Part shown: one piece after another, positions 1 to 64,000 of the stretch
Numbering within the stretch: the first letter of the stretch is position 1
Layout: each line of letters opens with the position of its first letter
NCBI GenBank assembly: GCA_013141455.1
Contig: JABFQW010000027.1
Location: forward strand, 39,635-103,634
Direction: 5' to 3'
Origin: Bacteroidales bacterium
Lineage (GTDB): Bacteria > Bacteroidota > Bacteroidia > Bacteroidales > F082
Length of the DNA: 64,000 nt
Position numbers and translations under genes: made by a program
The notes under the pieces: generated by a model
The model's input: only the letters and a program-made list of their open reading frames with translations
The model's database searches: none
Told to the model about the DNA's origin: nothing

Positions 1-138
1 AAGAAAAAGAAAACGATGAAGAAAAGTAACTACTGGAAACACGCCAAGCAATAGAGCCGGTGCAAATTGACAACTTTAAGATTAGAAACTTACATCTTGA
101 CACAATAAAAGTTTGAAAGCTTTAAAACGGATACTGAC
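1..138. other. Left edge, no gene resolved
   Basis: Two plus-strand frames end here: one stops at 52-54 after a lysine-rich tail, the other has a stop at 27-29, reopens and stops at 114-116 after a hydrophilic stretch. One is probably the C-terminal tail of a gene lying left of the window, but too little is visible to say which frame is real. Confidence 0.3.
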
Positions 139-708
139 ATGGGATTAAAAATTAGTACTTTAGCTGCAATACCTGAAAATGTAACTCGGAGTTACTACCT
201 GTACATTCTGGACTACTATAATTGGGACGAACCAATTGGTAATACCCTAAGAGATAATTTCGATAAGATAGCTGACTTTGCAGCAAAGAATGATTCTGTA
301 CTAATTCAGGGAATAAAAGAGAGCCATTTCTATTCAGAATTAATGTCGTGGGAATCGGTTAACGGTATTGACCCCAAAGAACTATTGCCAGCACTCATGA
401 TAACGACAATTCATCCAAAATACTTTCTTGACAGAAATGAAAAACAAATAGAAGGTGACCTAATTCCAGAAGACAATCTCATTTTCATCAAGATAGCAGA
501 TGTTTGTAAATCACCATTTGATGTAATTAAACTTTTGGAGAAAATATTTAGAGATATTAGTGAGAAGAAGGAGATTAAAGATTTTCGAATCAAAAAAGAG
601 CTAAAAGGTGGGATTGGAAAAATTCTAAACGACATGATAATACTTGAACCAAATATTGCTGGTATTGGGGTGAATATAAATCAATTATTTAGATTTCTCA
701 ACAAATGA
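139..708 (+). CDS. Hypothetical protein, 189 aa
   Basis: I do not recognise this protein. It is soluble-looking, with no signal peptide or membrane segment, and is rich in Ile, Asp, Glu and Lys. The second half (residues about 120-160) is charged and probably helical. Composition is AT-rich like the left edge of the window. It starts 23 bases after the possible end of a preceding reading frame, so it may be the last gene of a small operon. The next gene group (hipBST) has its own promoter about 300 bases further on. It may be accessory DNA, since it borders a toxin-antitoxin locus and a GC-richer palindromic spacer. No function can be assigned. Confidence 0.6.
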   Translation: MGLKISTLAAIPENVTRSYYLYILDYYNWDEPIGNTLRDNFDKIADFAAKNDSVLIQGIKESHFYSELMSWESVNGIDPKELLPALMITTIHPKYFLDRNEKQIEGDLIPEDNLIFIKIADVCKSPFDVIKLLEKIFRDISEKKEIKDFRIKKELKGGIGKILNDMIILEPNIAGIGVNINQLFRFLNK

Positions 709-1017
709 CAATTTCAAATGACCAAAATGCCTGGCGCTAACTTCAGCTACCCGTCAAGTACGGCAACAGTGGTTTCCGGTGTGCATCTTTCCGCCCGGTC
801 CCGGTTAACTGGGATTAATCACGCAGATGCAGAACCCGCAATCCGCAACTGCATATAGTTCCGAAAGTTACCACCAATACAAAAAAATTGTCTCCGGAAT
901 CACACAAAAATAGTACATGATATTGCACTATCTGATTGATTTAAATAAAAAAACTACTGATTAGTGCGATAAAGTGCTGTTTATTACTCTTTTTATTATT
1001 ATTATTAGATTTTATTG
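709..1017. other. Gene-free spacer with palindromic, GC-richer core
   Basis: No gene is seen. The stretch 725-880 is markedly GC-richer than its AT-rich surroundings. It contains the near-palindrome CCCGGTTAACTGGG and a small AACT-loop-AGTT hairpin, and it begins with GGCGCTAAC directly after the preceding gene. The layout (short gene, then a structured GC-rich tail, then the next gene) resembles a cassette recombination remnant, but I could not define core sites. The right part holds the hipBST promoter region. Confidence 0.4.
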
Positions 1018-1052
1018 TACTTTTGTAATATAAAGAGCCGTATGATGCACTA
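925..1052. promoter_or_regulatory. Repeated GCACTA sites, candidate HipB operators
   Basis: GCACTA occurs at 925-930 (plus), as TAGTGC at 962-967 (minus), as AGTGC at about 973-977 (minus, partial), and again at 1047-1052 inside the first codons of hipB. The first two form an inverted repeat upstream of the -7 box and the last lies just downstream of it. This layout fits autorepression by the HipB-type Xre protein encoded directly downstream, which is how HipB family members usually act. The assignment is inferred from position and repetition only. Confidence 0.45.
1018..1025 (+). promoter_or_regulatory. -7 box of hipBST promoter
   Basis: TACTTTTG matches the Bacteroidota -7 consensus TAnnTTTG. 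It places the transcript start near 1032, so the upstream in-frame ATG at 1015 would not be transcribed and the ATG at 1042 or 1045 is the likely start of hipB. Confidence 0.6.
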
Positions 1053-1263
1053 TACAGAATTAATAAAAACAATAAAGGAGCGAAGGGAAATGTTGCAGGT
1101 AACACAGGAAACCTTAGCTGAAATATCGGGCGTTGGTTTAAGAACCTTGAAGCAATTTGAAAGCGGAAAAGGAAATCCGACACTTCTGACTTTACAAAAG
1201 ATAGCCGATGTACTCGGAATGGAAGTTAGTTTGAGACTCAAAAACTTATCCGGTAACAAATGA
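1042..1263 (+). CDS. hipB: HipB-type Xre/Cro antitoxin-repressor
   Basis: Small DNA-binding protein of about 73 residues, almost entirely one helix-turn-helix domain of the HTH_3/Xre family (QETLAEISGVGLRTLKQFESG, then the NPTLLTLQKIADVLGM helix). It is the first gene of a three-gene operon and ends in an ATGA overlap with the next gene. HipB proteins bind operators in their own promoter and hold the operon down; the repeated GCACTA motifs around the promoter are the candidate sites. An ATG 27 bases upstream in frame is unlikely because it precedes the predicted transcript start. Two adjacent ATG codons (1042, 1045) cannot be told apart. Confidence 0.85.
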   Translation: MMHYTELIKTIKERREMLQVTQETLAEISGVGLRTLKQFESGKGNPTLLTLQKIADVLGMEVSLRLKNLSGNK

Positions 1264-1589
1264 GAGAAGCAAAAGTATTATTCAAAGATCAGGAAGCAGG
1301 TATCTTAACCCAACACGATGATGGTTCATTTACATTCTGCTACCATGATGTATGGCTGGCTGACAAAGACAAACCAAATATCAGTCTTACATTGCCAAAA
1401 ATTGAACAACCGTTTCATTCGAAATTTTTATTCCCTTTTTTTTATAATATGCTACCGGAAGGCTCAAATAAGCAGGTGGTATGTAAACTTAACAGAATTG
1501 ATGAAGAGGATTATTTTGGCTTGCTGATGACTACTGCAGAAATTGATAGCATAGGTGCTGTAAGAATTTTAAAAATAGAAACGGAATGA
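1260..1589 (+). CDS. hipS: HipS-like antitoxin (HipA N-terminal domain)
   Basis: A 109-residue protein that corresponds to the N-terminal subdomain of HipA (Couple_hipA), here encoded as a separate polypeptide. Typical features are the 'LSLTLP'-like strand (ISLTLPKIEQPF), the 'FFYNMLPEG' segment and the C-terminal 'DSIGAVRI' strand. In the HipBST system of enteropathogenic E. coli, HipS rather than HipB neutralises the kinase HipT. Start and stop overlap the neighbours by ATGA at both ends, so the three proteins are translationally coupled. Role as antitoxin is inferred from gene order and domain split. Confidence 0.85.
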   Translation: MREAKVLFKDQEAGILTQHDDGSFTFCYHDVWLADKDKPNISLTLPKIEQPFHSKFLFPFFYNMLPEGSNKQVVCKLNRIDEEDYFGLLMTTAEIDSIGAVRILKIETE

Positions 1590-2572
1590 GTTTGCCTGAA
1601 ATAAAATATTGTCCCGGCACATTAGCTGAAGGTTTTAATACGTATAGCAGAACATGCTTGAAAAGAGTTTTTCATGGTAAGGCAGTTCATTTTGTTTTAC
1701 CGTACGACTCACCTGCATCCAATCCGGAGACGGATGAACTTTTTGAACAAAATCGAAAACATATATCCATTTCAGGAGTACAGGAAAAATTCTCTGTAAT
1801 ACTCGAAAAAAACAAGTTAAGACTAAGCAATGAGGGTGAGCGTGGTACATATATTCTAAAACCAATTCCAGGTGCGGGCAAAGATCCTGAACAAATGCCG
1901 GCCAATGAACACTTAACCATGCAAATTGCCCGTCAGGTATATGGAATTGAAACAGCCGAAAACGCATTGATATTCTTTAAAAATGGAGCTCCGGCATACA
2001 TCACCAGGCGTTTTGATGTTAGAGAAGACGGTACAAAACTTGCTCAGGATGATTTTGCATCCCTGGCTGGTAGAACGCCACAAACGCATGGAGAACATTA
2101 CAAATATCTGGGGAACTATTTAGAGCTATTTCAAGTTATGCAGACTCATTTATCTACCTATAAATTAGAAGCACCGAAACTCTTGAAAATACTTGTTTTT
2201 AACTTTCTGTTTTCAAATGGGGATGCTCACTTTAAAAACTTCTCGATACTTGAAACTCCAATGGGAGATTATAGACTAAGTCCTGCATATGACCTCTTAA
2301 ATAGCCATATGCACGTTGAAGATAAAGACTTTGCATTGGATGATGGACTATTACCAAAAAATATGGCTCAGGGGAAAATAAGTGTACAATTTGCCATACT
2401 CGCCGAGAGTGCAGGGATAAGGGAAAAGATTTTTAATGATATTATGGAGCTAATATTGTCAAAATCAATACTAGTTAACAAAATGATAACTGCTTCTTTC
2501 CTTAACGATACTTCTAAAAGAAATTATTGGCAGTCCTATCAGGGTCGTTTAAAACAATTGACAAAAGTATGA
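1586..2572 (+). CDS. hipT: HipT-like serine/threonine kinase toxin
   Basis: A 328-residue HipA C-terminal kinase. Visible landmarks: the Gly-rich loop ISISGVQEK (residues 60-68) with Ser61 and Ser63 forming the SIS motif typical of HipT; Lys92 in YILKP for ATP binding; the catalytic loop NGDAHFKNF (211-219) with Asp213; and SPAYDLL (232-238) with the metal-binding Asp236. Relatives phosphorylate aminoacyl-tRNA synthetases (HipA: GltX; HipT: TrpS) and stop growth. It lacks the HipA N-terminal subdomain, which is supplied by the preceding gene. All catalytic residues look intact, so the toxin should be active. The actual target here cannot be read from sequence. Confidence 0.88.
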   Translation: MSLPEIKYCPGTLAEGFNTYSRTCLKRVFHGKAVHFVLPYDSPASNPETDELFEQNRKHISISGVQEKFSVILEKNKLRLSNEGERGTYILKPIPGAGKDPEQMPANEHLTMQIARQVYGIETAENALIFFKNGAPAYITRRFDVREDGTKLAQDDFASLAGRTPQTHGEHYKYLGNYLELFQVMQTHLSTYKLEAPKLLKILVFNFLFSNGDAHFKNFSILETPMGDYRLSPAYDLLNSHMHVEDKDFALDDGLLPKNMAQGKISVQFAILAESAGIREKIFNDIMELILSKSILVNKMITASFLNDTSKRNYWQSYQGRLKQLTKV

Positions 2573-2662
2573 CTTTCAAATCCTTAAACAAAGACAATGC
2601 CGAAAGAGACAAAAGGTCAAAAAAAGATATTTCCGGTTTTGAGCGGGTAATAAATTATATCC

Positions 2663-2670
2663 TAACTTTG
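2663..2670 (+). promoter_or_regulatory. -7 box upstream of lipoprotein gene
   Basis: TAACTTTG matches TAnnTTTG, with TTTTG at 2637-2641 at roughly -33 spacing. It would start the transcript near 2677, about 50 bases before the ATG at 2728. Confidence 0.55.
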
Positions 2671-2727
2671 ACCCAAAGCTGTCCAATGGATGGGGATTAC
2701 CATAAACAACAATAAATCTATAAGAAA

Positions 2728-3027
2728 ATGAAAAAACTGATTATTTTAATTTTAGCATTAATTCCTGTTTTTTCGAGCTGTAAAAAGGATAATGAAACCG
2801 ATTCAACAATTCAGATTAGAGAAATTGCATGGATTTCATTAAGTGAACATGAAAGGTCAACTGTGATTGTTGACTGGAAACAAGCACCAGTGACAGAAAC
2901 CATTTACAAAGAAAAAAAGGCTTATGCTGTAGTGTTTAAAACTTCGGATGATGCCTTACTTGGGCCAATTACAGTATATGTCGATTCAATGAGTAAAATT
3001 GTTTTGGGTCAAAATTTAAGATTTTAA
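2728..3027 (+). CDS. Small lipoprotein, unknown function
   Basis: A 99-residue protein with a lipoprotein signal peptide: MKK, a hydrophobic stretch, and the lipobox VFSSC with Cys18 as the lipidation site, followed by charged residues. The mature part of about 80 residues looks like a small beta-rich domain (alternating hydrophobic strands such as STVIVDW, YAVVFK, ITVYVD). I do not recognise the family. It has its own promoter box and is convergent with yjdM. Confidence 0.7.
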   Translation: MKKLIILILALIPVFSSCKKDNETDSTIQIREIAWISLSEHERSTVIVDWKQAPVTETIYKEKKAYAVVFKTSDDALLGPITVYVDSMSKIVLGQNLRF

Positions 3028-3143
3028 TTAAGGAATTCAAATTGCAGTCTGACAACCCCAATAATATCCGTCTGATTTCAAAAGGATAGCCAATGTTACC
3101 GGACAAGGTTTGGCTGAGATTTCGGGGAAATATGCAAAAAGCC

Positions 3144-3497
3144 TCAGGACACCTTCCTGACAAATTCCGATTTCAGATACATCGCCCCGATTCCATCTAC
3201 CTTACACGAAATATTATGGCCATCATTGCTTTCAACCAAACGGATGTTCTTCACTTTTGTACCGGATTTTATTCCCGATGCCGATCCTTTTACTTTCAAA
3301 TCTTTGATAACCATGACCGCATCACCATGTTGAAGGACATTCCCGTTTGAATCCACAACAATAAATTCCTTTGATTCTTCTTCCATTGCCGGTTCCGATG
3401 AGTCCCATTCATGAAAACATTCGGGGCAAATCCATACATTCATATCCTGATAGGTGTTCTCTGAATTACATTTCGGGCAGTTATGTTCGTTGTTCAT
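3144..3497 (-). CDS. yjdM: YjdM/PhnA family zinc-ribbon protein
   Basis: A 117-residue protein with an N-terminal zinc ribbon (CPKC near residue 8 and CPEC near residue 24) followed by a beta-barrel-like C-terminal domain ([23 protein letters not shown], then [13 protein letters not shown]). This is the complete, highly conserved YjdM family, once called PhnA; despite that name it is not phosphonoacetate hydrolase and its role is unknown. It stands alone on the minus strand with a clear -7 box about 55 bases upstream. Confidence 0.9.
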
Positions 3498-3550
3498 GAT
3501 CGTGCTTTTTCGTATTTTTTATCGGTAACTAAACGTATATTTTTAGCGTG

Positions 3551-3558
3551 CAAAGATA
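3551..3558 (-). promoter_or_regulatory. -7 box of yjdM
   Basis: On the minus strand this reads TATCTTTG, a full match to TAnnTTTG, about 54 bases before the start codon. Confidence 0.6.
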
Positions 3559-3819
3559 GTAATCTCCGCTGAATTCATCCAATTCACATTTAACACACAC
3601 CTGTTTAATCACTTACGAATTCTCACCGATCTGTCATAGCCCGTGTTTCTGTTCGCTCCGGTAGTAAGGGCAGTATCGTCCGACTTTCGAAATGAGGCGT
3701 TGAATTCAGTAAAACAGCAACTACTAAGTGTTTTAAATTGGTCATTGACATTTTTTTATCCTGCGAAAACCAACTTATTTTTTAAGTTAGCACTTTATTT
3801 ATTTTCAAAATGCTTCTCT
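3559..3819. other. Spacer before APC permease
   Basis: No gene is supported. A GTG-initiated extension of the permease frame covers 3643-3819, but its translation is unlike the family, so I treat it as non-coding. I see no convincing -7 box for the permease. Confidence 0.5.
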
Positions 3820-5238
3820 ATGGCTCCTCAACGAAATTTGATCAGAACACTTGGATTAGGGTATGTGATCATATTTGTTATTGCAAACATCATTGGATCA
3901 GGTGTATATAAAAAAATTGCTCCTATGGCGGCCGAACTGCATTCTTCGGTGTGGATACTTGCTGCCTGGATTGTCGCAGGAATCATCACCATTTTTGGCG
4001 CCCTGAGTAATGCCGAAGTAGCCGGATTGCTGGCCGATACCGGCGGAGATTTTGTTTACTTCAAAAAAATTTACAACCGGTTTTTTGCCTTCATCTATGG
4101 CTGGTCGCTGTTTACGGTGATCCAGACGGCAACGATCTCTTCCTTAGCCTATGTTTTTGCCCAATCGTTGAACAGCGTCATCCCTCTGCCCGAGATTTTT
4201 TCGTCGCTTAGTGACTTTACCATTGGAGGCGTGTTTTTGCCTTTTCAGGATTTTGGCGTAAAACTGACCGCCATTTTCCTGATTTTATTGTTGACATTTT
4301 TGAATATCACTGGTTTAAAAAGTGGTGCAGGAGTAAGTAAAATAATCCTGTGGTTGGTCTTCACGGGTCTGTTTGTCATCGCATTTTTTGGTCTCGGCAA
4401 CATCAACGTCTTGCCAGCCAACTTTATGAATATCAGTGAACTGACGGGTGGTACCGTAACAGTATCTTCCTTTTTTACGGCGATGCTTGGTGCATTCTGG
4501 GCCTATCAGGGATGGGTTTCGGTGGGCTATATTGGCGGGGAAGTGAAAAACCCTACCAAAAACATCCCGAAAGGAATTGTGATTGGTGTTTTTGTGGTGA
4601 TCTTTATGTATCTGTTAGTAAACGTGACCTATCTCGCGCTTTTATCCATTCCGCAGTTAGAACAGATTTACGCTTCAGGCAATCAGATCGCTGCCATCGA
4701 AGCTGTCCGAAGCTTTTGGGGAACCGGGGGTGTATTGTTTATCTCACTTCTGATCCTGATCACAACGCTGGGCTGCACCAACGCCAGCATTTTAACCGGC
4801 GCCCGCCCCTACTACGCCATGTCGCGCGACCGGCTTTTCTTCCCGGCTATCGGGAAACTGAACAAGACCAATGTCCCGGGCAATTCGCTGTTGTGGCAGG
4901 GAATCTGGGCTTCGGTATTGGTTCTTTCCGGGACTTTCGATCAGTTGACCGACATGATTATTTTTGCCGTATTTATCTTTTACGGAGCCACATCCTTAGG
5001 CGTTATTATTTTGCGCCGCAAGATGCCCGATGCACACCGGCCTTACAAGGCATGGGGTTATCCGGTTGTTCCGGTTATTTTCATCATTTTCTGCCTGTTT
5101 TTGTTTTTTAATACGATTATTACCCGGCCACGTGAAGCAGCCATCGGGATGATCCTGATTTTATCGGGTATTCCAGTTTATCTTTTTTTGCAACGAAAAC
5201 ACGCCAAACAACATGATAATGGTGACAGAAGCAATTAG
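3820..5238 (+). CDS. APC superfamily amino acid permease
   Basis: About 472 residues with roughly twelve hydrophobic segments. The first helix carries the APC signature IANIIGSGVY used for substrate amino/carboxyl binding, and the fold continues through typical segments such as AFWAYQGWVSVGYIGGEVKNP (helix 6 region). The ATG at 3820 (MAPQRN) is chosen because the family begins just before helix 1; the open frame extends 59 codons further but that part is not protein-like. It is followed by cell-wall peptide genes, so import of amino acids or murein-derived products is plausible but unproven. The NlpC/P60 gene downstream has its own promoter box. Confidence 0.85.
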   Translation: MAPQRNLIRTLGLGYVIIFVIANIIGSGVYKKIAPMAAELHSSVWILAAWIVAGIITIFGALSNAEVAGLLADTGGDFVYFKKIYNRFFAFIYGWSLFTVIQTATISSLAYVFAQSLNSVIPLPEIFSSLSDFTIGGVFLPFQDFGVKLTAIFLILLLTFLNITGLKSGAGVSKIILWLVFTGLFVIAFFGLGNINVLPANFMNISELTGGTVTVSSFFTAMLGAFWAYQGWVSVGYIGGEVKNPTKNIPKGIVIGVFVVIFMYLLVNVTYLALLSIPQLEQIYASGNQIAAIEAVRSFWGTGGVLFISLLILITTLGCTNASILTGARPYYAMSRDRLFFPAIGKLNKTNVPGNSLLWQGIWASVLVLSGTFDQLTDMIIFAVFIFYGATSLGVIILRRKMPDAHRPYKAWGYPVVPVIFIIFCLFLFFNTIITRPREAAIGMILILSGIPVYLFLQRKHAKQHDNGDRSN

Positions 5239-5262
5239 TACCCTGCACTGTAAACAATATCT

Positions 5263-5270
5263 TACTTTTG
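5263..5270 (+). promoter_or_regulatory. -7 box of cell-wall peptide operon
   Basis: TACTTTTG matches TAnnTTTG and lies 23 bases before the start of the NlpC/P60 gene, giving a short leader. The next two genes follow with gaps of 11 and 25 bases and probably share this promoter. Confidence 0.65.
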
Positions 5271-5292
5271 CAGCCTGATATTCAATGCCACA

Positions 5293-6474
5293 ATGATGCT
5301 TTTTTTTAAAAAATTCGGTTGCCTCATTTTGTTTCTTTTTGCCGGAGCCATGGTGATGGCTCAGTCAATCCCGTTTAAAACCCTATCGGTGGAGCTGCAA
5401 TCGCTTCAAAAACAGCTTGTACCTGACAAACGGGTCGCGATTCTCGACATCGGATTACAGGATACGCTTCAACCCAAGCCTGTAATTTCAGGAGAAACTG
5501 ACCTGCCGGAGGCAAAAGCACAGATCATTCAATATCTGACAGATAATAAGATTCAATTCATCGATTCAATCCGCCTTTTACCCGATATTGCATTGGGTGA
5601 AAAAATATGGGCCCTGGCAACCTTGTCTGTATCGAACATCCGTGCCCTGCCTGACGATGCTTCCGAACTCGTTTCACAGGCATTGATGGGAACTCCGTTA
5701 AGGGTATTGGATTACAAAAATAAATTTTACCGGGTTCAAACACCCGATAAGTATATTGGCTGGATGGATGCCGGTGGTTTGCAACTGTTCACCGAAAAAG
5801 AATTGGGCCGATGGAAAGGAACAAAACGGTTTCTGTTTATCTCCATGTCGGGCTATGCCTGTGATGCCCCACGTAAAAAGGCAGAGGTAGTAAGTGATCT
5901 TGTGATTGGCGACCTTTTCGAAGTGGAAGCGAAAGTCAGGGGATATTTAATAATACGCCTTCCGGATGGCCGCAGTGGATATGTTCGTAAATCGCATTGT
6001 ATTTCATTTGAGGATTGGAGCAATACTGACCCAAAAGTTTCGTCCATCGTATCTGTTGCCCGAAACATGATGGGTTCACCCTATTTGTGGGGTGGTGCTT
6101 CAAGCAAAGCGAATGATTGTTCAGGTTTCGTGAAAGTGGCTTATTATGCGCAGGGAATTATTCTTGCCCGGGATGCCTCGCAACAGGCTAAATACGGCGA
6201 ACCGGTTGATTTCAGTAAGATTGAAAATCTGCAACCCGGCGATCTGCTTTTCTTTGGACGCGATGAACGACATATTACCCATACCGGTATTTATCTCGGA
6301 AACGGGGATTTCATTCATTCCTCGGGCAGGGTGCTCATCAGCAGTATTGATCCTACCGACCCGAAATATAATCCTGCAAGGAAAAGCCAGGCTGCCCGAC
6401 GCGTCATGCATTCGCTCAACACGGAAGGAATTGTAAGGGTGAAAGATCATCCCTGGTATATCAATAAACCTTAA
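5293..6474 (+). CDS. SH3-NlpC/P60 murein peptide endopeptidase
   Basis: A 393-residue exported protein with a signal peptide (cleavage probably after VMAQ, residue 24). Residues about 105-235 contain two bacterial SH3-like domains; residues 250-375 are the NlpC/P60 catalytic domain with Cys276 in NDCSGF, His330 in THTGIYLG and a third polar residue His342 in FIHSSG. The layout matches YkfC-type gamma-D-glutamyl-diamino acid endopeptidases, which cut L-Ala-gamma-D-Glu-diaminopimelate peptides released from peptidoglycan. The next gene encodes an L-Ala-D/L-Glu epimerase, which strongly supports a murein-peptide substrate. All catalytic residues are present. Confidence 0.9.
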   Translation: MMLFFKKFGCLILFLFAGAMVMAQSIPFKTLSVELQSLQKQLVPDKRVAILDIGLQDTLQPKPVISGETDLPEAKAQIIQYLTDNKIQFIDSIRLLPDIALGEKIWALATLSVSNIRALPDDASELVSQALMGTPLRVLDYKNKFYRVQTPDKYIGWMDAGGLQLFTEKELGRWKGTKRFLFISMSGYACDAPRKKAEVVSDLVIGDLFEVEAKVRGYLIIRLPDGRSGYVRKSHCISFEDWSNTDPKVSSIVSVARNMMGSPYLWGGASSKANDCSGFVKVAYYAQGIILARDASQQAKYGEPVDFSKIENLQPGDLLFFGRDERHITHTGIYLGNGDFIHSSGRVLISSIDPTDPKYNPARKSQAARRVMHSLNTEGIVRVKDHPWYINKP

Positions 6475-6485
6475 TTACAGCACCT

Positions 6486-7634
6486 ATGAATCCCAATCGC
6501 CGCGATTTTATACGAACCACCGGGTTATTGGCCCTGGCAGGCATGACCGGTGTGGAGTTCCTGTTTGCAGCTTCGGGCGAAAATGTTATACGCGGTTCGC
6601 AAAAAGGGCTATCGCTGAGTTTCCTGCCCTACGAACTGCAGCTACAACATGTTTTTACCTTAGCCAACAGTTCACGAAAAACCACACCCGATGTGCTCAC
6701 CCGTCTCGAATTTGATGGAGTGACTGGTTATGGCGAGGCCTCCATGCCGCCCTATCTGGGAGAAAGCGTTGTTACTGCTACACGTTTTCTTTCATCGCTC
6801 GATCTGAATCAGTTTAACGATCCGTTTCAGATGGATGACATTTTGCAGTATGTCGATTCGGTGATGCCGGGAAACACAGCGGCAAAAGCAGCGGTGGATA
6901 TTGCCCTGCACGATTTGGTTGGCAAGCTGTTGGAGCAACCCTGGTATAAAATCTGGGGTTTCGATCCGGCAGATACACCCAATACCTCATTCACCATTGG
7001 TATCGATACACCCGATATTGTCCGACAAAAAGTAGCCGAGGCTACCCCTTATAAAATTCTGAAAGTAAAACTTGGTCAGTCAACCGACCGCCAGATGATC
7101 GAAACCATTCGTTCGGTAACCGACAAACCCTTGTGTGTGGATGTGAACCAGGGCTGGACCGACCGGGTGATGGCACTCGAAACGATATATTGGCTTAAGG
7201 AAAACGGGGTTGTATTCGTTGAACAGCCCATGCCCAAAACAGCCATTGACGATATGGCCTGGCTTACCCAGAACAGTCCCTTACCCACCATTGCCGATGA
7301 ATCGTTGCAACGTCTACCAGATGTGCTGAAGGCACACGGCGTTTATCATGGTATCAACATCAAACTGATGAAATGCACCGGTATGCGCGAGGCCCACCAG
7401 ATGCTCATGCTGGCCCGTTCGCTGGATATGAAAGTGATGATAGGCTGCATGACCGAAACTTCGTGTGCCGTGTCAGCCGCAGCACAATTAGCGCCGAAAG
7501 CCGATTGGGCCGACCTCGACGGTAACCTGCTCATTTCGAACGATCCATTCTCAGGGATGCGCATCGTGGATGGTAAAGTGACTTTGGCTGACAAACCGGG
7601 GATCGGGTTGGAGGTAAAAAAGAAGGTGTTTTAA
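6486..7634 (+). CDS. Dipeptide (L-Ala-D/L-Glu) epimerase, Tat-exported
   Basis: A 382-residue enolase-superfamily enzyme. Catalytic features: KVKLG (Lys193 and Lys195), metal ligands Asp219 (DVNQGW), Glu246 (EQP) and Asp271 (ADES), and the opposite-face base Lys293 (NIKLMK), with the specificity loop GCMTETS (320-326). The N-terminus NRRDFIR followed by a hydrophobic stretch is a twin-arginine signal, so this enzyme appears to act in the periplasm, whereas the E. coli and Bacillus enzymes are cytoplasmic. It follows the NlpC/P60 gene by 11 bases. Together they would cut murein tripeptides to L-Ala-D-Glu and epimerise it to L-Ala-L-Glu. Confidence 0.9.
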   Translation: MNPNRRDFIRTTGLLALAGMTGVEFLFAASGENVIRGSQKGLSLSFLPYELQLQHVFTLANSSRKTTPDVLTRLEFDGVTGYGEASMPPYLGESVVTATRFLSSLDLNQFNDPFQMDDILQYVDSVMPGNTAAKAAVDIALHDLVGKLLEQPWYKIWGFDPADTPNTSFTIGIDTPDIVRQKVAEATPYKILKVKLGQSTDRQMIETIRSVTDKPLCVDVNQGWTDRVMALETIYWLKENGVVFVEQPMPKTAIDDMAWLTQNSPLPTIADESLQRLPDVLKAHGVYHGINIKLMKCTGMREAHQMLMLARSLDMKVMIGCMTETSCAVSAAAQLAPKADWADLDGNLLISNDPFSGMRIVDGKVTLADKPGIGLEVKKKVF

Positions 7635-7659
7635 GAACAAAAATGAAAGCATCATAACC

Positions 7660-9540
7660 ATGGTCAAAGTATATATCCGTTTGTTTTTCAGGAATTTGAT
7701 GGCAACCTTGCTTTTTGTGGTCTTTGCTTCCTGTGAAGGAAAACAAACGGGTGGGAATGGTTCTACCTTCATCGAAAAAATTGAATCTGTTTTTGAAGAT
7801 GAACTACCGGATGCATATGAACCGTTGAATGCCATGCTGATCATACCGGCAAATCCCGCGCCCGGAGAGGGTTTCCGTATCCTTTCGACAGGTGGAAGCA
7901 ACATCCGTAAGGCGAAGATCATCGTGAACGGTTCCTTAGGTAATTTAGAATCGTTGAATCACACAAGCGGTAACGAATTGCCTTGCTGGCGGATAGATGA
8001 TTTTTCGGGAAGTCCGGCCGGAAAATTCCAGGCCACCCTGATGGTGGATAAAAAGGAGATCAGTACGTTGACATTTGAAATTACAGCCTGGGAGGCAATT
8101 CCCCAAAAAGGCGTTGTCTGGAAAACGACCCGCGGCTGGGATAACGAGATGGAAACGATCTATTCTGCCTGGGTAAATGCCTTGTTTCGGGGCAGTGATG
8201 AGCAGACTTCGTGGCCGGCTCTTCATGAAGTGACTCAAAATAAAGATTGTAATTTTCTATACAACTACCTCTCGTTGGGAGAAGATGATCCCATGAGTAA
8301 AAACAAAGTCATCATGGAACCCGACTGTGCCGATAATCCGTTTTTCCTGCGGGCTTATTTTGCATGGAAATTGGGACTTCCCTTTGGATATCATGTCTGC
8401 GACAGGGGTTATGTCGGGAAAAATCCGGGTACAGGTCAATGGGTCACCAATGAAAGTTCAAGCTCAAAAACCAATACTGTGCTGGCATTCAATTCGTTTT
8501 TACGAAGGATGATGGATGGAGTGCATTCGGGTACCGCACGAACGGCACTCAACAATGAAAATGCGGACTATTATCCCGTTGCGTTAGAAAGAAAATCGTT
8601 GCGTCCGGGTACCATTTACGCTGATCCTTACGGACATACCTTCATTCTTGTAAGCTGGAAAGCACAAACCAAAGACAATCCGGGCGTGCTGCTTGCCGTG
8701 GACGCCCAGCCCGATAAAACCATCGCCATCAAACGGTTCTGGAAAGGAAACTTCCTGTTTAACACGACCGAAGTGGTCGGTGAACCGGGATTCAAGGCCT
8801 TTCGACCGATTAGGTTTGATGATGGAAAATTGGCTTTGATGAAAAACGAGGCACTGAACGAATCAGCCGGGTTTGTGCCTTTTTCGTTACAACAGAAAAA
8901 AATGGAGAGTGAGGTTTTTTATCACAGCATGGAACGGGTCATCAATCCGAAGCCGCTCGATCCGGAGGCCGCCTTGCTGAACCTGATTCAGGCGCTTCAT
9001 GAGCAACTCATGGTTCGGGTAAAATCGGTGGCAAACGGAGAAGCTTATCTTCGTGAACATCCGGGGACGGTGATTCCGATGCCTTCGAACGCGAATGGTA
9101 TTTTTCAAACCGGCGGCCAATGGGAAGATTTCTCGACCCCGAACCGCGATCTACGACTTCTGATTGCCATCGATGCGGTGCTTGGTTTCCCTGACAGGGT
9201 TTCGAAATATCCGGATGATTATAACATATCAAAATCAAACTCCACCGAAGAAATAAAATATAAACTTCAGTCGCTTCTTGAAAAGAAAGTTTCGGAACTT
9301 AGCCTAAGTTATACGCGTTCGGATGGATCAATCCAGGAGCTTTCTTTAGCAGAAATCCTTCAAAGAAGAGAGGCTTTTGAAATGGCGTATAATCCAAATG
9401 ACGGGATCGAAATACGCTGGGGCGCGTCTGAAAACAGCAACGAACGGGCTACCTGCCTTCGACATGCTCCTCCCTACCAGCAAAAAACGATGCAGGCAGT
9501 TCGAAAATGGTTCAGCCAGCGGCTGCATCCGCCTACCTAA
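7660..9540 (+). CDS. Lipoprotein with papain-like Cys/His/Asp pattern
   Basis: A 626-residue lipoprotein (lipobox VFASC, Cys25) that I do not recognise as a named family. Residues about 50-145 look like a beta-sandwich domain. Residues 215-355 show a pattern typical of papain-fold enzymes: Cys223 at the start of a helix (EPDCADNPFFLRAYFAW), His326 at the start of a strand (DPYGHTFILVSW) and Asp348 on the next strand (LLAVDAQPDK). This is the order seen in NlpC/P60 and transglutaminase-like proteins. The C-terminal third is helical. It lies 25 bases after the epimerase gene, so it is probably co-transcribed and works on peptidoglycan peptides or a related substrate in the periplasm. Activity is an inference. 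Confidence 0.65.
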   Translation: MVKVYIRLFFRNLMATLLFVVFASCEGKQTGGNGSTFIEKIESVFEDELPDAYEPLNAMLIIPANPAPGEGFRILSTGGSNIRKAKIIVNGSLGNLESLNHTSGNELPCWRIDDFSGSPAGKFQATLMVDKKEISTLTFEITAWEAIPQKGVVWKTTRGWDNEMETIYSAWVNALFRGSDEQTSWPALHEVTQNKDCNFLYNYLSLGEDDPMSKNKVIMEPDCADNPFFLRAYFAWKLGLPFGYHVCDRGYVGKNPGTGQWVTNESSSSKTNTVLAFNSFLRRMMDGVHSGTARTALNNENADYYPVALERKSLRPGTIYADPYGHTFILVSWKAQTKDNPGVLLAVDAQPDKTIAIKRFWKGNFLFNTTEVVGEPGFKAFRPIRFDDGKLALMKNEALNESAGFVPFSLQQKKMESEVFYHSMERVINPKPLDPEAALLNLIQALHEQLMVRVKSVANGEAYLREHPGTVIPMPSNANGIFQTGGQWEDFSTPNRDLRLLIAIDAVLGFPDRVSKYPDDYNISKSNSTEEIKYKLQSLLEKKVSELSLSYTRSDGSIQELSLAEILQRREAFEMAYNPNDGIEIRWGASENSNERATCLRHAPPYQQKTMQAVRKWFSQRLHPPT

Positions 9541-9549
9541 TAGGTTTGA

Positions 9550-10296
9550 TCAATGCACTTCGTGCGTTCCATCGGGAAGGAAAGTTACGGTTGGAGGCAC
9601 TTTGGCCGTTTCAAACAAATCATAACTCTTTTTGAGGTCGGCCCAAAGGCTGATTTCATCTTTGTATTTCCTGTAACGGTTTGTTAACCCTGAATAGGTT
9701 TTATCATTCAAACGGGCAGGATAAATAGTCAGGTCAATCTGTGTTTGTCCGCTGTTGTAAGCCTCAATACACCACACAAACAGCTCCTTGATCTTATCAT
9801 TGGTAATGGCAAGGCAACCCGAGGACACGCATTCACCATGAATGAAAATGAAATTTCCCAAACGACCTTTCACACCCCTGATGCTGTCGGAAGCGTTCGG
9901 ATAATTGATCTGCATCGACAAATAGTATTTACTGAATGGATTCAGATCGGAGATATGGTAAAAGCCTTCCGGGACCTGAAGATCACGATAACGCCGTTTT
10001 GGCCCGACTTCACCCGAAATTTCACAGATGGGGAATTCTTTAATCAATGCGAAAACAGAGTCGGAGGTGTTTTTGGCCCACAACTCAATCTTTTTCTCAG
10101 TCTTGAAGGCGCGAAGGTATATACGCAGGCTGTCGCGCGAAATAGAATGTTCGGCAAGCGTTTTAACTACGGTTTTCTCTTTGGCAGCATAGGCTTCCCG
10201 AACGCGGGTAAATGCCATCTGCTCTTCTCTGAATGAAGGCGCATTCATCTCTAAGCCCAGGAACAACAAGGGGAAAAGGAAGATCAATAATTTCAT
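9550..10296 (-). CDS. L,D-transpeptidase (YkuD/ErfK family, YafK-like)
   Basis: A 248-residue exported protein (hydrophobic signal peptide, residues 1-17) with the YkuD catalytic motif FIHGECVSSGCLAI: His153 and nucleophile Cys161. The spacing between His and Cys and the segment VPEGFYHI with SDLNPFSKYYLSMQINYPN are those of the YafK/DpaA-like branch, which includes amidases that release Lpp from peptidoglycan as well as crosslinking enzymes. It is convergent with the preceding lipoprotein gene with only 9 bases between stops. Together with its neighbours it makes this region a cell-wall peptide locus. Confidence 0.85.
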   Translation of the reverse strand: MKLLIFLFPLLFLGLEMNAPSFREEQMAFTRVREAYAAKEKTVVKTLAEHSISRDSLRIYLRAFKTEKKIELWAKNTSDSVFALIKEFPICEISGEVGPKRRYRDLQVPEGFYHISDLNPFSKYYLSMQINYPNASDSIRGVKGRLGNFIFIHGECVSSGCLAITNDKIKELFVWCIEAYNSGQTQIDLTIYPARLNDKTYSGLTNRYRKYKDEISLWADLKKSYDLFETAKVPPTVTFLPDGTHEVH

Positions 10297-10318
10297 GAAT
10301 GATTTTAAAATGAAGGCG

Positions 10319-10326
10319 CAAATTTA
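10319..10326 (-). promoter_or_regulatory. -7 box of L,D-transpeptidase gene
   Basis: Minus-strand TAAATTTG matches TAnnTTTG 23 bases before the start codon. Confidence 0.6.
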
Positions 10327-10497
10327 GTATAAAATAGCTCAAAACCGCGGCGCACGACCGGGCTTTTCTCCAATTCCCTCTTAATGTTCGAATTGACAAA
10401 TTGAAAAGAAAGAGCATTGTTGAATTCACCTCTAAAAGTTCTGAAATTGTCAGTGGTGAAGTAGCACGAGCAAAAGAAAGTTACATCCCTCCTGCTG

Positions 10498-11481
10498 TCA
10501 ATCTGTTACGATAAATTTTATCTGATACCAATAGCCACCGGTTTTAATGCGTGCAAAATAAAGCCCGCTCCCACAACGATCAAAATCGATGCTGGCTTTT
10601 GTGTTGTTATCACTGCCTTCCAGTCCGGCTGAATATACAAGGGCACCATTTGAATGATAGATTTCGATGATCGACGGCGTGGCACCGGACAATCCTGAAA
10701 TAACCAGTTTGCCGCGTGACGGATTTGGATAAATTTTCAAATCAGGCGACAAATGTGGCTCAATGCCAACCGGATTATTCGACAGTATGGTAACTTCAGA
10801 TTGCGTGAGTGCCCTGTCGTAAATACGCAGCTTGCCGATATTACCATCGAGGCACTGATTGATACTAAAATCTGACCCTACTACATCCTGTTCCTGGCCC
10901 GCCATCAGTCCATTCGGTTCAATCAACAGTGCCGAAGCATAAACATTTGCTGCCGAAGCCCTCAAAATACCATTTTTATAAAGGAAAGCATCCGTTCCCT
11001 GTCGTACAAATACTACAAAATACCATTGTAGTGCTACAATTGAATCCGTATTTTCGATGTAATAATCATCCTGCAACCACATTTGCCATTGCCCGCCTGG
11101 TCCCGAGATAAATTTCTGATAGTAAAAACCTACATTATCACCACCGCTCTTCAGGCTGTTCTCACCCGAAAGCATGGTGTTGTAATGACTACCACTACCG
11201 GTATGAAACTGATTGAATTTTACCCACATCGCCACACTAAAATCCTGTAACTGATTCATCACAGCATTTGGAATCGAAAGATAGGAAATATCGTCATAAG
11301 GAATTGACAGTGAACCGTTAATGCCCGCGTTTCCGGCAAGTGTGGCATCATACCCATTGCCACTCGAATCGACGGTGCTTTGTTTCAATGAATAATACGC
11401 TGTTAATCCATCGGTTACCTGGCTTATTCCGGTAAATGAAACCCAAAATAAAACCAACATCGTGCTGAATTTTTTTTTCAT
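10498..11481 (-). CDS. T9SS-secreted LamG/concanavalin-like protein
   Basis: About 327 residues from the ATG at 11481; this start is chosen because it gives a clean signal peptide (MKKKFSTML...GISQ) and lies just after a -7 box. The middle (about 25-215) is a LamG-like jelly roll, recognisable from DGLTAYYSLKQSTVDSSGNGYD at the start and GNIGKLRIYDRALTQSE at the end, a carbohydrate- or protein-binding fold. The last 80 residues are a type A C-terminal sorting domain (LKIYPNPSRG... GLYFARI), which directs export through the type IX secretion system and attachment to the surface. No catalytic domain is visible; it may be an adhesin. Confidence 0.85.
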   Translation of the reverse strand: MKKKFSTMLVLFWVSFTGISQVTDGLTAYYSLKQSTVDSSGNGYDATLAGNAGINGSLSIPYDDISYLSIPNAVMNQLQDFSVAMWVKFNQFHTGSGSHYNTMLSGENSLKSGGDNVGFYYQKFISGPGGQWQMWLQDDYYIENTDSIVALQWYFVVFVRQGTDAFLYKNGILRASAANVYASALLIEPNGLMAGQEQDVVGSDFSINQCLDGNIGKLRIYDRALTQSEVTILSNNPVGIEPHLSPDLKIYPNPSRGKLVISGLSGATPSIIEIYHSNGALVYSAGLEGSDNNTKASIDFDRCGSGLYFARIKTGGYWYQIKFIVTD

Positions 11482-11505
11482 GGCTTTCAGTTTTAAGATG
11501 AAGGT

Positions 11506-11513
11506 CAAAGATA
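11506..11513 (-). promoter_or_regulatory. -7 box of LamG gene
   Basis: Minus-strand TATCTTTG, a full consensus match 25 bases before the chosen start; TTGAC lies about 18 bases further upstream in a suitable -33 position. Confidence 0.6.
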
Positions 11514-11790
11514 AGAAAACTACAAATTTTGTCAAGTAAATAGTTCATATTGAGTAACTAACAAATAGTTGTATGAAAATAAACCGGTTCGGACTCATAT
11601 AATAATGATCATATATTCAGGTAAACCGATAGTTGATGAATACGATTCTTTGCCAATATTTTTTACGAAACTCATCTACTTTAAAAATTGTTTATTATTG
11701 TACATCTTATGTGGGATCCTGAGACCACTTAAATATAACGGGGTGTAACCGAAAAGCCTTATGAGTAGGGAAATCTTAAATTAATTCATT
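11514..11790. other. Spacer between divergent genes
   Basis: AT-rich stretch without a gene that I can support. No clear promoter box was found for the rightward membrane protein; TATTATTG near 11690 is a one-mismatch candidate. Confidence 0.4.
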
Positions 11791-12213
11791 ATGGAAACAA
11801 ACAAAATTTTGCGTGGCGGAATTGCCGGCGGTGTGGCTTTCTTTTTGCTTGGATGGTTAATTTACGGAGTGCTGTTAATGGATTATACCACAGCCAACTT
11901 CAACCAATGTGCTGCCAGACCCATGGAAGAAATGGTTTGGTGGGCGATGATGTTATCGAACCTTGCCTTCGGGTTCATGCTATCAATCATATTCAGTTGG
12001 TCGAACACCACGGGTATGATGGCCGGTGCAAAAGTTGCAGGGATCATTGGATTATTCGTATCTGTCTCGATGGATTTCAGTGTTTATTCGATGAGCACTA
12101 TGTTTTCCTCTTTTTCTACCGTATTCGTCGACATACTTGCTTATACCATTATGTCGGTCATTTCCGGAGCAATTATTGCGCTGGCAATGGGTATGGGAAA
12201 GAAACAGGTTTAA
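11791..12213 (+). CDS. Four-helix membrane protein, unknown
   Basis: A 140-residue integral membrane protein with four hydrophobic segments (about 8-30, 48-70, 78-100, 112-135). It begins METNKILRGGIAGGVAFFLLGWL and has a GVLLMDY motif after helix 1, reminiscent of small DUF-type membrane proteins common in Bacteroidota. Methionine-rich helices and several Ser/Thr in membrane segments are notable. Function unknown; it stands alone. Confidence 0.7.
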   Translation: METNKILRGGIAGGVAFFLLGWLIYGVLLMDYTTANFNQCAARPMEEMVWWAMMLSNLAFGFMLSIIFSWSNTTGMMAGAKVAGIIGLFVSVSMDFSVYSMSTMFSSFSTVFVDILAYTIMSVISGAIIALAMGMGKKQV

Positions 12214-12690
12214 CCCAAATTTGTATTACTTATCCGGGTAAATATCTGCTCACCTGATATTATTCCCGATTCTTCACTACTAAATCAGGTAATTCCAAAT
12301 TGTCTGACATGATTTGGATTGTCGTGAAAAGCCGTTTCTTTCAAGTAGGATTTGTTGATGTTGAATCAGTCTATTCACTGCCTTTTTCTGAATAATATCG
12401 GTCTAAATCGATGTAATCTATACAACCTTGTTATTTAAAAAAAGAGCGGCCAATTATTAAAAAGAAAAAACAACCCGGCGCAATCAATAGCAGATTCAAT
12501 TGTGGTTGGAATGTGGATTATGGTGTTTCATTTTGTGCATTAGAAGTGATACAAAGCCGATTGGATAATATGATTGAAACGGTAACGAACCTTATCACAA
12601 ACCCCTGGCAGTTAAAGTAAATAATCAAAACAACAACAGTGATTTGGAATTAAAATTTAACTTCGCCAAAATTCGAAATTTAAGTAAATA
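12214..12690. other. 477-base gene-free stretch
   Basis: AT-rich and without a supported gene. A weak inverted repeat ACCTGAT/ATCAGGT (12252-12258 and 12284-12290) lies after the membrane protein gene and could be part of a terminator. TAACTTCG at 12658-12665 is one base from the -7 consensus and may serve the next gene. Confidence 0.4.
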
Positions 12691-13836
12691 ATGGGGAAGA
12701 AACTAATAGCAATCATGTTGATTGCGATTGCAATAAAATTTGTTTATTTCTTTTTTGCTTTAACTATTTCAGAGTTAAATGGCGGATATAATGCGAATAA
12801 TAGTGAAAGTGATTTTTTTTCATTGTTTAAAAGAAATGATTCAGGGTGGTATCAGATTGCTGCAGAACAAGGCTATCCAAAAATTTCTGATCCCATAGAT
12901 TTGGGTTATAGCGATGGTAAGTATTATAAACAAAGTGTCTGGGCGTTTTTCCCTCTATACCCGATATTAATACGACAAACTGAAAATTTGCTAAATATCG
13001 GATTTCCGCCAGCCGCATTTTTTCTATCGATAATTTTTTCCATAAGCTGCTTCATTGCCTTTTATCTACTTTGCATTAGAATTTTCAAAATCAATGAAAA
13101 AGATAGTTTTATCTATACCCTGTTTTTCATTCTTTCACCATTTCACTATTACTATTCGATGTATTATACCGAGGCTATATTTTTCACATTTCTTGGCTTT
13201 TCATTTTTATCGATTCATATTAAGAAGTATTGGCTGACAGGAATTTTAATTATACCACTGACATTAATCAGGCCGAATGGGATTGCATGTCTGATTCCAC
13301 TTTTCGTTTACTATATAGAAATTGAAGGCGGCTTCAATAAGTTCTATTCAGGTTTCAAAACATTCGATCTGAAAAAAAACATTCAGGTATTGTGGTTTTT
13401 AACAGCACCGGTGGCATTTGGCATATATTGTATTTATCAAAAATACATGACTGGTTATTACTTTGCTTTTGCGATAGCTCAGGCAGGTTGGTATAAAGAA
13501 TTCATGTTTCCCCTTTTAGCCTTATTCAGAAGGGGTGATTTTGCCACACAGTTTAACTCTGTTTACACTATTGTTTTTATGATTTTCAGTATTATTGCCT
13601 GGAAAAAATTTCCTCTTAGTATGAACATTTTGATCTGGATTAGTATTTTACTTCCTATGGCCTCAGGTTCTGCTCTTTCTATGCCACGATTTATATCAAC
13701 CATATTTCCGATGACCATTTACTTTACCTCCTTTTGTATTAAAACAAGAATGCGGTATTTGTTTTTATTTTTAGCCTTCTCACTTCAGCTTCTCACTTTT
13801 TACCCCTGGTTGATAGGCGCCCCAATCAGTTTTTAG
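12691..13836 (+). CDS. PIG-V-like mannosyltransferase family membrane protein
   Basis: A 381-residue polytopic membrane protein with about nine hydrophobic segments. Its N-terminal lumenal/periplasmic loop carries RNDSGWYQIAAEQGYP and the motif FFPLYPILIR; further on SPFHYYYSMYYTEAIFF and LIRPNGI. This series matches GT-C fold glycosyltransferases related to PIG-V (GPI mannosyltransferase II), with the loop acidic residues as candidate catalytic bases. In bacteria such enzymes use polyprenyl-linked sugars outside the membrane. Substrate is unknown; gene is isolated. AT-richer than its neighbours. Confidence 0.65.
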   Translation: MGKKLIAIMLIAIAIKFVYFFFALTISELNGGYNANNSESDFFSLFKRNDSGWYQIAAEQGYPKISDPIDLGYSDGKYYKQSVWAFFPLYPILIRQTENLLNIGFPPAAFFLSIIFSISCFIAFYLLCIRIFKINEKDSFIYTLFFILSPFHYYYSMYYTEAIFFTFLGFSFLSIHIKKYWLTGILIIPLTLIRPNGIACLIPLFVYYIEIEGGFNKFYSGFKTFDLKKNIQVLWFLTAPVAFGIYCIYQKYMTGYYFAFAIAQAGWYKEFMFPLLALFRRGDFATQFNSVYTIVFMIFSIIAWKKFPLSMNILIWISILLPMASGSALSMPRFISTIFPMTIYFTSFCIKTRMRYLFLFLAFSLQLLTFYPWLIGAPISF

Positions 13837-14144
13837 TAAAATATCGCTGTTTTCATGCATATAAGCTGTCTCTTGAGAATAAAATTATGAATGCTTGATC
13901 ATCAATAGTTAAACCAAGATCATGCAATGTATTTACAAAGCATATCCGGTAATAATAATGTAAATCGACAGGTTTGTTGAATTTCAATCATTTGCTAAGG
14001 CTTGATTAACCTGAAAAATCAGATGACCATCTACTCATGGCCTGCTATTGATTTTTGGATTAACAAAATTCCACCACCCTATACTTACGAAAGAATTACG
14101 ATTTTTAAAACTAATTTTGTCGGGTTAACCTTTCCCAAATTTAT
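13837..14144. other. 308-base spacer
   Basis: No gene is seen. The only signal is the -7 box at 14112-14119 for the AraC gene. Confidence 0.5.
14112..14119 (+). promoter_or_regulatory. -7 box of AraC-family gene
   Basis: TAATTTTG matches TAnnTTTG, 25 bases before the ATG. Confidence 0.6.
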
Positions 14145-14987
14145 ATGAATAGTTATCAGGTCAGAATCAATAAAGTCCTATCGCACATCGATTTTCATCT
14201 TGATGAAAAACAGGATTTGAATAGTCTGGCCGAAATGGCTTTTCTATCAAAGTTTCATTTCCATCGAATCATGAGTTCATACTTAGGTGAACCCCTTGCT
14301 GTTTATATTAACCGGATCAAACTCGAAAAAGCGGCAATTTTGCTAAAATATTCCGATAACCCTATTGAGAAAATTGCTTATACAATTGGTTATGAGTCTC
14401 CTACATCGTTTACAAAAAGTTTCAAAAAAGCATTCAAAGTATCGCCCACCGATTTTAAAAGAAATAATGCGGGTAATTTTACCATTAAACCGAAATTAAA
14501 AGCTGTTAAACAGTTTGATCTATCATCCGAAATCCGACAAATCAAACCATTTAAAGCATTGACCTATCAGGTAAAAGGAAAAGTAGGCGATGAAAAAACC
14601 TATGAAGGCTGGGCCGGGTTAGTATCCTTTTCTTCCGAAAACTGTTTGATTGATGCACTTACCAAATATATAGCCGTGCATTGGGACGATCCAACAATAA
14701 CAAAAGAACATAATTTGAGGTACGATGCCTGTATTTCGATCAATAAGGAATTAAATCAAACGGGAAAATTCACATTAAAACAATTCCCTGGCGGGAAATA
14801 TCTATGTGTTTCGTATCAAGGCGATTATATGTTTTTGCCTGATGTATATAACCAAATATTTAAAACCTATATTTTTAAGCATAATTTCCGCCTTAGAGAA
14901 GAACCTGTTTTCGAAGAATTGTTAAACAGTATCAATGACACTCCCAAAAAAAAATTAGTGACGGTAATTCATATTCCGATTGAATAA
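14145..14987 (+). CDS. AraC regulator with GyrI-like ligand domain
   Basis: A 280-residue regulator. Residues 8-108 form an N-terminal AraC double helix-turn-helix (LNSLAEMAFLSKFHFHRIM and the second motif IEKIAYTIGYESPTSFTKSF). Residues about 118-280 are a GyrI/BacR-like effector-binding domain, ending in the family pattern of strands. This Rob-like arrangement often senses small amphipathic molecules and controls efflux or detoxification. The genes just downstream on the same strand encode two oxidoreductases and an RND efflux system, which are the natural candidates for its targets. Confidence 0.85.
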   Translation: MNSYQVRINKVLSHIDFHLDEKQDLNSLAEMAFLSKFHFHRIMSSYLGEPLAVYINRIKLEKAAILLKYSDNPIEKIAYTIGYESPTSFTKSFKKAFKVSPTDFKRNNAGNFTIKPKLKAVKQFDLSSEIRQIKPFKALTYQVKGKVGDEKTYEGWAGLVSFSSENCLIDALTKYIAVHWDDPTITKEHNLRYDACISINKELNQTGKFTLKQFPGGKYLCVSYQGDYMFLPDVYNQIFKTYIFKHNFRLREEPVFEELLNSINDTPKKKLVTVIHIPIE

Positions 14988-15077
14988 TCAAAGCACCTCC
15001 CCCGTTTTGTAGCAAAGCCATTTACACTCGAATCAAAACATAGCAAGACTGGACAGGTAAACCATAAACCTGCCTTA

Positions 15078-15085
15078 TACTTTTG
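15078..15085 (+). promoter_or_regulatory. -7 box upstream of oxidoreductase pair
   Basis: TACTTTTG matches TAnnTTTG, 36 bases before the ATG at 15122. Confidence 0.6.
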
Positions 15086-15121
15086 TGTCATAATATGAAC
15101 GGTTTAAAAAATACCTAAACT

Positions 15122-16129
15122 ATGAACACAAGCATGAAAGCTTTACAAATAACAGGCTATGGAACAATGCAGGATAACCTCTGCATCCGGAATATCCAAT
15201 TACCCGAAATAACTGATGATGAGGTGTTGATTGAAATATATGCCGCGAGTCTGAACCCACACGATTATAAAACTATTCAGGGCAAATTCAGAAAAATGGA
15301 GAAGCTTACCTTTCCAGCCCAAATCGGTGGTGACGCGAGTGGAGTAATAATAAAGAAAGGGAAAAATGTAAAGGGCTTTAAAACGGGCGATGAAGTTTTT
15401 GGTATTGTTCATGGGTCGGTTGCTGAATACGGCAAAACCATTGAGGCACATATTGTTAAGAAACCAGCAAATATTACACATTTCGAAGCCTCGGGTTTTC
15501 CGATTGTCGGAATGACTACCATACAGGCTTTTGAATACGCTAAGATTAAACCTGGAGACAAAGTTTTCATTCACGCAGGCTCCGGTGGCATTGGCTCATT
15601 TGCCATACAATATGCTAAAAATAAAGGCGCTTTCGTATATACAACAACAAGTACAAATAATGTTGACTTAGTGCGCCGATTAGGCGCTGATGTGGTTATC
15701 AATTACAAAAAGGAGAATTATATGAATGTGGCAAAAGATATAGACATTGTTTATGACACCCTTGGAGAACAATACACCTTTGATGCTTTTAAAATAATTA
15801 AAAACGGCGGAAGTGTTGTAAGCATCTTACCTTCCGAAATCAATAAAGAAGTTGCCACTGAATTAGGATTACCATCTTTTGTGAAATTTATTTTTTCACT
15901 CAGATCAGGTAAAATTGAAAGACTAAGAAGAATAAAAAACGTCTTTTACAAATTTCTGTTCCTTAAAGTAAATCGTACTGAAAATCTCCTTGAAATCAGC
16001 CAGTTAGCCGAACAACATAAAATAAAGGCTGTTATTGATAAAGTATTTGATTTTGAAGAATCAATTGCCGCATTTCAGTATTTATCAACGGGAAGAGCAA
16101 AAGGTAAGGTTATCATAAAAATAAAATAA
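15122..16129 (+). CDS. NADP-dependent quinone oxidoreductase-like MDR protein
   Basis: A 335-residue medium-chain dehydrogenase/reductase of the zinc-free quinone reductase branch. The GroES-like N-terminal half has LNPHDYKTIQGKFR and PAQIGGDASGVI; the Rossmann half has the NADP loop HAGSGGIGSFAIQYAK and the end HRTGKAKGKVII-type pattern (STGRAKGKVIIKI). The catalytic zinc ligands of alcohol dehydrogenases are absent. An internal ATG at 15134 is an alternative start. It precedes the SDR gene by seven bases, so the two are probably one operon reducing carbonyl or quinone compounds. Confidence 0.85.
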   Translation: MNTSMKALQITGYGTMQDNLCIRNIQLPEITDDEVLIEIYAASLNPHDYKTIQGKFRKMEKLTFPAQIGGDASGVIIKKGKNVKGFKTGDEVFGIVHGSVAEYGKTIEAHIVKKPANITHFEASGFPIVGMTTIQAFEYAKIKPGDKVFIHAGSGGIGSFAIQYAKNKGAFVYTTTSTNNVDLVRRLGADVVINYKKENYMNVAKDIDIVYDTLGEQYTFDAFKIIKNGGSVVSILPSEINKEVATELGLPSFVKFIFSLRSGKIERLRRIKNVFYKFLFLKVNRTENLLEISQLAEQHKIKAVIDKVFDFEESIAAFQYLSTGRAKGKVIIKIK

Positions 16130-16136
16130 CAAAACG

Positions 16137-17180
16137 ATGCAAAAGAAAAACATACTAATCACCGGAGTTTCATCAGGCATTGGGTATTCAATTGCTGAGA
16201 CAATGATTCAAAACGGATATTTTGTATTTGGAACCGTTCGTAAAGTTGAGGATGCCGAAAGTTTAAAAATGAAACTTGGAAATGGGTTTTACCCACTTAT
16301 TGTTGATATTACAGATTATAAATCCATTGAATGTGCTGTTGAAGTTGTTAAAGATGTTATATCAGAAAATGGATTAACGGCTTTAATAAACAACTCAGGT
16401 ATAGTAGTAAGCGGACCTTTAAAACATATCAATAGTAACGATTTTGAATACCAGTTCCGGGTAAATGTTTTCGGACTTCTAAAAATGACACAGGCATTGT
16501 TACCATTACTTGGCGGAGATCTGTCCACAAATATAAAAGCCGGAAAAATAATAAATATAAATTCTGTTTCCGGTTTGTTGACACTCCCTTTCATTGTTCC
16601 GTACAGCGCTTCAAAATATGCTGTCGAAAGTTTGACAGATGGCTTGCGGCGAGAATTGGCAATTTATGGGATAAGCGTTACATCCATCCATCCCGGTGCC
16701 GTTAAAACTCCAATCTGGCAGAAAGAAAAAGATAAGATAAATTCATTTCATGATACTGATTATGAGATGTTTGAAGCTTATAGTAAACATCAGATTGCAT
16801 TAGCCGAGAAAGATGGTATTGATGCACTTGTTATTGCAAAAACTGTAAATGATATTGTTGAAGGCAGAAAGCGAAAGCCAGGTTACATACTGATGAAACA
16901 TGACTTTGCTTTTAGAATAATGCTCATGCTACCTAAAACATTACAGGACAATATAGTGATGAAAATGATGTATGCAAAAACAAAAATTAGCCTTTCGGAT
17001 GAATTAAAAAGAGGCTGGTTTATTGTATCAAACATCATTCCGCCAATCGGATTTTACCTTTATTTCAGGCATAGAAAACAATATCCCAATAAAGCGCAAT
17101 CGGCGCTTAAAGGTGCAATAATCGGGATTCCGGTAGGAATTGTAATGAAATACATCTTCGATAATTTCATTTTCAGTTAA
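16137..17180 (+). CDS. Short-chain dehydrogenase/reductase
   Basis: A 347-residue SDR. The cofactor motif TGVSSGIG starts at residue 8, the structural NNSG motif lies near residue 86, and the catalytic Ser-Tyr-Lys is seen in INSVSG and YSASK. The last 90 residues extend the usual 250-residue SDR core and end with a hydrophobic segment (IIGIPVGIVMKYIF), which suggests membrane association. It follows the MDR gene closely. Substrate unknown; such pairs often act on reactive carbonyls. Confidence 0.85.
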   Translation: MQKKNILITGVSSGIGYSIAETMIQNGYFVFGTVRKVEDAESLKMKLGNGFYPLIVDITDYKSIECAVEVVKDVISENGLTALINNSGIVVSGPLKHINSNDFEYQFRVNVFGLLKMTQALLPLLGGDLSTNIKAGKIININSVSGLLTLPFIVPYSASKYAVESLTDGLRRELAIYGISVTSIHPGAVKTPIWQKEKDKINSFHDTDYEMFEAYSKHQIALAEKDGIDALVIAKTVNDIVEGRKRKPGYILMKHDFAFRIMLMLPKTLQDNIVMKMMYAKTKISLSDELKRGWFIVSNIIPPIGFYLYFRHRKQYPNKAQSALKGAIIGIPVGIVMKYIFDNFIFS

Positions 17181-17303
17181 TACTTGTATATCAACATTTT
17201 ACAACTTTGATCACCATAGAAATGACTAACTCCGTAAAAAAATACTCCTGTCATTTCACTTAGGTTCAACATACAATTTTACTAACAAAACAAATAATTA
17301 CTT

Positions 17304-18653
17304 ATGAAAAGAGTATATTTTTCTGGCATTATGTGCAGCATTTTACTGCTTTCTATTACTGCAAATGCACAACATGACAGCCTTCCGTTTACATTGAAAA
17401 ACTGTATTGAATATAGTTTTACAAACAACGCAAATATTACAATTTACGGGAATGAAGTCGAAATTGCGAAAAACAAGAAAGCCGAATTGCTTTCCAATTT
17501 ATTGCCTCAAATTAATGGCAGTGTGTCGTTTGATGATAATTTAAAAAGGCAGACAACCATTTTCCCTGCCAATAGTTTTGGTCAGGGCTCACCTGAATCG
17601 CGGATGCAAATCGGTAGTCAATTCACCTCAAATGGCACTGTACAAATTGATCAAACCATTTTTGACCAATCGATATTCCTGGCAATCGGAATTACCCAGG
17701 TTAGTTCCCGGATTGCTGAACTTAAGGTTATACAAAACAAGGAAGACCTGATTTACAACACTGCAACAGCATATTATCAGGTGCTTGCAATCGTAGAACA
17801 GAAAAATTTATTGATGGAGAATATAAAGAAATATAATGATTTATTGGCCATCATAGCATTACAATACGAAAAAGGACTTGCAAAAAAGATTGATTTTGAC
17901 AGACTTAGGGTGAATGTCAACAACCTTACTTCACAAATAACCATTTTGGCTACTAACGAAAAATTAGCGCTGAATCAACTAAAGAACACCATGGGTATGA
18001 ATTTAAACGACACGCTTCTGATCAGCAATTCATTGAAGGCAACGTTGAATTTATCACAGCCACAATCCGAAATCTTAGAGCTAAACAATAAGATCGAATA
18101 TAAGATATTGAATGAAAATATAATCATTCAGGAACTTGAAGTACTGCGAAAAAAATCGGCATATCTTCCTTCATTATCCGGTTATGCACGTTTTGGGACG
18201 CAGGCACTGTCAGACGATTTTAATTCGGCCACTGACAAATGGGACGGTTTTAGTTCGATAGGTTTGAAATTGTCGGTTCCCATTTTCAGCGGTTTCAGGC
18301 GAATGAGCCAGGTAAACCAAAGTATTTTAAGCACATCGAATGCAAAGGAAAACAGGAAATTAATCATGCAGAATTTTCAATTGCAATTTCAAAATTCGGG
18401 CACAAAATTATTGAGTTCATACACTTCCTTGATAAATAACAAAGAAAATCTGGCGTTGGCGAAAGATGTTATGGAAAGTGTTCAATTACAATATCAAAAA
18501 GGTACTGCGTCATTGTCCGATTTCCTCAACTCCGATTATTCATATAAAGAAGCCCAAAGTAACTACATCATTTCCCTGCTCAACTTTCTGTCGGGCAAAT
18601 TAGATTACGAAAAAGCACAAGGAACTTTAAGCAACTATTTCCAACAACTTTAA
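17304..18653 (+). CDS. TolC-family outer membrane efflux protein
   Basis: A 449-residue outer-membrane factor with a signal peptide (cleavage after ANAQ). Long heptad-rich helices at about 60-250 and 290-440 form the two OEP repeats. The N-terminus shows the family-typical SLPFTLKNCIEYSFTNNANI. It begins the efflux operon: the adaptor gene follows after 11 bases and the RND pump after a further 12. CAACTTTG near 17200 is a one-mismatch -7 candidate. Confidence 0.9.
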   Translation: MKRVYFSGIMCSILLLSITANAQHDSLPFTLKNCIEYSFTNNANITIYGNEVEIAKNKKAELLSNLLPQINGSVSFDDNLKRQTTIFPANSFGQGSPESRMQIGSQFTSNGTVQIDQTIFDQSIFLAIGITQVSSRIAELKVIQNKEDLIYNTATAYYQVLAIVEQKNLLMENIKKYNDLLAIIALQYEKGLAKKIDFDRLRVNVNNLTSQITILATNEKLALNQLKNTMGMNLNDTLLISNSLKATLNLSQPQSEILELNNKIEYKILNENIIIQELEVLRKKSAYLPSLSGYARFGTQALSDDFNSATDKWDGFSSIGLKLSVPIFSGFRRMSQVNQSILSTSNAKENRKLIMQNFQLQFQNSGTKLLSSYTSLINNKENLALAKDVMESVQLQYQKGTASLSDFLNSDYSYKEAQSNYIISLLNFLSGKLDYEKAQGTLSNYFQQL

Positions 18654-18664
18654 TCCATTAAACA

Positions 18665-19717
18665 ATGAAAAAAATCACAATTATAATTGCTGTTTTGCTA
18701 ATATCAGTAGCAATAGTTTTCACACTGATTAGAAATAAGAAAAGTATCGATGATAAAAATATAATCATTGACCGCTCAAAAAATGCAGTAGCAGTAACAA
18801 TCCGAAAAGCAACGTTACTGCCCTTACAGTCCTACTTATCCGTACCATCTGTATTAGCTGCCAAAGAAGAGGCTGTCATTTCGGCAAATGCACAAGGAAA
18901 AATATCAGTATTATATTTCGATATTGGTTCAAAAGTATCAAAAGGCCAGGTTATTGGCAGAATAGATTGTGAACAAAAGCAAATTTCACTTCAGGCAATT
19001 GAACTTACCATCGAAAAACTTAAACAGGATTACGCACGATTTCAGGATCTGTTCAAAGGCAATGCCATTAACGAAACAACCGTGTTAGATGCCAGATACA
19101 ATTATGAAAATACACTGTTGCAGGCGCAACAAATTAAATTACAAATTGAAGATGCAAACATCATTGCGCCAATATCAGGTATTATCACAAGCCGAAGATT
19201 GGTTGCAGGCGAATTTGCTACTATGGGAATGATATTGGGAACAATTGTTAATCCTGCTAAATTAAAGACATCGGTTTTTGTTAATGAAAAAAATATTCTG
19301 AATTTGAACATAAACGATGAAGCAGTGATAACAAGTGATGTTTTCCCGGCTAAAACCTTCAGAAGCACAGTAACTTACATTAGTCCCAAAGGTGATGAAA
19401 ATCATAATTATCAGGTCGATTTATTGGTTAATGATAAAGATAACCTGCTCAAAGCGGGAACGTATATCAAAGTCAGATTCGATTTAAATACGAAAGCAAC
19501 TGTTTTACAAATACCCAAAAAAGCCTTGGTGGACGGAGTAAAAAATCCCTATGTATATGTGATTGAAGGAAATACCGCAAAACAGATTAAGCTTGTGTTG
19601 GGAAGAGAATTTAACGAAAACATCGAGGTACTCGAAGGGATAAGCGCCGGCAACTCCGTTGTTATCGATGGCCAGATTAACCTGATGGATGGCAGCCTCA
19701 TTGAAATCACAAACTAA
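18665..19717 (+). CDS. RND efflux periplasmic adaptor
   Basis: A 350-residue membrane-fusion protein with an N-terminal hydrophobic anchor (residues 3-21, no lipobox). The lipoyl/biotinyl-like half motifs (EAVISANAQGKISVLYFDIGSKVSKGQVIGRID and ANIIAPISGIITSR) flank a short helical hairpin (about 105-160), followed by the beta-barrel and membrane-proximal domains. It connects the inner-membrane pump with the TolC-like channel. The hairpin is short, as in many Bacteroidota adaptors. Confidence 0.9.
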   Translation: MKKITIIIAVLLISVAIVFTLIRNKKSIDDKNIIIDRSKNAVAVTIRKATLLPLQSYLSVPSVLAAKEEAVISANAQGKISVLYFDIGSKVSKGQVIGRIDCEQKQISLQAIELTIEKLKQDYARFQDLFKGNAINETTVLDARYNYENTLLQAQQIKLQIEDANIIAPISGIITSRRLVAGEFATMGMILGTIVNPAKLKTSVFVNEKNILNLNINDEAVITSDVFPAKTFRSTVTYISPKGDENHNYQVDLLVNDKDNLLKAGTYIKVRFDLNTKATVLQIPKKALVDGVKNPYVYVIEGNTAKQIKLVLGREFNENIEVLEGISAGNSVVIDGQINLMDGSLIEITN

Positions 19718-19729
19718 AAACCTACAAAC

Positions 19730-22700
19730 ATGACAATAACAGAATTATCCATAAAACGACCCTTGCTGATTACGGTAATTTTCGCGACTTTAATCCTATT
19801 CGGTTACCTGAGCTACAACACACTCAATTATAATACCTTGCCAAAGTTTGACGTAAATGTTATCTCAATTCAAACGGTTTATAAAGGCGCCTCATCAAAT
19901 GAAGTTCAAACCAGCGTTACGAAACCGATTGAAGAAGCTGTTTCGGCTATCGAAGGAGTTGACGTTCTTTCATCGTCTTCCCGCGAAGGCCTTTCGTTGG
20001 TTACTGTAACCCTCAAAGCCGGAACCAACAACATTACTGCCCAAAACGACGCTGAAAGAAAGATAAACCAGATAAAATCAAATTTACCAACCGATGCCGA
20101 TGACCCTGTTGTAAATCGTTTCAGCACCGATGAAATGCCGATTTTGAGACTAAGTATAACCTCTAAAATTCCACAGACTGAATTATTCGAATTTGTTGAT
20201 CTGAAAGTGAAGCCTATGCTTACGAATGTTGCCGGAGTAGCTCAGGTTAAAATAATTGGAGGTGTTGAAAGAGAGATTCTGATTGCCTTAGATAATGACA
20301 AACTTCGTGGTTATACTATTTCGGCAACACAGGTAAATCAAATAATTTCCGGTAGCGGATTGTCGTTTCCGGCAGGTAATATCAAATCTGATAAAAACAG
20401 ATTTTCAATACGTATGGATGCCAAAATATTTGATGTTGAACAACTTAGAAATATAATAATCAGGGAGAACAGCGATGGCAGCCGCATATTGCTAAGAGAC
20501 ATTGCTTCCGTAAGCGATTTTTCTACCGAACCAACTTTATTGAATCGTATAAATGGCAAACAAGGTATTGGGATTGAGATTCTGAAACAGTCGGATGCAA
20601 ATGCTGTTAAAGTAAGTGAGGAGGTAAAAAACCGTCTGGTAGACATTAAAAAACTTTATGCCGCGACTGATTTCGATTATAAAATTGCTACCGACCAATC
20701 GACTTACACATTGGCCTCGGCAGAAGGAGTGAAACACGATTTATTTTTGGCTGTGATGATCGTTGCCTTCGTAATGATCATGTTTTTACATAGTGTCCGG
20801 AGTTCATTATTTGTACTAATCGCCATTCCATCGGCAATGATTCCGACATTTATTTTAATGTGGGTCTTTGGATTTTCGTTAAACTTAATGACCTTAATGG
20901 CTTTATCATTGGTAGTTGGCATCCTTGTGGATGATAGCATTGTGGTGTTGGAAAATATCTACCGGCATCTCGAAATGGGTAAAAACAAACATAACGCATC
21001 TTTAGATGGAAGGAATGAAATCAGTTTTACAGCCATAGCTATCACATTGGTTGATGTGGTGGTGTTCCTGCCCTTGTCATTGGCTGGTGGCCTGATAGGA
21101 AATATTCTGAAAGAGTTTTCATTGGTAATTGTTTTTTCCACACTCATGAGTTTGTTGGTTTCATTCACACTAACACCACTTTTAACATCAAAGTGGGGTA
21201 AAGTTGCCCTGCTTAATCCAAATACTTTATGGGGCAAACTCAATATTGGCTTTGAGAACGCTATCAATTCATTAAAAGAAATATACGGTGAAGTTTTAGT
21301 TTGGTCACTAAATCATAAGCGTTACATCATTGGTGGTGTTTTTGTAGTATTAACCGGAACGTTGGCCCTAATACCGGCAGGTTTTGTTGGAACATCATTC
21401 ATTGGTACTTCAGACCGCGGTGAATTTCTGGTGCAGATAGATATGGCTTCCGAAACACCATTGATACAAACCAATGCTGTGGTTAAAAGAGTTGAAGCAA
21501 TCATTCTGAATCACCCTGAAGTAATCAATGTATTTTCAAATGTTGGTACACAAACCGGTGCTGGCGGCAGTACAATTGGCGCTAACAGTAATCTGGCAGA
21601 ATTAACGGTATCGCTGGTTGATCACAATGAACGTACTGTTTCAACTGATGAATTCGGGCAAAAACTTCGCGATGAAATATCAAAAATTCCAGGAGTTAAA
21701 ATAACCATTTTACCCACATCTATCACAGGAAACTCACAAAGTCCGATTATAATTTCGGTAAAAGGCTCCGATGTTAATGATGTGTTACGCGCTGCTGCAT
21801 GTGTAAAGGATGTTGTTAGTAAAACGCCTGGTACAGATTATGTAAAGTATAGCACCAAATCAGCAAAAACAGAAATTTCGATTGATATTGACCGGGAGAA
21901 ACTTTCAAATGCCGGATTAAGTATACCCGAAGTCGGACAAGCGGTCCAACTGGCATTTCAAGGGAACAACCATACAAAATTTAAAGATGCAGGAGAAGAG
22001 TATGGTATAAATATCATGCTCGACAATTGGGATAAGCATACGAATGAAAATGTGAAAAATCTTGCGATTATGAATCGTAATGGTGCTGTTATACAATTGA
22101 GCGAAATAGCCAATGTAAATGAAATTATGGGTCAGGCAGTGCTGGAAAGAACCAATCGGCTAAACTCAGTGAATATCACCTCAGAAGCAATCGGACGGCC
22201 AACCGGAACTATCGTCGAGGACATTAAACAAAAACTGACATTGGTTGAATTACCCGAGGGAGTAACCATTGATTATGAAGGGGATACAAAAAATCAAGTT
22301 GAATCATTCAGTAGTCTTGCTTTGGCAATGGCTATCGGCATTTTGCTGGTTTACCTGATAATGGTAGCATTATACGAAAGTGTGGTGTATCCTTTCGTGG
22401 TTTTGTTCTCGATTCCGGTAGCAATGATAGGGGCAATATTAGCCTTGGCACTAACGCTTAATTCGTTAACCATATTTGCCATACTTGGCTTGATCATGCT
22501 CTTAGGTCTGGTCTCTAAAAATGCAATTTTAATTGTCGATTTTACAAATCATTTGGTACAATCAGGTATGACGGTAAAAAAGGCATTGGTTGAAGCAGGA
22601 AAAGAACGGCTACGACCCATTATGATGACCACTTTTGCCATGATATTCGGCATGTTACCCATTGCACTGGCAAGTGGTGCGGGCGCCGAAGTAAAAAACG

Positions 22701-22870
22701 GCATGGCCTGGGTAATAATTGGTGGTCTGTCGAGTTCAATGATATTCACACTTGTGTTGGTACCGTCAGTTTATCTCCTCATCGAAAATTGGAAAAACAA
22801 CGTACAGCGTTTTTTGGAGAAGCAAAAAATTCAAACCGTTACAAAACCCATTCAGCCAATAGAATCATAG
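19730..22870 (+). CDS. RND efflux pump permease (AcrB/MdtB-like)
   Basis: A 1046-residue hydrophobic pump of normal RND length: transmembrane helix 1 at about 10-30, two large periplasmic loops (about 35-335 and 555-860) and two blocks of helices. The proton-relay acidic pair is present as Asp401 and Asp402 in VGILVDDSIVV. The second block has GLVSKNAILIVDF. It should export hydrophobic compounds out of the cell through the TolC partner. Family branch HAE-1; substrate unknown. The operon ends in a strong hairpin. Confidence 0.92.
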   Translation: MTITELSIKRPLLITVIFATLILFGYLSYNTLNYNTLPKFDVNVISIQTVYKGASSNEVQTSVTKPIEEAVSAIEGVDVLSSSSREGLSLVTVTLKAGTNNITAQNDAERKINQIKSNLPTDADDPVVNRFSTDEMPILRLSITSKIPQTELFEFVDLKVKPMLTNVAGVAQVKIIGGVEREILIALDNDKLRGYTISATQVNQIISGSGLSFPAGNIKSDKNRFSIRMDAKIFDVEQLRNIIIRENSDGSRILLRDIASVSDFSTEPTLLNRINGKQGIGIEILKQSDANAVKVSEEVKNRLVDIKKLYAATDFDYKIATDQSTYTLASAEGVKHDLFLAVMIVAFVMIMFLHSVRSSLFVLIAIPSAMIPTFILMWVFGFSLNLMTLMALSLVVGILVDDSIVVLENIYRHLEMGKNKHNASLDGRNEISFTAIAITLVDVVVFLPLSLAGGLIGNILKEFSLVIVFSTLMSLLVSFTLTPLLTSKWGKVALLNPNTLWGKLNIGFENAINSLKEIYGEVLVWSLNHKRYIIGGVFVVLTGTLALIPAGFVGTSFIGTSDRGEFLVQIDMASETPLIQTNAVVKRVEAIILNHPEVINVFSNVGTQTGAGGSTIGANSNLAELTVSLVDHNERTVSTDEFGQKLRDEISKIPGVKITILPTSITGNSQSPIIISVKGSDVNDVLRAAACVKDVVSKTPGTDYVKYSTKSAKTEISIDIDREKLSNAGLSIPEVGQAVQLAFQGNNHTKFKDAGEEYGINIMLDNWDKHTNENVKNLAIMNRNGAVIQLSEIANVNEIMGQAVLERTNRLNSVNITSEAIGRPTGTIVEDIKQKLTLVELPEGVTIDYEGDTKNQVESFSSLALAMAIGILLVYLIMVALYESVVYPFVVLFSIPVAMIGAILALALTLNSLTIFAILGLIMLLGLVSKNAILIVDFTNHLVQSGMTVKKALVEAGKERLRPIMMTTFAMIFGMLPIALASGAGAEVKNGMAWVIIGGLSSSMIFTLVLVPSVYLLIENWKNNVQRFLEKQKIQTVTKPIQPIES

Positions 22871-22886
22871 TAATCAATTATAGCTA

Positions 22887-22932
22887 AATTCGCCACTGAT
22901 TTTCCTTCAAGGGGGAAAATCAGTGGCGAATT
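22887..22932. terminator. Perfect 19-bp hairpin after RND operon
   Basis: Arms 22887-22905 and 22914-22932 are perfectly complementary over 19 bases with an 8-base loop. It lies 16 bases after the pump stop codon. There is no long T-run, only scattered T downstream, so it may act as a terminator, an mRNA 3-prime stabiliser, or both. Perfect pairing over this length is unusual for a simple terminator. Confidence 0.7.
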
Positions 22933-22989
22933 CAATACACCTTTTTCAATTATATAGAATCGCTCATTTACAGCGTTTAAAACAAAAAA

Positions 22990-23415
22990 ATGAAAACAAT
23001 TATCATCGCAATATTTATCTTCACGACCATCACTTCTGTCATTGCACAGGGCGATTTAAACGTAACAGTTACCGGTATTGAAAACACAAAAGGAACAATA
23101 AGAATAGCTCTGTTCAACAACGAAAGCGGTTTCCCGACAGATGAAACAAAGGCATTCAAATTGGTTGCAATTCGAATTACAGGAGAAAGTGTAAATACAA
23201 TTTTCAAAAATTTACCCTATGGGAAATACGCGATAGCTGCATTTCACGATGAAAACAACAACAGCATTTTCGACACCAATTTCATCGGTATTCCGAAAGA
23301 AGGTAACGGCGTAACGAAAGGAACGGGTAAAAGCCTGAGTACGCCCAATTATTCAGATGCCACTTTTCAATTTACCGAAAGTTCAACTAACATCAACATC
23401 AGGCTCTTTTATTAA
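22990..23415 (+). CDS. DUF2141 family exported protein
   Basis: A 141-residue protein with a signal peptide (cleavage after VIAQ) and the DUF2141 pattern: LNVTVTGIENTKGTIRIALFN, then LPYGKYAIAAFHDENNN and FIGIPKEG. It is predicted to be a periplasmic or outer-membrane-associated beta-sandwich. Function is not established in the literature known to me. It follows the RND operon but is separated from it by the strong hairpin. Confidence 0.85.
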   Translation: MKTIIIAIFIFTTITSVIAQGDLNVTVTGIENTKGTIRIALFNNESGFPTDETKAFKLVAIRITGESVNTIFKNLPYGKYAIAAFHDENNNSIFDTNFIGIPKEGNGVTKGTGKSLSTPNYSDATFQFTESSTNINIRLFY

Positions 23416-23466
23416 ATCACCCTTACCAAATCTAAACGATAAACCGGAAACTGACCAATTGCTGAT

Positions 23467-24714
23467 TTAAAAATTCGATCGCATCGCCTCAACCGGATCG
23501 AGGCGTGAGGCTGTCCAGGCTGGAATAAAACCCGAAACCAAGCCGATAAACGCTGATACGGATAATCCGAGAACAATATTACCAAGCGATAACATCAGCG
23601 GGAAACTGGTGGTGGTGCTGATCAGTAAACTCAATCCGTAAACGATAAGCAAACCAACGATACCGCCCATTACCGAAAGGAAAATAGCCTCTATCAGAAA
23701 CTGCAGTAATATGAAATAGTTCTTTGCACCGAGCGATTTCTGAATTCCGATCTGGTTGGTTCGCTCTTTTACTGAAACAAACATGATATTAGCAATTCCA
23801 AATCCACCCACAAGCAACGAAAATCCTCCGATAATCCAGCCAACAATCGCCACAACTCCAAAAAACTGATCGAATCCTTTGGTAATGATATCCATCTCGT
23901 TGATGGCAAAATTTTCTTCGGCAGTCGGTTTTAACTTCCTTATCGAACGAAGGTTACCAACTAACTCATCTTTTAATTGTTCATTGGTAATACCAGCCTT
24001 TCCGCGTACCATAATCGATGAACCCATGTCGCGCAGATCAATTACGTTTCTTGCGAAATTCACCGGAATAAAAGCCGATTTATCATTCGAATTACCAAAA
24101 ATATTTTCGCCTTCTTTTTTCATAACACCTATCACCGTCATTCGCAGACCAAAAACCTTAATTGATTTGTTGATCGGGTCGCTATTCGGAAACAAGGCTT
24201 CGGCCAGCTCCGCTCCTATCAGGATAACATTTCTGCCGCTTTGCGATTCAAGTTGTGTAAAATAACGTCCTTCAGCAATATCAAGTGTCATCACGCGGGC
24301 AAAATCATGTGAAACAATATTGATCTGTGTACTTTGCACCGTTGTATTGAGGTAGGAAACATCACGCGAAACACCTACCATGAAAGCAAAACCCTCTGCC
24401 GAACTCATGCGGTTTTCCAATTCCTGCATCTCACGCATACTTGCCTCAGGCCGCTGCCAGTATTTCCACCAGGGATAATCATCGCCACCCATCATCCAAG
24501 GCCATTTCTGTATGAAAACAACATTATCGCCCAACGAATCTATTTCATCACGGATTTCCTTTTCGAGACTGTCGAAAACCGAAAACACCGAAATAATGGA
24601 AAAAATCCCGATTGTGATGCCAAGCAATGATAACAAGGTGCGTACCTTGTTTACAATCAGAGCCGAAATAGCGAAACGAAAACTTTCGATGATTAACCTT
24701 GCCAGTACAACCAT
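23467..24714 (-). CDS. MacB/FtsX-type ABC transporter permease
   Basis: A 415-residue permease: one N-terminal transmembrane helix (about 20-45), a periplasmic MacB core domain (about 50-270), then three helices (about 285-310, 335-360, 375-400) with the terminal motif PAWTASRLDPVEAMR. This is the type VII ABC (MacB/LolC) architecture, which moves substrates by mechanotransmission rather than by a membrane channel. The partner ATPase and adaptor are not next to it in this window. It is convergent with the DUF2141 gene. Confidence 0.9.
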   Translation of the reverse strand: MVVLARLIIESFRFAISALIVNKVRTLLSLLGITIGIFSIISVFSVFDSLEKEIRDEIDSLGDNVVFIQKWPWMMGGDDYPWWKYWQRPEASMREMQELENRMSSAEGFAFMVGVSRDVSYLNTTVQSTQINIVSHDFARVMTLDIAEGRYFTQLESQSGRNVILIGAELAEALFPNSDPINKSIKVFGLRMTVIGVMKKEGENIFGNSNDKSAFIPVNFARNVIDLRDMGSSIMVRGKAGITNEQLKDELVGNLRSIRKLKPTAEENFAINEMDIITKGFDQFFGVVAIVGWIIGGFSLLVGGFGIANIMFVSVKERTNQIGIQKSLGAKNYFILLQFLIEAIFLSVMGGIVGLLIVYGLSLLISTTTSFPLMLSLGNIVLGLSVSAFIGLVSGFIPAWTASRLDPVEAMRSNF

Positions 24715-24738
24715 ATTTGCTTTTTATGAGAACAAAAT

Positions 24739-24746
24739 CAAAGGTA
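24739..24746 (-). promoter_or_regulatory. -7 box of ABC permease
   Basis: Minus-strand TACCTTTG, a consensus match 24 bases before the start codon. Confidence 0.6.
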
Positions 24747-24876
24747 AAAGTATATATAATTCATCACCACAGGGTAAGGTTTGTGGAGATTTTATGCTAA
24801 CCGACCGATCTGGTTTGTCATTTTCAGAGGCGAAAAAATGCTATACTGAATACTTTTCGAATTAAAAGAAAAACAG

Positions 24877-24884
24877 TATATTTG
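24877..24884 (+). promoter_or_regulatory. -7 box of purH
   Basis: TATATTTG matches TAnnTTTG. It puts the transcript start near 24891, which leaves about 70 leader bases before the proposed TTG start of purH. Confidence 0.6.
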
Positions 24885-24960
24885 AAATGCAGGATTATAA
24901 TTGCAAACTGCATGGTTTTTCCGTAAAATTGCACTTTATTTCATTCAAAATTATTTCATA

Positions 24961-26475
24961 TTGAAAAAGCTAAAAAACGCCTTAATATCAGTTTATTATA
25001 AAGATCGTCTCGATGAAATTGTTGATCTGCTGGCGACATTAAATGTAAAAATATACTCCACCGGCGGCACCTACGACTTCATCCGTTCATTAGGTGTTGA
25101 AGCCGAAACTGTTGAATCGCTCACCGGTTACCCATCAATCCTGGGTGGCAGGGTAAAAACTTTGCATCCGAAAGTCTTCGGAGGTATCCTGGGACGACAA
25201 TCGAAACTGAGTGATATTGAACAGATGACCGAATATGGTATTCCTGCTTTCGATCTCGTTATCGTTGATCTTTATCCATTTGAAGAAACAGTTACCAAAA
25301 CGGACAACCCGACCGAAATCATCGAAAAAATCGATATCGGAGGTATTTCCCTTATTCGTGCAGGCGCCAAAAACTTTGATGATGTACTGATTGTTCCTTC
25401 TTCCGATTATTATTCCGAACTTATCGAACTGCTGACAAACCAACATGGCGGTACAAGTCATGCCGACCGTAAACGATTTGCCACCTACGCTTTTGGTGTG
25501 AGCTCGTATTACGATACGGCCATTTATCAGTGGATGTCGGCAAACAACACCGATCAACTTCGCATCTCGGCCAAAGAAAAAGCAAAACTCCGCTATGGTG
25601 AGAATCCACATCAGCAAGGTATTTTTCATGGAAATCTGAATCAACTATTCGAAAAACTACATGGTAAAGAATTATCATACAATAACTTACTCGATCTTGA
25701 AGCAGGAATAAACCTTATCGATGAATTTGAGGAAACCACTTTTGCCATACTGAAACACAACAATGCCTGTGGCATAGCGAGCCGTGAAACATTGAATGAA
25801 GCTTACGAAGCCGCGCTGGCCGGCGATCCCGTTTCGGCATTTGGTGGTGTATTGGTTTGCAACAGAATCGTTGACGAAGCAACAGCTGAAAGTATGAACA
25901 GTTTGTTCTTCGAAATCGTTATAGCTCCGGATTTTGAAATAAATGCGCTTAAAATCATTCAATCCCGAAAAAATAGAATAATTTTGCAGCGGAGAGGGTT
26001 TGCAACTCAAAAAAAGCAATACAGATCAATATTGAACGGAATCTTAGAGCAGGAGAAGGACTTCAGAACTGAATCAACGGCTGATTTTACATACGTTACA
26101 ACAGTTCAGCCAACCGGTGACCAGTTATCCGATATGGTTTTCGCTAACAAAATTGTAAAACATACCCGATCAAATGCCATTGTACTGGCTAAAAACAAGC
26201 AGCTGTTCGGCTCAGGTGTTGGACAAACATCGCGGGTTGACGCACTTAAACAAGCTATTGCAAAGGCAAAAGAATTTAATTTCGATTTAACAGGAGCGGT
26301 GATGGCATCCGATGCCTTTTTCCCGTTTGCCGATTCAGTCGAAATTGCAGCAAAAGCAGGGATCATATCTGTGGTTCAACCCGGTGGCTCGGTTCGCGAC
26401 CAGGACACGATTGATTACTGTAACAATAACGGTATCGGTATGGTTTTCACCGGTATCCGTCATTTTAAACATTAA
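24961..26475 (+). CDS. purH: Bifunctional PurH: AICAR transformylase/IMP cyclohydrolase
   Basis: Last two steps of purine synthesis. The IMP cyclohydrolase domain (N-terminal 190 residues) shows ALISVYYKDRLDE, YSTGGTYDFIRSLGV and GGRVKTLHPKVFGGIL; the transformylase domain has LRYGENPHQQ, the catalytic KHNNACGIA (Lys-His) and the end GIRHFKH. About 504 residues. Homologues start with M-K-K-(I/L)-K-x-A-L-I-S-V-Y, and here that position is TTG at 24961; no ATG lies nearby in frame. A more upstream TTG at 24901 adds 20 residues that do not resemble the family. mreB follows after 26 bases, so they may share a transcript. Confidence 0.9.
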   Translation: MKKLKNALISVYYKDRLDEIVDLLATLNVKIYSTGGTYDFIRSLGVEAETVESLTGYPSILGGRVKTLHPKVFGGILGRQSKLSDIEQMTEYGIPAFDLVIVDLYPFEETVTKTDNPTEIIEKIDIGGISLIRAGAKNFDDVLIVPSSDYYSELIELLTNQHGGTSHADRKRFATYAFGVSSYYDTAIYQWMSANNTDQLRISAKEKAKLRYGENPHQQGIFHGNLNQLFEKLHGKELSYNNLLDLEAGINLIDEFEETTFAILKHNNACGIASRETLNEAYEAALAGDPVSAFGGVLVCNRIVDEATAESMNSLFFEIVIAPDFEINALKIIQSRKNRIILQRRGFATQKKQYRSILNGILEQEKDFRTESTADFTYVTTVQPTGDQLSDMVFANKIVKHTRSNAIVLAKNKQLFGSGVGQTSRVDALKQAIAKAKEFNFDLTGAVMASDAFFPFADSVEIAAKAGIISVVQPGGSVRDQDTIDYCNNNGIGMVFTGIRHFKH

Positions 26476-26501
26476 CAACGTAAGAAAAGAAAAGGAAAGA
26501 T

Positions 26502-27524
26502 ATGGGATTATTTTCATTCTTATCGAAAGAAATAGCCATTGACCTCGGGACGGCCAACACAATTATCATCTACAATGATAAAGTAGTTGTTGACGAACCA
26601 TCCATCGTGGCCATCGAACGCAACACTGACCGAATTATCGCCGTTGGTAAGAAAGCCATGATGATGCATGGCAAGACCCACGAAAACATACGTACAATCA
26701 GGCCATTACGCGATGGTGTGATAGCCGATTTCAGGGCTGCCGAATATATGATGCGTGAGATGATCAAGATGATCGGTATCAAAAGCAGGTTTTTTCCTCC
26801 GGCACTCAAAATGGTTATCTGTATCCCATCGGGTATTACCGAAGTTGAACAGCGTGCTGTTAAAGATTCGGCCGAACAAGCCGGCGCCAAAGAAGTAAGG
26901 CTTATTCATGAACCGATGGCTGCTGCCATTGGGATCGGTATCGATGTACTCGAACCTACCGGAAACATGATCATTGATATCGGGGGTGGAACAAGTGAAA
27001 TTGCTGTTATTGCCCTCGGTGGTATCGTAAATAACAAATCGATTCGCATCGCCGGCGACGATTTTAATGCTGATATTGAAGATTATATGCGCCGTCAGCA
27101 TAATATCCATATTGGTGAACGCACAGCCGAACGTATCAAGATCGAAGTAGGTGCTGCCCTGCCATTCCTCGATAATCCACCCGATGATTTCCTCGTTCAT
27201 GGCCGCGATATGCTGTCAGGTATTCCAAAAGAAATCAGGGTGAACTACACCGAGATTGCCCATTGTCTTGATAAAAGTATCGTCAAAATTGAAGCTGCCG
27301 TTCTCAATGCACTCGAAATGACACCACCCGAACTTTCGGCTGATATTTTTCGCACCGGTATTTATCTTGCCGGTGGCGGTTCGTTGCTTCGTGGCCTCGA
27401 TAAACGTTTGCATGCCAAAACTAAACTACCGGTTCACGTGGCCGAAGACCCGTTGCGCGCCGTGGCCCGTGGAACAGGCATCGCCTTGAAGAACTTTGAT
27501 AAATTCCCATTCCTGCTGAAATAA
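26502..27524 (+). CDS. mreB: Rod-shape determining protein MreB
   Basis: A 340-residue bacterial actin. The phosphate-1 loop IDLGTANTIIY, the phosphate-2 region MIIDIGGGTSEIAVIAL and the adenosine loop GIYLAGGGSLLRGLD are clear. It polymerises on the inner membrane and organises elongation of the cell wall. First gene of mreBCD, here directly after purH. Confidence 0.95.
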   Translation: MGLFSFLSKEIAIDLGTANTIIIYNDKVVVDEPSIVAIERNTDRIIAVGKKAMMMHGKTHENIRTIRPLRDGVIADFRAAEYMMREMIKMIGIKSRFFPPALKMVICIPSGITEVEQRAVKDSAEQAGAKEVRLIHEPMAAAIGIGIDVLEPTGNMIIDIGGGTSEIAVIALGGIVNNKSIRIAGDDFNADIEDYMRRQHNIHIGERTAERIKIEVGAALPFLDNPPDDFLVHGRDMLSGIPKEIRVNYTEIAHCLDKSIVKIEAAVLNALEMTPPELSADIFRTGIYLAGGGSLLRGLDKRLHAKTKLPVHVAEDPLRAVARGTGIALKNFDKFPFLLK

Positions 27525-27545
27525 GCGGGTAATCGATTTGTAACT

Positions 27546-28364
27546 ATGTATAACCTGCTTCGGTTTCTGCAGAAATTTAACTTCTTGTTGTTATTTCTCG
27601 TGCTCGAAGTTGTTGCTATCATGATGCTTGCCAAAAGCCACACCTACCAACGCTCAAAAATCATCAATTCGTCAAGCAGCGTTGCCGGCTATTTCTTTAC
27701 TTTCCGCGCCAATTTCGCCGACTTTTTTACCCTTCAGCATACCAATGAACTATTAGTGAAGGAAAACGCTGCTTTGCGCCATAAGCTTGAGGTTTACAGG
27801 AAATTCGAGTATCCGGTTGATACGCTCAATGCAAAACCCGATTTCGATTATATCCCGGCAAGAGTGATAAGCAATACCGTGCATCTGCGCAATAATTATA
27901 TCATCATCAACAAAGGATCGCGCCAGGGCATTGCAAAAGATATGGGCATCATGTCGTCGTCAGGGGTAGCCGGAATCGTGACCGGTGTCACCGAAAACTA
28001 TTCCATTGCCATCTCATTGCTCCACAAATATGCCAATATCAGTATTCAATTCAAACATACCGATCAATTGGCCAACGTAACGTGGAGCGGGCCTGATTTT
28101 CGTATTGGTAATATCGTTGATATTCCTACCTATGTGAATATGAAACATGGCGATACCTTGCTTACCAGCGGCAATTCGCTGATTTTCCCGGAAGGTATCA
28201 TCGTTGGAACCATCGATGAACCGCTTGAATCGGAAGCAGGTGATATGAATGCCGCGACAATGCTGTTTGCAACAGATTTTAACAAGCTGAAATCGGTTTT
28301 TGTGATTAAGAATAACAACAAATTTGAACTGAATTCGCTCAATAAGCTGAGGCCTGATGAATAG
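27546..28364 (+). CDS. mreC: Rod-shape determining protein MreC
   Basis: A 272-residue protein with one transmembrane helix (about 13-31), a coiled coil (about 65-90) and two beta-barrel domains, the second with the MreC pattern GIMSSSGVAGIVTGVTENYS and GDTLLTSGNSLIFPEGIIVGTI. It links MreB to the periplasmic synthesis machinery. Its end overlaps mreD by 8 bases. Confidence 0.93.
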   Translation: MYNLLRFLQKFNFLLLFLVLEVVAIMMLAKSHTYQRSKIINSSSSVAGYFFTFRANFADFFTLQHTNELLVKENAALRHKLEVYRKFEYPVDTLNAKPDFDYIPARVISNTVHLRNNYIIINKGSRQGIAKDMGIMSSSGVAGIVTGVTENYSIAISLLHKYANISIQFKHTDQLANVTWSGPDFRIGNIVDIPTYVNMKHGDTLLTSGNSLIFPEGIIVGTIDEPLESEAGDMNAATMLFATDFNKLKSVFVIKNNNKFELNSLNKLRPDE

Positions 28365-28887
28365 ATATCTGATGAACACATTCAGGTTTGCCGGACTGCT
28401 CGCGCTGCAGGTACTGGTATTGAATTATATCCGTATCAACGGATATATAAACCCTTATGTGTATATCCTTTACATCATGCTTTTGCCTTTCGGTATTAAA
28501 GGCTGGACCTTGCTTGCGGCGGGTTTTGTGATGGGTTATTCGGTTGATTTATTCATGGGAACACCTGGCCTGCACGTTGCTGCCACCGTGTTTATGGCAT
28601 TTATGCGGCCAACCATCATCCGTATGTCAACCGGAGCACAGGAATCGGATAACTTATTTGAGCCCAGTTTATCGAAAATGGGCATGCGCTGGTTTTTTTC
28701 ATACGCGCTTTGGTTGGTTGTTATTCATCATTTCGCCTTATTTTTTCTCGAATCATTCAGTATCGCACAAATTGGCAACACTTTGTTACGTACCCTTTTC
28801 AGTGTGGTTTTCACGCAGTTTTTTATCCTGATACTCATGCTGATGTTTAAAACAAGTACGAAAAAAACTGAGCGAATGGCTCTGTAA
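28357..28887 (+). CDS. mreD: Rod-shape determining protein MreD
   Basis: A 176-residue membrane protein with five to six hydrophobic segments and the MreD-like motif LLAAGFVMGYSVDLFMGTPGLH. It completes the mreBCD set; rodA and pbp2, which often follow in Bacteroidota, are not in this window, as the next element is a repeat-bearing gap. The start ATG lies inside the end of mreC. Confidence 0.88.
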   Translation: MNRYLMNTFRFAGLLALQVLVLNYIRINGYINPYVYILYIMLLPFGIKGWTLLAAGFVMGYSVDLFMGTPGLHVAATVFMAFMRPTIIRMSTGAQESDNLFEPSLSKMGMRWFFSYALWLVVIHHFALFFLESFSIAQIGNTLLRTLFSVVFTQFFILILMLMFKTSTKKTERMAL

Positions 28888-29009
28888 GCTTCTGGCGCCT
28901 AAAGTGAAGGTTGACTAATACTATTCGATTGCAGCGAATCAAATTTTGAGAAATTACATTTGCGAAAATCATAAATATCATTGAAATTACCAATCTGTCC
29001 TGTTTTAGA

Positions 29010-29152
29010 TAATACATTACAATGTTGTTTAGTTAAGAAAACAATCTTCGACTTCGCTCAGACTGACAGTCATCCTGGGCGGAGTCGAAGGATAGCAGAT
29101 GGATCTTTTATTGATGATTAATCCCTTAACTAAACTACATTGTAATACATTA
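29010..29152. repeat. Nested palindromic element (MITE/REP-like)
   Basis: Outer arms 29010-29037 and 29125-29152 are inverted repeats with 25 of 28 bases matching. Nested inside is a second inverted repeat: CTTCGACTTCGCTCAG at 29046-29061 against 29075-29090, where the two mismatches would be G-U pairs in RNA. The inner sequence resembles the CTTCGACTCCGCTCAGG-type palindromes dispersed in many Bacteroidota genomes. There is no coding capacity, so the element would depend on enzymes encoded elsewhere. Confidence 0.7.
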
Positions 29153-29207
29153 CCTTTTTTTCTTCGCTTTTTTCGATCACTTAACAAAACCCACTTCGAA
29201 TTATTTA

Positions 29208-29215
29208 TAGTTTTG
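29208..29215 (+). promoter_or_regulatory. -7 box of TlpA-like lipoprotein gene
   Basis: TAGTTTTG matches TAnnTTTG, 25 bases before the ATG. Confidence 0.6.
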
Positions 29216-29240
29216 TCGAATATTCACCAATATTATAATC

Positions 29241-30356
29241 ATGAAAAGAAATCTGTTATTCGTTGTTTTACTTGTTGGCACCTTATTTTCGTGCAAGCAG
29301 ACAGAAGAAAAAGATAAATTCAATGTAACTGTAGAGGTAAGGGATTTTGAAGGCAAACAAGTGGTGGTCGAGAAACGGGTAAATGATGTCTGGATCGGTA
29401 TCGACTCAAGCCTTGTCGAAAATGGCCTCGCCAAACTGAGCGGTATGGCTCCCGGTAACGAGTTCTATTTTGTGAGTCTGGAAGGTGTTAAAGGTTATGT
29501 ACTTTTCTTTGCGGAACCTACGGCCATTAGCATTTCCATCGACCCGAACAATATTCGTGATGCCGTAATAACCGGTTCACCCACCCAAAATCGGTTGAAA
29601 TCGTTTAACGACCAATACCTGGGTTTCGATGATGTGATGGCCGATTTCTATCAGGCTTATAAAGATGCGCAAGCCATGGCCGATGAGAATGCCCAAAAGA
29701 TTGCCGAACAACGGTACGACAGCACCGAGAGGGCAAAAACGAAGTTTCTGGTTGACTATGTGATGCGAAACAACAAGGACATCGTTTCGCATTATTTGTT
29801 GAGCCGCAACAGCTACCTCTTCGATCTCGATGAACTCGAACCCATGGTAAAAAACTTTGATCAAACCATGAAATCAATTTATCTTAATGAACTCGTTAAT
29901 CGTGTACAGACATTACAACGCGTTGCTGTTGGTCAGACGTTCATCGATTTTAAATTAGAAAGTGCCGATACCGGAACGGTTGCCCTATCGGAAAAGGTCG
30001 GCGCCAAACTGCTATTGGTCGATTTCTGGGCATCATGGTGTGGCCCATGCCGCGCTGAGAACCCGAATGTGGTTGCTGTTTACAACGATTTCAAGAGTAA
30101 GGGATTCGATGTATTTGGTGTTTCGTTTGACAACGACCGTGCCAAGTGGCTGGCCGCTATCGGTGACGATGGTTTAACCTGGACACATGTTTCGGACCTG
30201 AAGGGATGGGGCAGTACAGCCGGTAAACTCTATGGTATTCAGTCGATTCCACAAAATATTCTGTTAGACGAAAAAGGCGTGATCATTGGCAAAAACCTGC
30301 GTGGAGATGAACTTCGGGCTAAGGTTGCTGAGTTGCTTGACGTTAAAAATAAATAA
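29241..30356 (+). CDS. TlpA-like thiol-disulfide lipoprotein with DUF4369
   Basis: A 371-residue lipoprotein (lipobox LFSC, Cys18). Residues about 25-115 are a DUF4369 beta domain, 120-225 a helical linker, and 230-371 a thioredoxin fold with the active site WCGPC at 266-270 and the cis-Pro region YGIQSIPQNILLD. Such proteins are abundant in Bacteroidota and probably act as periplasmic thiol oxidoreductases, either cytochrome maturation reductants or general folding factors. It is followed by a good terminator. Confidence 0.9.
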   Translation: MKRNLLFVVLLVGTLFSCKQTEEKDKFNVTVEVRDFEGKQVVVEKRVNDVWIGIDSSLVENGLAKLSGMAPGNEFYFVSLEGVKGYVLFFAEPTAISISIDPNNIRDAVITGSPTQNRLKSFNDQYLGFDDVMADFYQAYKDAQAMADENAQKIAEQRYDSTERAKTKFLVDYVMRNNKDIVSHYLLSRNSYLFDLDELEPMVKNFDQTMKSIYLNELVNRVQTLQRVAVGQTFIDFKLESADTGTVALSEKVGAKLLLVDFWASWCGPCRAENPNVVAVYNDFKSKGFDVFGVSFDNDRAKWLAAIGDDGLTWTHVSDLKGWGSTAGKLYGIQSIPQNILLDEKGVIIGKNLRGDELRAKVAELLDVKNK

Positions 30357-30390
30357 CTGAATAATATTTTGAATCGATTTAATGTATTTA

Positions 30391-30426
30391 AAAAAACTGT
30401 CCTAAAATTTGGGGCAGTTTTTTTTT
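30391..30426 (+). terminator. Rho-independent terminator
   Basis: Stem AAAAAACTGTCC / GGGGCAGTTTTTT with a 9-base AT-rich loop and a run of T at the end, 35 bases after the TlpA-like gene. The A-rich left arm could also let it work for the minus-strand gene ending at 30449. Confidence 0.8.
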
Positions 30427-30448
30427 ATGAAAGTGCTATCGGTTAAAT

Positions 30449-31483
30449 TTATCTGGCATGGGTATCAAAGAATTTTCCAACCATATTATTCCAATCACTC
30501 AGTTTATTTGTACGCTTGGCATATGATGAATTATTGAGTTGATTTGATAAGTTAACCGCTTTGTTAAAATCTGATACCGCCTTATTATATTGATCAACAT
30601 CTATCTGATTAACATCCTTCTTACTCTTCGAATCGTAAGTTTTTTTTGCTTTTTCAAATTCATCTTTTTTGATGAAAAAATCAGTTTGAGCAGGAAAATC
30701 GTGTTTTGCTTCATCATTATAAAACTGTAGTATATTCCTTGCTGCAGTTATCAGATTTGGATCACCCTGAAAAGCTTCCAGACTTTTCAATTTCTCTATT
30801 CCTTCTACTGAATTTGATGCTAAAGCACTGATATTCTGCTCAAAACCATTAATATCACTACTTTGCAAGGCTGCAAGAGCATAAGCTTCCTGTTTGTACG
30901 ATTTGAAAAAGATCAGATAGATCACATTATAATATTTCAATGTCTCACTTGCCTTTATAATTTTTTCGGTTGTTTTGTCTTTTTCAGCACTTAAAAGTAT
31001 AATATTATGACTTTTAGCAAATTTTTCCTGTGCTGATATGAGCTCGCTATAGGCAGTATGAAGTTTATCATTCGCCATTTCTTTTGCTAATAAATAAGCC
31101 TCCATATTGTCATAGGATTGTTCTGCAATATCTTCCATATCCAGAATCTTATCGAAATCCTCCTTTAAAACAATATAATGTAAATCGAGATAATTTAGAG
31201 CCGCATTTTTTAAACTATCATCTTTTTGAAAATTTCCAAGACTATGTACTTTAGTTTTGGTATTTCGTATTTCTACTAAAAGTTTTTGTCGTTTTGCCTC
31301 AACTTTTCTGGCTCCTTTATCCCGGGTAATCGCCTTTAAATATTGCCAGGTTTCATCTTTTGTCTGATTCAGAGATTCAGTAATGCTATTCATATAACTA
31401 CCGGCTGTTCGACTTGTTTGTGCATAGCTATTTGTAAAAGTTAAACTACTTAATACCAAAAGTGTGAGTAGGAAATTTCTCAT
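30449..31483 (-). CDS. Exported helical protein, unknown
   Basis: A 344-residue protein with a signal peptide (cleavage after SYAQ). The mature part is almost all predicted helix and coiled coil, rich in Lys, Glu, Asp, Ala and Asn, without cysteines or obvious catalytic motifs. I do not recognise the family. It lies 4 bases after the tail-specific protease gene, so the two are translated from one message and it may be a partner, adaptor or substrate of that protease, much as NlpI serves Prc in E. coli; there is no TPR pattern to support direct homology. Confidence 0.75.
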   Translation of the reverse strand: MRNFLLTLLVLSSLTFTNSYAQTSRTAGSYMNSITESLNQTKDETWQYLKAITRDKGARKVEAKRQKLLVEIRNTKTKVHSLGNFQKDDSLKNAALNYLDLHYIVLKEDFDKILDMEDIAEQSYDNMEAYLLAKEMANDKLHTAYSELISAQEKFAKSHNIILLSAEKDKTTEKIIKASETLKYYNVIYLIFFKSYKQEAYALAALQSSDINGFEQNISALASNSVEGIEKLKSLEAFQGDPNLITAARNILQFYNDEAKHDFPAQTDFFIKKDEFEKAKKTYDSKSKKDVNQIDVDQYNKAVSDFNKAVNLSNQLNNSSYAKRTNKLSDWNNMVGKFFDTHAR

Positions 31484-31487
31484 CTGC

Positions 31488-33530
31488 TTACCTGTTTTTT
31501 ATGTTAACTAAATCATTAATAATATGATACGCTTCACCAAGATAATAATCTCTTTCCATTTGATCGACAGCATTTACAATGATATCTTTATTTGAAGTTC
31601 CTGTAACCGCTTCGATATCATTTCGTTTTTTAACTGAAAATGCTGACTGTTTTTTATATGTAATCCCTGTTTTCTCTTTCGATTGGATAAACTTCATAAA
31701 AGAGTTAAAATTGACCGGAACAGAAAATTTATTTTCCTCTTCTGATATTTTTTTTCTTTTGTTTTCAAGATCAATAAACACGCTATCTTTTTTTATTCTG
31801 GCTTCACTCAATGTTTTAAGCTCAGAAACTGGTTGCGGCGATTGGGGATAATAATATACTTTCTTTTCATTAAAAGTTGGATTGAGCGCAGATGCAAAAG
31901 ATCGTTCACTAACCTCATAATTGTCAAAATTATATGGCAATTCAACATCAGGTATTACACCCTTTTTTTGATGACTTTCGCCTGTTACGCGGTAAAATTC
32001 GCCGATAGTTAGTTTTACAAAATCTTTCGATGAATCCCTATATTGTTCTAATACAGGGTAATTACAAGCATCGATGGGAATTATTTGCTGCATTGTGGCT
32101 TTTCCAAATGATGTGTTGCCAACAATAACTGCTCTGTTAAGATCCTGCATGGAAGCCGTGAAAAGTTCTGAGGCCGAGGCACTATAAGAATTTATCATAA
32201 TAATAAGCGGACCATCGTAAATGGTTCCCTTCATCGCATCTTTCAGGGAAGTTGGTGGTTCATTCCGGGTTTGAATAATGCCAACAGCGCCATAGTCAAC
32301 AAATATACCTGACAGAAGAATTGCTTCCATCATCGATCCACCACCATTATTTCTCAGGTCAATAATGAGTCCGCTAATATTTTCCTTTCTGAGTTTTACT
32401 AATTCTTTCGCAACATCATTAGCAATTTGTGAATAAAAAACCGGTAAGTAAATGTATCCAATATTTTTCTCCCCTTCGAGTACAAAACTTCTAATTACAT
32501 TCTCCTCAATATCAAGCTTTTCCTTCACTAACGTGAGACTGAATTGCTTTCCATTTTTTTTACGGATAAGGAAGTCGGCTTCTTTTACTTCATCATTGGC
32601 AAGAAAAAACATTACCTCATCGGTACTAATACAATTAAAATCTTTTTCCTTTCCCAATGCCTTAACACTCATGATAACATCGCCTTCGTTCATAAGGTTC
32701 GAATTCCATGTTGGACTACCCGGAATAATCTGAAGAATTTCAATTTCACCAAAGTCGTTTCGATTAATATCAAAACCAAATGAAAATTTCTCTTTTGAAA
32801 GCTGCGTAATAAACTCACTTTGTGCAGTTTGTGAAAAATAATTGGTATGGGGATCGAATGCTGAGGCAATGGCTTTCAATAAAGCTTCAACCACATATTC
32901 CTCAATACCACCACTATAATTAATTTTCGATTTTGATCTGCAGTTTTCATTAATTAAAATAGTATTTTTTAATGCAAGTATTTTTTCGCTAGAAATTGCC
33001 TGATTTTCAGCACCCGAATCAATATCTGAAAAATATGAAGTTAAAATATGAAGTTTGATCGATTTTTCCCACCTGTCAATCAACTGATTACGGCTGACAA
33101 ACTGTGTTGTTTTAGTAAAAGTAATGATGTCATTTTGGTTAAAATCAAATTCATGATTTTCAAATGAAGTGATTAATGAATCAACAAACAAGAGTTTATT
33201 AAGATATAATTGTGTGCTTTTTTGAAGAAAACCCGATTTGTGTTGAATAATATCCTCAACAATTGAATATTTATATTGCTCCAGTTGCTCATATTCTGAA
33301 TGGGTAAAATAAAATCCATACGGGTCTAGAATATTTATGAAATTTGAAAATACAAGTTCCGAAAATTTGTCATCAACGGCTCGTGGGTTGTAGTGATACT
33401 TTTCGGCAGTTTTCACGATTAATGCTGCCCTATCACAAAAACCCATGTTTTGAGAATAGGTAACCGTAAAGCTCAGATAAAATAGGATGAAGGTTAAATA
33501 TTTATTGGGTAATTGTTTTAAAAACAGCAT
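31488..33530 (-). CDS. prc: Tail-specific (C-terminal processing) protease, S41
   Basis: A 680-residue periplasmic serine protease. Signal peptide to about residue 27; an N-terminal helical domain (30-225) typical of Prc/TSP; a PDZ-like domain about 235-335 (GFDINRNDFGEIEILQIIPGSP); then the S41 core with GLIIDLRNNGGG, the nucleophile within SASASE (450-455) and Lys477 in SFGKATMQ of the Ser/Lys dyad. Prc removes C-terminal tails and degrades misfolded envelope proteins and some murein hydrolases. Somewhat AT-rich compared with neighbours. The following gene is closely coupled. Confidence 0.88.
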   Translation of the reverse strand: MLFLKQLPNKYLTFILFYLSFTVTYSQNMGFCDRAALIVKTAEKYHYNPRAVDDKFSELVFSNFINILDPYGFYFTHSEYEQLEQYKYSIVEDIIQHKSGFLQKSTQLYLNKLLFVDSLITSFENHEFDFNQNDIITFTKTTQFVSRNQLIDRWEKSIKLHILTSYFSDIDSGAENQAISSEKILALKNTILINENCRSKSKINYSGGIEEYVVEALLKAIASAFDPHTNYFSQTAQSEFITQLSKEKFSFGFDINRNDFGEIEILQIIPGSPTWNSNLMNEGDVIMSVKALGKEKDFNCISTDEVMFFLANDEVKEADFLIRKKNGKQFSLTLVKEKLDIEENVIRSFVLEGEKNIGYIYLPVFYSQIANDVAKELVKLRKENISGLIIDLRNNGGGSMMEAILLSGIFVDYGAVGIIQTRNEPPTSLKDAMKGTIYDGPLIIMINSYSASASELFTASMQDLNRAVIVGNTSFGKATMQQIIPIDACNYPVLEQYRDSSKDFVKLTIGEFYRVTGESHQKKGVIPDVELPYNFDNYEVSERSFASALNPTFNEKKVYYYPQSPQPVSELKTLSEARIKKDSVFIDLENKRKKISEEENKFSVPVNFNSFMKFIQSKEKTGITYKKQSAFSVKKRNDIEAVTGTSNKDIIVNAVDQMERDYYLGEAYHIINDLVNIKNR

Positions 33531-33761
33531 TTTAATGAATATTCATAGTTACATTTCTTGATTTAAAGTTGAACAGCTTGTCGATGATTGGTATGCTATT
33601 TGGTAAAAGTTATCAATTAAATATTTTTTTTGCAGAGTCCTTTTATTGTGTTTATTCCCATGAATCTGTATAGATATTTTCCATGAAAAGTTACGAACTT
33701 CAATAGTTTATTAATCTTAAAATCATAATTAAGATGGGGGAAAATGAGAATATCTCAGCTC

Positions 33762-35135
33762 TTATTTTTCATTTTGTTCCGCCCACATCTGACTAAACGA
33801 TTTTGGCGCAATCACAGGCAGTGTACGTCGTTTTCCCCAATGTTTCGAAAGGAAATGTCTTAAAAAGCGGTTCTTATTACCTCCACCAAAAAAATCGAGC
33901 CAGCGACGGTTATTCAGTATTTTCGTGGCGTTTTTCATTAAAAACCGATCCGATGAAGTAGTCAACTCTGCCTCTACCGTTTCACTTCGATTCAATAATA
34001 GTAATTCATGCAGCGGTATCTTAACCGGACAAACTTCGGTGCAGCTTCCGCAAAGTGAGGAAGCAAAACTAAGGTGACTGTAATCTTTCACAGGTTTCAA
34101 ATGCTGCATGATCACCGAACCTATCGGGCCTGTATAGGTGGCATCGTAGGTGTAACCGCCAATATTTTTATAAACCGGACAAACGTTCAAACAGGCTCCG
34201 CAACGGATACAACCGAGCGCTTCGCGCTGACGCGCCTTAGCCAACAAATCAGTTCGTCCGTTATCGAGTAAAACGACAACCATTTCTGATGGCCCTATCC
34301 CGTTTTTCGCAGGCCCGGTTACGATCGAATTATACACAGTCATTGCCTGTCCGGTACCATGGGTAGCCAGCAAGGGTAAAAACAAATCAAGATCGTCCAC
34401 CGAAGGAATAATTTTCTCGATGCCCACGATAACGATATGTAAGGTTGGGAATGCCATCGACATAAGGCCGTTGCCTTCATTTTCGGTAACCGAAATTCCA
34501 CCAATATCAGCCAGAATGAAATTTGCACCCGTTATTCCGGCGCCGGCCGAAATAAAATGATTGCGCAGATGCAGTCGTGTGAATGCGGTTATTTCTTCAG
34601 GCGTGCTTTTGGGGTCCAAACCGAACTTCTCATTATAGAGTTTCGCCACATCAGCCTTCGATTTGTGCATGGCCGGTGTAACAATATGGAAAGGTTTTTC
34701 GCCGGCAAGCTGAACAATGTATTCGCCCAGATCTGTTTCTATCGGTGCTATTTTCGATTTTTCGAGGTTATGGTTCAGATCAATCTCTTCCGTTGTCATT
34801 GATTTCGATTTGACAACTTTTTTGATCTTTCTGGTTTCAAGCAGTTTAATAATTTCTTTCAAGGCATCATCAGCATCACACGCCCAGATAACCTTTCCAC
34901 CGTTGCGAATAAAATTTGTTTCAAACTCAACCAATAATTTATCGAGTTGTGCCAACGATTTATGTTTGATACCTGCGGCACGCTGACGTGCCAGATCGAG
35001 GTTGGCGTAACGTTGCTTTCCTTTCATAACAGCCTGATCGTAACGGCCTATATTGAAGTTTATCTTTTGGCGAAGCTCCTTGTCAAAGGCCACCTTTTCT
35101 GACATTCTTTGAAAATCGCTGTGTTTTTCTGACAT
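33762..35135 (-). CDS. lutB: LutB-like iron-sulfur lactate utilisation protein
   Basis: A 457-residue protein: an N-terminal LUD domain (about 60-300) followed by two [4Fe-4S] ferredoxin motifs, CIRCGACLNVCPVYKNIGGY and CGSCTEVCPVKIPLHELLL. It corresponds to LutB (YkgF) of the L-lactate dehydrogenase complex LutABC. LutA and LutC are not adjacent here; rpiB precedes it by 11 bases. Either the partners lie elsewhere, or the protein has another redox role. Confidence 0.9.
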   Translation of the reverse strand: MSEKHSDFQRMSEKVAFDKELRQKINFNIGRYDQAVMKGKQRYANLDLARQRAAGIKHKSLAQLDKLLVEFETNFIRNGGKVIWACDADDALKEIIKLLETRKIKKVVKSKSMTTEEIDLNHNLEKSKIAPIETDLGEYIVQLAGEKPFHIVTPAMHKSKADVAKLYNEKFGLDPKSTPEEITAFTRLHLRNHFISAGAGITGANFILADIGGISVTENEGNGLMSMAFPTLHIVIVGIEKIIPSVDDLDLFLPLLATHGTGQAMTVYNSIVTGPAKNGIGPSEMVVVLLDNGRTDLLAKARQREALGCIRCGACLNVCPVYKNIGGYTYDATYTGPIGSVIMQHLKPVKDYSHLSFASSLCGSCTEVCPVKIPLHELLLLNRSETVEAELTTSSDRFLMKNATKILNNRRWLDFFGGGNKNRFLRHFLSKHWGKRRTLPVIAPKSFSQMWAEQNEK

Positions 35136-35146
35136 TCTTAGTCAAA

Positions 35147-35596
35147 TTATAATGTTTTAGAAATTTTTTCGACACGTTGCTGATGTCTGCCTCCTTCAAA
35201 ATCGGTTGACAGAAATACTTTTACCATCTCAAGCGCGGTTTCATTGCTGATGAACCGGCCGGGAAGAGTGAGAATATTGGCATTGTTATGCTGACGCGCC
35301 AATCGGGCAAGTTCAACGTTCCAACACAGTGCTGCACGCACGTTCGGATATTTATTGGCTGTTATCTGGGCGCCGTTACCACTTCCGCAAAGGATGATAC
35401 CGTAAGGATATTTGCCATCATTCAATGCTTTTGCCAATGGATGTACAAAATCCGGATAATCGACACTCGCTGAAGAATCTGTTCCGAAATCAAGCATATT
35501 ATATCCCATAGCTGTCATAATATCAACGAGATAGGCTTTCATTTCGAAGCCACCGTGATCACTCGCAATAGGAATAATTTTATTCAAGCACTCCAT
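35147..35596 (-). CDS. rpiB: Ribose 5-phosphate isomerase B
   Basis: A 149-residue RpiB. SDHGGFEMK near the N-terminus, DYPDFVHPLA, the catalytic-cysteine strand GIILCGSGNGAQITANK and the end region GRFISNETA are diagnostic. It interconverts ribulose 5-phosphate and ribose 5-phosphate in the pentose phosphate pathway. It is the first gene of an apparent rpiB-lutB operon on the minus strand with a -7 box just upstream. An ATG at 35596 adds a few residues (MECLNK) to the conserved start. Confidence 0.92.
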   Translation of the reverse strand: MECLNKIIPIASDHGGFEMKAYLVDIMTAMGYNMLDFGTDSSASVDYPDFVHPLAKALNDGKYPYGIILCGSGNGAQITANKYPNVRAALCWNVELARLARQHNNANILTLPGRFISNETALEMVKVFLSTDFEGGRHQQRVEKISKTL

Positions 35597-35614
35597 TGTT
35601 GATAAATTTTTTCA

Positions 35615-35622
35615 CAAAATTA
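35615..35622 (-). promoter_or_regulatory. -7 box of rpiB
   Basis: Minus-strand TAATTTTG, a consensus match 18 bases before the start codon. Confidence 0.55.
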
Positions 35623-36144
35623 CGCTTTTTTTACCGCCTTCTTTGCTCAATTCTAATTCTGAACCGTTTAAAAGCACATCACAAATTGAGGGAAAAATGT
35701 AAGTGACTATGCTGCTGATATATTTAGGTTTTGAACAATATTTTGTTAATATCCTCCGAAAACTGTTACTAACTTTCAACAACTAAATATTTCTTTGCTT
35801 TCCTGGTTCAGTTGTTTATGGTTATTCACAAAACAGGGCATTTTATCAGACTTTTTCAACAAGGAAATGAACAATTCCGATGTATGTTGAAATCATAATT
35901 TATGAACAATTCCTTACTTACCATTTTTTGGCGGGATCGTAATTTTATTGAAAATGAAAAACTTAAACTATTCATTCTGTTTATTAATTGTTAATAACTG
36001 CTCATATCTCAGTAAAGCAAATTTTTTGCTAAGATTTTATCAGGCTTACTAACAACTCCAGAAACAATAACAGTTTTATAAATTTTATTAAAACAATATA
36101 TATCATCTATCAGAAGGGAGAAATTTTTCGGGTTGAATTTGTTT

Positions 36145-36152
36145 TAAATTTG
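36145..36152 (+). promoter_or_regulatory. -7 box of nadA
   Basis: TAAATTTG matches TAnnTTTG. The start of transcription would be near 36159, which excludes the in-frame GTG at 36157 as start and favours the ATG at 36175. Confidence 0.6.
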
Positions 36153-36174
36153 TTCGGTGAAGCGCAGTAGGATC

Positions 36175-37122
36175 ATGGATAAATTTACGATGAAAATGAA
36201 TGTTGTACAAAAAATTCAGGAATTAAAAAAAGAGAAAAATGCGATTATTTTAGCGCATTTTTATCAGATACCTGAAATTCAGGATATTGCCGATTTTGTA
36301 GGCGATAGCTTAGCTTTGGCACAGCAGGCTGCCACTACTTCAGCCGATATGATTGTGTTTGCCGGTGTTCATTTCATGGCAGAAACTGCAAAGATTTTAA
36401 ATCCTGACAAGCTGGTTGTTTTGCCTGATATGGAAGCCGGTTGTTCGTTGGCCGATAGCTGTCCGGCAGATAAATTTGGAGATTTTTTGAAGCTGTATTC
36501 TGATCATACCGTTATTTCTTATATCAATTGTTCGGCCGATATAAAAACGATGTCCGATTTAATTTGCACTTCGGGCAATGCCATTCAATTGGTTGAATCG
36601 TTTCCGAAAGACGAAAAAATCGTGTTTGCACCTGATAAGAACCTGGGTGGATATATCAACCGTATTACAGGTCGAAATATGGTTTTGTGGGACGGAACCT
36701 GCGAAGTGCATGATATCCTTTCGGTTGAATCAATCATAAAAATGAAAATAGAACATCCCGATGCTAAGCTTATCGCACATCCTGAATGTAAGGCTCAGGT
36801 ACTCGAACTGGCCGATTTTATTGGTTCAACAACGGCTTTGCTGCAATATACTTCGAAGGACAAATCACTTAAATATATCGTCGCTACCGAAACAGGTATT
36901 TTACACAAAATGAAATTGAATTCACCAGAAAAGAACTTTCTGGTGGTTCCAAGCGATGAAACATGTAGTTGCAACGATTGTCCTTATATGAAATTGAACA
37001 CGCTCGAAAAATTGTACAATGCCATGTTAACCGGTAAACCAGAGATTATTTTACCGGTTGATGTTATGCAAAAAGCAAGAAAACCTATCGACCGGATGTT
37101 GGCCTTGTCGGTTAAACTCTGA
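36175..37122 (+). CDS. nadA: Quinolinate synthase NadA
   Basis: About 315 residues. It condenses iminoaspartate with dihydroxyacetone phosphate to quinolinate for NAD synthesis, using a [4Fe-4S] cluster. Conserved features are IILAHFYQIPEIQDIADFVGDSL, the cysteine region MEAGCSLADSCP, HPECKAQVLELADFIGST and the C-terminal DETCSCNDCPYMKLNTLEKL. The ATG at 36175 (or 36190) is chosen from promoter position and homology. nadB and nadC are not adjacent. Confidence 0.93.
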   Translation: MDKFTMKMNVVQKIQELKKEKNAIILAHFYQIPEIQDIADFVGDSLALAQQAATTSADMIVFAGVHFMAETAKILNPDKLVVLPDMEAGCSLADSCPADKFGDFLKLYSDHTVISYINCSADIKTMSDLICTSGNAIQLVESFPKDEKIVFAPDKNLGGYINRITGRNMVLWDGTCEVHDILSVESIIKMKIEHPDAKLIAHPECKAQVLELADFIGSTTALLQYTSKDKSLKYIVATETGILHKMKLNSPEKNFLVVPSDETCSCNDCPYMKLNTLEKLYNAMLTGKPEIILPVDVMQKARKPIDRMLALSVKL

Positions 37123-37140
37123 TTAATAAAGTGATACCTT

Positions 37141-37683
37141 ATGAAACTAAATAAATTATTCATATTCATTGTATTAGCACTTACTTCATGTTCAACGAAA
37201 ACCATTTATTTTACACAGCAAACACGTAGTAAAATTGAAAGTAATGGCATTGATCTAAAGGATATTCAATACTATAACTCGCATAAAATTATCCTGCAGC
37301 GAAATTTGAGTTATGAAGAAACAAAAGTAGCTTCGGGAAACATAAGTATTGAAAACGGTGAGTTTGTCGAAATAATTACGCTGAACAGGGGAACACCCGG
37401 AATTTGTGAATCATATACTTTTAATTCTCTTGACGTATCTTTCGAAAAAGGTGAAAACAGAAAGCTCAGATTTATAATGAATTCAGAAAAAAATTACCAG
37501 ATTTCGGCTATCGAATGGAAAAATAAATTTGGAAAAGTATCGTACGATACACTCACTTATTATATCAAACCTGGAGGCGAAAAGGCCCTGCTGAAAGTGA
37601 AAAAGGATAATAATTTTGTTTATGACAAAAAGGAGCGCATTATCGAGGGACGTACAATAACAAACAATTCATCCAGAAAATAA
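37141..37683 (+). CDS. Lipoprotein, unknown function
   Basis: A 180-residue lipoprotein with lipobox ALTSC (Cys17). The mature part is mostly beta with alternating polar strands; no motif recognised. It follows nadA by 18 bases and precedes the MORN-repeat gene by 3 bases, so the lipoprotein and repeat protein are likely co-expressed and may act at the same membrane. Confidence 0.75.
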   Translation: MKLNKLFIFIVLALTSCSTKTIYFTQQTRSKIESNGIDLKDIQYYNSHKIILQRNLSYEETKVASGNISIENGEFVEIITLNRGTPGICESYTFNSLDVSFEKGENRKLRFIMNSEKNYQISAIEWKNKFGKVSYDTLTYYIKPGGEKALLKVKKDNNFVYDKKERIIEGRTITNNSSRK

Positions 37684-37686
37684 ACA

Positions 37687-39210
37687 ATGTTACGGAGAAT
37701 CACTTTCATTTGTCTTTCATTCGTATTCTCTGTGGGTTTATCTGCACAAAATCAGTCGGATAAGCAATTGTCCATTTTTAATTTTCCTAACGGGGACAAG
37801 TCGAGTGAAGGTTATCTGGTGGATGGAAAACCCGATGGTTATTGGAAAACCTATTACGAAAACGGAAACCTGAAATCGGAAGGAAACCGTAAAAACTTTG
37901 AACTCGACAGTGTTTGGAAATTTTATGAGGAAACCGGTAAATTAAAACTTGAAATCAATTATAGAAATAGCAGAAAAGACGGTGAACGTGTTAGTTATCT
38001 TCCTAAAGAAACGGTGCGTGAGCAGTTTGTAAATGACATAAAAACAGGTTTAACAAATCATTTTACAAAATCAGGAAAACTCATAAAATCGATTCCTTTC
38101 GATAAAGGTTTGGAAGAAGGTATTGCCAGGGAATACGATACAACCGGCAATATAACCGAATTGCTTACCTACAAAAAAGGTTTTATAACAGGCCGTGAAA
38201 AAATAAACCGTTACGATTCGGAAAATAAGCAACATGGTATCTGGAAATGGTTTTATACCGATGGAATAATTCAGTTGGAAGGCGTATATAAACATGGATT
38301 AAAAAATGGAATTTTCAAATATTACGATTCCAAGGGTAATTTGAAAACGATCGAAAAGTATGTGGACGATCTGAAACAACAAGATTCAGAGGAAGTTACA
38401 CGTCTCGAAATGAAGCGCGATTATTTTCCATCAGGGAAAGTAAAAATAGAAGGAACTTACCGGAATGGAATTGCTGAAGGCGTTCGACGCGAATACAACG
38501 AAAAGGGTGAAGTAGAAAAGGCTTTCATCATGAAAAGTGGTGTGGTTGCTGCCGAAGGAATACTCGAAACAAGTGGACTACGCAAGGGTAGCTGGATCGA
38601 ATATTATACCGATGGAAAAGTGAAAGCTAAGGGAAACTATACCGAAGATTTTAAAACAGGTAGTTGGGAATACTATCACCGGAATGGAAAGCTCGAACAA
38701 AAAGGTAGTTATGACAGCAAAGGCAAACCTGTTGGCGAATGGCAGTGGTATTACGACAATGGTGCTTTACTCCGGATCGAAAATTTCCGCAATGGTTTGA
38801 ACGACGGTTTATTGACTGAGAAAGATGAGCAGGGAAACCTGATCACCACCGGTGAGTATATTGATGGAAAAGAGGAAGGAAAGTGGATTTTTACAATTGG
38901 AGGAATGCTCACGGAAGGTGAATTTGTTGAAGGTATGCGTAACGGGGCCTGGAGGACTTTTTATCCCGATGGAACCTTGTCATTCGAAGGCCGTTTTGTT
39001 GATGACAATCCAAACGGAACCCATATATCCTATTATCCGAATGGTAAAATAAGGGAGGTAGGCGATTATCTGATGGGATTGAAAAATGGCGAATGGCAGC
39101 GGTTTGACGAAATTGGAACTATTTTAATTTCAATTGGTTATCTGAATGGCGTTGAGCGAAAATACGATGGAATGAGTATCCCTGATGAGGAACTTATTCC
39201 GGAGGATTAA
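37687..39210 (+). CDS. Exported MORN-repeat-variant protein (YwqK-like)
   Basis: A 507-residue exported protein (signal peptide ending GLSAQ) made almost entirely of about twenty repeats of roughly 22 residues with the pattern Y-x-N/D-G-x-(L/I)-x-x-x-G-x(4,6)-G-x-W, e.g. YYENGNLKSEGN and YYPNGKIREVGDY. This is the MORN_2/YwqK type. Such beta-hairpin solenoids are common in Bacteroidota; function is generally unknown and the 'toxin-antitoxin' label found in databases is not well supported. Likely periplasmic. Confidence 0.88.
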   Translation: MLRRITFICLSFVFSVGLSAQNQSDKQLSIFNFPNGDKSSEGYLVDGKPDGYWKTYYENGNLKSEGNRKNFELDSVWKFYEETGKLKLEINYRNSRKDGERVSYLPKETVREQFVNDIKTGLTNHFTKSGKLIKSIPFDKGLEEGIAREYDTTGNITELLTYKKGFITGREKINRYDSENKQHGIWKWFYTDGIIQLEGVYKHGLKNGIFKYYDSKGNLKTIEKYVDDLKQQDSEEVTRLEMKRDYFPSGKVKIEGTYRNGIAEGVRREYNEKGEVEKAFIMKSGVVAAEGILETSGLRKGSWIEYYTDGKVKAKGNYTEDFKTGSWEYYHRNGKLEQKGSYDSKGKPVGEWQWYYDNGALLRIENFRNGLNDGLLTEKDEQGNLITTGEYIDGKEEGKWIFTIGGMLTEGEFVEGMRNGAWRTFYPDGTLSFEGRFVDDNPNGTHISYYPNGKIREVGDYLMGLKNGEWQRFDEIGTILISIGYLNGVERKYDGMSIPDEELIPED

Positions 39211-39316
39211 TTTGAAATGAGTTTAATTCGATTCAGGTAATATCAAACTGTTTACTATCATACCCATTGTATGGTTTTAAGAATTAAATTTTATTAAAAC
39301 TTTAAATCGAATTTGA

Positions 39317-39324
39317 TACCTTTG
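39317..39324 (+). promoter_or_regulatory. -7 box of lipoprotein/PepSY operon
   Basis: TACCTTTG matches TAnnTTTG, 31 bases before the ATG at 39356. Confidence 0.6.
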
Positions 39325-39355
39325 TTGACTCGAAATAATTCAAAAACAGAATATT

Positions 39356-39937
39356 ATGAGAAAATTGATTTTAGCCGGAATGATCCTTATGCTGACCTGG
39401 TCGTGCAGCCAAACTACGAACAAAGATCAGCGTAAAGTTGCAACATTAGCGCCTGACGAACCAACCTTGGTTACCGTTGGTAATTTTTTAACCAAAGCTC
39501 CGGATTTGGTGGGTAAACCTGTTACTATCAAAGGAACCGCTGACCATATATGCAAGGGTGATGGAAAAAAATTATTTATCATCAGCATCGAAGAAGAAGG
39601 TCGTGTTAAAGTGGTTACGGGTGAAAACATGGCCGCATTCAATAGTGAAAACGAAGGACTCGATTTTGTTGTGAATGGCCTTGTTGATGAAGTGGTTGTT
39701 GATGAAGCTTATTTGCTCGAATGGGAAGAAGAAATAAAAGCAGGTATCGAGGAAAACAAACATCTTGGTGGTGGTGCCCCGATGACGGAAGAGGAAAAAG
39801 CTGCCGGAAAACATGCAGAAGAAGACCCCGGAATGGAGCAAATTAATGGTTATCGTCAGGAAATGGCCGAAAAAGGTGTAAATAAATTGTCGTTCTTCTC
39901 CATCGTTTGTACCTCCTATACCGTCGAAAAGGAATAG
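39356..39937 (+). CDS. Lipoprotein with OB-fold-like domain
   Basis: A 193-residue lipoprotein (lipobox TWSC, Cys17). Residues about 35-120 look like an OB-fold (VTIKGTADHICKGDGKKLFIIS ... VNGLVDEVVVDEAYL), similar to small nucleic-acid- or metal-binding OB domains in periplasmic proteins. The C-terminal half is highly acidic (EEEIKAGIEENK, EEEKAAGKHAEEDPG), which suggests metal binding. It precedes a PepSY protein by 48 bases. Confidence 0.72.
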   Translation: MRKLILAGMILMLTWSCSQTTNKDQRKVATLAPDEPTLVTVGNFLTKAPDLVGKPVTIKGTADHICKGDGKKLFIISIEEEGRVKVVTGENMAAFNSENEGLDFVVNGLVDEVVVDEAYLLEWEEEIKAGIEENKHLGGGAPMTEEEKAAGKHAEEDPGMEQINGYRQEMAEKGVNKLSFFSIVCTSYTVEKE

Positions 39938-39985
39938 CGAATTCCACGAATCGAACCTTTATTATCAAACTAATCGCTTTATATT

Positions 39986-40540
39986 ATGGAATTTAAATGG
40001 CGAAAATGGAACCGTGCCATCCATCGTGATTTTGGTTATTTGTTTTTCGGAATGACCCTTATTTACGCGCTTTCGGGTATTGCCATCAACCATCGTGGTG
40101 ATTGGAATCCAAACTATGTCATTGTCGATCACGAAATTACCGGAAAATCATTTGACCACAAACTCAGCAAAGACGAGGTAATCGATTTGTTAAAGGTTTA
40201 TGATGAAGAGGATAGCTACCGGAAACATTATTATCCGTCGCCCGGTGTGCTCAAGATATTTTTGACCGGCGGCATGGTGATGTTGGATACCGAAACAGGA
40301 GAAGGATATATCGAAATCACAAGACGAAGACCTATGTTTCGCGAAATGAATTATCTGCATTATAATCCATCTGCATACTGGACCTGGTTTTCCGATATTT
40401 TTGCCGGTGCATTAGTGATCCTCGCATTAAGCGGAATACTCATTCCAAGAGGATCTGAAGGTATTTCGGCACGCGGAGCATGGATAACAATACTTGGGGT
40501 AATTATACCTGTTTTATTCATCATTTATTATCTCTACTGA
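39986..40540 (+). CDS. PepSY-associated transmembrane protein
   Basis: A 184-residue membrane protein: N-terminal WRKWNRAIHRDFGYLFFGMTLIYALSGIAINHRGDWNP (helix 1), a PepSY-like periplasmic domain (about 45-110), then two helices (about 128-150 and 160-183). PepSY-TM proteins are linked to iron-siderophore reduction or electron transfer at the inner membrane; histidines His14 and His37 flank helix 1. Its stop is followed after a single base by the ATG of a small membrane protein. Confidence 0.82.
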   Translation: MEFKWRKWNRAIHRDFGYLFFGMTLIYALSGIAINHRGDWNPNYVIVDHEITGKSFDHKLSKDEVIDLLKVYDEEDSYRKHYYPSPGVLKIFLTGGMVMLDTETGEGYIEITRRRPMFREMNYLHYNPSAYWTWFSDIFAGALVILALSGILIPRGSEGISARGAWITILGVIIPVLFIIYYLY

Positions 40541-40541
40541 A

Positions 40542-40715
40542 ATGACCGGACTTTGGCTATCAATCGGTTTTATTTTATGGTACATCCTTTCGTTGGTTGT
40601 ATCTGAGCAGTTTTCCGGAAAAAGCAGATTAGGAAAACAATGGATTTTCTTTATAAGTTTCATTTTTAGTCCGCTTTTGGGTTTTTGTGTTATATATTTG
40701 ACAAAGAAATCGTGA
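40542..40715 (+). CDS. Small two-helix membrane protein, 57 aa
   Basis: A short open frame starting 1 base after the PepSY gene. It encodes MTGLWLSIGFILWYILSLVV, a basic loop (GKSRLGKQ), and a second hydrophobic segment ending FCVIYLTKKS. The arrangement of two membrane helices with a positive loop and immediate coupling to the PepSY gene support a real gene; it may be a small subunit or assembly factor of the PepSY protein. Confidence 0.65.
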   Translation: MTGLWLSIGFILWYILSLVVSEQFSGKSRLGKQWIFFISFIFSPLLGFCVIYLTKKS

Positions 40716-40742
40716 AAATTAATTGGCTTTATTCATTTCAAT

Positions 40743-41873
40743 ATGGAAACTAAATTCCTCTCAGCCGAACGTGCAAGCATTGAATCGGTGCAAACTGACT
40801 TTGTTAAAATCAGTAATTTTGGACATGTTAACGATATCGTAAATGCCTTACCTCATGTTGTTTTAGTTCTGAATAAGGAACGGCAATTGGTTTATGGCAA
40901 TCATGCGCTGATGAAAATGTCGGGTGTTAATGAAATGGGTGATATTTTATGCAAACGTCCTGGAGAAATTTTGCTTTGTGTTCATGCCAATGAAACAGAG
41001 GGTGGATGTGGTACCACCGAAAGTTGTCGGTATTGCGGAGCTGCCAATACAATAAAAACCTGTATTGAAACAAAAAGTAAGTCATCAGGTGAATGTCGTA
41101 TTACCTCTTTTTCAGATGGTAAGGATGTATCTTATGATTTCGAGATCACCGCTTCACCATTTAAGCATGGAGATGATGATTATGTGATTGTTTCGTTACA
41201 GGATATCAGTAACGAAAAGAGAAGGAAGGTACTTGAGCGTGTGTTTTTCCACGACATCATCAATACTGCCGGTGGATTGAATGGTTTTCTTGAATTTCTT
41301 CAAACTACCGATGATCCTGATGAAACCAAAGAGTTCATCAAAATTGCCGGAAATCTGGGTGATAAATTAGTTGATGAGATTTTGGCACAACGACAGTTGA
41401 TGGAAGCCGAAAACGGTGAACTCATTACCAACCTTAAACCCACAAATACAAGTATTATTCTAAAGGAGGTTTATCATCAGTTACATCATCATCCGGTTAG
41501 CTCAGGCAAAACCATCATCATTACGGATGATACAATTGATTATAACTTTATTACCGACCAGATTTTATTGAAAAGGATTTTGGTTAACCTATTAAAAAAT
41601 GCACTGGAAGCCTCGGCCAAAGGCCAGGTAGTTACAGTCGGATGTAAAAAGGAGGGTCAGGATGGAATCGCATTTTGGGTGAATAACGTGAATGAGATGC
41701 CCCGTCAGGTTCAGATGCAGATTTTCCAGCGATCCTTCTCTACCAAAGGCGCTTCACGCGGTATAGGAACTTACAGTATAAAATTATTCACCGAATTTTA
41801 CCTCAAGGGAAAAGTCGATTTTACCTCGAATACCAAAACCGGAACCACGTTTACCGTTCATTTTAGTGCCTGA
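40743..41873 (+). CDS. PAS histidine kinase with cysteine-rich insert
   Basis: A 376-residue soluble sensor kinase. A PAS domain (about 28-155) carries seven cysteines (70, 79, 89, 95, 98, 107, 118), several in a CVHA...GGCGTTESCRYCGA cluster that could bind a metal or an Fe-S cluster. The H-box is FFHDIINTAGGL with His170; the catalytic domain has the N-box LVNLLKNALEAS and the G-box region ending GTTFTVHF. No transmembrane segment and no response regulator nearby, so it is an orphan, probably sensing redox state or a gas inside the cell. Confidence 0.85.
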   Translation: METKFLSAERASIESVQTDFVKISNFGHVNDIVNALPHVVLVLNKERQLVYGNHALMKMSGVNEMGDILCKRPGEILLCVHANETEGGCGTTESCRYCGAANTIKTCIETKSKSSGECRITSFSDGKDVSYDFEITASPFKHGDDDYVIVSLQDISNEKRRKVLERVFFHDIINTAGGLNGFLEFLQTTDDPDETKEFIKIAGNLGDKLVDEILAQRQLMEAENGELITNLKPTNTSIILKEVYHQLHHHPVSSGKTIIITDDTIDYNFITDQILLKRILVNLLKNALEASAKGQVVTVGCKKEGQDGIAFWVNNVNEMPRQVQMQIFQRSFSTKGASRGIGTYSIKLFTEFYLKGKVDFTSNTKTGTTFTVHFSA

Positions 41874-41980
41874 AGAATAAAGTTCGGAGTTCGGAGTGAT
41901 CTAAAGTTCGAAGTTAAATTACTATAATTCAGTTTAACTTTAGCTCACTTTAGTTCACTTTAGCTCATTCCGAATTTATT
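41874..41980. repeat. Short repeats between convergent genes
   Basis: Contains a stem AAGTTAAA/TTTAACTT (41911-41918, 41933-41940), a three-copy 10-base repeat CTTTAGYTCA (41938-41967), and the 15-mer GGAGTGATCTAAAGT (41893-41907), whose reverse complement occurs twice at 48390-48421. It lies between the kinase and the DHS-like gene, which run toward each other, so it may act as a bidirectional terminator. Confidence 0.6.
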
Positions 41981-42955
41981 TTACCATCCCAATATATAGG
42001 CAAACATCAGCGGAGCCACAATGGTAGCATCTGATTCAACGATGAATTTGGGTGTATGGATATCGAGTTTTCCCCAGGTGATTTTTTCATTCGGAACCGC
42101 ACCGGAGTATGAGCCATAACTTGTGGTGGAATCTGAAATCTGGCAAAAATAGGCCCAGAACGGAACATCGGTCCATTCCAGGTCCTGGTACATCATCGGA
42201 ACCACGCAGATAGGGAAATCGCCGGCTATGCCACCTCCAATCTGGAAGAAACCTACGCCTTTTCCAGCCGAGTTTTTGCGATACCAATCTGATAACCAAA
42301 TCATATAATCAATACCACTTTTCATGGTGGTCGATTTCAACTGGTTTTTGATGCAATACGAAGCAAAAATATTTCCCATGGTTGAGTCTTCCCAGCCCGG
42401 TACGATAATAGGCAGGTTTTTTTCGGCTGCGGCCAGCATCCACGAGTGTTTTGGATCGATTTCGTAATATTGTTCCAACACACCCGAATTGATCATTTTA
42501 TACATAAACTCATGCGGGAAATAGCGTTCGCCCTTGTCGTTTGCGTCTTTCCAGAGTTTGTAAATATGTTTTTGCAACCGGCGGAAAGCTTCTTCTTCCG
42601 GAATACAGGTGTCGGTCACCCGGTTAAAGCCATCTTCCAATAAATCCCACTCATCTTTCGGACTGAGGTCGCGGTAATGCGGCACGCGTTTGTAGTGTGA
42701 ATGGGCAACTAAGTTCATCAGATCCTCTTCGAGGTTGGCGCCGGTGCAGGTAATAATCTGTACTTTGTCGTTGCGGATCATTTCGGCTAACGAGATGCCC
42801 AATTCGGCTGTACTCATGGCGCCGGCCAGCGTGATCATCATTTTACCACCTTCGTCGAGATGGGTTTCATAGGCTTTGGCGGCATCCACCAGCGCGGCAG
42901 CATTGAAGTGACGGTAATGGTGCAATACAAACTGCGAAACGGGTCCTTTTGTCAT
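41981..42955 (-). CDS. Deoxyhypusine synthase-like protein
   Basis: A 324-residue member of the DHS superfamily. GGKMMITLAGAMSTAELG near the N-terminus, GFFQIGGGIAGDFP (residues 235-248) and the C-terminal block TWGKLDIHTPKFIVESDATIV are recognisable. Lys296 in WGK aligns with the lysine that carries the aminobutyl intermediate in eukaryotic DHS. The KHH after GGG in the eukaryotic enzyme is GDF here, so a normal eIF5A substrate is unlikely, and bacteria lack eIF5A. A role in spermidine/homospermidine chemistry is the usual proposal for such proteins. Confidence 0.85.
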   Translation of the reverse strand: MTKGPVSQFVLHHYRHFNAAALVDAAKAYETHLDEGGKMMITLAGAMSTAELGISLAEMIRNDKVQIITCTGANLEEDLMNLVAHSHYKRVPHYRDLSPKDEWDLLEDGFNRVTDTCIPEEEAFRRLQKHIYKLWKDANDKGERYFPHEFMYKMINSGVLEQYYEIDPKHSWMLAAAEKNLPIIVPGWEDSTMGNIFASYCIKNQLKSTTMKSGIDYMIWLSDWYRKNSAGKGVGFFQIGGGIAGDFPICVVPMMYQDLEWTDVPFWAYFCQISDSTTSYGSYSGAVPNEKITWGKLDIHTPKFIVESDATIVAPLMFAYILGW

Positions 42956-42971
42956 GGTTTTGAATTTTTTG

Positions 42972-42979
42972 CAAAAATA
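42972..42979 (-). promoter_or_regulatory. -7 box of DHS-like gene
   Basis: Minus-strand TATTTTTG matches TAnnTTTG, 16 bases before the start codon. Confidence 0.55.
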
Positions 42980-43122
42980 GAAAAATTATAGATTTAGCCA
43001 TAAAAGCAAAGAGGCATACACGGGCAAAAAGAACACGACTCATAATGACTTTGTCTAATTCACCAAACTCAATTATTTTTTATTCATCTTCAAATAAAAA
43101 CTGATATCCAGTGCTTTGTTAT

Positions 43123-43130
43123 TATCTTTG
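43123..43130 (+). promoter_or_regulatory. -7 box of P-loop NTPase gene
   Basis: TATCTTTG matches TAnnTTTG, 81 bases before the ATG at 43212. Confidence 0.55.
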
Positions 43131-43211
43131 TATTAGAACACTTAATTAAACGATTTACTTTGCGTCCAATTATATGACAACCCTCAATCAAATACATAAC
43201 TAATTTATAAT

Positions 43212-44681
43212 ATGAATAGACAAATTCAATTGGATTTCACTGATGAAAACATTCAAAGTCTTTTTGGTTTCGAAGATGCAGAGAGTGAACCCATAGATAG
43301 ATTACGAGAGTATTATTTTAAAAAAGATACATTCGGTCGAGTTGAAGCTGATTTGCCAATTAGAATATTAGTTGGTCATAAAGGGACAGGAAAATCTGCA
43401 TTGTTTAAAGTTGCTATTTCGGAAGAAAGAGAAAAAGGAAATCTGCCAATATTAATTAAACCAGATGATATAGCTGAATTAGGTAAATCAGATGAGAATT
43501 TTTTATTAAGGATAAGACAATGGAAGTATGGTTTAATAAAAATTATTGGCTCAAAAGTCCTTAATGAATTTGGTCTTTTCAGTGATAGCACAAGTGGTAA
43601 GTTAGGGCAATTTGGAGTAAAAATAATATCATTCATATCCGAATCCATTGCATCAATTAGCGAAACTGTAAATTTGCAACCTTCTCAAAAATTGTTAATT
43701 GACAATTTTCTTAAGTCAAAGAAAATAATTGTGTATATAGATGATTTAGACAGAGGATGGGAAGGGAATAAAGATGATATTAATCGAATATCTGCATTAT
43801 TAAATGCAATAAGAGATATGTCTAATGATAATCAAGGGTTAATATTTAAAATTTCATTAAGGTCGGATGTTTTTTATCTTGTTCGAACATCAGATGAATC
43901 TACAGATAAGATTGAAGGTTCAGTTGTGTGGTTTAAATGGACTAATCATGAAATATTAGTCATGCTAATTAAGAGAATAATGACTTTCTTTGGTGAAAAG
44001 CCTGACGAAGCTCAATTAATGAATACACCACAAAGACATTTAAGCTTTCACCTAGACAAAGTTTTTGAAAGCAAGTTTCTTGGAAAAGGCAAATGGGATA
44101 ATGTTCCAATATATAGAATTTTAATGTCTTTAACTCGAAAACGACCAAGGGATTTAGTTAAATTATGTTCCTTAGCTGCTCAACAAGCACATCTAGGTGG
44201 TTCATTTCTAATTAGAACATCACATTTCCAAGCAATTTTTGAAGAGTATTCCCAAGGAAGGATACAGGATACTATTAATGAATACAAATCTGAATTACCT
44301 CAAATTGAAAAGCTATTATTTGGAATGAAACCCACTAAAAAGCAAAGACTAACATCAGATAGTTATATTTATAATAGTCCTGAATTACATCTAAAAATCA
44401 ACAATTTAAAACAGCAAGTTAACTTTTCTTTCTCAAATGGTAGAGATGCTACAGCAAAAGATTTGGCGCAGTTTCTTTATAAAATCAATTTTTTAACTGC
44501 AAGAAAAACACTTGAAGATGGAACAATTCAAAGAAAATACTTTGAAGAAAATAGGTATTTATCTAGCACATTTGTCGATTTTGGATATGAATGGGAAGTA
44601 CATCCAGCATTTCGGTGGGCTTTACAACCAGATAATATTGATGATATATTCTATAACTTAGCCTTAAGTTCTGATGATTAG
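43212..44681 (+). CDS. P-loop NTPase, KAP/STAND-like (Sll1717-type)
   Basis: A 489-residue cytoplasmic protein. Walker A is GHKGTGKS (55-62); Walker B is IIVYIDDLDRGW (172-183), with the DDLDR signature shared by KAP and STAND-type NTPases. An Arg-finger-like segment FKISLRSDVFYLV and a helical LTRKRPRDLVKL motif follow. The last ~170 residues form a winged-helix-like or sensor domain without recognised motifs. It is AT-richer than neighbouring core genes, has its own promoter and no partner genes, and is followed by a tandem repeat. Such NTPases are common in genomic islands and some act in phage defence, but no effector domain is visible. Confidence 0.75.
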   Translation: MNRQIQLDFTDENIQSLFGFEDAESEPIDRLREYYFKKDTFGRVEADLPIRILVGHKGTGKSALFKVAISEEREKGNLPILIKPDDIAELGKSDENFLLRIRQWKYGLIKIIGSKVLNEFGLFSDSTSGKLGQFGVKIISFISESIASISETVNLQPSQKLLIDNFLKSKKIIVYIDDLDRGWEGNKDDINRISALLNAIRDMSNDNQGLIFKISLRSDVFYLVRTSDESTDKIEGSVVWFKWTNHEILVMLIKRIMTFFGEKPDEAQLMNTPQRHLSFHLDKVFESKFLGKGKWDNVPIYRILMSLTRKRPRDLVKLCSLAAQQAHLGGSFLIRTSHFQAIFEEYSQGRIQDTINEYKSELPQIEKLLFGMKPTKKQRLTSDSYIYNSPELHLKINNLKQQVNFSFSNGRDATAKDLAQFLYKINFLTARKTLEDGTIQRKYFEENRYLSSTFVDFGYEWEVHPAFRWALQPDNIDDIFYNLALSSDD

Positions 44682-44808
44682 AAACGGTAACTATTTTGAA
44701 AATCCTTTTTTGGTATAGATTACTAATTCCGTCATTTAATCATGTAACTATTTTTATTCATTTCTCATGAAAGAAATCTTGTCCTAAATCAGGTTTGCCT
44801 TTGCGTAG

Positions 44809-44945
44809 CCTTATGCAAGCTCGCCAGAAATCCAATTCAAGCTTTCGCCCCTTATGTAAGCTCGCTAGAAACCCAATTCAAGCTTTCGCTCCTTGCACAA
44901 GTTTGCCAGAAATCCAATTTGCCATATCGCTCCTAGCGAAGGATT
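44809..44945. repeat. 41-bp tandem repeat, about 3.2 copies
   Basis: Units start at 44811, 44852 and 44893, each beginning TTATGYAAG or a variant and containing AGAAAYCCAATTCAAG. A degenerate fourth copy begins near 44934. Copies 1 and 2 differ at about four positions, copy 3 is more diverged. The period is not a multiple of three, and the open frame across it on the plus strand is not protein-like, so it is non-coding. Confidence 0.75.
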
Positions 44946-44963
44946 GTATGAATTTTCAATACG

Positions 44964-45986
44964 TTAGTGCTTATGTTTCTGCCTTATAATTTCCTTCACA
45001 TTTTCAATTTGATCGGGAGTGCCGAGAACAAACAATTTGGCATTTTTTGCCATTACTGTTTCGCCTGGCGGGTTGATGATGTATTGTCCTTCGGGAGTTC
45101 TGAAACCAACAATATTGGCTCCGGTGAGTCGCCGGATACTCATATCATGAATAGTCCTGTCCTGGAATTCAGATGGCAAATCGGAACAAACCACTTCAAC
45201 TAAGTTAACCCCTTCATTCCCTTCGATGGATAGGTGATGGAAGAATTCGGCCAGATCGGGTTTTGCTACCAGACTCGCCATAAAAGTACCGCCGACTTTC
45301 TCGGGCATCACCACATGGGAAGCACCTGCCGTTATCAGTTTTCTTTCGGATGAGTCGTGCGATGCCCGTGAAATTATCTGTAAACCAGCATTTAAAGAGC
45401 GGGCAGTTAGCACCACATACAGGTTATCGGCATCGATAGGAAGCGTGGAAATCAAAGCGCCAGCCTTCTGTATGCCTGCCATTTCAAGGATTTCGTCTTC
45501 AGTAGCATCACCTTCAACAAAAATTACTTTCTCTTTTTCGTGCGCAACAATCAGTTCATGGCTTTTTTCGATGATAACAACTTTTTTGTTCAGCAACAGC
45601 AAATCGTGTGCGGTTTGTTGCCCGTTGCGCCCAAACCCGACAATAATGATGTGATCTTTCATTTTTGTGATTCCTCCGGTCTTTCTATTGTTTTTAAAAA
45701 ATTCTTTAATTCTTCCTTCCACCAAATAGGAAGTAATCGTGGACAACGAATAGGCAAATATGCTGAAACTGAATATGATTAGTATGATGGTAAATACTTT
45801 TCCGGGATCGGAGAGCGGATGAACTTCTTTAAAACCAACCGTGGCCACGGTTATCACTGTCATATAGGAGGCTTCGAGCAGCGTATAACCCTCAATGGCC
45901 ATATAACCGGCAATACCGGTAAATCCTATCAGCAACAGCAGACTGAGGGCAATGATAAGATTCAGATTTTGACCGGTTTTAAACAT
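44964..45986 (-). CDS. Potassium channel with RCK (TrkA) domain
   Basis: A 340-residue single-pore K+ channel of the Kch/MthK type. Two transmembrane helices (about 9-30 and 62-90) flank the pore loop with selectivity filter TVGFKE (49-54), where the canonical sequence is TVGYGD. A TrkA-N/RCK NAD-binding domain follows (IIVGFGRNGQQTAHDLL), then a TrkA-C domain at about 250-335 (EVVCSDLPSEFQDRTIHDMSIRRL). The RCK domain gates the pore in response to nucleotide, Ca2+ or membrane signals. The gene stands alone. Confidence 0.88.
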   Translation of the reverse strand: MFKTGQNLNLIIALSLLLLIGFTGIAGYMAIEGYTLLEASYMTVITVATVGFKEVHPLSDPGKVFTIILIIFSFSIFAYSLSTITSYLVEGRIKEFFKNNRKTGGITKMKDHIIIVGFGRNGQQTAHDLLLLNKKVVIIEKSHELIVAHEKEKVIFVEGDATEDEILEMAGIQKAGALISTLPIDADNLYVVLTARSLNAGLQIISRASHDSSERKLITAGASHVVMPEKVGGTFMASLVAKPDLAEFFHHLSIEGNEGVNLVEVVCSDLPSEFQDRTIHDMSIRRLTGANIVGFRTPEGQYIINPPGETVMAKNAKLFVLGTPDQIENVKEIIRQKHKH

Positions 45987-46425
45987 GCAGGTAAAGTTAA
46001 CAGAAAATGTAGCGGTTACTTATATAATTTTGATAAAATCTGAAAATTGGTTAATGACTGCGGTAATCATATTCATCGAAAACCAATAAACGGAAACTAA
46101 CCAAGTCATTTACATTTCGCTGATCCCTGAGGCTGATTTTTCGTTGTAGCTTAAATAAATCAAAATTGAGCCCACTCCGAAAACTGACAAGAGAAGAAAT
46201 GCCACCAAAACTCCAAGACTCTAATGTACACCAAAACCTCACAATCAATGTTTTACCTTTGGTGAGATTTGGTGTTTTTGCGATTTGGTGGCAATATTTG
46301 ACTTTTCGTAGAGGACTCAAAATTTAAGCTTAAATCTCTCCTGATGTGAGCCATATTTGCATACATAATGAGCTTTATTTTATAAAACAAGATTATGCCG
46401 GACGAAAAAAACTGCGGTTATCTTT
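45987..46425. other. 439-base gap with TTTGGTGGC inverted repeat
   Basis: No gene that I can support; the 89-codon frame on the minus strand is not protein-like. An imperfect inverted repeat has GCCACCAAA at 46201-46209 and TTTGGTGGC at 46284-46292, with further TTTGGTG copies in between (46257-46274). Similar TTGGTG/CACCAA-rich spacers are common in Bacteroidota genomes. Confidence 0.5.
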
Positions 46426-48345
46426 TTACTCCCCCGGAAAAACCTTCTTTTCGGCCAGATAATGCATAATCTGTTCTGCATCAGGTGTTTCTTTCGAAGC
46501 ATCGAAGATCAGTTGAGCCGTTTCCGGAATTTCAAATATTTCGTCGGCGCCTGGCAGGTTACGCAATTCACCTTTCTCAACCTTCAGATATAAATCGGGT
46601 TTGTTGTTGCGGCAATAATCAATTCCTGCGCTCATCAAAACCAGATGGAAGCGTTCATTACCAATGATTTCACTTATTTTCCGGCGGATCGATTCAGTAG
46701 GCGAAATGAAAGAAGCAATGACAATGATTCCCTGATCGTTCAGCAACTTGCACATATGGGCCACACGACGCAGATGTTCGGCACGATCAGCCGGTGAATA
46801 GTCGAGTTCGCGCGATAATCCTGCGCGAACGGTGCTGCCTTCGAGCAAAACCACAGTGGCTCCGCTGTCGAACAAACGACGTTCGAGGTGATAAGCCAGC
46901 ATATTTTTTCCGCTACCGTGAAGTCCGGTGATCCAGATGGTTACTCCTTTTTGCTGATAACGTTTTTCGAGTTCATCGCGTCCTATCAGGCTCTGGCCAC
47001 TATCGATCATGCGGCGTGTTTCGGGGTCGGTGATGCGCGAAGGTATGTCGTTGGTATTCAGTTTATCGATGATCATCCCCACGGCTGAGGTGTTATGCGT
47101 GATGGGATCAATCAGGATAAAAGAACCGGTACTGTGATTTTTATGGTAAGGATCAAAAAAGAGCGGTTTGTTGGTGGTGATCACCACACGACCAATCTCA
47201 TTCAGCGAAAATGCTTCACAATCTGATTGTTGCAAAGTATTTACGTCCACCCGGTATTTGATCGAATCGAGCCTTGCACGCGAAGTATTGGCACTGTGCT
47301 TGATAAAAAACTGGGTGTTCGGATCCATTTTCTTTTCGTCCATCCAAACGAGCATGGCCTCAAACTGTCGTTCAAAGCGAGGCTGATTATCAGGATGAGT
47401 AAGCATATCCCCGCGTGACACATCGATCTCATCGGCCAGCGTGATGGTAACGGATTGCGGAGGAAACGCATAATCAGCAGTTCCGTTGGAAGTGATGATT
47501 TCGGTTACTATCGATTTTTTCCGCGAAGGTAAAGCCATCAGTTCGTCACCTTTTCGTACAATTCCTGAAGCTATTTTACCCGAAAATCCCCTGAAATCGA
47601 GACTTGGCCGAAGCACATATTGAATAGGGAATCGCAGGTCTTCAAAATTCCGGTCGGAAACAACATGTACGGTTTCCAGAAACTCAAGCAGACATTTGCC
47701 ATGATACCAGGGCATATTGTCAGAGTTTTCAACCACATTCTCACCTTTGAGTGCCGAAAGCGGAATGAAAGTGATATCAGGAATAGAGAGTGTAGTAGTA
47801 AATGACTTATAATCAGTACAAATCTGATCGAAAACATTTTGGCTGTATTCCATCAGATCCATCTTGTTCACTGCTACAACCACGTGTTTAATGCCGAGCA
47901 ATGAAACCAGAAAAGTGTGTCGTTTGGTTTGGGTGATCACCCCTTTGCGCGCATCGATCAGGATGATGGCTAAGTTTGCCGTGCTGGCGCCGGTGACCAT
48001 GTTCCGGGTATATTGTTCGTGGCCGGGTGTGTCGGCAATGATGAATTTTCGTTTGCTGGTCGAGAAATAACGATAGGCCACATCAATGGTGATTCCCTGT
48101 TCACGTTCGGCTTTTAAACCATCCAACAACAGGGCATAATCGATGGCTTCACCCGCATGACCCATGCGTTTGCTGTCGCGTTCAAGGGCTGAAAGCTGGT
48201 CCTCATAAATCTTTTTACTGTCGAACAATAAACGTCCGATCAGTGTCGATTTGCCGTCGTCAACCGATCCGGCAGTTAACAAACGAAGCAGATCTTTTCG
48301 CTGATCCTGATCGAGAAAATGGTTTATATCGAGGTTTGTGTTCAT
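46426..48345 (-). CDS. cysN: CysN-CysC fusion: sulfate adenylyltransferase GTPase / APS kinase
   Basis: A 639-residue fusion. Residues 15-440 are CysN, the GTPase subunit of ATP sulfurylase (P-loop [32 protein letters not shown]) with EF-Tu-like barrels. Residues 465-639 are an APS kinase domain (GLHGSGKN at 474-481, [24 protein letters not shown]). In this Walker A the Ser/Thr after Lys is Asn481, which normally coordinates Mg2+, so kinase activity is in doubt. CysD is encoded just upstream (80 bases, filled with short repeats). Confidence 0.92.
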
Positions 48346-48389
48346 GTTTAATGTTTCAGGTTCAAAATTGTTTTAGGAGTTTCGTTATA

Positions 48390-48421
48390 ACTTTAGATCA
48401 CTCCGCACTTTAGATCACTCC
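48390..48421. repeat. Two copies of ACTTTAGATCACTCC between cysD and cysN
   Basis: Direct copies at 48390-48404 and 48407-48421, 17 bases apart. The reverse complement of the same 15-mer occurs at 41893-41907. They lie in the only gap of the cysD-cysN operon, directly after the cysD stop on the minus strand. Confidence 0.7.
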
Positions 48422-48425
48422 TCAC

Positions 48426-49361
48426 TTAAAAATAGCCTTCCCTTTTCTTCTGTTCCATACTACCCTCCTGATCAAAATCGATGACACGGGTTGTGCGTTC
48501 ACTTTTGGTAACCGTCATCATTTCTTCAACAATTTTTTCTATCGTATCTGCCTCCGATTCAATGGCTCCGGTGAGCGGATAGCAACCGAGTGTTCTGAAC
48601 CTGACCATCCGCATTTTCACTTTCGCAACCATATCGGCCGGCATCCGTTTATCGTCAACCATGATAAGGTTACCATCCACTTCAACTATGGGGCGTTCTT
48701 TAGCAAAATATAACGGAACAATCGGAATATTTTCCAAACGGATATATTGCCAGATATCGAGTTCAGTCCAGTTACTGATTGGGAAAACGCGGATCGATTC
48801 GCCTTTGTGAACGCGGGTATTGTAAATATCCCACAATTCAGGCCGCTGGTTTTTTGGATCCCATTGGTGAAATTTATCGCGGAAACTGAAGATGCGTTCC
48901 TTGGCCCTCGATTTCTCTTCATCACGCCTGGCACCGCCGAAAGCAGCATCAAAGCGGTGTTTGTCTAAGGCCTGCAACAAAGCCTGGGTTTTCATCACAT
49001 CGGTATGCACCTTGCTGCCGTGTGTGAAAGGTCCGATACCAGAATCAAAGCCTTCTTTATTATATTCCACAATCAGATCCCAGTTGTTCTCTCTGGTGTA
49101 TTTTTCACGAAACTCGATCATTTCCTGAAACTTCCATTTACTGTCGATGTGCATGAGCGGAAAAGGTACCTTTCCAGGGTAAAAAGCCTTTTCGGCCAGC
49201 CGGACCATCACGCTCGAATCCTTGCCTATTGAATACAGCATGACAGGCTTTTCAAACTCTGAAGCCACTTCGCGGATGATATAAATTGCCTCTGCCTCAA
49301 GTTCCCGCAGGTTGTTGATAGTGTAGTTATTCAGTTGTTCGGCCACTTTCCGGTTTTTCAT
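48426..49361 (-). CDS. cysD: Sulfate adenylyltransferase subunit CysD
   Basis: A 311-residue PP-loop ATPase ([20 protein letters not shown]) that adenylates sulfate to APS with the GTPase subunit CysN. The family-typical [14 protein letters not shown] and [15 protein letters not shown] are present. It is the partner of the CysNC fusion downstream. No cysH, cysI or sulfate permease is seen nearby, so whether APS goes to reduction or to sulfation cannot be read here. Confidence 0.94.
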
Positions 49362-49449
49362 ACAAAGAAAGCAAAAAAAGCCATATCATTCGCAAATACA
49401 GAAGGTCTGGTGTTCAGATTAAATGTCTGATCCGGATAAATTCAGCGTA

Positions 49450-50250
49450 TTAACTTGTTTTTGAATACGCGATAAAGGAAGGATTGAGGAGATTTATTTT
49501 GTTGTATGACAATTCCAGTGCTGTGTTTTCGGCCAACACCAATTTTCCACCCGATGCATTTACAAGAGCATGTCCTGCAGCGGTATCCCATTCCGAGGTT
49601 GGACCAAATCGTGGGTAACAATCGGCAGTACCTTCGGCAATCATACAGAGTTTTAGCGAGCTTCCTTTCGATACGATTTCGATTTTTGAATGCTGCAACA
49701 CAAGATTTTCGATGAACAAATTTGTTTCAGCATGTTGGTGCGAACGACTCGAAACCAAGATTAATCCTATGTGCTGTTTTAGTAAAGGAAGTTTTGTCGA
49801 ATTTTCGATAAGTTTATCCATTGATTCACAATCAATCAATTGTTTCTCAGCCTTTTCAATTTTGAAAGCTTCCCTCCTATTACAGAAATATAGCAAATCG
49901 ATAGTTGGTGCATAAATTACGCCAACAACAGGTTTATTGTTCTCGATCAATGCGATGTTGACTGTAAATTCACCATTACGATTTACAAATTCCTTTGTGC
50001 CATCAAGAGGATCTACCAACCAATATTGTTTCCAGTGTTGCCTGATTTCATGGTCAATCATCTCCCCTTCCTCGCTCAAAACGGGCAGATTGGTCGATTT
50101 CATGGCTTCGCGGATGATATCATCAGCACGGCGATCGGCAAGGGTGAGCGGACTTTTATCCTCCTTGAAATCAACATCAAAATTGGTTTGATAGACTTCG
50201 AGAATGGCCTTACCGGCTAAGATGGAAGCTTTGATGGCTTTTAGTAGCAT
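49450..50250 (-). CDS. cysQ: 3'(2'),5'-bisphosphate nucleotidase CysQ
   Basis: About 266 residues of the inositol monophosphatase superfamily. Metal-binding motifs are SEEGEMID (Glu), VDPLDGTKEFVNRNGEFTVNIA and WDTAAGHALV (catalytic Asp). It hydrolyses PAP, the by-product of PAPS use, which suggests that PAPS is made. The start MLLKAIKAS at 50250 is chosen over an 11-codon upstream extension because it matches the family and leaves the tRNA terminator free. 88 bases separate it from cysD. Confidence 0.92.
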   Translation of the reverse strand: MLLKAIKASILAGKAILEVYQTNFDVDFKEDKSPLTLADRRADDIIREAMKSTNLPVLSEEGEMIDHEIRQHWKQYWLVDPLDGTKEFVNRNGEFTVNIALIENNKPVVGVIYAPTIDLLYFCNRREAFKIEKAEKQLIDCESMDKLIENSTKLPLLKQHIGLILVSSRSHQHAETNLFIENLVLQHSKIEIVSKGSSLKLCMIAEGTADCYPRFGPTSEWDTAAGHALVNASGGKLVLAENTALELSYNKINLLNPSFIAYSKTS

Positions 50251-50281
50251 AGCTTTAGTTATAAGTTCAAGTTCCAGAAAC

Positions 50282-50308
50282 AAAAAAAGTGTGATTGCTC
50301 ACACTTTT
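50282..50308 (-). terminator. Terminator of tRNA-Cys
   Basis: Perfect 10-bp stem (AAAAGTGTGA at 50285-50294 against 50299-50308) with a 4-base loop, followed on the minus strand by a run of seven U. It lies between tRNA-Cys and cysQ. Confidence 0.8.
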
Positions 50309-50323
50309 CTTTGATCTGTTTTG

Positions 50324-50394
50324 AGGTTTCGAGCGGATTCGAACCGCTGTACACGGTTTTGCAGACCGCTGCCTAACCACTCGGCCACGAAACC
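50324..50394 (-). tRNA. tRNA-Cys (GCA)
   Basis: On the minus strand a complete cloverleaf: 7-bp acceptor GGTTTCG/CGAAACC, D-arm with GAGTGGTTAGGC, anticodon loop CTGCAAA with anticodon GCA, T-arm AGCGG-TTCGAAT-CCGCT, and discriminator U, the expected cysteine identity base. CCA is not encoded. It has its own promoter box and terminator, beside the sulfur assimilation genes. Confidence 0.95.
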
Positions 50395-50412
50395 CTGAGT
50401 GTTTTGGGAGTG

Positions 50413-50420
50413 CAAAGATA
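50413..50420 (-). promoter_or_regulatory. -7 box of tRNA-Cys
   Basis: Minus-strand TATCTTTG, full consensus match, 19 bases before the tRNA 5-prime end. Confidence 0.6.
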
Positions 50421-50436
50421 ATTTGTTTCAGCTAAT

Positions 50437-50631
50437 TCACAAATTCTTTTGTTCTGCTTTTTCATTTAACTCACGTAAACAATTCGGACACAAGCAGCTA
50501 TTATACATTTCTTCAATTTGCTGAAGCACCAGAATCGATGTGCTCACTTCGTAACACCAGCATTTTGCTGATTTACTGCAATGAAACGCAGCGCCACAAC
50601 GTGGGCAGATATCCGGGTCAATTATTTTCAT
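50437..50631 (-). CDS. Cysteine-rich CWC family protein
   Basis: A 64-residue protein with eight cysteines in CxxC-type pairs (CPRCGAAFHC, KCWCYEV, CLCPNC). The KCWC motif gives the CWC family its name. It probably binds zinc. It overlaps the end of folB by an ATGA, so it is translated with it, although a link with pterin chemistry is not known. Confidence 0.85.
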   Translation of the reverse strand: MKIIDPDICPRCGAAFHCSKSAKCWCYEVSTSILVLQQIEEMYNSCLCPNCLRELNEKAEQKNL

Positions 50632-50978
50632 CCTTCGAGTGTTACACTTACGAAATCCATTTTGCCACCCAAAGGCGGATTCATCTTACGTACTTTGATG
50701 GTGGCGTGTTTCACCGCCGGAAAATGTGACCTGACGGTGGTCAGAATTCTTCTGCCAACATGCTCAAGTAACTTCGAATTTACCATCATCTCTTTTTTAA
50801 CAACCTGATATACTGTGAGGTAATTTACGGTGTCGTGTAAGGCATCCGATTGTTCTGCTGTTGAGGTATCCACATCAAGAAACAAATCAACGATAAACCG
50901 TGTACCAATGATTTGCTCCTCGGCGAAGCAGCCATGATACGCATGAAATTCCATACCTTCTATTGAGATTGTTGACAT
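50628..50978 (-). CDS. folB: Dihydroneopterin aldolase FolB
   Basis: About 116 residues: ISIEGMEFHAYHGCFAEEQ at the start (the GxxxxxxHG active-site region), VNYLTVYQVVKKEM, ATIKVRKMNPPLGG near the end. It cleaves dihydroneopterin to hydroxymethyl-dihydropterin in folate synthesis. The ATG at 50978 is chosen over a long upstream extension that overlaps gltX. It lies 46 bases after gltX. Confidence 0.92.
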   Translation of the reverse strand: MSTISIEGMEFHAYHGCFAEEQIIGTRFIVDLFLDVDTSTAEQSDALHDTVNYLTVYQVVKKEMMVNSKLLEHVGRRILTTVRSHFPAVKHATIKVRKMNPPLGGKMDFVSVTLEG

Positions 50979-51024
50979 AATTTTTAATTGTGATAAAATA
51001 GCTGATTTGTATAGAACTAAATTT

Positions 51025-52536
51025 TCAAATTCTTTCAATTCCGTTTTTAATACGCAAAATAGTTTCTTCTTTTCCTGTAATCTCCATAATATCACCCAAA
51101 TGCGGGCCTTTGGCAGCTCCAACAAGCAACAACCGTAAGGCGTTCATGATAGCGCCCATACCGAATTGGTTCTCTTCTAACCATGCTTTAATCGCCTGAT
51201 CGATAATCGGCGCTTCAAACGGTTCAATCGTTGCCAGCAGATTGGCCAGACTTTTCATTTGTTCAGCGCTTTGCTCGTTCCAGCGTTTTTTAACAACCTG
51301 TTCGTCATAACTTTGCGGTGCTTCGAAAAAGAAATACGTCTCGTTCCATAGGTCTTTTACAAACTGAACCCGTTCTTTCACCAATGACATAATCTTTACC
51401 AGTTTTTCGTCAGCGATCTGAATGTTTTTTGCATGCAGAATCTGGTTAAATTCTTCAGCAACAGCTTCATCCGACTTTTTGATAAGGTATTGATGGTTGA
51501 ACCATTTTGTTTTTTCAGGGTCGAATTTCGAGCCCGACTTCCCTACCCTGTCCAATGAAAACGCTTCAATCAGTTCGTCCATACTGAATATTTCCTGCTC
51601 AGTTCCTGGATTCCAGCCTAACAAGGCCAGCATGTTAACGAAGGCATCGGGGTAATAGCCTGATTCTTTGTAACCACTCGATTTTTCACCGCTCAAGGGA
51701 TCGATCCAATCAATGGGGAAAACCGGAAATCCAAGGCGATCACCATCGCGTTTACTAAGTTTCCCGTTTCCATCAGGTTTCAAAAGCAAAGGCAAATGCG
51801 CAAATTCGGGCGCTTCCCAGCCAAATGCCTGATACAATAAGATATGCAGCGGCAATGATGGTAACCACTCTTCACCGCGAATGACATGGCTTATTTCCAT
51901 CAGATGATCGTCAACAATGTTTGCCAGATGATAGGTAGGCATACCATCCGATTTGAACAATACTTTGTCGTCGAGCGATTCAGTCTGTACAACCACTTTT
52001 CCGCGAATGATATCATGCATCACTACTTCAGTATGCTCAGGAATAAGAAAACGAACCACATGTGGCACTTCTTCCTGTAAAAGTTTTTCAACTTCCTGTT
52101 TACTTAGTGTCAGGCTATTACGTAAGTTTTTTCTGCTTTCAGCATTATAGGTGAAAATTTTCTTACCTGCTTCAGCCTCCTTGCGGTTTTGCTCCAATTC
52201 GTCTGGTATATCAAAAGCGTAATAGGCATTACCAGAGGTGATCAACTGATCGCTGTATTGCTTATAAAGTTCTTTGCGTTCGCTCTGGCGATATGGCGCA
52301 TGAGGGCCACCAATCGTTACACTTTCGTCGAACTCGATGCCACACCACTGCAAGGATTCAATGATATAGTTTTCAGCGCCTTCAACAAAGCGTGCCTGAT
52401 CGGTATCTTCGACACGTAAAATCATGGTTCCGTTGTTTTTACGGGCGAAAAGATAATTATACAAAGCGGTTCTCACACCACCAATGTGAAGCGGTCCGGT
52501 TGGACTTGGTGCGAATCGTACGCGAATTTTTTTCAT
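51025..52536 (-). CDS. gltX: Glutamyl-tRNA synthetase
   Basis: About 503 residues of the class I enzyme: RFAPSPTGPLHIGG (the HIGH motif as HIGG, residues 17-20) and KLSKRD (259-264, the KMSKS equivalent). It charges tRNA-Glu. The start at 52536 gives the standard M-K-K-I-R-V-R-F-A-P N-terminus; longer frames have no support and would overlap the -7 box. HipA-type kinases phosphorylate this enzyme in E. coli, which is of interest because a hipBST locus is in the same window. Confidence 0.95.
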   Translation of the reverse strand: MKKIRVRFAPSPTGPLHIGGVRTALYNYLFARKNNGTMILRVEDTDQARFVEGAENYIIESLQWCGIEFDESVTIGGPHAPYRQSERKELYKQYSDQLITSGNAYYAFDIPDELEQNRKEAEAGKKIFTYNAESRKNLRNSLTLSKQEVEKLLQEEVPHVVRFLIPEHTEVVMHDIIRGKVVVQTESLDDKVLFKSDGMPTYHLANIVDDHLMEISHVIRGEEWLPSLPLHILLYQAFGWEAPEFAHLPLLLKPDGNGKLSKRDGDRLGFPVFPIDWIDPLSGEKSSGYKESGYYPDAFVNMLALLGWNPGTEQEIFSMDELIEAFSLDRVGKSGSKFDPEKTKWFNHQYLIKKSDEAVAEEFNQILHAKNIQIADEKLVKIMSLVKERVQFVKDLWNETYFFFEAPQSYDEQVVKKRWNEQSAEQMKSLANLLATIEPFEAPIIDQAIKAWLEENQFGMGAIMNALRLLLVGAAKGPHLGDIMEITGKEETILRIKNGIERI

Positions 52537-52551
52537 AATTTCGAATTTGTG

Positions 52552-52559
52552 CAAAGATA
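52552..52559 (-). promoter_or_regulatory. -7 box of gltX
   Basis: Minus-strand TATCTTTG, 15 bases before the ATG, leaving a very short leader. It lies directly after the terminator hairpin of the aminopeptidase gene. Confidence 0.6.
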
Positions 52560-52585
52560 CAACTTTGGCCAACTTCCTGAAACAA

Positions 52586-52614
52586 CAAAGGCTTCTGCAT
52601 TGCAAAAGCCTTTG
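52586..52614 (-). terminator. Hairpin after M1 aminopeptidase gene
   Basis: Stem CAAAGGCTT (52586-52594) / AAGCCTTTG (52606-52614) with an 11-base loop, 22 bases after the aminopeptidase stop on the minus strand. Only a weak T-run follows. Confidence 0.6.
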
Positions 52615-52635
52615 ATAGAATGTGTTACATAGATA

Positions 52636-54603
52636 TTATTTGATAAACCTTTTGCTCAGATGCTGTTTTCCATCCGTGACATTGATAATATAGGCACCTG
52701 AATTCAATTCACCAATGTTGAGACGGTAATTTGCTGAATTGAAAACTTTCTGCAAAATCACTCTCCCTGACAAATCGCTGATTTGAACAGTTCTGTCACG
52801 TCCGTCAGCATTCAAAATATAGATGTTCATGTAATCTTCAACCGGATTTGGGCCGAAAGCGAAATAGTTTGGATTGTTTGTTTCCTCGATAATGACTGTG
52901 ATGGAGTTTACGATTTCGAAAGTCCAGTTATCCGGATCAACCGATATCGAGATAACCTGTTTTGGAACTTCGAATGCGAAATTCTGGATGTTGGCATTTT
53001 GGTATAACCTGACAACGGTATCAGTACCATCAGCAAAATCGAGCTTATAGTCCATCGTCATTTTGAAAAGTGGGGTAGAAGACGAAACAGATTGTGTCAC
53101 AGTCATATTCATTGTATTATTTGCCATATACCACGATATATCATATTTCGGATAACCTTCGCCATAATACCATTGGTTGATGTAATCTTCAAGATCGAGA
53201 CCCGAAACTTCTTCTGCAATGGCGACAAAATCTTCACCTGTTGCAGTGCTATCGGTATAGGTTTCCTGAAAAGTATGCATCATATCAAAGAAAACAGTGT
53301 CGTTGTTTATCTCATGGCGAAGGATATGGATGATGGCGGCGCCTTTATCGTAGGATAACCGGCCATTGAATATTCGCCATACATCATCAGGAGTAACATC
53401 CTCTTCTGGAATATAGGTGCTTCCACCCGGCGACGACATGACATTATTTTGTGTGCCAATCATGAAACTTTGTCCGGCATTCCAGCCATGCAGTTTTTCC
53501 TGGGCAAGATAATTGGTATAGGTGGCAAATCCCTCGTTTATCCAGATATCGCTCCATGTGGCGCAGGTAACATTGTCGCCGAACCACATATGACCCAGTT
53601 CGTGTGCCACCAGATTAAACGACCATCCACCTAAAGTGGTCATCGTTTGGTGCTCCATACCTCCACCTAATTCGGTGATGCAATGGCCATATTTTTCATT
53701 TTGAAAAGGATAAGTCAAAAACAGATCAGAATACAGTTCGATCATTGGTATAACAGCGTCAATACTAGTTTTGTAAGAGTTGAGATAATTCGGTGAATCA
53801 TAAATGTAGTTTTGAACCAATACCGAATCGCCCGCCATACCTGCAGGTTTGGCGTAGATGCTATAATCCTGATAATCTGCTACTGCAAACGAGATTAGAT
53901 AATAGTCAATCGGATAATTCGTTTTCCATTCGTAACGAACCATATTGTTACCCATATCAGTAATATTGGTGAGCAGGCCATTCGATCCGGCGAGATTTGT
54001 ATTTGCTGTTGTAAGAAAAATCCAGGCAGAATCGGCTTTGTCGGTTAGCACTTGTTTGCATGGCCACCAATCTTTAGCATCGAAAGGTTCCGAAAGCGTC
54101 CAGGTAACATCCTTGTCCCACTGGCCGTTGTGTGCATTGGTTATACCCGAAAAGAAACCACCTGTTGGAGGTGTTCCACCATAGCTGATTGTGGCCACAA
54201 ATGTTTGTCCGGCAGTCATTAGTTCAACGGGAAGCAACACATTGTCGCCATCCCGTACCCAGTTTTGCTGATTTTGACCATTGAAATTAACGTTTTCAAG
54301 GCTCAGGTCGGCAAGTAATTCAAAAGCAAATGTTTCGAATGGTTCGGCCAATACGGTACCATGTATGGTTACCTCTCCACCAACATCGATTGAAGTGTTG
54401 GAACAGGTTATATCAAGAAAATAGAAAGTTACATCGTAATCGTGTACCAAATCACTCTGCCAGTCGTTGCGGTAAGCATACGATGGATCGCCGGTTTGTT
54501 CGGCATAATGACGACAATATCGGTCATGAACTTCGGTTTGGTTTTGCTGACCAAATGTGACCATCGATAACAAAATAAATAAGGGTGTTAAAATCTTTTT
54601 CAT
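52636..54603 (-). CDS. M1 family metallopeptidase with T9SS sorting domain
   Basis: A 655-residue exported aminopeptidase. Signal peptide to FGQ (residue 19); an N-terminal beta domain (45-240); the catalytic domain with the exopeptidase motif ELGGGMEH (311-318) and zinc motif HELGH (334-338) with Glu357 as third ligand. Residues about 575-655 are a type A C-terminal sorting domain (FGPNPVEDYMNIYI ... GAYIINVTDG), so it is secreted through T9SS. It probably trims peptides outside the cell. Confidence 0.93.
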   Translation of the reverse strand: MKKILTPLFILLSMVTFGQQNQTEVHDRYCRHYAEQTGDPSYAYRNDWQSDLVHDYDVTFYFLDITCSNTSIDVGGEVTIHGTVLAEPFETFAFELLADLSLENVNFNGQNQQNWVRDGDNVLLPVELMTAGQTFVATISYGGTPPTGGFFSGITNAHNGQWDKDVTWTLSEPFDAKDWWPCKQVLTDKADSAWIFLTTANTNLAGSNGLLTNITDMGNNMVRYEWKTNYPIDYYLISFAVADYQDYSIYAKPAGMAGDSVLVQNYIYDSPNYLNSYKTSIDAVIPMIELYSDLFLTYPFQNEKYGHCITELGGGMEHQTMTTLGGWSFNLVAHELGHMWFGDNVTCATWSDIWINEGFATYTNYLAQEKLHGWNAGQSFMIGTQNNVMSSPGGSTYIPEEDVTPDDVWRIFNGRLSYDKGAAIIHILRHEINNDTVFFDMMHTFQETYTDSTATGEDFVAIAEEVSGLDLEDYINQWYYGEGYPKYDISWYMANNTMNMTVTQSVSSSTPLFKMTMDYKLDFADGTDTVVRLYQNANIQNFAFEVPKQVISISVDPDNWTFEIVNSITVIIEETNNPNYFAFGPNPVEDYMNIYILNADGRDRTVQISDLSGRVILQKVFNSANYRLNIGELNSGAYIINVTDGKQHLSKRFIK

Positions 54604-54647
54604 TTAGATGTGTGCTAAGTTTATAATCCTGTTTGCTGATGCTTGTG

Positions 54648-54655
54648 TATATTTG
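54648..54655 (+). promoter_or_regulatory. -7 box of DUF4175 gene
   Basis: TATATTTG matches TAnnTTTG, 65 bases before the ATG. The aminopeptidase promoter on the other strand shares this gap. Confidence 0.55.
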
Positions 54656-54720
54656 TGCGCTAAAGTAGCAATCATTCAACACTTTTTGAATGATTTTAAA
54701 AAAAAGCTGCAAACTGATTA

Positions 54721-57700
54721 ATGTCCTCAACTATTCAGATACTCATCGGTAAGGTAGAAGCATATAAGCGCAAATTCTATCTGAATCAATTGATTAAAGG
54801 ATTGATAGTCTCCTTTATTTTGATTTTTCTGGGCTATTTGTCACTTAATTTAATCGAGTATTTTGCCTGGTTGCCTTCGGCTTTCAGGATGTTTTTGTTT
54901 TATTCTTTCCTATTATTTTTATTGTATGTGGTGGTTTGGTTTGTTGTAATTCCAATTTTCAATCTTGTTGGTTACAATAAGAAAATGTCGGTTGAGCAAG
55001 CGGCAGTTTTTATCGGTAAATATTTCCCTGAGATTGATGACCGTTTGTTAAATACATTTCAATTGGGGACAAATTATGCTGCAGGATTAGAAACAGATGA
55101 TTTATTGTTGGCCGCCATCGAACAGCGTACAAAAAAACTTTCTGTTTTCAAGTTTGAAAATGCGGTTAACATGCGTGAAAATTTGCGTTTTACGCCCTAT
55201 GTTTTGATTATATTTTTCTGTTTTATTATCGTATGGGTCATAAGCCCTGCCTTTTTTACTGAGCCATCAAATAGATATATCCATTATAATCAACACTTTG
55301 CAAAACCACTCCCTTTTGCGGTTACCTTATTGACCAAAAATTTGAAGGTAATGCAGTATGATGATTTAACCATCGATATTGAAGTTACCGGTGAAGAGAT
55401 ACCTGATAAATTTTTTATTATTTTCAATGGAACTACGCACCTTCTGGAGAAAAAAAGTACCAATAATTTTGAGTTTCATTTTAGCAGAGTGGCTGAGAGT
55501 TTCACCTTTCACATTGAGTCAGAGGAGTTTAAAGGTGATGATTATACCATTGTTGTAAATCCGAAACCTGTATTATTGTCATATCAGGTAGAAATTGATT
55601 ATCCAGATTACCTTCAACGTCTGCCTGAAATTAGTAAGGAAGAAAACTTCATCAGTGTTCCAACAGGATCAAAGTTGAATTGGCAATTTTATACGCGTGA
55701 CAGCCAGGGTGTTATATTACAAATGGATACAATACCGGTCGGGTTGAAAAGTAATAATGGTCGTTTCGATTATTCATACACGATCTTAAAAAATCAGCAG
55801 TTACGTGTTATTCCGTTTAATCAGAACTTTACCGAAAAACAGGGTATCACCATCATTATTGAAGTTATTAACGACAATTACCCTGAGATTAATGTATCGC
55901 TTGAAAAAGAAAATCTTGGCAAAACAAATTATTTCACTGGCATTATTTCTGACGATTATGGCTTTTCAGATTTGCGGTTCAGATACAAGTTCTTTAACGC
56001 TACTGATGAAATAATTTCAGAGGGAAATATCCGCGTGCCTTTCAGCGCCGGTTTATTGCAACAACAGTTTTATTATTCGTGGAATATCGATAGTATTTTG
56101 ATGCCGGAAAACAGTAGGATTGAGGCGTATTTTGTTGTGTTTGATTGTGATCGTATCGGTGGTCCAAAGCAACGTAAGTCATCAACATTTCAATTAAAAT
56201 TGATTACGGATAAAGAGATTGACTCTTTAATCAGGCATGACGAAAAGGAAATTGCCGACCAGTTGGATAAATTGAAGAATGAAAATAAAAAATTGAAATT
56301 TGAATACGATGAATTAGCTAAATCGCTGATGATGAAAGAGAAACTCGATTGGAAGGATAAAAATCAGTTACAGGCTTTGCTTGACAGGCAGCAAAAGCTT
56401 CAATCAAATTTCGAAGATTTGAAAGAAAAGCAGCAGTCAATGATTGAACTGAATAAGGATAAGAATACAGCTAACGAACTATTGGCGCAAAAGCAGGAAG
56501 ATATCCAAAAACTGTTTGATGATGTAATTCCCGAGGACCTTAAAAAGATGATGGAAGAACTAAAGGAGTTGTTGAAAGAAACAAATAAAGATAAGGTGAA
56601 GGAGATGCTCGAGAAATTTAAGGAGAGTAGTTCTGAAATTGAAAAAATGCTTGATCGTGATCTTGCACTTCTAAATCAATTAAAAGTTGAAAAGGAATTA
56701 AATGAATTTATTGAACAGCTTAAAAAACTTTCCGAATCAGCAAAAAATCTTGGCGACAGCCTAAAGTCGGGCGAATCAAAGGATAAAGATTTAGCGAATG
56801 AAATTGAGAAGAATCAGGATGATTTCAAAAAATTGACACAAGAACTTGATTCAATACAGTCAAAAAATAAAAAGCTTGAGCAACCGTTTGATTTACCTCC
56901 GACAGACGAAAAAGAGAACAGTGTTAATCAGAAAATGGAGGAATCCAAAGATAAAATGAGTGAAGGCGACATGGAAAACGCTGGAGAAAAACAGGAGGAA
57001 GCCGGTGATGAAATGGAAGAGATGGCTGATCAGCTTGCCATGTCGATGGAAGAAAGTATGGAAGAGCAATTGGCCGAAGATGCACAGCAATTGCGAAACT
57101 TGCTCGAAAACGTATTACGTGCTTCAAACGAACAGGAGCAGCTTTTGAATAGGGTAAAATCAATTGATGATGATGATCCGGGATTTAACGAGATTGTTAT
57201 TAAGCAAAAGAGTTTAAAGGATGGGTTTATGGTTGTTGAAGATTCGCTTATTGCATTGGCAAAGAGGCAGGTAGCGATTCAACAATTTGTATTTGATGAA
57301 TTGAAGAGTATTAAAAATCAATTTGGCATATCGCTTGGTGCCTTAAATGAAAGATATTTAGCCAAGGTGCTCGAGAGTGACCAATATACAATTATGGGAT
57401 TGAATAATCTTGCTTTGATGTTATCTGAAGCGTTGAACGAGATGGAACAGAAAATGGGCAAAGAGAGTTCAATGGGAGGTAAAGGCAAACCTAAACCCGG
57501 AAAGGGATCGGGAAAAAGTGTAAAAGGCATGAAACAGATGCAGGAAGCACTTGGAAAGAAAATGAAACAGAAAGGTGAGCAACAGGGTAAAAGTTCGGGT
57601 CAGGGAATGACGAGTGAAGAGTTTGCGAAAATGGCAGCCGAACAGGAAGCAATTCGCCAGCAATTGCAGCAATATCTGGATGAACTGAAAAAGGAGGGTA

Positions 57701-58035
57701 ATTTGGGTGAAGGCGGACTGCAAAACGCAATAAAAGACATGGAAAAAATTGAAGAAGACCTCGTAAATAAGCGGTTGAACCGGGAGATGATTGATCGCCA
57801 GCAAGAGATTATGAGTCGGTTATTGGAATCGGAAAAAGCTGAAAAGGAAAGAGATCAGGAAGAGAGAAGAGAATCGAACGAATTTAAGGGCGATAACAAA
57901 GGTAACCTTGGTGATAAATTATCGTACAAACGCTTGGATAAGGAGCAAAGTGACCTGCTTTTAAAAGCCCCGGTTGAATTACGACCTTATTACAGGAGTA
58001 AAGCGAATGAGTATTTTATGCAGATAAATAAGTAA
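54721..58035 (+). CDS. DUF4175 family large membrane-anchored protein
   Basis: An 1104-residue protein. Three N-terminal hydrophobic segments (about 25-45, 55-80 and 152-175) anchor it; residues 190-490 form beta-rich periplasmic domains; residues 500-1090 are long charged coiled coils rich in Lys, Glu, Gln and Met, with a glycine/lysine-rich linker (GKGKPKPGKGSGKS) near 920. This is the DUF4175 architecture, conserved in Bacteroidota beside ybeY-type genes; its role is unknown. It leads into the next two genes with small or negative spacing. Confidence 0.88.
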   Translation: MSSTIQILIGKVEAYKRKFYLNQLIKGLIVSFILIFLGYLSLNLIEYFAWLPSAFRMFLFYSFLLFLLYVVVWFVVIPIFNLVGYNKKMSVEQAAVFIGKYFPEIDDRLLNTFQLGTNYAAGLETDDLLLAAIEQRTKKLSVFKFENAVNMRENLRFTPYVLIIFFCFIIVWVISPAFFTEPSNRYIHYNQHFAKPLPFAVTLLTKNLKVMQYDDLTIDIEVTGEEIPDKFFIIFNGTTHLLEKKSTNNFEFHFSRVAESFTFHIESEEFKGDDYTIVVNPKPVLLSYQVEIDYPDYLQRLPEISKEENFISVPTGSKLNWQFYTRDSQGVILQMDTIPVGLKSNNGRFDYSYTILKNQQLRVIPFNQNFTEKQGITIIIEVINDNYPEINVSLEKENLGKTNYFTGIISDDYGFSDLRFRYKFFNATDEIISEGNIRVPFSAGLLQQQFYYSWNIDSILMPENSRIEAYFVVFDCDRIGGPKQRKSSTFQLKLITDKEIDSLIRHDEKEIADQLDKLKNENKKLKFEYDELAKSLMMKEKLDWKDKNQLQALLDRQQKLQSNFEDLKEKQQSMIELNKDKNTANELLAQKQEDIQKLFDDVIPEDLKKMMEELKELLKETNKDKVKEMLEKFKESSSEIEKMLDRDLALLNQLKVEKELNEFIEQLKKLSESAKNLGDSLKSGESKDKDLANEIEKNQDDFKKLTQELDSIQSKNKKLEQPFDLPPTDEKENSVNQKMEESKDKMSEGDMENAGEKQEEAGDEMEEMADQLAMSMEESMEEQLAEDAQQLRNLLENVLRASNEQEQLLNRVKSIDDDDPGFNEIVIKQKSLKDGFMVVEDSLIALAKRQVAIQQFVFDELKSIKNQFGISLGALNERYLAKVLESDQYTIMGLNNLALMLSEALNEMEQKMGKESSMGGKGKPKPGKGSGKSVKGMKQMQEALGKKMKQKGEQQGKSSGQGMTSEEFAKMAAEQEAIRQQLQQYLDELKKEGNLGEGGLQNAIKDMEKIEEDLVNKRLNREMIDRQQEIMSRLLESEKAEKERDQEERRESNEFKGDNKGNLGDKLSYKRLDKEQSDLLLKAPVELRPYYRSKANEYFMQINK

Positions 58036-58040
58036 ATCAC

Positions 58041-58508
58041 ATGAACCTTGAAAGCAAACAGATAAAATTGACACAAACAAATTTCTCCATCGTGGAACTT
58101 TTGATGGAAAAGTGTGCTAATGAATTGTATATCAATGATACTTATTACGCTGGTCTTAATGTAGCTATCGAGCAATTTTATCAATGGGCTTTTTCGGTTT
58201 GTGGTGCCAATTGTGCTGATTTAGCCTTTGAAACCGTTGCGAATAGCGGTCTTAATGTTCGTTGGTGTTTTGAAAATGTGATGTATCGTACTCTTAAAAG
58301 TAAATTTTCATCAGAAACATTCAAAGAAGTTGATATTGTTATGAGTCTTGTTGATAGAATTACCTTCCTGGACGAGATTTCATCGATTCATTTTCATTTT
58401 GTTCTTCACGACAACTTCGAAAAAGTGTATGCTTCAAGGGCTTCCGTTTTAATGGCTTATTATCGAAAAAATCATATTTCCTACAGGATTCATCATGATA
58501 CAATTTGA
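58041..58508 (+). CDS. Small protein, possible RsbW-like ATPase fold
   Basis: A 155-residue soluble protein between DUF4175 and ybeY, overlapping ybeY by 14 bases. The segment ELYINDTYYAGLNVAIEQFYQWAF and the later LVDRITFLDEISSIHFHFVL resemble the layout of small Bergerat-fold (anti-sigma/HATPase) domains, but the N-box asparagine and G-box glycines are not clear, so I call it hypothetical. It is positioned as a conserved operon member rather than as a signalling gene. Confidence 0.65.
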   Translation: MNLESKQIKLTQTNFSIVELLMEKCANELYINDTYYAGLNVAIEQFYQWAFSVCGANCADLAFETVANSGLNVRWCFENVMYRTLKSKFSSETFKEVDIVMSLVDRITFLDEISSIHFHFVLHDNFEKVYASRASVLMAYYRKNHISYRIHHDTI

Positions 58509-58911
58509 GGCGGAAGATATTGATATTCCGATATTTAATACAAATGTAACGGCTGATTGGATAGCCAATGTGATCAATATATTTGGTAAGCGGGTAGGGG
58601 AGTTGAGATACATTTTTTGTACCGATGAGTTTCTATACGATTTGAATGTTAAATATCTGAATCACAATACCTATACTGATATTATTACCTTCGATACCTC
58701 AGAAAATCCTGACTACATTGCAGGCGAAATGTTCATTAGTCTCGAGAGGGTGGCCGAAAACGCTGTTGTCAATAGTAAAAGCATTGAAAATGAATTATTT
58801 AGAGTGTTAATTCATGGGGTTCTTCATTTGATTGGGTTCAATGACAAGCTCGATTCAGAGATTATTGAAATGAGGTCGCAGGAAGAAAAATGCCTATCTT
58901 TGCTGCCTTGA
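58495..58911 (+). CDS. ybeY: Endoribonuclease YbeY
   Basis: A 138-residue YbeY (UPF0054). NHNTYTDIITFDTSE and the metal motif HGVLHLIGFND: His107 and His111 match the canonical ligands, whereas the third His (E. coli HxxxHxxxxxH) is Asp117, as I recall for other Bacteroidota. It matures 16S rRNA 3-prime ends and takes part in ribosome quality control. Placed between a DUF4175 operon and mnmG. Confidence 0.9.
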   Translation: MIQFEAEDIDIPIFNTNVTADWIANVINIFGKRVGELRYIFCTDEFLYDLNVKYLNHNTYTDIITFDTSENPDYIAGEMFISLERVAENAVVNSKSIENELFRVLIHGVLHLIGFNDKLDSEIIEMRSQEEKCLSLLP

Positions 58912-58939
58912 AGCTTGTCTTCCTGAATGTTACAATTCC

Positions 58940-58953
58940 GTTTCACGTGAAAC
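58940..58953. promoter_or_regulatory. parS site (left of mnmG)
   Basis: GTTTCACGTGAAAC is a perfect 14-base palindrome and the exact core of the chromosomal ParB-binding site known from Bacillus and others. It lies between ybeY and mnmG, 7 bases before the mnmG start. Confidence 0.9.
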
Positions 58954-58960
58954 ATATTAA

Positions 58961-60835
58961 ATGATATTTGAAAAATACGATGTAATTGTTGTAGGTGCCG
59001 GTCATGCTGGATCAGAAGCCGCCGCCGCCGCTGCAAACCTTGGCAGTAAAGTATTGCTGATTACAATGAATCTTCAGTCAATCGCCCAGATGTCATGTAA
59101 TCCTGCCATGGGTGGAATTGCTAAAGGACAGATTGTTCGTGAGATTGATGCCTTAGGAGGTTATTCAGGGATCGTTTCGGATCGTTCCATGATTCAGTTC
59201 CGCATGTTGAATAAATCGAAAGGTCCTGCTATGTGGAGCCCAAGAGCGCAAAATGACCGGATGATATTTTCGCAGGAATGGCGGCAAATGTTGGAGAATA
59301 CAAAAAACGTTGATTTCTGGCAAGACACAGTAGTTGGTCTAGTTATTCATGATAAAACTGTAACCGGTGTTCGAACTGCCATGGGATTGACGATCGCTGG
59401 CAAATCTGTAGTTTTAACAAACGGTACATTTCTAAACGGTAAAATTCATATCGGTGAAAAATCATTTGGTGGTGGTCGAATGGCTGATAAGGCAAGTACT
59501 GGTATTACGGAGCAGCTTGTAGAACTTGGTTTTCGTGCTGAACGGATGAAAACCGGAACACCGGTTAGGGTGGATGGTCGTACCATTGATTTTACTAAAA
59601 TGGTTGAACAACCCGGTGACAAAGATATCAGAGGGTTTTCATATTTCGAAAAACCGGAATTATTGGAGCAACGTAGCTGCTGGCTCACCTATACTTCAAA
59701 AAAGGTGCACGAAACACTTAAAACCGGATTTCATTTATCACCCATGTTTGCAGGTCGTATCGAAGGAACCGGTCCAAGATATTGTCCAAGTATCGAAGAT
59801 AAAATTAACCGGTTTTCTGATAAAGATGCCCATCAGCTTTTTGTTGAACCTGAAGGATGGAAAACGGTTGAATATTATGTAAACGGTTTTAGTTCCTCTT
59901 TGCCCGAAGATGTGCAATTTAAAGCATTGCGCCAGGTTGCAGGATTTGAGAATGCAAAAATATTTAGGCCGGGTTATGCCATTGAATATGATTATTTTCC
60001 ACCTGATCAATTGCAAAACACGCTCGAAACAAAACGTATTGGACATCTTTATTTTGCAGGGCAAATTAATGGAACCACAGGCTATGAGGAAGCGGCCGCA
60101 CAAGGGTTGATGGCTGGTATCAATGCACATTTGAAGATATACGAAAAAGAACCATTTGTACTTGGAAGAGCTGAAGCATATATTGGAGTATTGATAGATG
60201 ACCTTATTACTAAGGGTGTTGATGAACCTTACAGGATGTTTACTTCAAGGGCTGAATTCAGAATATTGTTGCGACAGGACAATGCCGATTTGCGATTGAC
60301 AGAAAAGTCATTTAAAATTGGTCTGGCCTCAACAGAAAGATTTGAGCAATTTATTGCTAAGCAAAATAAAATCGACCAACTTATGGTGTTTTTGCGGTCA
60401 GAAAGTGTTACGCCAGATGTTGTTAATGGAATATTGGAATTGAATAAAACTCCGGGGATTACACAGAAGCAAAAAATTGCTACTATTCTTTTGCGCCCTC
60501 AAATTCATCTGACTGACCTTATTGCCTTAATACCATCCTTAAACGAAACCTACGGTTCGGACGAGGTTTTTGATAAAGAAATTATCGATGCAGCCGAGAT
60601 ATTATTGAAATATGAAGGTTATATAATCAAAGAAAAAGAAATGGCCGATAAAATTGGGAGGATGGAAGATGTGTATCTGAAGCCCGATTTTGACTATTCA
60701 AACCTGAAATCACTCTCGTTTGAGGCAAGGGAAAAATTGACAAAAATCAAACCGTTGTCGTTAGGTCAAGCGTCAAGGATAAGTGGAATTTCGCCGGCTG
60801 ATATCTCTGTATTGGCCATATTTTTAGGTAGATAA
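58961..60835 (+). CDS. mnmG: tRNA U34 carboxymethylaminomethyl enzyme MnmG (GidA)
   Basis: A 624-residue FAD protein: DVIVVGAGHAGSEAAAAAANLG at the N-terminus, PAMGGIAKGQIVREIDALGG, the catalytic cysteine region RYCPSIEDKI and FAGQINGTTGYEEAAAQGL. With MnmE it modifies uridine 34 of several tRNAs. gidA genes often lie near oriC in bacteria; here it is flanked by two parS sites, which fits such a position. No gidB, parA or parB is in view. Confidence 0.95.
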   Translation: MIFEKYDVIVVGAGHAGSEAAAAAANLGSKVLLITMNLQSIAQMSCNPAMGGIAKGQIVREIDALGGYSGIVSDRSMIQFRMLNKSKGPAMWSPRAQNDRMIFSQEWRQMLENTKNVDFWQDTVVGLVIHDKTVTGVRTAMGLTIAGKSVVLTNGTFLNGKIHIGEKSFGGGRMADKASTGITEQLVELGFRAERMKTGTPVRVDGRTIDFTKMVEQPGDKDIRGFSYFEKPELLEQRSCWLTYTSKKVHETLKTGFHLSPMFAGRIEGTGPRYCPSIEDKINRFSDKDAHQLFVEPEGWKTVEYYVNGFSSSLPEDVQFKALRQVAGFENAKIFRPGYAIEYDYFPPDQLQNTLETKRIGHLYFAGQINGTTGYEEAAAQGLMAGINAHLKIYEKEPFVLGRAEAYIGVLIDDLITKGVDEPYRMFTSRAEFRILLRQDNADLRLTEKSFKIGLASTERFEQFIAKQNKIDQLMVFLRSESVTPDVVNGILELNKTPGITQKQKIATILLRPQIHLTDLIALIPSLNETYGSDEVFDKEIIDAAEILLKYEGYIIKEKEMADKIGRMEDVYLKPDFDYSNLKSLSFEAREKLTKIKPLSLGQASRISGISPADISVLAIFLGR

Positions 60836-60842
60836 CAAATTC

Positions 60843-60856
60843 GTTTCACGTGAAAC
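60843..60856. promoter_or_regulatory. parS site overlapping methyltransferase start
   Basis: A second perfect GTTTCACGTGAAAC, 1.9 kb from the first. The GTG start of the next gene (60850-60852) lies inside it. Confidence 0.9.
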
Positions 60857-61746
60857 AAACAGAAAATATTTTACTAACAGAATGTCCCTGGTGTGGTTCT
60901 GTTGATATTAAACAAGGAAAGACAATCATTGATTTTTTTTTAACGAAGGAAAAATTCGCATTAGGCTCTTGTGATAAATGTGGATTGGTTTTTACTAATC
61001 CGCGTCCAAAATCCGATAATTTGTCACGATATTATGAGTCGGATAAATACTATAGCCATACGAGCAATCAGGCAGGAATTATACCGTTTATTTACCGGAG
61101 AATAAAGGAAATCAATTTAAAGACTAAATTCAAACAGGTTACGATTGGCTTAACGGGCGGTAAAGTTTTGGATATTGGATGCGGGACCGGTGATTTTTTA
61201 GCTGTTTGTCAGCGTGCAGGATTTGAAGTTTCAGGTATTGAACCCAATCCAATGGCCGCTGAATTTGCGGCTGCTAAGATTCATCGTCGGATTTTTGATC
61301 CATCACAAAGCAATGAATTATTAGATTCAGAGTTTGATCTTATTACCATGTGGCATGTATTGGAACATGTTTCTGATCTGAAAGTACAAATTTTGGAGTT
61401 GTACCGATTAACTAAAAGTGGTGGTAAAGTGGTTATTGCTTTACCGAATTATTTGTCGTTTGATGCCATGCATTATGATGAGAATTGGGCGGCATGGGAT
61501 GTGCCGCGTCATCTGTATCATTTTAGCAAACAGGTAATAGATGGGATGATGAAAGAAAATGGTTTCGAATCCGGTAAATGCTATCCGATGAAATGGGATG
61601 CATTCTATGTTTCCATGTTGAGTGAGCAAAACCGTGGATCCGCATTAGGTATTGTCAGGGCTTTTGCAATTGGATTAATATCGAATATCCGTGCACGGCG
61701 GAAGAAAAATTATTCCAGCATGGTTTATACCTATTTCAAAAAGTGA
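60850..61746 (+). CDS. SAM-dependent methyltransferase with N-terminal zinc ribbon
   Basis: A 298-residue protein. The N-terminal zinc ribbon (CPWC near residue 12 and CDKC near 41) is followed by LVFTNPRP, then a class I methyltransferase fold with VLDIGCGTGDFLAVCQRAG (SAM loop) and ITMWHVLEHVSDL. The pattern is typical of Methyltransf_23/11 proteins with a Zn ribbon found near sugar or small-molecule modification genes. The start is GTG inside a parS palindrome; no ATG lies nearby in frame and the N-terminus is as expected for the family. Substrate unknown. Confidence 0.85.
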   Translation: MKQTENILLTECPWCGSVDIKQGKTIIDFFLTKEKFALGSCDKCGLVFTNPRPKSDNLSRYYESDKYYSHTSNQAGIIPFIYRRIKEINLKTKFKQVTIGLTGGKVLDIGCGTGDFLAVCQRAGFEVSGIEPNPMAAEFAAAKIHRRIFDPSQSNELLDSEFDLITMWHVLEHVSDLKVQILELYRLTKSGGKVVIALPNYLSFDAMHYDENWAAWDVPRHLYHFSKQVIDGMMKENGFESGKCYPMKWDAFYVSMLSEQNRGSALGIVRAFAIGLISNIRARRKKNYSSMVYTYFKK

Positions 61747-62092
61747 TCAATAAATTTTTTAACATGCAGTAAATCAACGATATAATACCTGATATTTCGT
61801 TGTTTCTTTCGTTTTACTTCATTAATTTGCTGCCAAATAATTTTAATGTGTTGTAATACAATTCATTACGATAGTAAATGCTGTGTTTACAACTTACCTC
61901 AGGGCTGGAATATTTATACCTTCTATATTTTCTGATTAGAGTATCTTTGAAATTTGGTTATTAGCTCGTTTTTAAGAGCGCTTTATATGTTTTGGATATA
62001 AAGGCTCAATTAAGGCGGGAAAATTGAAGATTTCAAATGGAAATTTTTGGTCTTATATTTGTATTTAAACTGCGGTAAATCAGCCTAATAAT
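61747..62092. other. 346-base gap before terminal gene
   Basis: No gene. It includes a perfect 8-bp hairpin CTTTATAT/ATATAAAG (61981-61988, 61996-62003) and two boxes matching TAnnTTTG, at 61942-61949 and 62054-62061; the second, 32 bases before the next ATG, is the likely promoter. Confidence 0.5.
62054..62061 (+). promoter_or_regulatory. -7 box of terminal membrane protein gene
   Basis: TATATTTG matches TAnnTTTG, 32 bases before the ATG at 62093. Confidence 0.55.
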
Positions 62093-64000
62093 ATGTTTTA
62101 TAGCAATTCAGGTAATTTTTTAAAAAAAAACAGGCTCCTTTTCTTTCTTTTTTTTGCCTTTGGCGCACTGTTTTACTTTGTTTCATATTTCATGGTTTTC
62201 AATGGACAAGGGAAACGTGTTGCCTCAAACATAGAATTCGGGTATAAGAAAGCCCAGGAGTCCTTCGGTTCGCATATACAACGAATAGAAACTTTGGTTT
62301 CTTCCGGTTCTACAGCGGCGCTGTTCGAGAATGACTGGCTTAGTCAAACACCTGAAGAATTGGGTTTCGTGGTGATGGTAAGAGAAGATGATTCATTGGT
62401 TTACTGGAATAGCAGCATGGTTAGTTTGCCAGATTTTCAGGTTCAATCAACAAACCCACTGGATACTTTAATGCATCTGAACAATGGATATTATCAGATT
62501 TATGTTACGCAAAATGACAAGTTTGAGATCTCACTGCTAAGCTTAGTTTATTCTGATTATGCCTACGAGAATACTTATCTCGAGAATAAATTCTCAGAAA
62601 GATTTAGCGCAGAGTCAAACCGTTTTAAACTACAAACGGAAATTGCAGGTGAGTATATTATTCATAACCTGAAAGGAAATCCTGTTTTTTCTATCACCGA
62701 AGATAAAGACAAACCAACAACCATTATTTCGTATATCTATAATTTGTTTTTGCTTGTTGTTTGGATTTCCGTGATTAACATATTGTTATTGAACTATATG
62801 CGATATATTTTTACTAGCACCGTGAATCCTGTAAAACGTATCGTAACTTTTTTTGCCAGCCTTATTTTCGTTCGGCTATTGCTTGAATTAAGTAATAAAC
62901 TGTTGGGTCTGAACGAATCAGATTTATTTAATGCCAGCTATTTTAGTTTTGGTTTTTTGTTTCCCAGTATCGGCGATTTGATTCTTAATATTCAGACTTT
63001 ACTTTTCCTGGCAATAGCTTTTGCCAGGTATGGGCGGGTTGAATCATCACAGGTTCTTTATGGGAATAAGTTTTTGGCAGGTTCACTTGTTTTCGCAATT
63101 ATCATAGTTTTTTATTTGAACATTTTCTTTGTTGAGCAGATTCTTTTTCATTCATCTATTGCATTATCATTCAGCGCGTTATATAATTTTGAGGCATTGA
63201 GCTATCTGTTGCTCATCGTTTTGGTACTGATTACATTATCTTTTTTTCTAGTTATTTACCGACTAAGTGTTTTATTGTTTCAGGTTACTGACAATTTCAA
63301 AATGCTTTCATTCATAATACTTATTCAATGTGTTGTTATACAATTAGTTAACAATATAATATCTGATTTTGGATTCCTCCCTACCATTTTTTTGATTGCT
63401 TATTTTTTGCTTGCAATGTATAACCGATCCAAATCGACTATGCAAAACCGCTTTGTATTTTTTGTTTTAGTCATCGGCTTATTTTCCATTTTGCTTACGA
63501 GCCTGTTTTATCAGGTAAACCAACATAAATCGGACAGTGAACAAATGCTTACTGCCTATAAACTGGGGTTGGAGAAAGACCCGATGTTTGAATTTTTGTA
63601 TGCTGATATGGCAACTAAAATTGCTGTTGATACAACAATACGCAGGATGATGGATGAAACGAATCCTGAATTGAGCAATGAAGATGTGAATATTGTTAAC
63701 TATTTAAAAAAGAAGTATTTCACCGGATATTTTGAACGATATGTGATAGAAGCAACTGTATGTGGTCAGTTTGAAGATTTGAATATTCAGCCCGAAAACT
63801 ATGTGGTAAACTGTAACAAATATTTCACCGAAACAATAGAATCATCAGGGACTGAAACTGATTATCCGGGGTTGTTTTATATGGAGGACAATGAACAGGG
63901 TACATATTATATTTCTCAAATCGTTATCCCTCAGCGGAATGGAATTTCTGCAACAATATTTATCGAATTTTATTTTAAATATATACCCGAGGGATTAGGT
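62093..64000 (+). CDS. Large polytopic membrane protein, partial (likely sensor kinase)
   Basis: The frame is open from the ATG at 62093 to the window edge (636 codons, no stop). One N-terminal helix (about 12-36) is followed by a periplasmic region to about 215, then a block of some seven hydrophobic segments (about 217-470), and a second extracytoplasmic region from about 475 on. The layout resembles the N-terminal half of the very long sensor histidine kinases found in Bacteroidota, with the kinase core expected beyond the window. That last point is an inference from architecture; no kinase motif is visible. Confidence 0.7.
   Translation, partial: MFYSNSGNFLKKNRLLFFLFFAFGALFYFVSYFMVFNGQGKRVASNIEFGYKKAQESFGSHIQRIETLVSSGSTAALFENDWLSQTPEELGFVVMVREDDSLVYWNSSMVSLPDFQVQSTNPLDTLMHLNNGYYQIYVTQNDKFEISLLSLVYSDYAYENTYLENKFSERFSAESNRFKLQTEIAGEYIIHNLKGNPVFSITEDKDKPTTIISYIYNLFLLVVWISVINILLLNYMRYIFTSTVNPVKRIVTFFASLIFVRLLLELSNKLLGLNESDLFNASYFSFGFLFPSIGDLILNIQTLLFLAIAFARYGRVESSQVLYGNKFLAGSLVFAIIIVFYLNIFFVEQILFHSSIALSFSALYNFEALSYLLLIVLVLITLSFFLVIYRLSVLLFQVTDNFKMLSFIILIQCVVIQLVNNIISDFGFLPTIFLIAYFLLAMYNRSKSTMQNRFVFFVLVIGLFSILLTSLFYQVNQHKSDSEQMLTAYKLGLEKDPMFEFLYADMATKIAVDTTIRRMMDETNPELSNEDVNIVNYLKKKYFTGYFERYVIEATVCGQFEDLNIQPENYVVNCNKYFTETIESSGTETDYPGLFYMEDNEQGTYYISQIVIPQRNGISATIFIEFYFKYIPEGLG

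Follow-up and report, generated by a model that had tools for sequence, protein, structure and literature searches.

A lipoprotein family with a predicted papain-like catalytic core, linked to NlpC/P60 peptidases in Bacteroidota and Myxococcota

The window, the whole stretch of 64,000 nucleotides that was analysed, carries an ORF of an unnamed family directly after the genes of an apparent murein-peptide operon, and the question is what its product does there. A preliminary description had taken it for a lipoprotein with a papain-type Cys223-His326-Asp348 triad acting on murein peptides. The observation was confirmed, all three residues lying at these numbers, and the interpretation was partly supported. 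The product is probably a secreted thiol hydrolase of papain-like (CHAP-like) type that acts on cell-wall peptides and belongs to a new, unnamed family. The features discussed below are collected in Table 1.

Table 1. Positions in the window of the focal ORF, its predicted parts and the neighbouring genes
Feature	Position	Strand	Basis
Amino-acid permease, first gene of run	3793..5238	+	PF13520 E 3e-46
SH3-NlpC/P60 secreted protein, YkfC-type marks (YLWGG..DCSG..RDAS)	5293..6474	+	PF00877 E 2.4e-24, SH3_16; motif also in relatives
Dipeptide epimerase (enolase superfamily), twin-arginine signal	6486..7634	+	MR_MLE domains; N-terminal NRRDFIRTTG
Focal ORF, predicted lipoprotein, unnamed family	7660..9540	+	626 aa translation; GTDB and Myxococcota relatives
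Signal peptide and lipobox (FASC25; Cys25 at 7732-7734)	7660..7734	+	AlphaFold helix 2-23, low-confidence 24-47; relatives' lipobox-like motif
Ig-like beta domain, residues 58-141	7831..8082	+	Secondary structure; Foldseek full-model Ig/filamin matches
Conserved core domain, residues 150-395, predicted papain/CHAP-like catalytic	8107..8844	+	Own model; CHAP/NlpC profile match
Cys223, predicted nucleophile, helix start	codon TGT 8326-8328	+	88/88; helix 226-238
His326, predicted general base, strand start	codon CAT 8635-8637	+	88/88; aligned to CHAP His
Asp348, predicted third residue, end of next strand	codon GAC 8701-8703	+	85/88, remainder Glu; CHAP 'EGN' Glu position
C-terminal domain, conserved, mostly helical, residues 396-626, motif WEDFSTPxRDxRLLI	8845..9537	+	Alignment, AlphaFold
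LdtF/DpaA-like YkuD protein, convergent	9550..10296	-	PF03734; NF040599 nearest, below cut-off

The ORF had been described as a 626-residue lipoprotein, and this was borne out. Its hydrophobic N-terminal stretch ends in FASC25, Cys25 was retained in 50 of the 59 aligned relatives, and a lipobox-like motif was found in most Bacteroidota members of the family; the sequence and its relatives thus give the signal peptide and lipobox Cys of a bacterial lipoprotein. The family was also rightly called unrecognised. No Pfam, NCBIfam or PDB sequence match was obtained with the ORF alone or with a 48-member family alignment, a PDB sequence search with a divergent family member found nothing, and the C-terminal domain matched no known family. 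The core occurs naturally without the C-terminal domain in short Myxococcota proteins (L119 2211-3512 and L120 2128-3117), which keep the Cys, His and Asp.

The family was found in three phyla, Bacteroidota, Aminicenantota and Myxococcota. One scan of GTDB contigs yielded 64 relatives with 39-77% identity, from Bacteroidota MAGs, Candidatus Aminicenantes and Myxococcota. The distribution is patchy, because a single-sequence search of 297 genomes from the window's phylum matched the window's own genome only, and a profile search of the genomes of close relatives matched 6 of 61. In the Myxococcota sample (the phylum of G357, the genome carrying L059), 67 of 284 genomes had a family match. A divergent Myxococcota subgroup (L107-L112, L119 and L120) resembles the window protein only remotely. 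One Myxococcota genome, G564 (L121 and other contigs), held five or six family matches, two of them adjoining on one contig. The family ORF was split into two frames in L023 (5983-7884) and L050 (5998-7856), by sequencing error or decay.

Calling the neighbourhood a murein-peptide operon was fair. The permease, SH3-NlpC/P60, epimerase and focal genes follow each other on the same strand with gaps of 54, 11 and 25 bp, and the SH3-NlpC/P60 protein has a signal-peptide-like N-terminus. The twin-arginine RR was retained in all nine epimerases compared (the window and L002, L003, L005, L007, L009, L012, L014 and L043), and their sequences suggest an exported L-Ala-D/L-Glu epimerase. A promoter and terminator scan was uninformative. 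Elsewhere in the window, positions 1260-2572 hold two adjacent overlapping ORFs that by eye resemble the N-terminal part of HipA and a kinase of HipA type, and positions 10498-11535 on the minus strand encode a laminin-G-like protein whose C-terminus carries a type IX secretion signal.

Across 65 family loci, where many contigs are short and all counts are lower bounds, an NlpC/P60 gene lay directly upstream of the family gene in at least 21, while a permease was present at 12 or more, an LdtF-like YkuD neighbour at 10 or more and the epimerase at 9 or more. The proposal that linkage to the epimerase would be general is rejected, the epimerase accompanying 9 of the 65 loci. The partner that recurs is NlpC/P60: in Myxococcota, 22 of 41 family ORFs had an NlpC/P60 domain upstream in the same reading frame, and the fusion was confirmed by Pfam in six proteins. 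In a family tree from a quick search with a midpoint root, the NlpC-adjacent loci (one Bacteroidota clade) and the fused loci (one Myxococcota clade) formed separate groups, with loci having neither arrangement between them. The NlpC partners differed too, with R-D-A (the YkfC mark) after the Cys helix in the window and R-H-S in the fused L057, L059 and L060. Because the tree groups are separate and the partner types differ, two separate pairings with NlpC/P60 appear likelier than one ancestral pair followed by loss. The suggested murein-peptide role accordingly keeps the support of two NlpC/P60 links, one by adjacency and one by fusion, but not that of the epimerase, whose co-occurrence is weak.

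A papain-like hydrolase with a target other than peptidoglycan, for instance a secreted protein or a different amide of the envelope, would reduce the NlpC link to a shared envelope location. No cell-wall gene was found next door at many Bacteroidota loci and at all Aminicenantota loci, the neighbours at other loci include rubrerythrin, flavin reductase, GH92 and GDSL esterase, and a search for a second conserved operon at the non-NlpC loci returned unrelated or lineage-specific neighbours only. The Ig-like and helical domains are also unlike known murein-binding modules. We nevertheless regard this alternative as unlikely, given the one-ORF fusion in Myxococcota and, in Bacteroidota, an adjacent NlpC of another subtype.

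AlphaFold modelled the full protein with a pLDDT of 86.5, as an Ig-like domain (residues 58-141) followed by the core and a mostly helical C-terminal domain, and the core alone with a pLDDT of 87 and a pTM of 0.89. In the model, Cys223 immediately precedes helix 226-238, His326 immediately precedes strand 327-334 and Asp348 lies at the end of strand 343-349. The model agrees in this with the placement proposed beforehand, in which the Cys opens a helix, the His opens a strand and the Asp sits on the following strand. Together with the conservation, it gives the order of the papain-like superfamily (Pfam clan CL0125), where a helix with the Cys is followed by a strand with the His and, on the strand after that, by a polar residue. 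We infer that the three residues come together in an active-site cleft. Foldseek found no significant match of the core to the PDB (best E 0.58, an unrelated protein; calpain cores at E 1.9-3.0 and TM about 0.2), and so no solved papain-like structure of CL0125 was matched. Nothing significant was found among viral models (best E 0.32), and the full model matched Ig/filamin domains only (E 0.003-0.01).

The conservation check that had been called for on the three positions came out in favour of the triad. Cys223, His326 and Asp348 were identical in 59 of 59 aligned relatives. Over 88 core sequences, the divergent Myxococcota subgroup included, Cys223 and His326 were present in every one, as the only invariant Cys and the only invariant His of the core, and Asp348 in 85. 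The three exceptions (L102, L117 and L118) had Glu; L102 and L117 are sisters in the tree and L118 is placed elsewhere, so that natural Asp348-to-Glu variants occur in two branches. Glu at this position is the residue found in CHAP domains. Asp222, directly before Cys223, was invariant (88/88), as was Gly317, which is mostly followed by Thr. The triad does not stand out by conservation alone, because 34 core positions have at most three exceptions and many other residues are about equally invariant. The triad is marked out by residue types, order and secondary-structure context.

The equal invariance of these 34 positions and the lack of a fold match would also suit a protein that is not an enzyme, in which the conserved residues hold a fold or a binding site and the protein serves as scaffold or binding partner of NlpC/P60. 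Inactive papain-like peptidoglycan binders such as DUF1175 provide a precedent (PMC10318531). We consider such a role improbable, as Cys and His are retained throughout and Asp gives way to Glu only, in two branches; degenerate relatives would be expected to lose a triad residue.

Profile comparison pointed to a remote relationship. No CHAP (PF05257) match was found by Pfam in the window protein. Of the eight Myxococcota proteins that were scanned, seven belong to the divergent subgroup; CHAP was the top or sole match in four, all divergent (E 0.025-0.41, below the curated cut-off); the best score, 15.5 bits for L120, compares with a cut-off of 26 bits. Cores were then compared with a CHAP set containing some NlpC members and with the same set after their removal, using 50 column shuffles; each E-value refers to one comparison, and since the Pfam hint had led to the choice of CHAP, test and hint are not entirely independent. 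Against the CHAP/NlpC set, the divergent core scored 34.8 (E 6.8e-5; 0/50 shuffles as good, shuffle maximum 16.3) and the window-family core 23.3 (E 0.007; 0/50, maximum 15.5). Without the NlpC members, the divergent core scored 25.0 (E 0.0033; 0/50 shuffles) and the window family 16.25 (E 0.1; shuffle maximum 15.6). In controls for the CHAP set, 57 unrelated flank families reached at most 21.9, against 114.8 for the NlpC cluster that served as positive control.

In the CHAP/NlpC alignment, His fell on His and Asp on the Glu position of the CHAP 'EGN', and Cys fell on Cys once the alignment was extended to full length. The similarity to CHAP thus stood above the controls with the catalytic residues in register, although for the window's own branch it was marginal, at E 0.007 in one comparison. 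The Cys half of the window family was not significant by itself (12/60 shuffles as good for NlpC, 6/60 for transglutaminase). For NlpC/P60 (PF00877), the core gave neither a Pfam match nor a significant profile match, with a marginal 5/100 shuffles as good. The NlpC/CHAP cluster is said to be marked by 'GD' on the strand that precedes the His (PMC10318531), where the focal family mostly reads Gly-Thr. The evidence so far suggests that the family functions as a CHAP-type hydrolase would, but it is not filed as a member of CHAP: the Pfam score stayed under the cut-off, the GD motif is absent and no fold match was obtained. The papain-type triad proposed at the outset thus stands on conservation, on order and secondary-structure context and on a remote match of the His-Asp half to CHAP/NlpC, and fails to find a significant Foldseek match.

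By eye, a DC-x-D helix start and a GH-strand followed by LD are shared with LapG/BTLCP (PF06035, Peptidase C93); only two of its sequences were located in Myxococcota, and the focal protein had no Pfam match to it. A transglutaminase-like enzyme, as also suggested earlier, with the same triad used for crosslinking or transpeptidation instead of hydrolysis, resembles the family by eye in the LGLP motif after the Cys helix and in the window's H-to-D spacing of 22, and the divergent subgroup scored above 50 shuffles. It is very unlikely, however, since unrelated families score as high as 22.4 and so cover the subgroup's 18.65, the window-family profile lies within shuffles (22/100 and 11/50 as good), the anchored Cys block came out at ranks 73-198 among about 600, and the transglutaminase core (PF01841) had no Pfam match.

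The focal protein would then be a thiol hydrolase that is exported and anchored in the membrane, with residues 150-395, the core, as a distant member of the papain-like NlpC/P60-CHAP superfamily. In the predicted mechanism Cys223 acts as nucleophile and His326 as base, with the His oriented by Asp348, for which CHAP has Glu. Catalysis of this kind, with peptidoglycan as the presumed substrate, would proceed through an acyl-enzyme to break an amide bond in the stem peptides of the cell wall, and the products would pass to the partner NlpC/P60 peptidase, YkfC-type in the window. YkfC-type enzymes, whose sequence marks have been described, require the N-terminal L-Ala of their peptides to be free (PMC2954226); the likeliest step is therefore one that frees stem peptides, ahead of NlpC, epimerase and permease. 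As to the bond, MurNAc-L-Ala amidase or cross-link endopeptidase activity is a guess that we offer tentatively, and the bond may differ in Myxococcota because the fused NlpC there lacks the YkfC mark. More speculatively, and with some doubt on our part, the proteins could form a separate undescribed cell-wall thiol amidase/endopeptidase family that has its own conserved C-terminal domain, came to work with NlpC/P60 on separate occasions in Bacteroidota and in Myxococcota, and provides free stem peptides for murein-peptide salvage carried out wholly in the periplasm.

An unnamed family common to three phyla would in this way acquire a probable partner and a catalytic site open to testing. If the reading is right, environmental Bacteroidota, in which the neighbouring epimerase likewise looks exported by the Tat route, would have an extra murein-peptide salvage step outside the cytoplasm, and family databases would gain a new papain-like family.

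Among known systems, the transglutaminase core shares the Cys-His-Asp order and the Cys at a helix start, with no profile support from the window family. NlpC/P60 enzymes such as YkfC/DPP VI share the Asp before the Cys (Asp222), the residue order and the LP motif after the Cys helix, but differ in the third residue (focal Asp, there His) and in the Ser after the Cys, which the focal protein lacks. With CHAP domains, as in LysK CHAPK, the order of Cys, His and acidic residue and the PG...GH-hydrophobic strand are the same. The focal protein differs from them in reading G-T for G-D, in its extra Ig-like and helical domains and in a Cys-His stretch of 103 residues in the window versus 63 in LysK; its third residue stands at the CHAP Glu position but is Asp. 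The H-to-D spacing of 17 in the divergent subgroup equals that of His117-Glu134 in the LysK CHAP domain (17; PMC4126393).
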